From a virus, in the IMG/VR virus record IMGVR_UViG_3300043122_000114, positions 1 to 27,856 of that record: a DNA stretch of 27,856 bases, one strand, 5' to 3'. Numbering within the stretch: position 1 is the first letter of the stretch; every line of letters starts with the position of its first letter. This document shows, in pieces, positions 1 through 27,856 of the stretch. Both the position numbers and the translations under genes were made by a program. Below the pieces are notes generated by a model that saw only the letters and a list, made by a program, of their open reading frames with translations, was not told where the DNA came from and did not search any database.

Positions 1-217
1 GCTCCACCGCCTCGGCCTGCTTGCGGAGGACGTAGGGCTCTGAAGCCTTTGTTGCAAGCTCCGACACCCGCGCCCGGGCCTTCCCCAGCTCCACCCTGGC
101 GCTTTTGTACAGTGCGCGCAAATCGCGGTTTGCGGCTCGCAGTGCATCGATTTCGCTGCGCACATCAGCGGCCGCTCTTGCAGCCACACCGGCATCGTCA
201 ACGTTCCAGTCACTCAT
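1..217 (-). CDS. Partial alanine-rich, probably coiled-coil protein
   Basis: Only the first 72 codons are inside the window; the gene runs off the left edge. It starts at the ATG at 217-215 and overlaps the stop of the upstream gene by 8 bases, as in a translationally coupled operon. The visible part begins MSDWNVDDAGVAARAA and is rich in Ala, Arg and Glu. It has heptad-like spacing around residues 18-60 (SEIDALRAANRDLRALYKSA), which suggests a coiled coil. No enzymatic motif is seen. It is the most distal visible gene of the minus-strand small-gene operon. The function is not recognised. Confidence 0.6.
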   Translation of the reverse strand, partial: MSDWNVDDAGVAARAAADVRSEIDALRAANRDLRALYKSARVELGKARARVSELATKASEPYVLRKQAEAVE

Positions 218-422
218 GATTGATACCCCGCTTCCCGTGCTCATACCGTTTGTCCCTGCTGGCAAAGAAGCCCATCCCGATAATGAACAGTAGCGGGAAA
301 AACCAAAGGGCTGTTCCGAGATGGTCGCCGTCAGTCAGAGCAACGATGGTCATAGGCTGGCCGTCTTTCAGGATCGCTGCGCCATCGCCGCAAATCCCCT
401 GACTATACTCGTGATCACTCAT
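210..422 (-). CDS. Small membrane protein, 70 aa, unknown function
   Basis: The start at 422 is chosen over an upstream alternative at 449 because a near-perfect ribosome binding site (AAGGAGGT) sits just before it. The protein starts MSDHEYSQGICGDGAAILK and has one hydrophobic segment near residues 37-54 (TALWFFPLLFIIGMGFFAS). A basic C-terminus follows (RDKRYEHGKRG), so it is probably an inner-membrane protein with a cytoplasmic tail. It overlaps both neighbours and belongs to a minus-strand operon of small genes. The size and single membrane segment would fit a holin-like or superinfection-exclusion protein, but nothing in the sequence proves either. Confidence 0.7.
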   Translation of the reverse strand: MSDHEYSQGICGDGAAILKDGQPMTIVALTDGDHLGTALWFFPLLFIIGMGFFASRDKRYEHGKRGINHE

Positions 423-618
423 CACACACCTCCTTCTCGTAATACTCAAAATCCTGCCTTCCGTTCTGCATCGGAGCGGCCTTGATCCCAGTCACCGTCA
501 CACAATTCGCGGGCCGGTACACATGCACCTCAAGTAACGCGCCGAGGATCAGGGCGCAGAGGGTCAGGACTATCCATCCGTGCCCCGCCTCGCTACTGTA
601 GCCGCTGCTTCGCCACAT
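415..618 (-). CDS. Small single-span membrane protein, 67 aa
   Basis: The ATG at 618 is preferred because GTGAGG precedes it; a GTG at 633 in the same frame is possible. One hydrophobic segment lies near residues 14-33 (HGWIVLTLCALILGALLEVH). A polar C-terminus with two cysteines follows (PANCVTV and KEVCDE). The 3' end overlaps the next gene's start by eight bases. The topology suggests a short cytoplasmic N-terminus and a periplasmic domain. No family is recognised. With the adjacent membrane and secreted-type genes it may form a small envelope-directed module. Confidence 0.65.
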   Translation of the reverse strand: MWRSSGYSSEAGHGWIVLTLCALILGALLEVHVYRPANCVTVTGIKAAPMQNGRQDFEYYEKEVCDE

Positions 619-910
619 ACTCGCACGCCTCACTAATCGCCGCCTGCCCCAACTTGTACATAAACCCGCCCCGGCCCATCACCGGCAGCTCACACTCTTT
701 GACCATAGCCGCTCGGACGCGCTCCGTCCACGGGTAGTCGGACAGCCAGTCGTCTACCTCGTCGATCACGCCCTGGTCTCCAGCGAGGTAGGCATCGAAC
801 AGGTCATCCGCCAGCTCTGAAACGGCGGCCTCATGCGCCTGCTGCTCGTCATGGGCAGCCTCGGCTTCAAAGTCGGTGGTTTTCCATGTGTCGTAATCCA
901 CTATTCGCAC
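593..910 (-). CDS. Acidic hypothetical phage protein, 105 aa
   Basis: A soluble, strongly acidic protein whose N-terminal 60 residues are rich in Glu, Asp and Ala (for example SELADDLFDAYLAGDQGVID). The C-terminal part contains MGRGGFMYKLGQAAISEACEY. The start is ambiguous. A GTG at 910 overlaps the previous stop, while another in-frame GTG at 901 has a better-spaced GGGGAG. Both give nearly the same protein. It overlaps the preceding gene and, at its end, the start of the small membrane protein gene. No function is recognised; the composition would fit a DNA mimic or a protein-binding inhibitor, which is speculation. Confidence 0.65.
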   Translation of the reverse strand: MRIVDYDTWKTTDFEAEAAHDEQQAHEAAVSELADDLFDAYLAGDQGVIDEVDDWLSDYPWTERVRAAMVKECELPVMGRGGFMYKLGQAAISEACEYVAKQRLQ

Positions 911-1077
911 TCCCCATCATAAGCCGGCCACCCATACTGGCCGCCTGAGTCTTTGTAGATCTGCGCCATCTCGCAGTACAGAGCTCGTTGCGCCTCTTCT
1001 TCGGCTTGCTCGCTGCCGGCGCATGACAGACCGATGATGAGCAGGACGATTGCGCCAACAAGGTAGCTAGGCCGCAT
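901..1077 (-). CDS. Small secreted or lipoprotein-like phage protein, 58 aa
   Basis: The start at ATG 1077 gives a classic export signal: MRPS, then the hydrophobic run YLVGAIVLLIIGLSCAG, then a charged soluble part. The GLSC at residues 18-21 is a weak lipobox (Gly rather than Leu at -3), so either lipidation or simple signal-peptide cleavage is possible. The mature part has a YCEMAQIYKDSGGQYGWPAY block; short YCEM...GWP.Y proteins recur in phages of gammaproteobacteria, but their function is not established. It overlaps the genes on both sides. A rival start at 1101 would bury the signal and is less likely. Confidence 0.65.
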   Translation of the reverse strand: MRPSYLVGAIVLLIIGLSCAGSEQAEEEAQRALYCEMAQIYKDSGGQYGWPAYDGECE

Positions 1078-1294
1078 GGTCAAAATCCTTACACAGCGCA
1101 ATTGCCGCGTTTTCAGTGATCAGTTTCAGCAGCCGGGGGTTGCCCTTGTAACTGGCCTGCAATGCTTGCGAGTAATGCTGGTGCGCCGCTACCCGGCGCG
1201 CCAAGTCTGACCAGTCAACCGGTAGCTTGCACTTTCCAGTTTCCAGCAGCTCGCTGGCTTGCTGGATGTGGTAGGGGTGTTGTGGGGTGGTCAT
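1067..1294 (-). CDS. Hypothetical phage protein, 75 aa
   Basis: The start at ATG 1294 has GGGAG about eight bases upstream; an upstream start at 1375 would overlap the previous gene and add a low-complexity head, so it is rejected. The protein begins MTTPQHPYHIQQASELLETG and is probably helical. It contains LPVDWSDLARRVAAHQHYSQ and ends in a hydrophobic helix followed by CKDFDHAA. No motif identifies a role. It overlaps the following secreted-type gene by 11 bases, consistent with coupled translation. Confidence 0.65.
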   Translation of the reverse strand: MTTPQHPYHIQQASELLETGKCKLPVDWSDLARRVAAHQHYSQALQASYKGNPRLLKLITENAAIALCKDFDHAA

Positions 1295-1349
1295 TGGGTT
1301 TCTCCCGTTTCCGTTGGTGGTGTTGCCGCCCTTTAGTGGGCGGATTTTG

Positions 1350-1514
1350 TTAAAGCAGGCCCATCTTGTAGGCATCGATCATTTGCGCCTTCGTCATTGT
1401 CTTGCCGTTTACTGTGTACGCGTCGCTGCCATTCAGCTGAAACTTCTCCTTTTTGTACTTGCCGCCTTTGCTGACAACATCTTTGCGAATCTGGGTCAGG
1501 GTTACGCTTTTCAT
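1350..1514 (-). CDS. Small basic hypothetical protein, 54 aa, first gene of the leftward operon
   Basis: The start at ATG 1514 has GGAGAG seven bases upstream. The protein is Lys-rich (KDVVSKGGKYKKEKFQ) and then reads AYTVNGKTMTKAQMIDAYKMG. That layout looks like a beta-hairpin plus helix and suggests nucleic-acid or protein binding. It is the promoter-proximal gene of the minus-strand operon, lying 37 bases downstream of the -10 box at 1551-1556, a place where phages often put small host-directed proteins. A role in host takeover is an inference only. Confidence 0.7.
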   Translation of the reverse strand: MKSVTLTQIRKDVVSKGGKYKKEKFQLNGSDAYTVNGKTMTKAQMIDAYKMGLL

Positions 1515-1550
1515 CTCTATCTCTCCATTGTTTCTCGATTTGATGAGTCC

Positions 1551-1579
1551 ATTGTATGACCCAAAAGCAATACTGTCAA
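1551..1579 (-). promoter_or_regulatory. Strong sigma70-type promoter for the leftward small-gene operon
   Basis: Read on the minus strand: TTGACA (1579-1574), a 17-base spacer, then TACAAT (1556-1551). The -35 box is perfect and the -10 matches five of six bases. The -35 lies inside TGTCAACAC, a site also present at the second divergent promoter region near 7800. It points at the gene starting at 1514. Confidence 0.85.
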
Positions 1580-1593
1580 CACTAAAAAGCAAT
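1563..1593. repeat. Direct repeat AAAAGCAAT, candidate operator pair
   Basis: AAAAGCAAT occurs at 1563-1571 and 1585-1593, 22 bases apart start to start, about two helical turns. The copies flank the -35 box of the leftward promoter and lie upstream of the rightward one. That arrangement suits a repressor or activator binding one face of the DNA; the HTH protein encoded at 1665 is the obvious candidate. Binding is inferred. Confidence 0.5.
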
Positions 1594-1604
1594 TTATTTT
1601 AGCC

Positions 1605-1633
1605 TTGACGCCATGATGTAGATGTTCCATACT
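1605..1633 (+). promoter_or_regulatory. Rightward early promoter
   Basis: TTGACG (1605-1610), 17-base spacer, CATACT (1628-1633). It lies 26 bases from the leftward -35, so the two promoters are divergent with a shared control region. It would start transcription near 1640, just before the HTH gene at 1665. Confidence 0.65.
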
Positions 1634-1664
1634 TCCATCCGTCAACCAACAACGAGGACATGAC

Positions 1665-1928
1665 ATGGCAGATAAAGAGGTTAAAGAGCTGGCGGAGCTG
1701 ATGAGGCTGACCGCCGTCGGCGTTTACGAGGCATCCGCCAGGGCGGGCATCGCGCCGTCGAACTGGTCGCGGTGGCGCGGGCATGGGGTAAGCCCCAACC
1801 TGTCGAAGTTCGGCAAGCTGCGCAGCGCTGTTACGGCGCTGGCGGTTGAATCGGGGCGACTGCCGGAAGGGTGCGAACACAAGAGCGTGCCGGAGTTGAT
1901 CGAGCTGGCTAAGGGGTGGCGGGTATGA
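1665..1928 (+). CDS. Small helix-turn-helix regulator, 87 aa
   Basis: First gene of the rightward early operon, beginning 31 bases after the -10 box; AACGAGGAC supplies a ribosome site. Residues 18-55 read as a Cro/phage-type helix-turn-helix: VYEASARAGIAPSNWSRWRG followed by a helix starting NLSKFGKLRSAVTAL. The basic SNWSRWR stretch would be the recognition helix. The length fits a Cro- or CII-type DNA-binding protein rather than a full CI repressor, as no dimerisation or protease domain is present. The position between divergent promoters suggests it controls both. Start codons are unambiguous. It overlaps the next gene by ATGA. Confidence 0.7.
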   Translation: MADKEVKELAELMRLTAVGVYEASARAGIAPSNWSRWRGHGVSPNLSKFGKLRSAVTALAVESGRLPEGCEHKSVPELIELAKGWRV

Positions 1929-2191
1929 CGTTGCATGATCGGATTATGAATCAGGCAACAGGAAAAGACTGCCCGGACGAGTTGCCCGCCAGAATGCTAT
2001 ACAAGCAGGGTCACCGGGACGCCAGACATGCGGCTGCCGAACTGTCAATTGAGGCTGATCAGTTGATGGCGGAGATGGGTAATGCGCTGGCTAGCATTGA
2101 TCCCGATGACTTGCCTCGAATGATAAAGGGTCGAGTGGCTCTTGCAATAAACCATTACAACACCTACATGGAGCGGAACAATGAGCAATGA
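1925..2191 (+). CDS. Hypothetical phage protein, 88 aa
   Basis: The ATG at 1925 overlaps the previous stop (ATGA) and is preceded by a G-rich ribosome site (AAGGGGTGGCGGG). The protein is mostly helical, starting MTLHDRIMNQATGKDCPDEL. A run around residues 30-60 (GHRDARHAAAELSIEADQLM) resembles the generic helical segment of many small phage proteins of unknown function. It ends HYNTYMERNNEQ. No catalytic or metal motif is visible. It overlaps the next gene by 11 bases. Confidence 0.7.
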   Translation: MTLHDRIMNQATGKDCPDELPARMLYKQGHRDARHAAAELSIEADQLMAEMGNALASIDPDDLPRMIKGRVALAINHYNTYMERNNEQ

Positions 2192-2636
2192 TATGAACCC
2201 AGCATTAAATCGTCTAGCGATCAAACTGAAAGAGTGGCCGAACGGCGCAAGGTACGCTGTCTTGGACATCGAAACAGATCAGGTTTACATAGATTGCGGA
2301 ACACAATACGGGCCCTCCTTTGACTTTACCCAATGGCTCCAAGCCCGCCGAGACTTGGGGTTTGTCATGACGGAGGAAGAGGAGGTCCCGCCAGCGCAGG
2401 AGTGGGGCAAAAGCGTACCCGAAGGAGTCCACAGTAAGTACCACCGCGAAATCAAGCCCGGCGTCTGGGTGGACGTGTACGACGTGCTACACGCCTGGCG
2501 CGTGCAAAATCCGGCATTGCAGCACCTGGTCAAGAAGGCGTTGCAGCCCGGCGGTCGTGGGCACAAAACACGCGAGCAAGACATGATCGATATTGTGGCG
2601 TCCGCGTTGCGGGCTGGGGAGTTGGAGGGTGAGTAA
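2181..2636 (+). CDS. Conserved phage protein with C-terminal DVYDVL...GHK domain, 151 aa
   Basis: The start ATG at 2181 overlaps the preceding gene. The N-terminal half (residues 1-85) includes ARYAVLDIETDQVYIDCGT, a beta-rich stretch not matched to a known family. The C-terminal part (about 95-145) carries WVDVYDVLHAWRVQNPAL and KKALQPGGRGHKTREQDMID. This pattern recurs in many phage proteins of unknown function that lie in early operons, often near recombination genes; this comes from recall and was not searched. The protein looks like a fusion of a variable head to that conserved tail. It overlaps the following gene by eight bases. Confidence 0.7.
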   Translation: MSNDMNPALNRLAIKLKEWPNGARYAVLDIETDQVYIDCGTQYGPSFDFTQWLQARRDLGFVMTEEEEVPPAQEWGKSVPEGVHSKYHREIKPGVWVDVYDVLHAWRVQNPALQHLVKKALQPGGRGHKTREQDMIDIVASALRAGELEGE

Positions 2637-4206
2637 TCTTGCTGAATCGCAGTTCTTCGCCCCAGCCAGCACGGACATGGTCGATAGTCTCATTGGCCGC
2701 TATCGGGAAGAGCGCCAGCGCATGGAGCGCGTGGTAGAGTATGTCTCTGGCGATGACTTCCGGTCGGTGATTTCGTATTTCGAGGATGCCGCCAAGCGGC
2801 AACACCACCAGGGCGGAAATACGCCGAGCTTCAAGCTGGAAAGTGGCCTGGCTGCGCTGGATGCCAGCTACTGGCACCAAGCCCTGAGCCTGACGGACGT
2901 TCTGGATTTCATGCCCACGAAGCGCCGGGAAGAGTGGTTTGATCTGATTCACAACCACAAAGCGCCGGAGTTTGAGGAAAGCGCCGTTCGCGCCACCCTG
3001 GCGGACCTTCTGGCCCAGCGTATGGACTTTCTGGCCGAAAAGGTAGACGGAATTTTCCGAGCCCTGAGCAAGGCGCACGTCACCAATCAGCCGGAGGGAT
3101 TCGGCAAACGCATGATCCTGACCGGCGTGACTAACGACTGGGGCAGCTATTCCCGCAGCCAGACCGGGCACCTGAATGATCTGCGCCAGGTGATTGCGAA
3201 ATTCATGGGGCGCGACGAGCCGGACTGGAATGCAAGCAACCGGGTTGTCGAGATCGCCCGAGCGAACCATCGGGGTGAGTGGGTGCCACTGGATGGCGGG
3301 GCGCTCCGGATTCGGTGCTACAAGAACAGCAATGCCCACCTAGAAGTGCATCCGGATATGGCGTGGCGCCTGAACGAGATCCTGCACCACCTGTACCCGA
3401 CCGCCATTCCATCCCGATTCCGGCAGAAGCCGAAGCGCAAGGTAAAAGAATTTACCTTGATGGAAAGACCTTTACCGTTCGCGGTGCTGGACGTGCTTCA
3501 CCGCCTTGGCCGTGCCTATGACACCGCAGAGCGTAGCCGCCGGCTGATTCCGAACGCTGTCCGAATCGAATCCCACGAAAAGGACAAGCATGTAATCGCC
3601 GAAGTTGAGCGGGTGCTAGAGCTGTTGGGCGGCGTGAAGCAGAACACCAACGCATACAGCTGGTATCAGTTCGACTACGACCCGGAACCGGTCATTAAAG
3701 AGATCGTGTGCACCGGCGTTATCCCTGACCAGAAAAGCCACCAGTTCTACCCGACGCCTGAGCACATTGCCCGGGATGCGGTGGAGCTGGCGGAGATCCG
3801 CACCGCGCACAACTGTCTTGAGCCGAGCGCCGGAACAGGCAACATTGCCGACCTTATAGACGCGCCCTTGCATTGTGTGGAGGTCAGCCCGCTGCACTGT
3901 GCTGTGTTGCGCGAGAAAGGTCACGAGGTCATTCAGGCAGACTTTCTGCAATGGTCAGAGGGGTTACCGAATCTGAAGTTTGACCGCATCGTAATGAACC
4001 CGCCTTACAGCCAGGGGCGATGGCAAGCACACATCGAGCACGCGGCAACCATGCTGCGCCCTGATGGTGTGCTAGTTGCCATCCTCCCGTCCAGCGCCAA
4101 GGGCAAAGACCTGCTGCCGGGCATGAACCTTACCTGGTCGAAGGTCTACGAAAACCAGTTCCGGGGTGCGTCGGTGGATGTTGTTATCATGAGGGCAGAG
4201 AAATGA
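2629..4206 (+). CDS. DUF4942-type protein with C-terminal N6-adenine DNA methyltransferase domain, 525 aa
   Basis: The GTG at 2629 is chosen because GGGGAG lies seven bases upstream and it overlaps the preceding gene slightly; an open stretch extends to 2593 without a better start. Residues 1-370 resemble DUF4942 proteins of phages and mobile elements. Residues 375-525 form a class I methyltransferase: motif I EPSAGTGN near 398-405 binds S-adenosylmethionine, and motif IV NPPY near 457-460 is the catalytic motif of adenine-N6 (and related) DNA methyltransferases. The expected target is DNA adenine, and the likely purpose is protection from host restriction or regulation. No cognate restriction gene is seen. 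The recognition sequence cannot be read from the protein. Confidence 0.8.
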   Translation: MSNLAESQFFAPASTDMVDSLIGRYREERQRMERVVEYVSGDDFRSVISYFEDAAKRQHHQGGNTPSFKLESGLAALDASYWHQALSLTDVLDFMPTKRREEWFDLIHNHKAPEFEESAVRATLADLLAQRMDFLAEKVDGIFRALSKAHVTNQPEGFGKRMILTGVTNDWGSYSRSQTGHLNDLRQVIAKFMGRDEPDWNASNRVVEIARANHRGEWVPLDGGALRIRCYKNSNAHLEVHPDMAWRLNEILHHLYPTAIPSRFRQKPKRKVKEFTLMERPLPFAVLDVLHRLGRAYDTAERSRRLIPNAVRIESHEKDKHVIAEVERVLELLGGVKQNTNAYSWYQFDYDPEPVIKEIVCTGVIPDQKSHQFYPTPEHIARDAVELAEIRTAHNCLEPSAGTGNIADLIDAPLHCVEVSPLHCAVLREKGHEVIQADFLQWSEGLPNLKFDRIVMNPPYSQGRWQAHIEHAATMLRPDGVLVAILPSSAKGKDLLPGMNLTWSKVYENQFRGASVDVVIMRAEK

Positions 4207-4361
4207 CCAAAACCGAACGCGAACTCCGAGCAGAGCTTTACGAAAAGAACCGGCAGCTCCAAGCGATAACGAAACAAGCCGCCCAACAACAGGAGCGCAT
4301 AGCAGAGCTTGAGGCGGCGCTGGGGCGGGTGTTTAAGGAGACGGTGCAATATGCGAGATAA
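4203..4361 (+). CDS. Short coiled-coil protein, 52 aa
   Basis: The start ATG overlaps the methyltransferase stop (ATGA) and the end overlaps the next start. The translation begins MTKTERELRAELYEKNRQL and is almost entirely charged and helical, with heptad spacing through QQQERIAELEAALG, so a parallel coiled coil is likely. The tight overlaps and the GC-rich third codon positions argue that it is a real gene. No function is recognised. Confidence 0.65.
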   Translation: MTKTERELRAELYEKNRQLQAITKQAAQQQERIAELEAALGRVFKETVQYAR

Positions 4362-4557
4362 ACGGCTGGAAGACCAACTCGGCCACGCCAAGCGCGAAAT
4401 CCGTGCGCTACAGGCCAAGCTGGACAGGATCAAAGCAATCGAGCTGCCTACGGGCGGCTCCGAAGATTACCAGCAGGGCGTTGCCGACATGGCGATTGCT
4501 GTGCATCGGGCGATGGAGCCTAATAAGCGACAGAGGGGGATGATTAACGATGGCTGA
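4351..4557 (+). CDS. Small helical hypothetical protein, 68 aa
   Basis: The ATG at 4351 has AAGGAG 10 bases upstream; an open stretch from 4309 has no ribosome site and overlaps the previous gene. The protein starts MRDKRLEDQLGHAKREIRAL and shows a coiled-coil N-terminus through about residue 30. A GGSEDYQQGVADMAIAVHRA segment follows. Similar short ...DYQQGVADAA... proteins are common in phages, but their role is unknown. It overlaps the zinc-finger gene by eight bases. Confidence 0.65.
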   Translation: MRDKRLEDQLGHAKREIRALQAKLDRIKAIELPTGGSEDYQQGVADMAIAVHRAMEPNKRQRGMINDG

Positions 4558-4744
4558 CGAAATCGACAAAGCAAACGATCTGGCAGAAATGGAGCGAATG
4601 GCCGCAATCCGGGCGGTGATTGCGCGGCCTGAGATGGCCTATTGCGGCCGCTGCCGGTGGTGCGATGAGCCGATTGAGCAAGGGGCTTATTGTTCGGCGG
4701 AGTGTGCTGAGGATGCCGCTAAGCGGGGGAGGTTTCATGCCTGA
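4550..4744 (+). CDS. DksA/TraR-like C4 zinc-finger protein, 64 aa
   Basis: The N-terminus MADEIDKANDLAEMERMAA is the typical helix of short TraR/DksA-type phage proteins. It is followed by a C4-type finger: C-x2-C at residues 32-35 and 38 (YCGRCRWC) and CSAEC at about 48-52. Family members of this size bind RNA polymerase through the secondary channel and alter promoter choice without ppGpp. That role is inferred from the family. The extra Cys (three in CGRCRWC) is a small oddity. It lies in the middle of the early operon, overlapping both neighbours. Confidence 0.75.
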   Translation: MADEIDKANDLAEMERMAAIRAVIARPEMAYCGRCRWCDEPIEQGAYCSAECAEDAAKRGRFHA

Positions 4745-4877
4745 CGCCAAGCCAGAAAACACCAAAGGGCGGCACAGCAAGCCGCCTTACCTTTGCCCGG
4801 ATGGGAGCAATCCTTGCGGGCGTTATGGGTATTGTTCGTATTGTCCGCATGAGCGGAAGGAGAGGAAAGCCAAATGA
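4737..4877 (+). CDS. Small cysteine-rich protein, 46 aa
   Basis: The ATG at 4737 follows GGGGGAGG, an excellent ribosome site, and overlaps the preceding gene by eight bases. The protein starts MPDAKPENTKGRHSKPPYLC. It has four cysteines (C-x6-C-x5-C-x2-C: LCPDGSNPCGRYGYCSYC), likely a zinc-binding ribbon, then a basic tail HERKERKAK. The combination suggests nucleic-acid or protein binding. No named family is recognised. Confidence 0.65.
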   Translation: MPDAKPENTKGRHSKPPYLCPDGSNPCGRYGYCSYCPHERKERKAK

Positions 4878-5092
4878 CCCAAACCAAACTAGCCAGCGCC
4901 ACCGAAGCCGCCTGCAACGTCGCAGTCGGCTACGCCGTGGCAATGCTGACACAAGCCCTCGTGTTCCCGCTGTTCGGCTTTTACGCCAGCACGGGCCAGC
5001 ATGCGGGCATAGCCTTAATCTTTACTCTCGTGTCTCTGGTGCGCTCGTATGCGCTCCGGAGGTTGTTTAACTGGATTGGAGTGCGAAAATGA
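4874..5092 (+). CDS. DUF7220-type small membrane protein, 72 aa
   Basis: It starts at an ATG overlapping the previous stop (ATGA). Two hydrophobic helices are visible, at about 14-38 (ACNVAVGYAVAMLTQALVFP) and 43-60 (HAGIALIFTLVSLVRSYA). A basic end RRLFNWIGVRK follows. This pattern, including TLVSLVRSYALRRLF, matches the DUF7220 family found in phages of Pseudomonas and relatives; the assignment is by memory of the consensus. It is expected in the inner membrane, and its function is unknown. It overlaps the next gene by four bases. Confidence 0.75.
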   Translation: MTQTKLASATEAACNVAVGYAVAMLTQALVFPLFGFYASTGQHAGIALIFTLVSLVRSYALRRLFNWIGVRK

Positions 5093-5277
5093 CCTACAAA
5101 CCCGAATCAGACCTAAACCACCACGCTCCAATCGACCCAAACCACCGCTACGCCTGCAAGGACAGGCCGCGCCCTGGGGAGCCTTGGTTGCCGCTGGAGG
5201 AGTCGAATTCCTGCGGCCACACATGGCGCACGACAGACCCCAGTTGTAGCGACTGCAAGTGGAGGCAAGACCCATGA
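5089..5277 (+). CDS. Small Cys/His-containing hypothetical protein, 62 aa
   Basis: It starts at the ATGA overlap with the membrane-protein gene. The sequence begins MTYKPESDLNHHAPIDPNHR and ends CGHTWRTTDPSCSDCKWRQDP, so four cysteines and several histidines could bind zinc. The C-terminal CGH...C..C pattern is like short zinc ribbons of phage early operons. It overlaps the next gene by four bases. The function is not recognised. Confidence 0.6.
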   Translation: MTYKPESDLNHHAPIDPNHRYACKDRPRPGEPWLPLEESNSCGHTWRTTDPSCSDCKWRQDP

Positions 5278-5435
5278 CCGAGCCAGAATGCCCCATCTGT
5301 GGCGGGCGCATGTCGTTTTTCTATGGCTGTCAGTGGGACTACGACCGGTGGCTGTGCTGGGATAGGCTCTGTGACGGCGAGATCGAGCTGGACACGACGA
5401 CTACGCCGGAGGAGATGGAGGATAGCGGCTCTTAG
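5274..5435 (+). CDS. Small zinc-ribbon-like protein, 53 aa, last gene of the early operon
   Basis: The start ATG overlaps the previous stop. The translation begins MTEPECPICGGRMSFFYGCQ, and further cysteines at WLCWDRLCDGEI complete a probable C4 ribbon. An acidic tail follows (TTTTPEEMEDSGS). The stop codon lies inside the hairpin of the terminator at 5424-5446, and the gene's end overlaps by four bases the end of the convergent minus-strand gene. Confidence 0.65.
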   Translation: MTEPECPICGGRMSFFYGCQWDYDRWLCWDRLCDGEIELDTTTTPEEMEDSGS

Positions 5436-5446
5436 GGGCCGCTTTT
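5424..5446 (+). terminator. Intrinsic terminator between convergent operons
   Basis: AGCGGC (5424-5429) pairs with GCCGCT (5438-5443) around an eight-base loop and is followed by TTTT. It ends the rightward early operon. The stem lies within the stop regions of both convergent genes. The minus-strand side lacks a T-run, so it probably works in one direction. Confidence 0.7.
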
Positions 5447-5686
5447 CAGTCTCTTACTATACCTCTTCCTATACTGCCTCAAACACTCCCGCCTGACCTC
5501 ATCTCGTACGCTCTCCGGTATTTTCTCAAGCTCCTGGCGTATCTGGTCAGGGTCCATGCTTTCGATGATTGTGGAGGCCCTGAAGTGGCAGAAAATGCGG
5601 AAGGCTTCTTTGGTGTGTTGGTCTAGGTCGGAAAGCAAAAGCCTGCCACTGAGGACAGGCTCCAGGCGCTTAGTTAGCGATTCCAC
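5432..5686 (-). CDS. Hypothetical protein downstream of ssb, 84 aa
   Basis: It uses a GTG start at 5686, directly after the SSB stop, with no convincing ribosome site, so it is probably translated by coupling to ssb. The protein is helical and charged; its C-terminal half reads DPDQIRQELEKIPESVRDEV then RRECLRQYRKRYSKRLKSG, a strongly basic helix. An internal ATG near 5554 could make a shorter form of about 40 residues. No known domain is recognised. The operon position suggests a link to replication or recombination. Confidence 0.6.
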   Translation of the reverse strand: MESLTKRLEPVLSGRLLLSDLDQHTKEAFRIFCHFRASTIIESMDPDQIRQELEKIPESVRDEVRRECLRQYRKRYSKRLKSGP

Positions 5687-6067
5687 CTAAAAAGGCACAT
5701 CTGAGTCGTAATCATCTGCTGGCGATGGCTCATCTTGCGCCCGCTGCTGCGCAGACTGGTTATTGCCCTCAGCCTTACCGCCAACCAGATCAACACTGTT
5801 GCAGCGCAACTTCAGATAGGTTTTACCATTGTCGGCTTCAAACGTGGACAGCTCGCCAGACACTGCTACCTGCTGGCCCTTCTTTAGATATTCAGGCAGC
5901 TTCCCTTCTGCGGGCTTGCCCCACAAAGAGCAGTCGAGCCACACTGTTTGAGCTTTATCGCCAAAGCCTGCCCTCATTGCTACGCTAAAGTTACAGACTG
6001 TCGTGCCGCCCACGTTATTAATTTTGCAGTCCTGGCCGATATTCCCGGTCGCTGTTAGTACGTTCAT
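5687..6067 (-). CDS. ssb: Single-stranded DNA-binding protein, 126 aa
   Basis: An OB-fold SSB: the N-terminus MNVLTATGNIGQDCKINNVG, FSVAMRAGF, WLDCSLWGKPAEGKLPEYLK and KGQQVAVSGELSTFE follow the order of bacterial and phage SSB proteins. A disordered Gln/Ala/Asp-rich linker leads to the acidic tip DSDVPF, equivalent to the DDDIPF tail that recruits replication and repair proteins. It would coat single-stranded DNA during replication and RecE-type recombination. AAGGAG lies nine bases before the ATG. It is shorter than host SSB (about 178 aa in E. coli), as usual for phages. Confidence 0.93.
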   Translation of the reverse strand: MNVLTATGNIGQDCKINNVGGTTVCNFSVAMRAGFGDKAQTVWLDCSLWGKPAEGKLPEYLKKGQQVAVSGELSTFEADNGKTYLKLRCNSVDLVGGKAEGNNQSAQQRAQDEPSPADDYDSDVPF

Positions 6068-6276
6068 TATTTTGACTCCTTCATCATATCCATAAGTTCT
6101 TCAATCGCAGAGTATGCGCTGCCGGTTAGGCGGTCACTTTCTGCCATCAGTTTTTCGTGGTCTTCATTGTCATAGCCATCAAAGCACGCAAGGTGGTGCG
6201 GATCAACGCACCCCTGCTGCACAAAGTGGTTTATGTCTTCAAGTTCGCATAATAGCGCTCTTAGGCGTTCGCGCAT
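6067..6276 (-). CDS. Hypothetical protein between recombination genes, 69 aa
   Basis: The ATG at 6276 (GAGG seven bases upstream) is preferred over a GTG one codon earlier. It overlaps the previous gene's stop and ends at the ssb start. The protein starts MRERLRALLCELEDINHFVQ and carries CVDPHHLACFDGYDNEDHEK, with two Cys and three His that might bind a metal, then a helical end EELMDMMKESK. No family is recognised; it could be an accessory factor of the exonuclease/SSB operon. Confidence 0.6.
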   Translation of the reverse strand: MRERLRALLCELEDINHFVQQGCVDPHHLACFDGYDNEDHEKLMAESDRLTGSAYSAIEELMDMMKESK

Positions 6277-6872
6277 CACATCACCTCGTCGTCGTTTTCG
6301 TCTTCATGGATTTCAACCGGCGCGACTTCTTCCAGGCGCTTCAGCTGGTCTTGCGAGAGCTGGCCGGTTTTCTGGCATTGGGCAATAACCTGTTGCAGCG
6401 TCATCTTGCCCTCAGTCATGGCCTTTTGCATGGCCGGCAGTGCCTGGTCAAACTTGGCTGCCGGATATTCCGCTGTCTGCACCTTTAGCAAGGGCACGTG
6501 GTACGGCTCGGTTTGCTTCTGATTGATGCGCAGCGCAAACGCCAAGCCTCGCGGGTCAATGTCAGACAGTGCTCGGATGCGAATACCTCCCACCTCTTTG
6601 CCGGCGTATTTTACGGACGGCTCAAAGTACAGCTGCACATACTTACCAATCCAGGCGCTACTATCGCGGCCCCAGGCGCCCGCAAGAACACGAAGCATAC
6701 CTTTGCTGGGCTTCCACGGGCGATTGTTGTCGCCGTCAAAGTAAACCGATACAGGTTGATCATCCGCCTTTACTTTCACGTCGCGGATGCGGATAACCGG
6801 TTCAGCGCCAATGATATCCACCGCGTTTAGCTGGTCGCTCTTGGCTTCCAGCGCGAATGATACGTCAGTCAT
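6276..6872 (-). CDS. Conserved phage protein of the RecE/SSB operon, 198 aa
   Basis: It begins at an ATG overlapping the exonuclease stop, with GGAGAT upstream. The core (residues 20-110) has alternating beta-strands with VYFDGDNNRPWKPSKGMLRV, GAWGRDSSAWIGKYVQLYFE and KEVGGIRIRALSDI. Proteins with this YDGD...KPWKP...VL..WG pattern recur in phages next to recombination genes; no function is firmly assigned as far as I recall. The C-terminal 60 residues are helical and end in an acidic tail (EIHEDENDDEVM). Because a RecE-type exonuclease usually works with a strand-annealing partner and no RecT or Red-beta is seen, this is the best candidate for that role, as an inference. Confidence 0.65.
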   Translation of the reverse strand: MTDVSFALEAKSDQLNAVDIIGAEPVIRIRDVKVKADDQPVSVYFDGDNNRPWKPSKGMLRVLAGAWGRDSSAWIGKYVQLYFEPSVKYAGKEVGGIRIRALSDIDPRGLAFALRINQKQTEPYHVPLLKVQTAEYPAAKFDQALPAMQKAMTEGKMTLQQVIAQCQKTGQLSQDQLKRLEEVAPVEIHEDENDDEVM

Positions 6873-7738
6873 CAGTAAATCTCCCCTTCTATCTCGTTTT
6901 CAATCTGAGCAACGCGCCAGCTGGGTAGGCTGATCAGTTCCGGGCCGTCGCATGTAATGCCAGGCCAGTAGCCGGAGCGCTCACACTCGGCAAACAGGTT
7001 CAGCGCTTCCCGGTAACGGCGGCGACCTTCCTGCATCATGGTTTCGTCTGGCAGGTACAACTTGTGCCCGTGCGGCATTTCCTTCTCAACCACGGCAAAC
7101 TCAAACGCGCCTAGCGGCCCGCCGGTCGCCCATTCAAAAGCGTCTGCGTACAGTGCCGCCTGTAGATCATAGCCGTAATTGAAGATCGACTTGCTGAACT
7201 CTTCAGGGCGGGCGTCAGTGCAGCTCTTTAGGTCCACAGCTATGCCACCAACGGTCAGCAGATCATAGCGAACGCGAACAAGCACGCCAGTCTCAGGATC
7301 ACGCACGAACAACGACAACTCCCGCCAGCCTTCCGCGTTCAGCCGCTTTGACATGGCGGCATTGGACAGCACAGCCTCCTGCATTCCGGCCACCTGATCC
7401 GCTTCCGTTGACACCAGTACGCGCTCCGTTCCGTGTACCTTGGTTGCTGCCTTGTACTCACTGGCGCGACGGTCTTTTACGTCTTTCAGAAGTACGTATT
7501 CGGTTGCGAATCGCTCAGGCTCTAGTAGCGCCGTGTGAATCGCGGTTCCGATCTCCATTGCCCGAGATGGTGCGCGTGCCGCCTGGTAGCGGTAATGCGC
7601 GGGGCTGCGCTCTACCAGCTTCAACCCAGACGAGCTAACGCCTTCCGGGTGCGAGTGATAAACCTCGTTCGGCATGCCTTCGATGAAGCAAGGCGGCTCA
7701 ATGGTCATTCCTGGGGTGTATTGGATTACTTCTATCAT
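6872..7738 (-). CDS. RecE/exodeoxyribonuclease VIII-type PD-(D/E)XK nuclease, 288 aa
   Basis: It matches the C-terminal nuclease domain of RecE (exonuclease VIII, DUF3799-type): SSSGLKLVERSPAHYRYQ near 35-52, GTAIHTALLEPERF at 64-77, RYDLL with Asp159, AVDLKS with Asp169 and Lys171 (the D-x-K of the PD-(D/E)XK core), and YDLQAALYADAF at 190-201. His68 and Gln193 complete the usual motif set. RecE resects duplex DNA 5' to 3', leaving 3' tails for annealing. At 288 residues it is a stand-alone nuclease domain, unlike the long E. coli RecE. It heads the minus-strand recombination operon, just downstream of the promoter at 7777-7805. Confidence 0.88.
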   Translation of the reverse strand: MIEVIQYTPGMTIEPPCFIEGMPNEVYHSHPEGVSSSGLKLVERSPAHYRYQAARAPSRAMEIGTAIHTALLEPERFATEYVLLKDVKDRRASEYKAATKVHGTERVLVSTEADQVAGMQEAVLSNAAMSKRLNAEGWRELSLFVRDPETGVLVRVRYDLLTVGGIAVDLKSCTDARPEEFSKSIFNYGYDLQAALYADAFEWATGGPLGAFEFAVVEKEMPHGHKLYLPDETMMQEGRRRYREALNLFAECERSGYWPGITCDGPELISLPSWRVAQIENEIEGEIY

Positions 7739-7764
7739 GGTTGGTCAGTCTCCATTTGGTCGGT

Positions 7765-7793
7765 TTGACGGTTGTCAGTGTGCGCCATATGGT
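7765..7793 (+). promoter_or_regulatory. Rightward promoter for the cro-like/helicase operon
   Basis: TTGACG (7765-7770), 17-base spacer, TATGGT (7788-7793). A second overlapping option, TTGTCA (7772-7777) with TAGGGT (7795-7800), is also spaced by 17. It interleaves with the leftward promoter, so the two probably compete. Confidence 0.55.
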
Positions 7794-7805
7794 GTAGGGT
7801 GTCAA
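7777..7805 (-). promoter_or_regulatory. Leftward promoter for the recombination operon
   Basis: Read on the minus strand: perfect TTGACA (7805-7800), 17-base spacer, CACACT (7782-7777). The -35 lies in the palindrome GGTGT-CA-ACACC at 7798-7809. Transcription would start near 7770 and reach the RecE-like start at 7738. Confidence 0.7.
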
Positions 7806-7809
7806 CACC
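7798..7809. promoter_or_regulatory. Palindromic candidate operator GGTGT-N2-ACACC
   Basis: Five-base arms around CA form a 12-bp palindrome over the leftward -35. A shorter version (TGT-CA-ACA within CTGTCAACACT) covers the leftward -35 at 1574-1579. The reuse suggests that one regulator, perhaps the HTH protein encoded at 7841 or at 1665, acts on both divergent regions. Just downstream, AACGCAAAA and AACGCAAC add a further short repeat. Confidence 0.5.
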
Positions 7810-7840
7810 AAACGCAAAAAACGCAACACAAGGGCGAACC

Positions 7841-8011
7841 ATGTTGACATTAGATGAAATTAGAGGGCAGTTGGCGGACAGGAATATAAAAGCTGTCGCT
7901 CAAAAAGCAGGGGTGCACCCAAACGCTGTATACAGGTTCATGAAGGGGCAAAGTAATCCGAGTTACGAGACCGTCCGAAAGCTTTGCGATTACCTGGAGA
8001 AAAGGCAATGA
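7841..8011 (+). CDS. Cro-like XRE-family helix-turn-helix protein, 56 aa
   Basis: The start at ATG 7841 leaves the promoter region non-coding. Nearly the whole protein is one HTH domain: LTLDEIRGQLADRNIKAVAQ, then KAGVHPNAVYRFMKGQ with the recognition helix, then a helix through SYETVRKLCDYLEKRQ. This is the XRE/Cro type. The small size means a DNA-binding domain without a separate oligomerisation part, as in Cro proteins. It probably binds the operators between 7765 and 7830 and shifts transcription between recombination and replication genes. It overlaps the endonuclease gene by four bases. Confidence 0.8.
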   Translation: MLTLDEIRGQLADRNIKAVAQKAGVHPNAVYRFMKGQSNPSYETVRKLCDYLEKRQ

Positions 8012-8553
8012 ACTGGAATGAGATATTTTTGCATCTTCGCGGCAACCTGATCTGGAGGCAAAGGGGAAAGTCGGCATTCAAGACTGAAAAGGAGTGGCGC
8101 AGATGGACTACCCGATACGCTGGGAAGATCGCCGGATGCTCGCATGATGCCAAACGCTCTAATACTCTTTACTGGCAAGTATCATACGGAAAGAAGAGAT
8201 ATTTTGCTCACAACGTAATATGGGAAATGCTATTTGGTGAAATCCCTGAAGGCATGGTTGTTGACCACATTGACGGCAACGGTCTCAACAATAAACCGGA
8301 AAACTTGAGGCTGGTAACAGCGGCTGGCAATCATAAAAATAGGCCGCTTTACTCAAACAACAAAAGCGGAGTGCCTGGCGTTCACTTTGATAGAAAGTCG
8401 GGCCGATGGTATGCCAGAGCTTGCATAAACGGGAAGCGTGAGACTGTGTACAGCGGTCATAGTCAAGAAGAGGCAATGAAAGCTAGGATGGCGGCGAGCG
8501 CCTGTTACGGGTATCACGAAAATCACGGGAGGGTATCGAATGGCGGCATTTAA
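8008..8553 (+). CDS. HNH endonuclease with AP2 DNA-binding domain, 181 aa
   Basis: An HNH nuclease core lies at about residues 66-111: FAHNVIWEMLFGEIPEGM, VVDHIDGNGLNN and NLRLVTAAGNHKN give the paired His (His87), Asp and Asn of the HNH_3 type. A C-terminal AP2-like domain at about 122-170 (SGVPGVHFDRKSGRWYARAC) binds DNA. Such proteins are free-standing homing endonucleases of phages, cutting related genomes that lack the gene. No intron or split gene is evident around it. GGAGAAAAGG precedes the ATG. Its 3' end overlaps the helicase start by 14 bases, so it has been fitted tightly into the operon. Confidence 0.9.
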   Translation: MNWNEIFLHLRGNLIWRQRGKSAFKTEKEWRRWTTRYAGKIAGCSHDAKRSNTLYWQVSYGKKRYFAHNVIWEMLFGEIPEGMVVDHIDGNGLNNKPENLRLVTAAGNHKNRPLYSNNKSGVPGVHFDRKSGRWYARACINGKRETVYSGHSQEEAMKARMAASACYGYHENHGRVSNGGI

Positions 8554-10009
8554 CCTATTCGACGACCAAGCCGAGTTCGTATCAAAACTTCGTCAAGCGC
8601 TAAAAGCTGGCCACAAGTCAATTCTTGGGGTGGCGTCTCCTGCGTTTGGAAAAACCGTTGTTGCAGGGCACATCATTGCTACCGCCAGAGAAAAATCAGA
8701 TGCCACCGCTTGGTTTCTCGTTCACCGCAAAAACCTGTTGCGGCAAACCAGCAAGTCGTTCTGGTCTGCCCATATCGAGCATGGCCTAATCACTAGCGGT
8801 AAAAGCCGCAGCAAACTGCCTGTTCAGGTCGGCACTATCGGTACTGTTTACAGTCGCCGAGACACTCTTGCGCCTCCCAATATCTTGTTTGTGGATGAGG
8901 CGCATCTTGCGAAAGGAAACATGTTCGAAACCGTAATCCGTTGGTGTCTTAATCACGGCTGCATAGTTATCGGATTAACCGGAACGCCGGAGCGTTTAGA
9001 CGGCAAGGCTCTTGGCGATATTTTCGAGGTCATGGTAGAGGCTAGGTCAACGCATTGGCTGATTGGACAGGGCAGGCTATCAAGCTATGAGATGTACTCT
9101 ACAAGCATGCAGCCTGACCTGTCTGGCGTGAAGAAATCTGGCGGTGATTACAACAGAGAGCAGCTTGCCGAAGTAATGGACAACCGCGTTCTAGTGGGTG
9201 ACGCTATCGCCCATTGGCGAAAATACGCTAACAATAAGCGAACGGTGGTCTACTGCGTGAACGTAAAGCACAGCAAGCATACCGCCGAAACATTCAATGC
9301 AGCCGGGATCCCTGCCGTTCACGTTGATGCAGATACGACGGAGACAGAATTAAAAGAAGCGTGCGAGGGATTGGCTTCTGGCCGCTATCTGGTTTTATGC
9401 AACTGCGAGCTCGTGATAGAAGGCTTCGACCTTGGATCTCAGATTGGACGAGACATCACGCTTGAATGTTGCATTTTGCTGCGCCCTACACAGTCATTGG
9501 CTAGATACCTGCAAATGGTATTCAGGGCATTGAGGCGCAAAGATTATCCTGCCGTTATCCTGGATCATGCTGGCTGCGCCATGCGTCACGGTTTACCAGA
9601 TGATGACAGAGAATGGAGCTTAGAAGGACGGAAGAAGAAAAAGCGCAAGGCTGGCAACGATGAGCCAGATGTAAATGTTCAGCAATGCAAGCACTGCTTC
9701 TTTATATTTAGGCCGGGGCCGGATAAATGCCCGTCTTGCGGCAAGCCAGTAGAGAAAAAAACACCTGCCGAGCTACGCCAAATAGATGGCGAGCTGGTAA
9801 AGATCGATGCGGAAGCCATAAGAAGAGAGCGAAAACGCGACCAAGGTAAGGCCAGAGGGCTGCGCGAACTGATAGAGCTTGGCGTTCGTCGCGGCATGAA
9901 AAATCCTAGCGGGTGGGCGGTCAACGTCCATGCGGCAAGACAGGGGCGCAAGCCTTCGAGGGTAGACTATCAACAGGCCAAGCAAATGCTGGCGGAGGTG
10001 AGGGCGTGA
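8540..10009 (+). CDS. SF2 DEAH-type helicase with C-terminal zinc ribbon, 489 aa
   Basis: Superfamily 2 motifs appear in order: Walker A SPAFGKT (GKT at 37-39), DEAH at 119-122, GLTGTPERL near 144-152, VYCVNVKHSKHTAETF near 235, and motif VI QMVFRALR near 325-332. Motif VI usually reads QxxGRxxR, so the Gly is replaced by Phe here. A four-cysteine ribbon (CKHC and CPSC) lies near 382-400, followed by a charged helical tail. Phage helicases of this type probably unwind branched or origin DNA with ATP. GGGAGGG lies six bases before the ATG. The gene sits between HNH and VRR-NUC genes upstream of the primase. Confidence 0.88.
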   Translation: MAAFNLFDDQAEFVSKLRQALKAGHKSILGVASPAFGKTVVAGHIIATAREKSDATAWFLVHRKNLLRQTSKSFWSAHIEHGLITSGKSRSKLPVQVGTIGTVYSRRDTLAPPNILFVDEAHLAKGNMFETVIRWCLNHGCIVIGLTGTPERLDGKALGDIFEVMVEARSTHWLIGQGRLSSYEMYSTSMQPDLSGVKKSGGDYNREQLAEVMDNRVLVGDAIAHWRKYANNKRTVVYCVNVKHSKHTAETFNAAGIPAVHVDADTTETELKEACEGLASGRYLVLCNCELVIEGFDLGSQIGRDITLECCILLRPTQSLARYLQMVFRALRRKDYPAVILDHAGCAMRHGLPDDDREWSLEGRKKKKRKAGNDEPDVNVQQCKHCFFIFRPGPDKCPSCGKPVEKKTPAELRQIDGELVKIDAEAIRRERKRDQGKARGLRELIELGVRRGMKNPSGWAVNVHAARQGRKPSRVDYQQAKQMLAEVRA

Positions 10010-10359
10010 ACCCAGAGACTCGCTTACAAAACCGCATCCTTCTAGCCCTATCAGACGCAGGCTGCACCGTCTGGCGTAACGAGACGGCTGGCGCGTGGCT
10101 GGGCAAAGTTATCCACAAGGCGGGCGAGCAGGTTACGCTAACCAACGCCCGCATGTTCACGGCTGGCCTATGTGTCGGCAGTTCTGACATCGTGGGCATA
10201 GCGTCGGATGGCCGGTTTCTGGCCGTCGAGGTGAAGACCCCAAAAGGCCGCGCCACCAAAGAACAGCTACGCTTTATCGAGGCCGTCAACAACGCGGGCG
10301 GTATTGCAGGCATTGCGCGATCCGTAGCGGACGCGCTAGAGTTAATAAGGCGCGGCTAG
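10006..10359 (+). CDS. VRR-NUC domain nuclease, 117 aa
   Basis: The GTG start at 10006 overlaps the helicase stop and follows GGAGGTGAGG. The protein is a minimal VRR-NUC fold: NPETRLQNRILLALSDAGCT, the catalytic GSSDIVGI with Asp61, EVK at 75-77 and Gln87 in TKEQLRF, closing with GIARSVADALELI. This PD-(D/E)XK family includes FAN1-type and phage nucleases that cut flap or branched DNA, often next to SF2 helicases. The pairing with the upstream helicase suggests joint action on replication or recombination intermediates. The last codon and the stop lie inside the conserved RNA-like element that starts at 10352. Confidence 0.88.
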   Translation: MNPETRLQNRILLALSDAGCTVWRNETAGAWLGKVIHKAGEQVTLTNARMFTAGLCVGSSDIVGIASDGRFLAVEVKTPKGRATKEQLRFIEAVNNAGGIAGIARSVADALELIRRG

Positions 10360-10411
10360 GGTAGCTCCCGAAAAGGTCGCTGGTCACGGCCTGCCGCCGC
10401 CTTCTTTCCTT
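10352..10411 (+). promoter_or_regulatory. Conserved stem-loop element, copy A, upstream of the primase gene
   Basis: A 21-base core at 10352-10372 (GCGGCTAGG then GTAGCTCCCGAA) is followed by an inner helix AGGTC (10374-10378)/GGCCT (10388-10392). GCCGC (10393-10397) pairs with the opening GCGGC, and TTTCCTT (10405-10411) follows. Copy B at 22471-22525 has the same core at 19 of 21 bases and the same closing helix, but a different inner helix that still pairs. It starts 89 bases before the primase ATG. A structured 5' leader is likely; the function is unknown. Confidence 0.65.
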
Positions 10412-10440
10412 GACCTCTTACACCGTTGACCGAGGTACGC

Positions 10441-13089
10441 ATGACAACCAAACCGATTGACTGGTATGCCCGCCGTTACACTGAGAAGTACGGCTTCTCA
10501 CTGGTTCCGATTGAGCCAGGCCGCAAGTTCCCAAGCTCTAAAGACTGGGGCAAGCACGTTATCGAAGACAGCAAGGCGGCAACCGAATTCTACCGTGACA
10601 ACCAAAACTGGAATATGGGTCTGGCGTTAGGCCCGTCTGGGATGTGCAGTCTTGATATCGACTGCGAGGAGTCGTTTCAGTCCATCCTGGAAGAGTTCGG
10701 CATCGACCCGGAACCGCTTTGGGCATTCCCCGCGATACAGGGGCGAGACAAAGGGCGGCGGTTGCTGTTCCGTGTGCCCGACAACGTATCGTTGCCATAC
10801 GCCAAGCTGAACTGGAAGCGCGAAGACGACACCAGCAAGTCATACACCGTATTCGAGTTGCGGGCCGCGTGCGACGGCAAGCAGCGCCAGGACGTTCTGC
10901 CGCCGTCCATACACCCCGACACCGGCAAGCCCTACAAGTGGATCGTTCAGCCGCCCAAACCAGACGAGCCATGGCCAACGCCTCCCGATTGGCTGCTGGC
11001 GATGTGGACGGCGTGGGATTCCTTCAAGCCACAACTGCAAGCAGCCTGCCCATGGGCACCGAAGCCAGAGCCTGTGCGTGCCAAGGCCAAGTCGAAGCAG
11101 GCAAACACTGGCGGCGACAACATCATACAGGCATTCGTGGACGCTCACGACTTACGCATGACGCTGGAGCAATATGGGTACACGCGCAAAGGCCGTAGTC
11201 GTTACCTGAGCCCGCACACGACGACCAAGCTCCCCGGCGTTGTCTTGTTCCCTGACGAGGCCAGCTGCTGGATTCATCATGCGTCCGACCCGCTGTGCTC
11301 CGAGGAATCCGGGCATCCGGTAAACGCCTTCGACCTTTTCTGCTACTACGAACATGGCGGTGACGTGAGCAAGGCGGTAAAGGCGGCAGCGGACCTTCTG
11401 GGCATGAAGCCTGAACGCAAGCGCACGCCAGAAGCCGAAGCCGTCAACCAGGGCAAGCCAGCACCAACAGAGGAGTCAGCTACTGAGCCATCAGCGCCAT
11501 TCCGTTGCCTCGGCTACATGGGAAACGCTTACTTTTACTTGCCGCGCGGCACTGAGCAAGTGGCGGAGATTAAGCGAGGCAGCCACACAAGCCCATCAGA
11601 GCTTCTAAGTCTTGCTCCTATCGAATGGTGGGAGATGGCCTACCCAAAAGGCGACAAGGGCGGCACAGATTGGTACGCGGCCGCTAACGACTGCATGCGT
11701 GGCTGTGAGCGCAAAGGGATATACAGTCCTGACCGCGAGCGCGGGCGGGGCGCATGGTATGACAAGGGCAAGGCTGTACTGCATCTCGGCAACAAGCTAC
11801 TGATTGACGGGCAAGCAACGCCAATTGCAGAGCATGAGTCGAGCTTCATTTACACACGGCAGGCGCCCCTTGAGCATGGCGCGGACGCCGTGCCGGCTGA
11901 CGATAATACGGCGGCCGATATAGCCGAACTGTTCGAGCAACTGAGATGGCATAAGCCGGTACATGCGCAACTGTTGGCTGGTTGGTGCCTTCTGGCCCCG
12001 ATATGCGGCGCGCTATCCTGGCGGCCTCACGTCTGGATTACAGCGCAGCGTGGGGCGGGTAAGTCATGGATTCAGGATCACATCATACAGCCGCTCCTTG
12101 GGCCTTCTGCGCTCATGGTGCAAGGGAGCACAACGGAGGCCGGCATACGTCAGAAGCTAAAGCAGGACGCGCGCCCTATCGTGTTTGACGAGGCCGAGAG
12201 CGAAGACCAACGGAGCCAGCACCGTATGCAGACAGTCATCGAGCTGGCGCGGCAGTCGTCCAGTGACAGCACCGCCGAGATTATCAAGGGCACCGTAAAC
12301 GGTCATGGCATGGCCTTCCGTATGCGTTCCATGTTCTTGCTCGGCTCGGTGAACGTGTCGCTGTCTCAGGCGGCGGATGAGTCCCGCTTTTCTATTTTGT
12401 CCATTGCCACACCCGAGAAAACGCCGGACGAAATTGCACGTTTTGACGCCTTCGGCAAGCGCGTTGACAACACGCTGACGGACGAGGTTTGTGCCTCCAT
12501 CCGTGCGCGCGCCTATCAACTCATGCCGGTCATACGCGCCAACGCCAAGACGTTTGCTAGGGCGGTTGCAGAGGTTCTTGGTAGTCAGCGTCTGGGTGAC
12601 CAAGTGGGTACGCTTATCGCGGGGGCTTGCGCCTATTACAGAGACGACGAAATCAGTCTGGATGACGCTCGAAAGTGGGTGCGCGACATGGACTTCTCGG
12701 ACGCTAGGGAGGCGGAACAGGTGAGCGATGAGGAGAGCTGCTTGCAACGGATCTTGCAATCACAGGTGCGATTCGATTCTGAACGCGGACAGCTTGCCAG
12801 GTCGCTTGGCGAGGTGGTTGCCGCTGCCAGCGGATCGGATCACATAGGCGGGCTGACGGCGGCTGATGCAAACGACATTTTGAAGCGCTACGGCTTGATG
12901 ATTGATGGGTCTTTTTTGGTGGTCGCCAACAAGCACGCTGAACTTGAGCGACTACTTAAAGATACGCCGTGGGGGTCGGGGTGGCGTCGAATCCTTGGCC
13001 GAATCGAGGGCGCAACTTCAACACCGGAGGCTGTCAGGTTTGCAGGAACACGAAGCCGAGCAGTCTCAATTCCCTTAAAATTTATCTAA
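10441..13089 (+). CDS. Bifunctional primase-polymerase/helicase replication protein, 882 aa
   Basis: The ATG at 10441 (GAGG six bases upstream) is preferred over a TTG at 10426. Residues 1-190 form a prim-pol (AEP) domain with SLDID (Asp72, Asp74) and VLPPSIHP near 152-159. The usual GxHxYF motif reads GRRLLFRVP at 105-113, lacking the His. A middle part (about 230-330) includes a Cys/His segment (SCWIHHASDPLC). The C-terminal helicase has Walker A GAGKSW near 538-543, Walker B IVFDEAE with Asp583, and a sensor-like FLLGSVN near 631-637. It would prime and unwind at the phage origin, and the repeat cluster just downstream is its likely target. Confidence 0.88.
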   Translation: MTTKPIDWYARRYTEKYGFSLVPIEPGRKFPSSKDWGKHVIEDSKAATEFYRDNQNWNMGLALGPSGMCSLDIDCEESFQSILEEFGIDPEPLWAFPAIQGRDKGRRLLFRVPDNVSLPYAKLNWKREDDTSKSYTVFELRAACDGKQRQDVLPPSIHPDTGKPYKWIVQPPKPDEPWPTPPDWLLAMWTAWDSFKPQLQAACPWAPKPEPVRAKAKSKQANTGGDNIIQAFVDAHDLRMTLEQYGYTRKGRSRYLSPHTTTKLPGVVLFPDEASCWIHHASDPLCSEESGHPVNAFDLFCYYEHGGDVSKAVKAAADLLGMKPERKRTPEAEAVNQGKPAPTEESATEPSAPFRCLGYMGNAYFYLPRGTEQVAEIKRGSHTSPSELLSLAPIEWWEMAYPKGDKGGTDWYAAANDCMRGCERKGIYSPDRERGRGAWYDKGKAVLHLGNKLLIDGQATPIAEHESSFIYTRQAPLEHGADAVPADDNTAADIAELFEQLRWHKPVHAQLLAGWCLLAPICGALSWRPHVWITAQRGAGKSWIQDHIIQPLLGPSALMVQGSTTEAGIRQKLKQDARPIVFDEAESEDQRSQHRMQTVIELARQSSSDSTAEIIKGTVNGHGMAFRMRSMFLLGSVNVSLSQAADESRFSILSIATPEKTPDEIARFDAFGKRVDNTLTDEVCASIRARAYQLMPVIRANAKTFARAVAEVLGSQRLGDQVGTLIAGACAYYRDDEISLDDARKWVRDMDFSDAREAEQVSDEESCLQRILQSQVRFDSERGQLARSLGEVVAAASGSDHIGGLTAADANDILKRYGLMIDGSFLVVANKHAELERLLKDTPWGSGWRRILGRIEGATSTPEAVRFAGTRSRAVSIPLKFI

Positions 13090-13090
13090 A

Positions 13091-13147
13091 GCGTCACGCT
13101 TCTGTGGCACTGTGACGCCCCGCGCAAGTGATTGTGACGGGGTTTTT
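13091..13147 (+). terminator. Inverted repeat and probable terminator after the primase gene
   Basis: GCGTCAC (13091-13097) pairs perfectly with GTGACGC (13112-13118). Overlapping it, CCCCG (13118-13122) pairs with CGGGG (13138-13142) and is followed by TTTTT. The second hairpin is a weak intrinsic terminator. The first arms are also members of the repeat cluster, so the two functions may overlap. Confidence 0.5.
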
Positions 13148-13364
13148 CTTTTAATATCATGCGTTTAACTGTGGTGTCACGTTTGGCACGTCACAGCTCG
13201 CGCAATACATACTATAAGGAATTTAGAGACAGGCATACACAGATAGACACAGTTCTCTATATATATATCTATTTATCGTGACAAATGTGTCATGTGTGTC
13301 AACGCTTACTCTCCCAAGGGATGCAGGCGTCACGGAGGGCGTCACAGTTGATTTTAAGCGTGAC
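13091..13364. other. Candidate replication origin: GTGAC/GTCAC repeat cluster with AT-rich tract
   Basis: Nine GTGAC/GTCAC pentamers lie at 13093, 13112, 13134, 13176, 13190, 13278, 13329, 13341 and 13360; about 0.5 would be expected by chance in 270 bases. Four extend to GCGTCAC or GTGACGC. Two GTGTCA copies (13287, 13296) add to the set. Between the two groups lies an AT tract (about 13251-13276, with an uninterrupted TATATATAT run), a natural unwinding element. The region has no convincing gene and follows the primase-helicase gene. Iterons flanking an AT-rich tract next to the initiator gene is the classic origin layout; origin function is inferred. Confidence 0.6.
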
Positions 13365-13378
13365 AGCAGCAAAAACCC

Positions 13379-13406
13379 TTGCCCCACACTCCTCAGTGTG
13401 TATAAT
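13379..13406 (+). promoter_or_regulatory. Promoter with a palindrome filling its spacer
   Basis: TTGCCC (13379-13384), a 16-base spacer and a perfect TATAAT (13401-13406). The spacer is exactly the inverted repeat CACACT-CCTC-AGTGTG (13385-13400), an ideal repressor site. It would drive the leader region and the gene at 13526. Confidence 0.65.
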
Positions 13407-13446
13407 ATGGATCATAGAGTGATGACGGCGAGAAGTGGTAAGCGAA

Positions 13447-13500
13447 ATGGCAGATTTCTGCAAAGACCTGACATACATTCCACGCAAGTCCGCCCACTGA
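13447..13500 (+). CDS. Possible 17-residue leader peptide
   Basis: A short reading frame, MADFCKDLTYIPRKSAH, starts about 35 bases after the predicted transcription start. Its stop lies within a hairpin, CCGCC (13490-13494) with GGCGG (13501-13505). The ribosome site is weak. A leader-peptide role for the gene at 13526 is possible but unproven; it may be a chance frame. Confidence 0.25.
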   Translation: MADFCKDLTYIPRKSAH

Positions 13501-13525
13501 GGCGGCCACAACCACGGAGACCAAC

Positions 13526-13747
13526 ATGCAACAAAACCACCGAGCAAACGTCTGGATCACCCCAGAAACCCGCGCCCACCTGGTAGCCATAGGACGCGCT
13601 CACGGAGCCGCAGAAGGCCGGGAGATGTCGCCGGGTATTCGGGTGGCGGCTAAGTACCATGAGAGGCTTGTGGAGGCGCTAAAGATCGTTGGCGCAGATT
13701 GCGCTGACGCCCGCGCCCTGCTTAAAGAGATTGAGGAGGCGAGATGA
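13526..13747 (+). CDS. Small protein, possible ribbon-helix-helix regulator, 73 aa
   Basis: It starts at an ATG with GGAGA seven bases upstream. The N-terminus reads NVWITPETRAHLVAIGRAHG, a short beta-strand followed by a helix as in ribbon-helix-helix proteins. SPGIRVAAKYHERLVEALKI then supplies a second and longer helix. Such small proteins bind palindromic operators as dimers. The palindrome in the promoter spacer at 13385-13400 is therefore a plausible autoregulatory site. The assignment rests on pattern only. It overlaps the next gene by ATGA. Confidence 0.6.
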   Translation: MQQNHRANVWITPETRAHLVAIGRAHGAAEGREMSPGIRVAAKYHERLVEALKIVGADCADARALLKEIEEAR

Positions 13748-13884
13748 GCGAAAGGGTCAACCACCACGCCGAGCTGGTGGAGCTTGTTGACTCTGCTGCT
13801 ACTGCTTTAGAGATGGCCGGATACATGGAAACGGCGTCTATGCTGCGCGGAAAGCTTGCCGGACTAGACACAAAAAAGGACTAA
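13744..13884 (+). CDS. Small helical protein, 46 aa
   Basis: It starts at the ATGA overlap with the preceding gene and reads MSERVNHHAELVELVDSAAT, then ALEMAGYMETASMLRGKLAG, an all-helical protein. After the TAA at 13882 the same frame stays open for another 34 codons up to 13989, an unusual arrangement described in the next entry. No function is recognised. Confidence 0.55.
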   Translation: MSERVNHHAELVELVDSAATALEMAGYMETASMLRGKLAGLDTKKD

Positions 13885-13989
13885 CTTGCACAGAAGATCG
13901 ACAAGCCATTAACGGAAACCCGCTGGCATCTGGAGCAGATGTTGAAGCGGGGAGAGATTAGCTATCGGCTGGGGAGGTATGGGGTATGA
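13885..13989 (+). pseudogene. In-frame coding-like stretch with no standard start
   Basis: Directly after the TAA of the 46-aa gene, the same frame continues as LAQKIDKPLTETRWHLEQML and KRGEISYRLGRYGV before a TGA overlapping the next gene's ATG. It reads like the end of a winged-helix or similar protein. The only ATG (13939) leaves 16 codons. It could be a decayed 3' gene end, or part of a longer protein reached by stop-codon readthrough. Confidence 0.35.
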
Positions 13990-14558
13990 GTATTGACATT
14001 GAGCGGTTGAAGGTTGATGCGGCGTATTTTGATGAGGTTGCGCCGGAGGGGGCGACGCATTATTCCGCAGAAACAGAAGAACAGTTTGCGGCATGGTGGG
14101 TAAACCCAGATGGGGAGATTGGCATGATGGACGCCACGTTGGCAGACAAGGAAGGCACATGGAGGGAAAGCTTATTCTTCGATGAGCGCACGAAAGCACG
14201 CGCCATCCCAAGGCCCGCCAAGCGAAGCCGGGAGTGGGATGTGAATGGAGGCAGTACTCCTTGCTCGTTAGTGGACGATCATCCTATCCGCAGGATAGGA
14301 GAGCTCGGTAATCAGGTCCACAACTTGGGATGCGAGTGGCAGGCAGACGAAAACATATCTGATGCATTGGGGGAAATAGCTTTCAAGCTATGGGAGGTAG
14401 AGAAGCAGGTGCGCCTCCGCACCAAAGAACAGCGCCTCCGGGATGAGCTGGCGCGACTGATTGAGGAAAACTGGATCAATGACGACGGAGCGCACTCTGG
14501 AAAGTCAGCCTCGGCTGCCATCCTCGCCAAATACGAACTCAAGGAGCGCACCCAATGA
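13986..14558 (+). CDS. Hypothetical phage protein, 190 aa
   Basis: The ATG overlaps the preceding TGA, and GGGGAGG lies about nine bases upstream. Residues 10-75 (DAAYFDEVAPEGATHYSAET) match the VAPEGATHY pattern common in phage proteins of unknown function, often followed by a tryptophan-rich strand (FAAWWVNPDGEIG). The C-terminal half is helical (EVEKQVRLRTKEQRLRDELA). A perfect 8-bp inverted repeat lies within the coding sequence at 14282-14300. It overlaps the next gene by four bases. No enzyme motif is seen. Confidence 0.7.
   Translation: MSIDIERLKVDAAYFDEVAPEGATHYSAETEEQFAAWWVNPDGEIGMMDATLADKEGTWRESLFFDERTKARAIPRPAKRSREWDVNGGSTPCSLVDDHPIRRIGELGNQVHNLGCEWQADENISDALGEIAFKLWEVEKQVRLRTKEQRLRDELARLIEENWINDDGAHSGKSASAAILAKYELKERTQ
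14282..14300. repeat. Perfect 8-bp inverted repeat inside a gene
   Basis: TCCTATCC (14282-14289), loop GCA, GGATAGGA (14293-14300). It encodes DHPIRRIGEL, so the repeat is accommodated by the protein. It could be a protein binding site or an RNA hairpin. Confidence 0.5.
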
Positions 14559-14752
14559 CTCAACCACCCGCCCGCTTATGCACAGGCGCAAACCGCACCA
14601 GGCTCTGCCCGCAGCGCACCCGGTGTAAGCGGTACCTGGACTACCTGGAAGCCGACGCCAGTCAGCCGGTCAGCATTGACAGTGCGCCGCGATACCCGCA
14701 TGAATGCTGGCGGTTGTTGCCGGTACGCCAGGCAGGCAACGAAAAGTTATAA
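14555..14752 (+). CDS. Small cysteine-containing protein, 65 aa
   Basis: It starts at the ATGA overlap with the preceding gene. The sequence begins MTQPPARLCTGANRTRLCPQ and has cysteines at 9, 18, 24 and 51, which could bind zinc (LC...LCPQRTRCKRYLDYLEAD). The charged, Arg-rich N-terminus suggests nucleic-acid binding. It ends at 14752, just before the promoter at 14782. No family is recognised. Confidence 0.6.
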   Translation: MTQPPARLCTGANRTRLCPQRTRCKRYLDYLEADASQPVSIDSAPRYPHECWRLLPVRQAGNEKL

Positions 14753-14781
14753 GGCGGGCGGCTGTTGATGCTAATCGGTAT

Positions 14782-14810
14782 TTAACAGTGGCAGCCCCGA
14801 TAGGTATAGT
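14782..14810 (+). promoter_or_regulatory. Promoter upstream of the 102-aa gene
   Basis: TTAACA (14782-14787), 17-base spacer, TATAGT (14805-14810). Each box matches five of six consensus bases. It lies 35 bases before the ATG at 14845. Confidence 0.65.
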
Positions 14811-14844
14811 TCAACCATACCAACACGGAATGCGGAGAAATGTT

Positions 14845-15153
14845 ATGGCTAAAGCTAGGCGACTTTACAGCGGGTACGATTCTTATGGCCGTGCAGTCGA
14901 AGTAGCGGAGCGCACGGACGGCGTATGGTTCTGCCGAGATTACTGTTGGAACGGTTACCGCAAAACCTGGTCTGCTTGGATGGCTTATGGGAAGGTCCCT
15001 ACTTTTCCAGTCCGAGTTCGTAACATGTGCGAACATCCTGGCGCCCAAGAATATGTCGAAATTCCAGAAGAAGAGCAGGAAAACAGCATTGAATACGGGT
15101 TTAGTATACTGCGCATAATCCCTGGCCCTCATCGTATACGTCTGCCAGATTAA
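14845..15153 (+). CDS. Hypothetical protein, 102 aa
   Basis: The ATG at 14845 has GGAG nine bases upstream and follows its own promoter; an earlier open stretch from 14704 overlaps the preceding gene. The protein is rich in aromatic residues: MAKARRLYSGYDSYGRAVEV, then GVWFCRDYCWNGYRKTWSAW. It probably forms a small beta-rich fold. Separate transcription and a lone position suggest an accessory (moron-like) gene. No function is recognised. Confidence 0.6.
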   Translation: MAKARRLYSGYDSYGRAVEVAERTDGVWFCRDYCWNGYRKTWSAWMAYGKVPTFPVRVRNMCEHPGAQEYVEIPEEEQENSIEYGFSILRIIPGPHRIRLPD

Positions 15154-15162
15154 CCAGCCTCC

Positions 15163-15184
15163 GCCCTGGGCTCAGGCCCAGGGC
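15163..15184. other. Strong 9-bp GC-rich hairpin
   Basis: GCCCTGGGC (15163-15171), loop TCAG, GCCCAGGGC (15176-15184). There is no T-run after it, so it is not a standard intrinsic terminator on the plus strand. It may stabilise the mRNA end of the preceding gene or shape the leader of the secreted-protein gene. Confidence 0.6.
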
Positions 15185-15253
15185 CATGGCGTAAAACTGG
15201 CCTAACATCATCTCCCCAACCGCCCGCCAATGGCAGCTCCCAAGGATTTCCCC

Positions 15254-15577
15254 ATGAAAACCAACACAGCCTACCGCATCACCACCATCTTCGCCTTTCT
15301 GGCCGCTACGGCCCTATGCGTGCCCGCGCATGCAGAAACCGCCCTGCACGCCGGAGGCTGGAGCTACCACATCGTCACAGGCAACAAGGTCGATTACACC
15401 AGCAGCCATGACCTGGTCGCGGTTGAGCACAAGCGGGTATTCGCTGCCAGGTTCCGCAATAGCTTCGGCAAGAAGCTGTTGCAGCAAGAAAGGAAGCTGA
15501 GATTAGATATGGCTACCATGCAAATCATGGGAAAATGCCAGCAAGAAGGTAGCCCTTGCGTTCTCCGTGAGGTTTGA
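15254..15577 (+). CDS. Secreted phage protein with signal peptide, 107 aa
   Basis: The ATG at 15254 has AAGGA seven bases upstream. The N-terminus MKTNTAYRITTIFAFLAATA plus LCVPAHA is a clear signal peptide with an AHA|ET cleavage site near residue 28. The mature protein reads ALHAGGWSYHIVTGNKVDYT, then LVAVEHKRVFAARFRNSFGK. This GGWS.H...H....EH......RNS.G pattern recalls short exported phage proteins whose job is not settled. It lies between two self-contained transcription units, so it may act on the host envelope during infection or lysogeny. Two cysteines near the C-terminus (KCQQEGSPC) may form a disulfide. Confidence 0.7.
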   Translation: MKTNTAYRITTIFAFLAATALCVPAHAETALHAGGWSYHIVTGNKVDYTSSHDLVAVEHKRVFAARFRNSFGKKLLQQERKLRLDMATMQIMGKCQQEGSPCVLREV

Positions 15578-15585
15578 GCTATAGT
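15556..15585 (+). promoter_or_regulatory. Promoter of the non-coding RNA unit
   Basis: TTGCGT (15556-15561), 18-base spacer, TATAGT (15580-15585). It overlaps the last codons and stop of the secreted-protein gene. It would start transcription near 15592 with no following gene before the terminator at 16041. Confidence 0.55.
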
Positions 15586-15951
15586 CACCCATGACAATTG
15601 CATGTCAGCGGGCCGCAGCGCTTAATCTGCGGTGCACGGCTAGAGCTTGCCGAACTAGCCACAAGCCTGGAGGCAATCTCACTGTGAAGCGATACGCTGT
15701 ACGCATCCCGTTAGGCGGTAACTAGCGGGCACTGATTTGGCCTCTGTTGCATGACGATGCTACGACCGTCTGACGAGGCGGCCAGAGGCCAATTCAGTGA
15801 GGTGAATGCGCAGGCTGATGCGCAGGTGTGGTGTAAGGAGCGCTGCACAACTCATGCAGCGCAAGCACGCCGTGGAACGGCGGTGCAGGTGAATCCTGCC
15901 ACTGGTGGAGACCAAGCCGGAGATCAGCACCGGCCACCTCACTTTAATTCT

Positions 15952-16020
15952 GGGCCAATAGCTCAATCAGCAGAGCAGCCGACTCATAACCGCCATCCCG
16001 ACGGCGGCAGATAGTCGGGG
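15952..16020 (+). other. tRNA-like 5' half with CAT anticodon loop, probably not a functional tRNA
   Basis: GGGCCAA, TA, a D-arm GCTC/GAGC (15961-15976) and an anticodon-type loop CTCATAA (15983-15989) follow tRNA(CAU) order closely. The anticodon stem pairs at only three of five positions. No T-arm or CCA end lies at the right distance; instead CCGCC (15990-15994) pairs with GGCGG (16003-16007), or CCCGAC (15997-16002) with GTCGGG (16014-16019). It may be a decayed tRNA, an att-site remnant, or a tRNA-mimicking domain of the RNA. Confidence 0.5.
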
Positions 16021-16040
16021 CTTCCTCTCTCTCCATCTTG

Positions 16041-16066
16041 CCCCGCGATTGCGGGGATTTTTTTTT
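16041..16066 (+). terminator. Strong intrinsic terminator before the terminase genes
   Basis: CCCCGC (16041-16046), loop GATT, GCGGGG (16051-16056), then A and nine Ts (16058-16066). It ends the non-coding RNA unit. A TATACT box at 16072-16077 follows at once, with TTGCGG (16049-16054) as a weak -35 17 bases upstream, so terminase transcription may restart here. Confidence 0.9.
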
Positions 16067-16084
16067 CGAGGTATACTGTTAGGT

Positions 16085-16504
16085 ATGGCAAGACCGACTG
16101 TAATGACACAAGAAATCCGAGACGAAATCTGCTTTAGATTGTCGTCCGGCGAGTCGTTGCGTTCCATTTGCCGAGATGAGTCATTCCCCGCTATCAGCAC
16201 CGTGCTACTTGCTGTAGTCCAAAACCGGGATGGATTTTCGGAACAATACATGCAAGCGCGGACAGCTGGCGGCTTTTCGCACGCTGACAGGGTTATTGAT
16301 ACCGTTGACCGAGTGGCCGCCGGAGAGATTGACCCGCAATCAGCTAGAGCTATGCTGGATGGCCTGAAGTGGGCGGCTGAGCGCATGGCCCCGAAGTCAC
16401 ACAGCGCACGACAAGAAATCGACCACACCACGGCAGGCCAACCAATGCAGTCTGTCCAGGACGCCGTATTGGCAGCCCTGAAAGCAAAGCATGAACCCGA
16501 ATGA
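16085..16504 (+). CDS. terS: Terminase small subunit, 139 aa
   Basis: The ATG at 16085 is the first after the terminator; a longer frame into the terminator hairpin is discarded. The N-terminus MARPTVMTQEIRDEICFRLS is a helix-turn-helix (GESLRSICRDESFPAISTVL). A helical middle follows (GFSHADRVIDTVDRVAAGEI) and then LDGLKWAAERMAPKSHSARQ, the typical layout of small terminases that bind the phage packaging site and load the large subunit. The C-terminal tail would contact the large subunit. It overlaps the large-subunit gene by 14 bases. The upstream structured RNA lies where packaging signals are often found. Confidence 0.85.
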   Translation: MARPTVMTQEIRDEICFRLSSGESLRSICRDESFPAISTVLLAVVQNRDGFSEQYMQARTAGGFSHADRVIDTVDRVAAGEIDPQSARAMLDGLKWAAERMAPKSHSARQEIDHTTAGQPMQSVQDAVLAALKAKHEPE

Positions 16505-17885
16505 CATCGCGGACAACCGCACCGACCTTCTCACCTTTACGAAGACCATGTTTCGCGCCCGAAAGGGTGCGGAGCTAAAAGAGAACTGGCACCAAGCCGA
16601 AATCTGCAATGCCCTTGAGCGCGTCGTAATCGGCAAAACCAAGCGACTGATCATTAACGTCCCGCCGCGCTCCGGCAAGACCGAGCTGGCGGTGATCAAC
16701 TTTATCGCGTGGTGCATGGGCAACTTCCCGGAGTCCGAATTCATTCACGCCAGCTATTCCAAGCGGCTCGCCACCGCAAACGCCTATGCCGTTAGGGCGA
16801 TCATGCAGCACGAAACCTATGCCGAGATATTCAGCCACACCGCACTGGCCGGGGACTCAAAAGCAAAGGATGAGTTCCGCACGGCTCAGGGCGGCATTGT
16901 GTACGCAACTGGGGCGGAAGGCTCTATAACTGGATATGGCGCCGGAGGCATGGGGGGGAGATTCAAGGGCGCAATAGTAATAGACGATCCTCACAAGGCT
17001 GGCGAGGCAAACAGTCAGACCATGCGCCAAAACGTTTTGGACTGGTTCGCCACCACCATGGAAAGCCGCAAAAACAGCCCGGACACGCCTATCATCTTGA
17101 TCATGCAGCGGCTTCACGAGTCAGACCTGACCGGCTGGCTTTTGGCTGGCGGCAACGGCGAAGAGTGGGATCATCTATGCATTCCAGCCATGACGGATAA
17201 CGGCGATAGCTTCTGGCCTGAGCAGTTCCCGCTAGATATGCTGGACAGGCTCAAGGCAGCGAACAGTTACGTGTTCTCGGGCCAGTACATGCAGCGCCCC
17301 GCACCGTCTGGGGGCGGCATATTTAAAGACGAGTGGCTGAAGCACTGGCACGAATTGCCGCCACTTGAATACCGCATGATTTACGCAGACACGGCCATGA
17401 AAACCGGACAGGAAAACGACTTCAGCGTGTTCCAACACTGGGGCAAGGGCAAAGACGGCAAGATTTACCTGATTGACATGATCAGGGGCAAGTGGGAAGC
17501 GCCCCAGCTTTTGAGCCAGGCGCGGGCGTTTTGGGATAAGTGTCGGCACGCAGGAACCGGAAATCTTAGGAAAATGAAAGTTGAGGACAAGGCCAGCGGA
17601 ACCGGTCTGATCCAGCAGCTAAAGCAAGGCGGCATACCGGTTGAAGGTATTCAGCGAGACAAGGACAAGATCACCAGAGGGTACGACGCCGCGCCCATGG
17701 TCGAGGCTGGCAATGTGTGGCTGCCAATGCGCCATGAATGCCTGTCCGATCTATTGCACGAGCTGAGCCTGTTCCCGGTTGCAGCCCATGATGACACGGT
17801 TGACCCTCTTATGGATGCGGTTCAGGATATGCTTGTATCAAGGCGAAGCATAAACAAACCCATCCCAGTCACTTTTGCCCTATAA
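16491..17885 (+). CDS. terL: Terminase large subunit (packaging ATPase and nuclease), 464 aa
   Basis: An N-terminal ATPase with Walker A PPRSGKTE (GKT at 62-64), Walker B AIVIDDPHK (Asp165, Asp166) and coupling motif LIMQRLHESDLTGWLL. The C-terminal RNase H-like nuclease has acidic residues in MIYADTAMKTG (Asp300), KVEDKASGTGL (near 364-374) and HDDTVDPLMDA (near 433-443). It pumps DNA into the procapsid and cuts the concatemer. The length is normal for the Terminase_6 group. The start ATG lies in the terS coding region with a weak ribosome site, so coupling is likely. The stop overlaps a TATAAT at 17881-17886, but no good -35 is seen. Confidence 0.96.
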   Translation: MNPNDIADNRTDLLTFTKTMFRARKGAELKENWHQAEICNALERVVIGKTKRLIINVPPRSGKTELAVINFIAWCMGNFPESEFIHASYSKRLATANAYAVRAIMQHETYAEIFSHTALAGDSKAKDEFRTAQGGIVYATGAEGSITGYGAGGMGGRFKGAIVIDDPHKAGEANSQTMRQNVLDWFATTMESRKNSPDTPIILIMQRLHESDLTGWLLAGGNGEEWDHLCIPAMTDNGDSFWPEQFPLDMLDRLKAANSYVFSGQYMQRPAPSGGGIFKDEWLKHWHELPPLEYRMIYADTAMKTGQENDFSVFQHWGKGKDGKIYLIDMIRGKWEAPQLLSQARAFWDKCRHAGTGNLRKMKVEDKASGTGLIQQLKQGGIPVEGIQRDKDKITRGYDAAPMVEAGNVWLPMRHECLSDLLHELSLFPVAAHDDTVDPLMDAVQDMLVSRRSINKPIPVTFAL

Positions 17886-17941
17886 TCAGCGCCGTGCCAT
17901 AATACGAAACAAACCAACAGCCTTGTCGTGAGACACGCCAT

Positions 17942-19381
17942 ATGCCGGTATCAACTCCGCACCCAGACTATACGCGAAACCTACCAGATTGGCAGCTAGT
18001 CCGTGACTGTGTGGCGGGGCAGAGCGCAATTAAGCGGCGCGGGACCGTCTACCTGCCGGCATCGTTTGCCGAGGACACGAAGGATGCAAGCGGTACAGTG
18101 ATCAGCCCTGCTGACCCGGTGCGCTACAGGCAATACATTGAGCGCGCCTACTTCATGGGCGTGACAAGCCGCACCAAAGAAGCCCTGACGGGGATGGTTT
18201 TCCGAAAGCCGCCTACCTATGAATTGCCAAAGGCAGTTGAGGATTTGCTGGAGAATATCGACGGGGCGGGACAGAGCGTTGACCAGCTGGCGAAAGAGAT
18301 GGTTGGCGAGCTGTTGACCGTTGGGCGGTATGGCCTATTGGTCGATTACCCGGAAGCTCCGGCCAAGTCGGACAAGCGCAAAGCCAGGCAGCTAGGACTG
18401 CGGCCTACGGTGTCAGCTTACCCTGCCGAAAGCATTATCAACTGGCGATTCGAAGGCGTTAACGGGCGCAAGATGTTGACGCTTGTCGTGCTGGCGGAAT
18501 CGGTGGACGATTCGAACGACGAGTTCGGCCACGAAGACAAGCTTATTTACCGCGTATTGCGCTTGAGAGACGGCGTTTACAGCCAGGCCGTTTACGACGA
18601 GTCCGGCGAAACTCTGACGGCAGAATATACACCTCGCATGGCTGGCGGCGCTACGTTCGACCACATCCCGTTCCACATCGCAGGCGCAACGAACAACTAT
18701 CCGGAGCCGGATGTTGCTCCGCTTTACGATATGGCTGTGCTGAACATTGCGCACTACCAAAGCACGGCAGAGTTGAAAGAAAACCAGTTCTTCAGCGCCC
18801 AGGGCACGCTGCATCTTGATATCGGCACAATGGATCTTGATGAGTTCCAAAGGGCTAACCCCAACGGCGTAACCATTGGTAGGCGTAACGGCCTTGTCAC
18901 GGCGGGCGGCGGCTCTGCAAAGCTATTACAGGGCGATAGTCGTCAGGGCGATATTCTGGGCACGATGGCGCACGAAGAGGCGCAAATGGTGGCCATTGGT
19001 GCGCGCCTGGTTCAGAGAGGCGGGCAAACCGAAACGGCAGAAGCCGCAAGGTTGGCGGCAAGTGCTGAGGCGTCAACACTGGATAACCTTGTTGGCAATG
19101 GCAGCGAGGCGCTGGAAGCGGCCCTTGAGGACGTGGCGAGATTTGCCGGGGAAGACCCGAAAGGCGTACTGTACCGGTTGAACCAGTCTTTCTGGGAAAC
19201 CAGCCTAAGCGCGCAAGACCTGGCCGCGATTCAGCAGGGCGTGGGGACCATTTACGGCGCTATTGACGCCATCCACATGATCCGAGAGGGGCGCATTATC
19301 CTTAACCCGGACAGGGAGGATGATGCCATCCTGGATGACGCGGCCTCGTCCCTATTGACGAACGGTAGCGAATTCGAGTAA
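17942..19381 (+). CDS. Portal protein, DUF4055 type, 479 aa
   Basis: Placed directly after the large terminase, and its sequence resembles the DUF4055 portal-like family: TPHPDYTRNLPDWQLVRDCV at the N-terminus, then RYRQYIERAYFMGVTSRTKE, GRYGLLVDYPEA near 130-145, and a long helical C-terminal part with AARLAASAEASTLDNLVGNG. A dodecameric ring at the head vertex carries DNA in and out and docks the terminase and connectors. The spacer of 56 bases before it has no strong signal. The length fits the family. Confidence 0.85.
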   Translation: MPVSTPHPDYTRNLPDWQLVRDCVAGQSAIKRRGTVYLPASFAEDTKDASGTVISPADPVRYRQYIERAYFMGVTSRTKEALTGMVFRKPPTYELPKAVEDLLENIDGAGQSVDQLAKEMVGELLTVGRYGLLVDYPEAPAKSDKRKARQLGLRPTVSAYPAESIINWRFEGVNGRKMLTLVVLAESVDDSNDEFGHEDKLIYRVLRLRDGVYSQAVYDESGETLTAEYTPRMAGGATFDHIPFHIAGATNNYPEPDVAPLYDMAVLNIAHYQSTAELKENQFFSAQGTLHLDIGTMDLDEFQRANPNGVTIGRRNGLVTAGGGSAKLLQGDSRQGDILGTMAHEEAQMVAIGARLVQRGGQTETAEAARLAASAEASTLDNLVGNGSEALEAALEDVARFAGEDPKGVLYRLNQSFWETSLSAQDLAAIQQGVGTIYGAIDAIHMIREGRIILNPDREDDAILDDAASSLLTNGSEFE

Positions 19382-19387
19382 GCAGGT

Positions 19388-19426
19388 GTTATAATTCAAC
19401 AAACCCGTTACAGCAGGCGCTGTAAC
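19388..19426 (+). promoter_or_regulatory. Extended -10 promoter with a leader hairpin
   Basis: TG (19388-19389) just before TATAAT (19390-19395) resembles an extended -10 site; no matching -35 is seen. Downstream, GTTACAGC (19407-19414), loop AGGC, GCTGTAAC (19419-19426) is a perfect 8-bp hairpin. It would lie at the very 5' end of the scaffold/capsid mRNA, a place for stabilising stem-loops. No T-run follows. Confidence 0.5.
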
Positions 19427-19448
19427 AACAATCTGACAGGTGCTCAGA

Positions 19449-20108
19449 ATGCCAATGCAAATCGAACGCGAAGGAAAGACGATCACGGTATACACTCAAG
19501 ATGAGCTGAATGCCGAGGTTAAAGGGCTTCAGGTGACCAACGAGAACCTGAAAGCCGAGAAGAAAGAGCTGGCCGACAAGGTTCGACACGCCAAAGAACA
19601 GGTCCGAGAACTGGAGGAGGCAAAGGCCAAGGCGGAGGGCGATAACGAGACGTTGCGCCGGATTGCCGAAGAGCGGGAAGCCGAGAAGCGCCAAGCGGTA
19701 GAGGACGAGCGTAAGAAATTTTCGGACCTGCTGAATATGACCAAGAAGGAAAAGGTGGAAAACTTCATCACCAGCCTTCTCGAGGAGGTCAAGCCAGCTG
19801 ACGCAACCCGCGCCAAGCATCTGCGCAAGTTGCTGAAGGCGGATTTTGAGTTTGATGTTGATCTCGAAAAGAATGAGTTTACAGTTCGCGGCGAGAACGT
19901 AACCAGCGCCGAAGAGCTGAAGCGGTTGATCATGGAAGGCGAGGAATATGAATACTACCTCGCAGATTCCGGCGCTACTGGTGGAGGCGCTACCGGTGGC
20001 AAACCCTCGGGTGCAGGGAAAAAATGGTCTGAAATGAGCGAGAAAGAGCGATTGCAGCTCAAGCAGGACAACCCTGCGGAATTTTACCGAAACCTGAAAG
20101 GAGCCTAA
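19449..20108 (+). CDS. Head scaffold protein, 219 aa
   Basis: Position between portal and capsid genes, and composition, identify a scaffold. Residues 25-105 are a long, highly charged coiled coil (NENLKAEKKELADKVRHAKE and RELEEAKAKAEGDNETLRR). A compact part with FEFDVDLEKNEFTVRGENVT and a Gly-rich linker (GATGGGATGGKPSGAGKK) follow, then a short helical C-terminus KERLQLKQDNPAEFYRNLKG that could bind the capsid. It helps assemble procapsids and is removed before DNA entry. The ATG at 19449 with AGGTG upstream is preferred over a GTG at 19440. It ends three bases before the capsid gene. Confidence 0.85.
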   Translation: MPMQIEREGKTITVYTQDELNAEVKGLQVTNENLKAEKKELADKVRHAKEQVRELEEAKAKAEGDNETLRRIAEEREAEKRQAVEDERKKFSDLLNMTKKEKVENFITSLLEEVKPADATRAKHLRKLLKADFEFDVDLEKNEFTVRGENVTSAEELKRLIMEGEEYEYYLADSGATGGGATGGKPSGAGKKWSEMSEKERLQLKQDNPAEFYRNLKGA

Positions 20109-20111
20109 ACC

Positions 20112-21125
20112 ATGGCCACCACACAACTCTCTGATATTCAATTTGATCCGGATGTGTACCTGTCGTATGTGCAGGAAAATCGCCCGGACCGCAACGCCTA
20201 CATTCAATCCGGTGTAGCCGTCACTAACGCAGACCTCGCCGCCCGCGCTTCTGGCTCTGGCGACATTACCTCTGTGCCGTACTGGAAGGATCTGGACGCC
20301 TCTGGCGAGAATATCTCCAGCGACGACCCGACTGAAAACGCCACTCCTGACAAGATCGACACTGGCCGCATGGTTGCCCGTCGCGTTCACCTGAACAACG
20401 GCTGGCAGACTGCTAACCTGGTGTCCTCTGTGATGGGCTCCGAAAACCCGATGCAGCAGATTGCGTCACGCACTGCGGCCTACTGGGATCAGCGCTTTGC
20501 CGCTCGGATTCAGGCAGCAACGCTTGGCATCTTCAACGAAAACGCCGCCGGCACTGGCGATATGATCTTCGACGTGTCCACCGAGGACGGCGATAACGCA
20601 ACCGCCGCCAACAAGTGGAGCTTTGAGGGATTCGTTGACGCCGTCGCTACCATGGGCGAGTCCGACGACAACATCACCCTGCTGGCTGTGCATCCCGACA
20701 CCATGGCGCAGATGCGCAAGCAGAATCAGATCGAGTTCATTCAGGACAGCGAGACCGGCCTGATGATCCCGTTCTACAACGGCAAGCGACTCGTTCAGGA
20801 CAAGAAGATGCCGGTTATTGCTGGCGGCACTTCTGGCTTCAAGTACGTGTCTGTACTGTACACTGGCGGCGTCTTCGGCTACGCAGAAGGCACCCCGGAG
20901 CGTCCTGTTGCTGTCGAGTACGACGAGTCCGCTGGTAACGGTGCGGGCATTGAGACCCTGTGGGAGCGCAAGCAGTGGCTGATCCACCCGATGGGCTACC
21001 GCTGGAACGAGGCCTCTGTTGCAGCTGCCGCTGGCCCGACAGTGGCTGAGGTTGAGGCGGCTGCCAACTGGACCCGGACATACCAGCGTGAAAACGTTGG
21101 CATGGCCTTCTACGTTCACAACTGA
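20112..21125 (+). CDS. Major capsid protein, HK97-fold, 337 aa
   Basis: The gene follows the scaffold and has AAAGGAG before the ATG. The protein resembles phage major capsids of about 330-340 residues: FDPDVYLSYVQENRPDRNAY at the start, SVPYWKDLDASGENISSDDP, RMVARRVHLNNGWQTANLVS, and a C-terminal part with IHPMGYRWNEASVAAAAGPT followed by WTRTYQRENVGMAFYVHN. The mix of beta-strands and long helices fits the HK97 fold. Codon use is strongly biased to GC-ending codons compared with neighbours, as usual for an abundant structural protein. Confidence 0.9.
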   Translation: MATTQLSDIQFDPDVYLSYVQENRPDRNAYIQSGVAVTNADLAARASGSGDITSVPYWKDLDASGENISSDDPTENATPDKIDTGRMVARRVHLNNGWQTANLVSSVMGSENPMQQIASRTAAYWDQRFAARIQAATLGIFNENAAGTGDMIFDVSTEDGDNATAANKWSFEGFVDAVATMGESDDNITLLAVHPDTMAQMRKQNQIEFIQDSETGLMIPFYNGKRLVQDKKMPVIAGGTSGFKYVSVLYTGGVFGYAEGTPERPVAVEYDESAGNGAGIETLWERKQWLIHPMGYRWNEASVAAAAGPTVAEVEAAANWTRTYQRENVGMAFYVHN

Positions 21126-21136
21126 GGAAACTGACC

Positions 21137-21253
21137 ATGGCCGAAGAAGCAAAAGCGCAACAGGAAAAGCGAAACAAGGACGGCCTGATTCCGGGCCAGC
21201 GCGTTAGCCCGGAAAAGCTGGCTGAAATTAAGCGGGAAAAGCGCAAGAAGTAA
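21137..21253 (+). CDS. Very small basic protein after the capsid gene, 38 aa
   Basis: A short gene of 39 codons, MAEEAKAQQEKRNKDGLIPG then QRVSPEKLAEIKREKRKK, starting at an ATG after GAGGAAACTGACC. It is highly charged and Lys-rich, ending with a basic helix. It lies between the capsid gene and the terminator at 21272, so it is co-transcribed with the capsid. Small genes at this place exist in other phages; the function is unknown. Confidence 0.6.
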   Translation: MAEEAKAQQEKRNKDGLIPGQRVSPEKLAEIKREKRKK

Positions 21254-21271
21254 GCCGAAAGGCTGCAAAGG

Positions 21272-21297
21272 AGCCCTGCTATATGCGGGGCTTTTTT
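21272..21297 (+). terminator. Intrinsic terminator after the capsid operon
   Basis: AGCCCTGC (21272-21279) pairs with GCGGGGCT (21285-21292), including one G-T wobble, around the loop TATAT, followed by six Ts. It limits capsid-level transcription entering the connector genes. Confidence 0.9.
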
Positions 21298-21298
21298 G

Positions 21299-21307
21299 TG
21301 CTAGAAT
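21299..21307 (+). promoter_or_regulatory. Extended -10 box after the capsid terminator
   Basis: TGC directly before TAGAAT (21302-21307) forms an extended -10 site with no clear -35. Transcription would begin about 20 bases before the ATG at 21335. Confidence 0.45.
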
Positions 21308-21334
21308 GAGTGAAAATTAAACGGAGCCTCAATA

Positions 21335-21703
21335 ATGAGCTACGCAACCGCTACAGAACTGCAAGGCTACGCCAGCGCCCGAGGAATAACGCTGGTTGGC
21401 GACCCTGACGTTTTGCTGATCAAAGCCATGGACTACCTGGACACGCAAAACCTAACTGTCCCTGACCCTGTGCCTGACCAGATCAAAACCGCCCAAATGG
21501 TTGCCGCCCTGCTGATCGACTCAGGCGAAGACCTGCTAGCCCCGCAGGGCCAGCGCGTGTTGTCCGAGAGCGTAGCAGGGGCTGTGTCTGTGAGCTACAG
21601 CGACACCGGGAGGCAGTCAACCTACTACCCGCAGTTGGCGGCGCTGTTGCGGCCTTATTTGGGTAGTGCTGGTGGGAATACGTTTGAGGTGCGCCGTGGC
21701 TGA
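21335..21703 (+). CDS. DnaT-like family head-tail connector, 122 aa
   Basis: The protein begins MSYATATELQGYASARGITL and continues LIKAMDYLDTQNLTVPDP, TAQMVAALLIDSGEDLLAPQ and VSYSDTGRQSTYYPQLAALL. This is the pattern of a phage family often labelled putative DnaT-like ssDNA-binding protein. Its placement after the capsid gene, and the gp6/gp15-like helical layout, suggest it is really a head-tail adaptor sitting under the portal. A ribosome site (ACGGAGCC) precedes the ATG. The next gene overlaps its end by eight bases. Confidence 0.75.
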   Translation: MSYATATELQGYASARGITLVGDPDVLLIKAMDYLDTQNLTVPDPVPDQIKTAQMVAALLIDSGEDLLAPQGQRVLSESVAGAVSVSYSDTGRQSTYYPQLAALLRPYLGSAGGNTFEVRRG

Positions 21704-21983
21704 AGTTGTCGATATAAACAGCTTTAAGCCACACCTTTCTGGCCCTGCTATCTGCACCGAGTGCGGCCATGAATGGCAGGCGGTGATGGTCAAAGAGAAA
21801 GATGCCGAATTAATGGAGTGCCCGAGCTGCCGCAAGTTTTTTGGTGTCATGCGCGGCCCGCAAGTTCCAGACACAATGTGGCGCTGTAATTGCGGGAGTA
21901 ATCTGTTTTACTTGACCCCAAGTGGCCATCAGTGCAGACGTTGCGGCGTTTTAAACTTTGAGTGGATGGAGGCGATTCAATGA
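21696..21983 (+). CDS. Phage zinc-ribbon protein, 95 aa
   Basis: The GTG at 21696, with GAGGT five bases upstream, overlaps the end of the connector gene; an earlier open stretch from 21666 is unlikely. Eight cysteines form two ribbons: CTECGHEW and CPSCRKFF near the centre, then CNCGSN and CRRCGVLN near the end. Such proteins are found among structural genes of many phages; the role is unsettled (nucleic-acid or protein binding, perhaps an assembly factor). It overlaps the next gene by four bases. Confidence 0.65.
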   Translation: MAEVVDINSFKPHLSGPAICTECGHEWQAVMVKEKDAELMECPSCRKFFGVMRGPQVPDTMWRCNCGSNLFYLTPSGHQCRRCGVLNFEWMEAIQ

Positions 21984-22453
21984 GCTTCTACACCCGAATG
22001 CAAGCCACAGCCAGCCGCTTGATTGGCAAATACCAGCAAGGCGCCGTCACTTACGTAGCGCCCACGAGCGAGCCAGACCCGTTTAACCCGGAGCCTCTGG
22101 CAAACCTGAAGGTTAAGCTGAAAGCCACCGTGAGGGGCGTCTCAGCACAGTACGTGCAGCCGGGCTACATCGAGGCCACAGACCTGCAAGTGACCGTCCC
22201 CGGCGATGCCCTGCGCAATGTGACCGTGGTCTACCAGGACGGGACGGAGATGGACTTTACCGGCTTGGCTGATGGTGTCACCAACTGGTACGAGTGGTAT
22301 TTTCTGCCCTATAACCTCGCCAATCAGGTGCAGCCCGGCTTCGATCTGGCAGGAACCGTGGATATTGACGGCAAAGGCTGTCAGATCATCCGCGTGGATC
22401 GCGTGCCCGCTGCCGGGACGCCGGTGGTGTTTCGGTTGTTTGTGAGGGCGTGA
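21980..22453 (+). CDS. Head completion/tail-attachment protein candidate, 157 aa
   Basis: The ATG at 21980 overlaps the preceding stop and follows GGATGGAGG. The protein reads MSFYTRMQATASRLIGKYQQ, then AVTYVAPTSEPDPFNPEP and a beta-rich body (TDLQVTVPGDALRNVTVVYQ) ending VDIDGKGCQIIRVDRVPAAG. A short N-terminal helix with a beta-barrel-like body and this gene position fit a stopper or head-closure protein, as in many siphoviruses. The assignment rests on gene order and general shape, not on a clear motif. Confidence 0.6.
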   Translation: MSFYTRMQATASRLIGKYQQGAVTYVAPTSEPDPFNPEPLANLKVKLKATVRGVSAQYVQPGYIEATDLQVTVPGDALRNVTVVYQDGTEMDFTGLADGVTNWYEWYFLPYNLANQVQPGFDLAGTVDIDGKGCQIIRVDRVPAAGTPVVFRLFVRA

Positions 22454-22470
22454 GGCGGTAGTATTAATTT

Positions 22471-22525
22471 GCGGCTAGGCTAGCTACCGAACGCACGTAC
22501 ACCCGGACGTGTTGCCGCTTTCCTT
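22471..22525 (+). promoter_or_regulatory. Conserved stem-loop element, copy B
   Basis: The core at 22471-22491 matches copy A (10352) at 19 of 21 bases, with G-to-C and C-to-A changes. The outer helix GCGGC/GCCGC (22471-22475/22514-22518) is identical. The inner helix is GCACGT (22493-22498)/ACGTGT (22507-22512), different in sequence from copy A but still paired. TTTCCTT follows at 22519. It starts 85 bases before the ATG at 22556, against 89 for copy A. Confidence 0.65.
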
Positions 22526-22555
22526 AATCCGGGCACAATGCAAGGGTGGTTGTTT

Positions 22556-22906
22556 ATGAAAAACCAGTTTGAATGTGAGCCTAAGTTCTTTTCTGTTTGC
22601 GAGAAATTTTACAAACTTGCTACATCTCGCGATATTGATTTAATGGAAGTTCCGACCGAAATCGGGGGCGAGTGGGACGCGCTAAATCTAACTGATGCTG
22701 AAGCGATGGCCGCCATATACCCAGTGTTGGAGGGTTCTAGCGAGTCCCCGTGCGCCCAAGGGTCTGCATTCACCGAGTATTTCTCAGGCATGACGTTCAT
22801 GGCGGCACTGGAGATGCAAAAGGCAGCTTTGAACTGGGCCAGAGAAAACTTAACAGACGAACAGGTGAGTTCGTTAGAAGATTATTTGGACAATGAAATG
22901 GGCTAG
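22556..22906 (+). CDS. Moron-like hypothetical protein between head-tail genes, 116 aa
   Basis: The ATG at 22556 is chosen because AAGGGTGG precedes it; an ATG at 22538 would add six residues. The protein starts MKNQFECEPKFFSVCEKFYK and is acidic, with EVPTEIGGEWDALNLTDAEA, three cysteines and a helical C-terminus (TDEQVSSLEDYLDNEMG). It interrupts the head-tail connector series, has its own leader element upstream and a terminator downstream, and uses more AT-ending codons than its neighbours. All of this is typical of a moron, an inserted gene expressed on its own. No family is recognised. Confidence 0.65.
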   Translation: MKNQFECEPKFFSVCEKFYKLATSRDIDLMEVPTEIGGEWDALNLTDAEAMAAIYPVLEGSSESPCAQGSAFTEYFSGMTFMAALEMQKAALNWARENLTDEQVSSLEDYLDNEMG

Positions 22907-22926
22907 ACCAGCCGTTTTGCCGAATT

Positions 22927-22948
22927 AGCCCTCACCCGAGGGCTTTTT
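22927..22948 (+). terminator. Intrinsic terminator of the moron gene
   Basis: AGCCCTC (22927-22933), loop ACCC, GAGGGCT (22938-22944), then TTTTT (22944-22948). It closes the independently transcribed gene at 22556. Confidence 0.9.
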
Positions 22949-22956
22949 GCTATACT
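22948..22956 (+). promoter_or_regulatory. Extended -10 box after the moron terminator
   Basis: TGC directly before TATACT (22951-22956) resembles an extended -10 promoter. No -35 is clear. The next gene starts at 22983, 27 bases downstream. Confidence 0.45.
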
Positions 22957-22982
22957 GACCAAAACCAAACCAGAGCCGCGCC

Positions 22983-24014
22983 ATGGCACAGCCTAACCTC
23001 TCCCAGATAGCACGAGACAACGAACGCGCCGTTCTAGCCGCCTTCAACGCTGCCGTCCAATCCGTCAAGGATCAGGCGGTCATTGCCGAGATTGCCGCGC
23101 TTATCAACCGCGGCGACATCGAAGGCGTCGTCAATCTGCTGCAACTTGACCCAACCACCTTTAGGCCGCTTGAAAACGCCGTGATTGCCGCCTACGAAGA
23201 AGGCGGGGCAACGGGCGCGGCTCAGATCGGGCGTATTCCTGCCGAGGCTGGCACGCTTGTAGCGAGGTTTAACGTGCGCTCGCCGAGGGCTGAGGAGTGG
23301 CTGCGCAACTGGTCGTCAACCCGCATTGTCGAGATTGCCGACGAGACTCGGGAGGTTGTGCGGTCTGTGCTGACGGCGAACCTGGCGGAAGGCGTCGGAC
23401 CGCGTACAGCCGCGCTCGATCTGGTGGGCCGGATTGACCCTGTGACGCGTAAAAGGACGGGCGGGTTTATTGGGTTGACATCGAATCAGGCGGAGTGGGT
23501 GCGCAATGCCAGGCGCGAGCTTGAGACGCTGGACCCCAACTACCTGACGCGTGCGCTGAGGGATAAGCGACTGGACGGCGCATTTGCCAAGGCGGTAGAG
23601 ACAGGCAAGCCGTTGCGGGCGGCACAGATAGACGCGGCGGTGAGTCGGTATCAGGCAAAGGCGCTACGCTACCGGGCCGAAACCATCGCCCGCACTGAGA
23701 GCATTAACGCCTTGAGAGCTGGGCAAGACGAGGCGATACGGCAGGCGGTCGAAACCGGAGAGCTTGAACGGGAGTTTGCCACCAAGGTCTGGGACGCAAG
23801 TGGCGACGCGCGAACGCGACCAACGCACGCGGCCGCCGACGGGCAGGAGATGCCGATTGACCAGCCTTTCACGGTTGGCGGCTATCAGCTTATGCGGCCA
23901 GGGGATAGCAGCCTGGGCGCCCCGGCGGGCGAAACGATACAATGCCGTTGCGTAGTACGCTACAAGATGAACTTTGCGGGGCAGGCGGCTAAGACTATAA
24001 GGGGGTTTGGCTGA
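22983..24014 (+). CDS. Phage minor head protein (Mu gpF/SPP1 gp7-like), 343 aa
   Basis: Residues 1-230 are mostly helical (NLSQIARDNERAVLAAFNAA, RVSPRAEEWLRNW-like segments, TAALDLVGRIDPVTRKRTGG). The C-terminal part has the head-morphogenesis signature RAETIARTESINALRAGQDE, then KVWDASGDARTRPTHAAADG and PAGETIQCRCVVRY, with the paired cysteines typical of this family. Such minor capsid proteins join the portal and may be ejected with DNA. The family gene is often beside the portal; here it lies about 3.6 kb further on, a modest rearrangement. Confidence 0.85.
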   Translation: MAQPNLSQIARDNERAVLAAFNAAVQSVKDQAVIAEIAALINRGDIEGVVNLLQLDPTTFRPLENAVIAAYEEGGATGAAQIGRIPAEAGTLVARFNVRSPRAEEWLRNWSSTRIVEIADETREVVRSVLTANLAEGVGPRTAALDLVGRIDPVTRKRTGGFIGLTSNQAEWVRNARRELETLDPNYLTRALRDKRLDGAFAKAVETGKPLRAAQIDAAVSRYQAKALRYRAETIARTESINALRAGQDEAIRQAVETGELEREFATKVWDASGDARTRPTHAAADGQEMPIDQPFTVGGYQLMRPGDSSLGAPAGETIQCRCVVRYKMNFAGQAAKTIRGFG

Positions 24015-24436
24015 TGGCCCTTTCAAGATTCGAGCGACAGGTGCTGGCATGGCAGCGCAAAGCCGAGGCGGCCATGGAGGCGACTCTTAAAGAAGCCGCA
24101 CAAGACCTGACGATGCAGGCCAATGAGAGCCGGTTCAAAACGGGAAATACGCCGATTGATACAGGCTTCTTGCGTAACAGCTTCACGGGCGCAGTGAACT
24201 CTATCCCGTCCGGCGAGGACACCGCGCCAAAGGGTTACAAAAACACAGACTTTGATGCGGGCCCCGCACTGCTGGCAATCAACAGCGTTAAGATTGGTGA
24301 CAGGCTGGTGCTCGGATGGACGGCCAATTATGCGATCTACATGGAGGCGCGCTACTCTTTCATGCGGCGGGCCGCACAAAACTGGGACATCATAGCGGCT
24401 AATGCCGCACGACGGGTTAGGAGGGCGATTAAGTGA
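24014..24436 (+). CDS. HK97 gp10-like tail-completion protein, 140 aa
   Basis: It starts at an ATG overlapping the minor head gene stop by one base. The pattern SRFERQVLAWQRKAEAAMEA, TGNTPIDTGFLRNSFTGAVN and AINSVKIGDRLVLGWTANYA, then YAIYMEARYSFMRRAAQNWD, follows the HK97 gp10/minor-tail family, in which a D-TG-hR motif is followed by a Y-A-x-x-x-E motif near the end. It joins the head to the tail or finishes tail assembly. It overlaps the next gene by four bases. Confidence 0.85.
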   Translation: MALSRFERQVLAWQRKAEAAMEATLKEAAQDLTMQANESRFKTGNTPIDTGFLRNSFTGAVNSIPSGEDTAPKGYKNTDFDAGPALLAINSVKIGDRLVLGWTANYAIYMEARYSFMRRAAQNWDIIAANAARRVRRAIK

Positions 24437-24663
24437 CCATTAAAATCGTATTACCGGAAGGCGATGGCCCGAAAGCGACCAACGGTATCAAGGTCTACAC
24501 AGATGGCGGCCACGAAATCCACGGCATCACTCGCATTCGGTGCGACTGGTCCGTCAATGAGATTTTGGAGGCAACAATTACCGTCGAAGTCTCAGAGATC
24601 GAGAACCTGCACGGCATTGAGGGTATCGTTATAGCTGAGCCAGACGAGGATGACGACCAATGA
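24433..24663 (+). CDS. Small phage structural-cluster protein, 76 aa
   Basis: It uses a GTG start at 24433 inside the previous stop, with AGGAGG about nine bases upstream. The protein is beta-rich (TIKIVLPEGDGPKATNGIKV, ITRIRCDWSVNEILEATITV) with an acidic end AEPDEDDDQ. Small proteins of this look accompany gp10-like genes in siphoviruses of Pseudomonas and relatives; a precise function is not known. It overlaps the next gene by four bases. Confidence 0.6.
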   Translation: MTIKIVLPEGDGPKATNGIKVYTDGGHEIHGITRIRCDWSVNEILEATITVEVSEIENLHGIEGIVIAEPDEDDDQ

Positions 24664-25055
24664 CCCCCACAAACAACCAAATCTACATGGCCGCCATAAC
24701 CCTGCTGAACAACGCAGCGCTCGGCTACCCCATCTCATGGCCGGGCTTCAACTTCACGCCCCCATCATCTGGCGTGTGGCTGGAGGTGTCGTTTTTCCCA
24801 AACGAGGGCATTGATAACGGGCTGGCGTACAGCGACACCGTTGTGCCCCGTGGCATTTTTCAGGTGGCGTGCGTCGATAGGCCGGGGCGCGGGACAGCAT
24901 CAATCCACGCGGCGGCGGATCAGATCCGGGCGCTGTATGCCAAGGGCACTGGCTTGATTGGTAGCGTGCGCGTCATCCGTGAGCCATACGATATGGAGCT
25001 TGAGACCGAGGGTGATCGGTTGATGGTGGTTGTTTCTGTGGAGTATTCGGGGTAA
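24660..25055 (+). CDS. Tail terminator-like protein (DUF4128 type), 131 aa
   Basis: The pattern QIYMAAITLLNNAALGYPIS, WPGFNFTPPSSGVWLEVSFF and DTVVPRGIFQVACVDRPGRG, then YDMELETEGDRLMVVVSVEY, matches the DUF4128/lambda gpU-like family. These proteins form a ring that caps the tail tube and sets its end. The location between gp10-like and tail-tube genes supports this. Its end lies 45 bases before the terminator at 25100. Confidence 0.8.
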   Translation: MTPTNNQIYMAAITLLNNAALGYPISWPGFNFTPPSSGVWLEVSFFPNEGIDNGLAYSDTVVPRGIFQVACVDRPGRGTASIHAAADQIRALYAKGTGLIGSVRVIREPYDMELETEGDRLMVVVSVEYSG

Positions 25056-25099
25056 GCTGCATCTGGACTCGTCGTTGATGACGCTCCGCCTCTCTCCCT

Positions 25100-25123
25100 A
25101 CCCCGCTTTGTGCGGGGTTTTTT
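25100..25123 (+). terminator. Intrinsic terminator before the tail-tube gene
   Basis: ACCCCGC (25100-25106), loop TTTGT, GCGGGGT (25112-25118), followed by TTTTTT (25118-25123). The stem resembles that of the terminator at 16041. A TATACT lies 20 bases further on. Confidence 0.9.
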
Positions 25124-25143
25124 GTTTCAACTCAAAACTAGGG

Positions 25144-25149
25144 TATACT
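25144..25149 (+). promoter_or_regulatory. -10-like TATACT upstream of the tail-tube gene
   Basis: TATACT at 25144-25149 has TTGTTT (25122-25127) 16 bases upstream as a weak -35 inside the terminator T-run. It would provide separate expression of the abundant tail-tube protein. Confidence 0.4.
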
Positions 25150-25217
25150 GAGACAAGGCTGTACCTAGGCAGCTTCTCGTCGTGATGGCGAAATTTTCCA
25201 ATATTGGAGACTTAACC

Positions 25218-25670
25218 ATGGTGATTACAAGTACCGGAATTACCCTTTCTGTTGCTGCGGGCGCACCCGCGACCCTCGATAAACTCGGCTACGAAGCCCT
25301 TGCATTTGTTGAGGTTGGTGAAGTTACCGATCTCGGCGAATACGGGCCAAACGTCGAAGTTGTCACCCACAACCCACTAAAGACCGGCGTAACCCAGAAG
25401 CTTCCAGGGTTTATAAATTATGGCAGCCAGACCATTGCTCTTGGCTGGGACGTTGCTGATGCAGGGCAGACCCTGTTGAGCGATGCGGCCAATAATCCGG
25501 CGACCGCTGGCGAGCATTCGGTGAAAGTTCAGTACGCAGACGGTTCCATTGATTACTACGTTGGACGTGTATTCAGCTACACCAAAGCTCCTGGATCTGC
25601 TAACAGCGTTGTTGGCTCGAACGTGAACTTTGAGATCAACACGCCTGTCCTGAACGTTCCGGCACCTTAA
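25218..25670 (+). CDS. Major tail (tube) protein, 150 aa
   Basis: The ATG at 25218, with GGAG nine bases upstream, is preferred over one at 25182. The protein is beta-rich (VITSTGITLSVAAGAPATLD, ALGWDVADAGQTLLSDAANN, DGSIDYYVGRVFSYTKAPGS) and ends FEINTPVLNVPAP. Its size, sequence character and location just before the chaperone pair with a frameshift and the tape measure gene identify it as the tail-tube subunit. Its own terminator-flanked region suggests high separate expression. Confidence 0.85.
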   Translation: MVITSTGITLSVAAGAPATLDKLGYEALAFVEVGEVTDLGEYGPNVEVVTHNPLKTGVTQKLPGFINYGSQTIALGWDVADAGQTLLSDAANNPATAGEHSVKVQYADGSIDYYVGRVFSYTKAPGSANSVVGSNVNFEINTPVLNVPAP

Positions 25671-25678
25671 CCACAAAT

Positions 25679-25730
25679 TGACCGGCTAGCCCGCAAGCGA
25701 AAGGCGGCCTCATCCACCGCTTGCCGGTCA
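25679..25730. other. Long imperfect hairpin between tail-tube and chaperone genes
   Basis: TGACCG (25679-25684) pairs with CGGTCA (25725-25730), and GCAAGCG (25693-25699) pairs with CGCTTGC (25718-25724), with a seven-base bulge between. Only CTTT follows, so termination would be weak. It may reduce transcription from tube to chaperone genes or stabilise the tube mRNA. Confidence 0.5.
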
Positions 25731-25758
25731 TCTTTCCGGATGCATAGCGAGGCATGAT

Positions 25759-26163
25759 ATGACCAACATCTTGAAGCAATTTGATACCGTTTCGGCGTCC
25801 GAAGAAGGCGCATGGCTGCACCTGTGCTCACCTGGCACCGGCGAGCGCGTATACAACGGCAAGAACAAGCCCCTGCGCATCAAACTTAAAGGCCCCGATT
25901 GCGATGCGTGGACGTCGTTCCAGCGCAAAGCCATGAAAGGCCAGGGGAAAAAAGACGACCGAAGTCTGGAAGACGTAGCACTGGAAGATAGCAAACTCTT
26001 TGCCAAGATGACCCTGGCGTGGGAAAACATGCCCGCAGAGGTTGGCGAATGCAACTACGAAAACGCCATTAAGCTGTACCTGAACTACAAAGACATCCGC
26101 ATGCAAGCCCTGCGGTTTGTAGTGGCGCAGGAAAATTTTACGCAGAAGCTGCCGACAGACTAA
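25759..26163 (+). CDS. Tail assembly chaperone (G-like), 134 aa
   Basis: The position between tail-tube and tape measure genes, and the size, match the first tail assembly chaperone. It reads MTNILKQFDTVSASEEGAWL, then GERVYNGKNKPLRIKLKGPD and ENAIKLYLNYKDIRMQALRF. Toward its end the slippery AAATTTT at 26133-26139 lets part of the ribosomes shift to the -1 frame and make a longer product with the 26139-26597 extension (about 279 aa). Both forms bind the tape measure protein during tail building and are not in the finished tail. Confidence 0.85.
   Translation: MTNILKQFDTVSASEEGAWLHLCSPGTGERVYNGKNKPLRIKLKGPDCDAWTSFQRKAMKGQGKKDDRSLEDVALEDSKLFAKMTLAWENMPAEVGECNYENAIKLYLNYKDIRMQALRFVVAQENFTQKLPTD
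26133..26139 (+). promoter_or_regulatory. Programmed -1 ribosomal frameshift site AAATTTT
   Basis: In the chaperone frame the bases read A AAT TTT, a perfect X XXY YYZ slippery heptamer. A -1 slip gives TAC GCA GAA next and continues YAEAADRLKLWAAQLGW without a stop to 26597. The location, eight codons before the zero-frame stop, is typical of the G/GT arrangement in long-tailed phages. Confidence 0.85.
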
Positions 26164-26597
26164 AGCTCTGGGCAGCGCAACTCGGATGGATGCACAGCGT
26201 ACCGGAGCGCAAGCGCAAGGATGACAGGCGCACCCGGTACGAGCAGTACGGCCCAGATCACCCCTATACGGCCATGCCGGAGCTTGACGAGCACGAGTAT
26301 CTGGCCGGGCTGTTTATGGACACCGGCATGGCCACGCCCGCAGGGATGGGTGGGCAGGTGGCGCTGAGCTGGGCAGAGTTGCAGGCGTTCGACCATTGCG
26401 GACGCTTGCAGTTAACCGGCTGGGAGCTGTCCCGCCTTATGGACATGTCCCGCGCCTACTGCCAGTGGCTGGCAAAGGGCGGCAAGCAGGGAGACATCGC
26501 GGATGACGTGCCCTATATCGACCGCACGCGGAGCGCAACCGGCTACCTACTCAGGCAGCGTGACGCAAGCGCAGCAAACCGTGATAAACTAGAGTAA
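26139..26597 (+). CDS. Frameshift extension of the tail assembly chaperone (T part)
   Basis: It is read after the -1 shift as a 152-residue C-terminal extension starting YAEAADRLKLWAAQLGW. It continues DRRTRYEQYGPDHPYTAMPE, TPAGMGGQVALSWAELQAFD and SRAYCQWLAKGGKQGDIADD. An internal ATG at 26190 exists but has no strong ribosome site, and the coding continues upstream of it, which supports the fusion reading. In lambda the GT fusion recruits the tail-tube protein to tape-measure-bound chaperone. The fusion role is inferred from the family. Confidence 0.8.
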   Translation, partial: YAEAADRLKLWAAQLGWMHSVPERKRKDDRRTRYEQYGPDHPYTAMPELDEHEYLAGLFMDTGMATPAGMGGQVALSWAELQAFDHCGRLQLTGWELSRLMDMSRAYCQWLAKGGKQGDIADDVPYIDRTRSATGYLLRQRDASAANRDKLE

Positions 26598-26621
26598 AGC
26601 AACGTCGGGAGACTGTCGCAT

Positions 26622-27856
26622 ATGGCCGCAACGATGGCGGAACTGGGCTTTAACATCGACTCGTCACCGATGCGGCGGGCGTCTGCCGAGTTGACCCGAA
26701 TGAGCGGGGCGGCGGGGAAGGCTGAGAGGTCTACTCGCCAACTGACCACGGCCACGGACGCGGCAAGGCGTGCCGTTACCGGACTGGTAGCGGCCCTTTC
26801 GGCGCGCGAGGTCATCCAGTACGCCGATACCTGGCAAAACGTCGCTAACCAGCTCAGGCAGGTCACTAGCGGCACGCGTGAGCTTGAGGCCATACAGGCG
26901 CGACTGGTTAATGTTGCAAAGGACACCCGCTCGAATTTTGACGCCACGGCCAACCTGTATGCGCGCCTTGCCCGCTCGACAACTGAGTTGGGGCTATCCA
27001 CCGAAGACCTGATTGGTCTGACAACTACCATCAACCAGTCGTTTGCCGTGTCTGGTGCGAGTGCCTCTGAGGCCGCCACAGCTATCACGCAGCTCTCCCA
27101 GGGTTTGGCCGCTGGTGCATTGCGGGGTGACGAGTTTAACTCGGTCTCCGAACAAGCCCCGGCGCTCATGCGCGCCATTGCCGACAGCCTGAACATGACC
27201 ATTGGAGAATTGCGGGCCTTTGCAGCCGAGGGCGGCATCACCGCAGAGATTGTGGTAAACGCGCTGCGCGGCGCGGCTGAAGAGATTGACACCAACTTTA
27301 ACAAGACTGTGGCGACGTTCGGGCAGAATCTGGAGATTGCCAGAACCAATATGCTGCAATTTATTGGCAGCTCTGACGGCATTAACTCTGCGGTTTCTGG
27401 CGTTGGCGAGGCTATTGTCTGGGCTTCTGAACGCTTAATTGATTTTGGCGACATTCTTCCCGCGATGGCTTCACAATGGTCAGTTTGGGCGGGCGATGTC
27501 AGAACAACGCTTAACATTGTTGGTGAAATGTTCGCGGCCTCTGGAAATGACATTCAGGGTATGTGGTCTGATACTGTCGGATTCCTCGGCGACGCATTCC
27601 TGAATTTTCCAGCCAATGTCCGCGCATTAATTCAGATAGCGACGGTTGAGGTGGCCGCGTTCGTTGATAAAGCTGGGGCCTATGCGTCAGCCATTGCGCA
27701 GTACCTTGACCCTCGAAACTGGTTTGACGATGACGCGCAGACCGCCATAAGGAATCAGCTCTCAGCCGCAATTGACGGGGCAAACCAAGCCAGGCTTGAC
27801 TCCATATCAACAATTTTGGCAGAGCGTGACGCTATCGTTAATGTAAGCGCAGACAT
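26622..27856 (+). CDS. Tape measure protein, N-terminal part (runs off the window)
   Basis: From the ATG at 26622 the frame stays open to the window end (411 codons). The beginning MAATMAELGFNIDSSPMRRA and the region REVIQYADTWQNVANQLRQV, then AVSGASASEAATAITQLSQG, GDEFNSVSEQAPALMRAIAD and GGITAEIVVNALRGAAEEID, match the conserved N-terminal tape-measure domain of long-tailed phages. The protein spans the tail tube, sets tail length and helps DNA exit. GGGAG about ten bases upstream is the ribosome site. The 3' part lies outside, so length and tail size cannot be inferred. Confidence 0.93.
   Translation, partial: MAATMAELGFNIDSSPMRRASAELTRMSGAAGKAERSTRQLTTATDAARRAVTGLVAALSAREVIQYADTWQNVANQLRQVTSGTRELEAIQARLVNVAKDTRSNFDATANLYARLARSTTELGLSTEDLIGLTTTINQSFAVSGASASEAATAITQLSQGLAAGALRGDEFNSVSEQAPALMRAIADSLNMTIGELRAFAAEGGITAEIVVNALRGAAEEIDTNFNKTVATFGQNLEIARTNMLQFIGSSDGINSAVSGVGEAIVWASERLIDFGDILPAMASQWSVWAGDVRTTLNIVGEMFAASGNDIQGMWSDTVGFLGDAFLNFPANVRALIQIATVEVAAFVDKAGAYASAIAQYLDPRNWFDDDAQTAIRNQLSAAIDGANQARLDSISTILAERDAIVNVSAD

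Follow-up and report, generated by a model that had tools for sequence, protein, structure and literature searches.

Iteron arrays beside an initiator helicase gene: a probable replication origin in a family of phages and small plasmids

The SaPI and SCCmec elements already provide a precedent for an initiator helicase whose gene is followed by iterons and whose C-terminal domain reads them. Their self-loading AAA+ initiator helicases, sometimes fused to a primase (SaPIbov1 Rep, SaPI5 PriRep1, Cch and Cch2), recognise short iterons directly downstream of their own gene via the C-terminal domain (PMC7581432). The opposite orientation of the repeats in SaPI origins is said to direct two head-to-head hexamers, with SV40 as a comparable case (PMC9894130). 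P4 alpha unites primase, helicase and an origin-repeat-binding winged-helix domain in one protein, and pRN1 and Bordetella BIP-1/BPP-1 join an AEP/Prim-Pol, a helicase and a C-terminal winged helix, with the origin directly downstream (PMC4234260). For pRN1 and BIP-1/BPP-1, a large stem-loop was described and origin iterons were not found; stem-loop recognition by such proteins was proposed (PMC4234260). In the PLE satellites of Vibrio cholerae, the RepA_N DNA-binding domain and the iterons are exchanged together, and the origin needs its cognate RepA (PMC8263062).

Here we analyse the 27,856 nucleotides of the viral IMG/VR record IMGVR_UViG_3300043122_000114 (positions 1 to 27,856; hereafter the window). 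A preliminary description had proposed that a cluster of GTGAC/GTCAC pentamers at 13091-13364 is a probable phage origin read by the prim-pol/helicase encoded upstream. Arrays in relatives, including displaced ones, support this proposal, without replication or binding data. The best reading is a SaPI/P4-like initiator-origin replicon with a C-terminal domain reading the iterons, binding and replication both being inferred. We put the probability that 13091-13364 is a phage origin of the following kind at about 0.88. The winged-helix-like C-terminal domain of the initiator would bind GTGAC(G/A) iterons on either side of a TA tract, two oppositely oriented helicase rings would assemble and open the AT-rich middle, and the N-terminal Prim-Pol would then prime. 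Iteron binding, ring loading, melting, priming and origin activity are all inferred steps, for which there are no replication or binding data.

The case from the window by itself is modest. Nine pentamers had been counted in 272 bases against about 0.5 expected, and all nine were recovered. Over the whole window, GTGAC/GTCAC occurs at the background rate (48 observed versus 46.5 expected from shuffles), which corresponds to about 0.47 expected in 273 bases; the cluster is thus a roughly twenty-fold local enrichment. Dinucleotide-shuffling the intergenic stretch 2000 times gave at most 6 copies of GTGAC and at most 8 of any pentamer. When the whole window was shuffled, some G+C-rich self-overlapping pentamer often reached 9-10 copies per equal-size window, and so the pentamer count alone is no proof of function. 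Because such words clump, this any-pentamer control on whole-window shuffles was not discriminating and was dropped. The best 6-mer count in the window array is 6. It is the relatives that make the case strong.

The proposed origin lies within a non-coding stretch, 13090-13525, that runs from the initiator stop to the next plausible gene (13526-13747) and holds only small overlapping ORFs without support. From left to right, it consists of outer left iterons at 13091-13138 (GTCAC at 13093-, GTGAC at 13112+ and 13134+), inner left iterons at 13174-13196 (13176- and 13190-), a TA tract, inner right iterons on the plus strand at 13278-13304, and outer right iterons at 13329-13364 (GTCAC at 13329- and 13341-, GTGAC at 13360+). 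The TA-rich tract between the two groups, already described beforehand, is present at about 13253-13274 (CTCTATATATATATCTATTTAT) and is a candidate unwinding element, judged by its sequence and by the AT-rich placement in relatives. To its right, the GTGAC at 13278+ begins a run with 9-bp spacing, GTGACAAAT/GTGTCATGT/GTGTCAACG (13278-13304), continued by degenerate GTGTCA sites at 13287 and 13296. A repeat scan revealed no second, distant array in the window, and a stem-loop of about 100 bp downstream of the gene, of the pRN1/BIP-1 type, was not met; there are only iteron arrays and short hairpins. The GC skew of the window appears to track gene direction and was left out of the origin case.

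Several other elements lie in or near the array. Two stable RNA hairpins at 13091-13146 (z -2.9) take in the three left iterons. After the second of these (CCCCG...CGGGG) comes TTTTTCTTTT, resembling a terminator for the initiator gene, and a similar arrangement occurs in two relatives (L028 and L037). Directly right of the array, a promoter-like TTGCCC-16-TATAAT at 13379-13406 faces the downstream genes; a TATAAT box likewise lies to the right of the array in the 76%-identity relative discussed below (L003). The 73-aa ORF at 13526-13747 is recognisable in that relative only (42% identity) among all loci fetched.

The placement right after the prim-pol/helicase gene was likewise confirmed, the ORF at 10426-13089 (plus strand) stopping just upstream. 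The protein described earlier was borne out as a Prim-Pol/AAA+ helicase by Pfam, PHROG and AlphaFold2, except for its size: 882 aa had been given for what is an 887-aa ORF, the choice of start codon being the sole difference. Its N-terminus is a Prim-Pol domain (aa 15-189; Pfam PF09250, E 2.9e-21), followed by AAA+ helicase motifs (Walker A GAGKS near aa 543-547, Walker B FDEAE near aa 587-591), and aa 356-887 match the DNA primase family phrog_35358 (E 5.5e-127). The DUF927 and Primase_Cterm (P4/D5) models gave no match to the window protein, the P4-family match in phage phi1422 was sub-threshold only (E 0.061), and a sequence-profile search of the PDB gave no meaningful helicase match.

An AlphaFold2 model of the C-terminal 545 residues (pLDDT 87.8) found its best fold match in SCCmec Cch (5dgk; Z 15.4, 420 residues aligned, rmsd 7.0), followed by SaPI5 Rep (Z 14.6), and Foldseek matched the helicase half to the SaPI/SCCmec helicase fold (E 1.9e-7). 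The window protein thus has a predicted AAA+ initiator helicase fold of the SaPI/SCCmec type, at the fold level only. Its C-terminal winged-helix-like domain (about aa 765-887; 12718-13086, plus strand) is the inferred iteron reader, from its fold and from the divergence block between two relatives described below. Modelled alone (pLDDT 96.8), it gave no significant Foldseek match. When Foldseek candidates were realigned by VIA, it matched SaPIbov1 Rep 451-552 weakly (Z 4.3, 86 residues, rmsd 3.6); the other leading candidates were a DUF1528 domain and a pCW3 relaxosome protein, with Cch lower in the ranking (Z 3.2). With Z at most 4.3, the model is suggestive, not proof, of a relationship to the winged-helix domain of SaPIbov1 Rep. 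In terms of the three-part plan of P4 alpha and pRN1, Prim-Pol and AAA+ helicase are met, while the winged helix rests on that same weak match. A 140-aa family of unknown function, phrog_30955, matches only the last 60 initiator residues (E 6e-4), which looks as if the C-terminal domain existed alone; a tblastn search of named phages found no stand-alone copy, every match lying within an initiator gene.

As in the SaPI Rep-ori system, the present locus has an iteron origin proposed directly downstream of the gene, an AT-rich stretch and repeats in opposite orientations, all of which were tested and met. It differs in that its replicons are found in phages with their own capsid genes and in small plasmids, not in staphylococcal satellites. 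Nor is it a satellite that depends on a helper phage for mobilisation, since genes for terminase, portal and major head protein lie further right in the window itself. Compared with the SaPI/SCCmec helicases, sequence identity is about 8-12%, there is no DUF927 or Primase_Cterm match, and the arrays typically have 9-13 sites with a lineage-specific word. Since the protein lies outside their sequence families, we file it as a variant that works like the SaPI helicases, not as a member. P4 alpha has a TOPRIM primase, whereas the window clade has a Prim-Pol; unlike pRN1 and BIP-1/BPP-1, the present family has iteron arrays.

To survey the arrays, relatives were collected by an alignment search that gave 79 viral contigs and later about 120 more, some overlapping, and a genome scan added 80 bacterial contigs. 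An array was called when at least 6 copies of one 6-mer occurred in the 400 bases after the gene, and helicases were clustered at 80% identity. A dense short-repeat array directly follows the gene in 47 of 98 helicase clusters (48%), compared with 2-3% of control stretches at the gene end or further downstream. At least 8 copies were found in 28 clusters and in no control stretch (clustered test), and a few of the low-count arrays may be chance cases. Among unclustered loci, the best 6-mer reached up to 12 copies in the 450 bases after the gene, and at least 7 copies of the best 6-mer occurred in only 20 of 2334 control windows taken from those loci. In 46 of the 47 clusters, the outermost array sites enclose the AT-richest 24-mer. 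Absence of the repeats in phages with an orthologous primase had been named beforehand as grounds for refuting the origin; that about half of the clusters carry an array at this position answers this, as do the displaced arrays of complete genomes described below. Distant homologs on a Phaeobacter plasmid have no array.

The word itself is not kept. A relative with a 76% identical protein (L003) carries GTAGTC/GTAGAC repeats after the same gene, around a similar TA tract, and one with a 58% identical protein (L004) carries GTAACG repeats in the same setting. Named phages follow the same plan with CTAACGG (Synechococcus phage S-H1), CTTACA/TGCTAA (Pararheinheimera phage KLER1-1) and GGTAACA (phi1422, 12 copies). 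The exact GTGAC as a family-wide conserved motif was ruled out, being absent or nearly so in the L003 and L004 arrays. The suggestion that the repeat motif may define a new iteron family holds only in part, GTGAC being one of many lineage-specific versions; judged by the sequences, what characterises the family is a constant layout in which the word varies. The N-termini ahead of these arrays also vary: Prim-Pol in the window clade, a zinc-ribbon or TOPRIM/CHC2 in S-H1, phi1422 and KLER1-1, and none in Arsenophonus plasmids. Because arrays occur behind Prim-Pol, CHC2/TOPRIM and primase-less genes, the common factor is the shared helicase and C-terminal half.

We then consider the layout. Pooled over 59 non-redundant arrays, the spacing of same-orientation sites peaks at 8-12 bp, longer distances recurring too, and the commonest spacing is 9 bp (89 pairs, versus 26 in the largest bin of the jittered control). 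Many arrays place an inner pair on each side of the AT tract and an outer group beyond each pair. In the Bdellovibrio phage phi1422, all 12 sites are mirror-symmetric, forming six pairs with one common centre, and the 12 sites of the Arsenophonus plasmid paNv_CAN17 likewise form six pairs around one mirror centre. In the window, the symmetry is partial: 13093/13360 and 13112/13341 both sum to 26453 and 13176/13278 to 26454, so that 6 of 9 sites are paired within 1 base (simulated p = 0.023; p 0.28 with no tolerance). The per-locus test is weak overall, with p < 0.05 in only 10 of 65 loci, owing to variable left halves and to near-palindromic words that confuse strand calls. The layout argument is carried by the pooled spacing and the perfect cases, not by per-locus tests. 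In phages the inner sites face outward, but in the Arsenophonus plasmids they face inward, and hence the inner arrangement is not universal. By analogy with SaPI and SV40 origins, the mirror layout would fit two oppositely oriented rings, which is an inference.

About half of the clusters have no adjacent array, and for most of these there is no complete genome in which to locate one. In whole-genome repeat scans of 6 complete phage genomes, the top repeat cluster was the array in 6 of 6. It lies directly downstream of the gene in phi1422, S-H1 and KLER1-1, and GTAAC-type arrays are displaced in the other three, being directly upstream of the gene in Acinetobacter Acjo_20, 1.6 kb downstream in Serratia MQ-4 and 12 kb away in Bordetella PY223. 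Displaced arrays were also found among exceptions on genome contigs (L097, L098, L124, L141 and L159). One of these, on a Verrucomicrobiaceae contig (L124:3690-3977), has the unusual word CTTTGC in 10 copies, about 0.9 kb downstream of the initiator.

If the C-terminal domain reads the iterons, a change of word should be seen together with a change of that domain. Close relatives were defined by helicase regions at least 95% identical; the pairs come from only three switches and are not independent. C-terminal identity in same-word close pairs had a mean of 0.98 and a minimum of 0.87, and in different-word close pairs a mean of 0.75 and a maximum of 0.88. The motif changed in four close pairs, and the C-terminal domain diverged each time. 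In L074 and L090, the proteins have 2 differences in aa 343-798 versus 37 in aa 799-887, and the DNA, 91-100% identical outside, falls to 33-73% from -270 to +270 of the stop codon as the word changes from CGTAACA to CGTCAGA. As read from the alignment, this is a clean exchanged block comprising the last ~90 codons and the whole array. The two versions recur in contigs from several metagenomes, and this speaks against a chimeric assembly. In L068/L072, CCTAAC sites are replaced by CCTCAC with much of the intervening DNA unchanged, and in L032/L033 the site positions are kept as GTAACA becomes GTATAC. The Arsenophonus plasmids paPv13 and paNv_CAN17 have helicases 90-99% identical, C-terminal domains 63% identical and the words GCTAAC and GTTGTA, and their DNA identity is back to 95-98% about 400 bases past the stop.

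The repeats, their position, layout and conservation, and their co-exchange with the C-terminal domain can thus be read from the sequences. From co-exchange, without binding data, we infer that the iteron binder, suggested beforehand to be the 882-aa protein, is narrowed to the C-terminal ~90-120 residues, although neighbouring sequences can also be exchanged together merely because they are linked. The PLE RepA is an unrelated initiator with an N-terminal DNA-binding domain, and its exchange is experimental, whereas ours rests on sequence alone.

The repeats might instead be operators or terminators between the replication gene and the downstream genes, bound by a repressor such as the 73-aa product of 13526-13747. 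The array does lie between genes, with the promoter-like site at 13379-13406 just to its right and its left iterons in stable hairpins. However, among the loci fetched the 73-aa ORF has a counterpart in only one other, and the downstream genes vary between phages while the helicase gene is the only constant neighbour. The array is upstream of that gene in Acjo_20 and further away in MQ-4 and PY223, and it changes along with the helicase's own C-terminal domain. We regard this explanation as highly unlikely.

The Arsenophonus plasmids bear on a second alternative. When plasmid proteins were searched, the helicase half turned up in Arsenophonus nasoniae, on plasmids of 7.9-11.6 kb, as proteins of 584-616 aa without a primase domain, with arrays of 11-13 sites beginning about 50-75 bases past the stop codon. 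No other recognisable replication gene is present in their listed annotation; since PLSDB gene tables are incomplete, an unlisted one cannot be excluded. Helicase and array are apparently the only replication module of these mini-plasmids, whose replication by it is inferred. Co-resident plasmids use different words: paPv13 (GCTAAC) and paPv15 (GGTAAC) in strain aPv, CAN17 (GTTGTA) and CAN18 (ATTACA) in strain aNv_CAN. In a small sample, this fits incompatibility as a pressure for change. It would also suit an array that is a partition (centromere) or incompatibility locus and not an origin, and iteron arrays do serve as centromeres in some plasmids. But no partition gene pair adjoins the array in the window, and the mini-plasmids have no other replication gene listed, which leaves this alternative with very little chance of being right. 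That the locus is an origin whose iterons are read by another protein, the DEAD/DEAH-type helicase of 8540-10009 (its gene lies upstream here and in several relatives) or a host initiator, with the C-terminal linkage as hitchhiking, is scarcely credible, given that the mini-plasmids have the initiator homolog and array and none of the other phage replication genes, and that the L074/L090 exchange begins within the initiator gene at the C-terminal domain. Most of these Arsenophonus plasmids carry a protelomerase gene. Six loci (L300, L301, L303, L304, L306 and L307) combine a protelomerase with this replicon, in some with a terminase small subunit, and are possibly phage-satellite-like linear plasmids.

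Returning to the origin read by its upstream initiator, the array layout is conserved in the family, while the iteron word changes in step with the C-terminal domain, in some cases through recombination of a single cassette. We lean towards a more general form of this, with appreciable doubt: a swappable cassette of the ~90-residue C-terminal domain and a mirror-symmetric array of ~12 sites would be replaced or re-worded as a unit, with layout and helicase fixed, giving many mutually incompatible initiator-origin pairs, with competition among replicons sharing a cell, or origin-targeting enemies, as the probable driver.

Our literature search found no paper that combines iterons with Prim-Pol phages and, in searchable papers, no origin proposed for these phages; neither an origin nor iterons are mentioned in the phi1422 genome paper. 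Within the literature searched, what is new is the assignment of an origin to this phage family, its occurrence behind three types of N-terminus and the extent to which the word varies within one layout. If the reading is true, the origin could be located from sequence in a large group of mostly metagenomic phages, near-identical helicases with different words form a data set for how the C-terminal domain reads DNA, and the cassette offers compact, mutually independent replicons. The Arsenophonus plasmids suggest a cause of word divergence, in that replicons sharing a cell need different words. The iteron arrays also qualify the published idea that such AEP-primase initiators recognise stem-loops, not iterons (PMC4234260).

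Three other features of the window were noted. An Rfam search returned only an unrelated int-alpA match at 25679-25743 (RF02996, 36.3 bits, gathering 35.8). Beside the replication genes, 7984-8553 encodes an HNH_3 and AP2-like endonuclease of the homing-endonuclease type; in Vibrio, an origin-directed nuclease cuts PLE origins (PMC8263062), and a link of this gene to origin turnover is conceivable on that ground. A large DNA methyltransferase-like gene lies at 2593-4206 (phrog_6263, E 3.8e-191).

Follow-up and report, generated by a model that had tools for sequence, protein, structure and literature searches.

A conserved kissing-loop RNA core with an exchangeable insert in phages of gamma- and betaproteobacteria, and its possible tRNA-like mimicry

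Background

What purpose an RNA might serve directly upstream of a small terminase subunit gene (terS) is the question raised by positions 15592-16066 of a virus fragment from IMG/VR (27,856 bases, here called the window), for which an initial annotation had proposed a highly structured non-coding RNA with its own promoter and terminator and, because terS follows, perhaps a function in packaging or head assembly. The non-coding RNA is real, judging by folding in excess of that of shuffled sequences and by covariation of its core across 58 diverse copies. It belongs to a family that has no Rfam entry, yet is found in approximately 200 named phages and in about one tenth of the sampled Pseudomonadaceae and Enterobacterales genomes.

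Extent and folding of the RNA

The features of the RNA, all on the plus strand, are as follows.

15556-15561 and 15580-15585, plus strand: -35 and -10 elements of a weak sigma-70-like promoter, identified by sequence (8 of 12 consensus bases)
15592-15726, plus strand: variable 5' domain, folding as expected by chance (z -0.17)
15707-15729, plus strand: 8-bp hairpin CCCGTTAG-GCGGTAA-CTAGCGGG, abutting H1 (sequence, folding)
15730-15799, plus strand: H1, in which a 17-position helix encloses two small hairpins, immediately 5' of the core (z -4.5)
15730-15746 and 15783-15799, plus strand: the 17-position stem of H1, CACTGATTTGGCCTCTG and CAGAGGCCAATTCAGTG, 16 of 17 positions paired
15797-15804, plus strand: 5' strand of the core outer helix, GTGAGGTG, its GTG shared with H1 (7 of 8 pairs changed on both sides)
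15808-15823, plus strand: hairpin 1, GCGCA-GGCTGA-TGCGC, kissing bases 15814-15818
15824-15915, plus strand: hypervariable insert cassette of 92 nt (12-178 nt and unrelated in sequence among members; cassette swaps)
15840-15862, plus strand: 8-bp hairpin with a 7-nt loop, within the insert (sequence)
15885-15899, plus strand: T-arm-like remnant GCAGGTGAATCCTGC within the insert, recognized by eye
15916-15934, plus strand: hairpin 2, GCCGG-AGATCAGCA-CCGGC, kissing bases 15924-15928
15935-15942, plus strand: 3' strand of the core outer helix, CACCTCAC, directly abutting hairpin 2 (covariation)
15952-16044, plus strand: degenerate tRNA-Met(CAT)-like segment (85.7% identity over 42 nt to tRNA-Met of Acinetobacter phage Acj9, E 1e-4)
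16041-16066, plus strand: intrinsic terminator, its 5' arm overlapping the acceptor-like 3' strand of the preceding segment

The minimum free energy of 15592-16066 is -205.7 (z -3.82), a value reached by none of 100 shuffled sequences. In a comparison by parts, also against shuffles, H1 (taken as 15727-15798) and the core (15792-15948) each gave a z of -4.5, the whole RNA -3.7 and the 5' domain -0.17, compared with -1.8 to +0.8 for four control stretches of the window. Thus, the folding excess is located in H1 and the core, and the first 135 nt, although previously counted among the helices, fold no better than shuffled sequence and add none. The 17-position stem is present as originally described, and so are the two 8-bp stems, each with a loop of 7 nt. 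Protein coding was rejected, as the open reading frames across the RNA have neither a Pfam match nor a coding signal. No Rfam family matches the RNA at its gathering score or at E <= 10, other than chance matches at the latter cutoff.

Of the two proposed transcription signals, the terminator is clear (CCCCGC-GATT-GCGGGG followed by nine T), but the promoter (TTGCGT-18-TATAGT), although present, is weak and falls below the scan threshold. A promoter-like site closer to consensus (TTGTGA-17-TATGAT) occupies the homologous place in a relative (L469) with a terminase 73% identical to that of the window, an RNA that likewise precedes terS, and a homologous H1 with changed pairs. The segment between these signals would presumably be transcribed as one RNA. 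The promoter-like site of the window overlaps the end of a gene just 5' of the RNA (15230-15577), which matches a PHROG annotated as PagP-like (lipid A acylation; E 1.8e-8, partial profile). Elsewhere in the window, a weak match to the Rfam int-alpA RNA (25679-25743, 36.3 bits, cutoff 35.8) lies in the tail-gene region, and another int-alpA RNA match occurs in L086.

The counterpart of H1 is a frequent feature of the family: helices of at least 13 bp occur at its place in 53 of 159 members, compared with 5 of 152 controls, and approximately one third to one half of members have a long helix ending at the core as the window does.

A conserved core closed by a loop-loop pairing

Searches of named phages with blastn found two short pieces of the RNA recurring in 168 phages of very different kinds, and these pieces are the two halves of one conserved core at the centre of the RNA (15797-15942), consisting of an outer helix, hairpin 1, the 92-nt insert and hairpin 2. 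Its order is the 5' strand of the outer helix, GAAU, GCGCA-GGCUGA-UGCGC, the insert, AA, GCCGG-AGAUCAGCA-CCGGC, and the 3' strand of the outer helix; there is no linker between hairpin 2 and the outer helix, and three bases separate the outer helix from hairpin 1. The covariance model R1 matches the window at 15792-15948 with 81 bits, the window being included in R1's own alignment.

Among the 58 diverse copies, 97.3% of pair cells are kept paired and 17 of 23 pairs have changed on both sides. This covariation extends over four helices, was not reached by any of 500 shuffles (the controls being shuffle-based, with the tree only partly modelled), and is destroyed by sliding the pairing partner by one to three columns. 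One of these helices is formed by the loops of hairpins 1 and 2, which are complementary and covary (GCUGA:UCAGC in the window). This loop pair was counted 161 times, GUCGA:UCGAC 21 times, GCCGA:UCGGC three times and UGCGA:UCGCA once, in addition to G-U variants. The loops are fully complementary in 168 of 172 unique cores, compared with a mean of 141 and a maximum of 151 when loops were dealt at random. Compensatory changes in four helices including the loop-loop pairing require selection on RNA structure, and the kissing-loop closed core is the firmest new result of this analysis.

Conserved and covarying kissing loops, a variable linker, tRNA neighbours and residence in phages are also features of GOLLD and ROOL (PMC12286853), and some other phage RNAs of similar style assemble into cages, where the kissing loops would have a different role. 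An RNA nanostructure, in which kissing loops join copies into oligomers or cages, as in GOLLD and ROOL, with the cassette as cargo or linker, is nevertheless unlikely for this family: the core has a length of only about 60 nt when the insert is excluded, matches neither the GOLLD nor the ROOL model, and has its two loops facing each other across one junction, so that an intramolecular contact suffices.

Occurrence of the family

Scanning IMG/VR and a genome collection for patterns with both core halves and a pairing outer helix located core copies at 212 places in the fetched phage and prophage loci, of which 189 are distinct. Host genomes in which both halves occur belong to gamma- and betaproteobacteria; exact motif matches from other groups, such as actinobacteria, have no second half and were taken to be chance. 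At E below approximately 1e-5, R1 finds strong copies in about 13 of 148 Pseudomonadaceae-group genomes and about 12 of 149 Enterobacterales-group genomes; one genome of the latter group (G255, 4.3 Mb) has seven core copies. By these sequence searches, the RNA is a family outside Rfam that is carried by hundreds of gamma- and betaproteobacterial phages. Nothing was found in the open-access literature on the core motif strings, the tag peptides described below or the subject of RNA decoys; the name EGFOA, from candidate lists of the Weinberg laboratory, occurs in none of the papers listed.

An exchangeable insert

The insert is exchanged as a cassette. Two phages (L110 and L036) are identical over 100 upstream bases and 99% identical downstream, with unrelated inserts of 74 and 148 nt, and the same kind of swap distinguishes L195 from L023, in which the flanks are 92-96% identical; the reverse pattern, one insert in different surroundings, is common. 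The notion that inserts are strongly structured was rejected, because their folding is only slightly above that of controls (mean z -0.57 versus -0.26).

Gene context

The genes around the copies do not bear out a connection with packaging. A packaging RNA (pRNA-like) beside the small terminase gene would agree with the position of the RNA in the window, directly before terS, but the small terminase subunit family accounts for only two of 148 downstream neighbour genes, and the copies of HK620, Magnus, phi_D3 and Bas80 are far from packaging genes. Given so varied a context, a function in packaging is hardly credible. Downstream neighbours are mostly of unknown function, with holins, endolysins and N-like antiterminators leading among those that are known, and CI-type repressors and Q antiterminators lead upstream. 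The contexts range from cI to N-like genes, from Q to lysis genes, and to tRNA neighbourhoods of lytic phages: the HK620 copy lies between the annotated promoter pR' and terminator tQ, that of phi_D3 (PP944329) between ninG and holin genes, those of swi2 and Bas80 just before tRNA-Met, and that of Magnus, a large lytic phage, amid small genes of unknown function. In Magnus (Klebsiella phage, L003) an Rfam STnc100 match lies 1.3 kb 3' of the core (3554-3768).

Many of these positions would suit a cis-acting leader, that is, an untranslated region at the start of the late or the early left operon that controls read-through of a terminator in the manner of a Q-dependent late leader or a put-like antiterminator. 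The window has the order promoter, RNA, terminator, late genes; the HK620 copy is placed between pR' and tQ; many members have Q or CI upstream and lysis or N-like genes downstream; leader position in lambdoid phages also fits; and the acceptor-like strand TTGCCCC, which overlaps the 5' arm of the terminator (16038-16056), could compete with it. The two folds are mutually exclusive, a possible attenuator. Against this stand the copies in lytic phages that are not at the head of an operon and those that neighbour tRNA genes, the freely swapped cassette, for which a switch in cis has no need, and the outcome for the upstream window genes, among whose tested proteins the Q family was not found. 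Only a quarter of copies (45 of 182, compared with 2% of control windows) have a recognizable terminator in the next 250 nt downstream. The variety of contexts implies that a purely cis role is not general, and the leader is considered possible, but distinctly less probable than an RNA acting in trans.

tRNA-like and rRNA-like content

Pieces resembling tRNA are concentrated around the core: with both strands counted, 46 T-arm motifs were found in 134 kb around cores, compared with 17 in the remaining 2.3 Mb of these loci, an enrichment of about 50 times. Most of those near cores fall within H1 or the insert and do not yield a tRNA gene call. Genuine tRNA genes lie within 1.5 kb of 22 of the 189 copies, with 33 tRNAs on the same strand and one on the other. 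In L469, the place of hairpin 2, immediately next to the outer helix, is taken by a genuine T-arm (CCGGTTCAACTCCGG).

In the window, the tRNA-Met-like segment that follows the core has an acceptor-like pairing (GGGCCAA/TTGCCCC), a D-arm and an anticodon stem (CCGACT/AGTCGG); the T-arm is absent and an extra hairpin (CCGCC/GGCGG) interrupts the anticodon loop. Positions 15952-15990 correspond to the 5' half of tRNA-Met, to which the identity is confined, and neither ARAGORN nor Rfam found a complete cloverleaf tRNA in the window RNA. A discriminator base followed by CCA occurs at the expected place in 13% of cores, compared with a few per cent at neighbouring offsets, and is absent from the window. 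A canonical tRNA with CCA was rejected as a description of the family, as this feature is enriched but not conserved; the outer helices, of up to 23 bp, are also unlike acceptor stems.

A segment resembling helix 11 of 16S rRNA (E. coli 243-282; 82-87% identity over about 40 nt) is present in two unrelated contexts, the insert of L104, L115 and L191 and the region 3' of the core in L193, with one apparent compensatory pair. General mimicry of rRNA was rejected because foreground and background match rates are similar except for this element.

tmRNA-like tag frames in enterobacterial relatives

In enterobacterial relatives from P1-, Felix O1-, Ackermannviridae- and HK620-like phages (L002, L003, L006, L040, L053, L082, L086, L453 and L454-L461), a tmRNA-like frame of exactly ten codons is located 5' of H1, after an A-rich stretch. 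The frames would encode ANEEMYLAVA, ANDDVVLMAA, ANDEQFLAVA, ANDNTFLAVA, ANDNVFLAVA, ANDNQYLAVA, and further ANDDLMMVAA, ANDDLMLMAA and ANDDAVLMAA, with synonymous codon changes and with TAA, TAG or TGA as the stop; as a control, the scan recovers ANDENYALAA of E. coli. ARAGORN does not call these elements, and the loci scanned gave no Rfam tmRNA match; one ARAGORN tmRNA call, in L006, was set aside as spurious, its predicted tag being unlike a tag and the call extending across the core and tRNA-Met. The whole HK620 element as query matches 722 named phages, and in many of these, P1-like, Felix O1-like and Ackermannviridae phages among them, the match extends over the tag. An exhaustive search published in 2014 reported mycobacteriophages and Bacillus phage G as the only phages with ssrA (PMC4131195); judging by the present frames, tmRNA-like elements that tmRNA finders miss may be present in many enterobacterial phages. 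The window RNA has no convincing tag frame.

Mosaic exchange at conserved hairpins and degenerate tRNA pieces might also be expected of a recombination hotspot, with hairpins kept as DNA sites, or of a functionless remnant of a tRNA array. Both are improbable in the face of compensatory changes in four helices, the loop-loop pairing among them, and of tag frames that keep their amino acids through synonymous changes.

Proposed function

The reading that we prefer, to which we would give an even chance, is that of an independently transcribed phage RNA acting in trans, built on a conserved tRNA-like scaffold and serving as a mimic or decoy that engages translation-related host factors. The outer helix would be an acceptor-like stem; hairpin 2, stacked directly on it, would resemble a T-arm; hairpin 1 would take the place of the D-arm; and the GCUGA:UCAGC pairing would lock the elbow where the D- and T-loops meet in tRNA. 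The core matches the order of T-arm, acceptor and D-arm, and L469 has a real T-arm, with helix length and CCA varying among members; the hairpins could also form a plain tuning-fork fold without tRNA ancestry. Between them the scaffold would hold the exchangeable cassette, with tRNA-, tmRNA- or rRNA-like modules beside it. That the swapped region often carries pieces like host tRNA suggests mimicry or baiting of the host translation machinery. During infection or lysogeny, the RNA may engage host factors that recognize such RNAs, perhaps enzymes that process or cleave tRNA, or the ribosome and its rescue pathway, with mimicry or decoy as the most likely action, to the benefit of the phage, and with the variety of cassettes following the variety of host targets.

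A broader version of the mimic or decoy reading, which we hold tentatively and with clearly less confidence, is a phage-wide modular RNA mimicry in which the kissing-loop scaffold carries swapped cassettes that resemble, or were copied from, host tRNA, rRNA and tmRNA, including tag frames of P1-, Felix O1- and Vi1-like phages that would be translated, and thereby baits RNA-targeting defences or redirects ribosome rescue. A loop-loop locked scaffold with free cassettes, if true, would offer a defined and testable case for the function of large phage RNAs and of incomplete phage tRNAs.

Comparison with known systems

HK022 put and the lambdoid late leader RNAs are structured RNAs at the heads of phage operons, before a terminator. 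The window RNA likewise precedes a terminator and late genes, a likeness of description, whereas many copies of the family lie outside operon heads.

In agreement with the initial annotation, the RNA does not belong to GOLLD or ROOL as Rfam models them (no match at gathering score or at E <= 10), and the kinship of style that had been noted with such large phage RNAs is borne out by a combination of constant and variable parts, kissing loops and association with tRNA that is also found in GOLLD and ROOL, both of unknown function (PMC12286853). Like the present family, GOLLD resides in phages and prophages, joins a conserved to a poorly conserved part, has kissing loops, and has tRNAs inside or beside it, GOLLD env-38 lying 3' of a Met-tRNA (PMC12286853); its members are often longer than 800 nt, whereas the core in the window is far smaller, differs in sequence and structure, and has no match to the model. 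ROOL is similarly found near tRNA islands, with a covarying kissing loop and a linker that lacks similarity between homologues (PMC12286853), but differs in sequence, structure and core size, and its model likewise has no match.

With tmRNA, the family shares what may be a tRNA-like arrangement and, in the relatives, a ten-codon tag frame resembling ANDENYALAA, together with helices that look pseudoknot-like by eye. The window RNA differs in having no tag and no tmRNA call by ARAGORN or Rfam, no G3:U70 alanine signature is visible by eye, and the tag of the relatives is 5' of the tRNA-like part instead of inside it. Phage tRNAs and tRNA arrays resemble the family in that genuine tRNA genes, mostly on the same strand, stand beside core copies, whereas the tRNA-like pieces within the family's own RNAs are incomplete and for the most part escape tRNA calling. 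Since one proposal for phage tRNAs is that they counteract anticodon nucleases (PMC10264068), a counter-defence role is testable for the window RNA.
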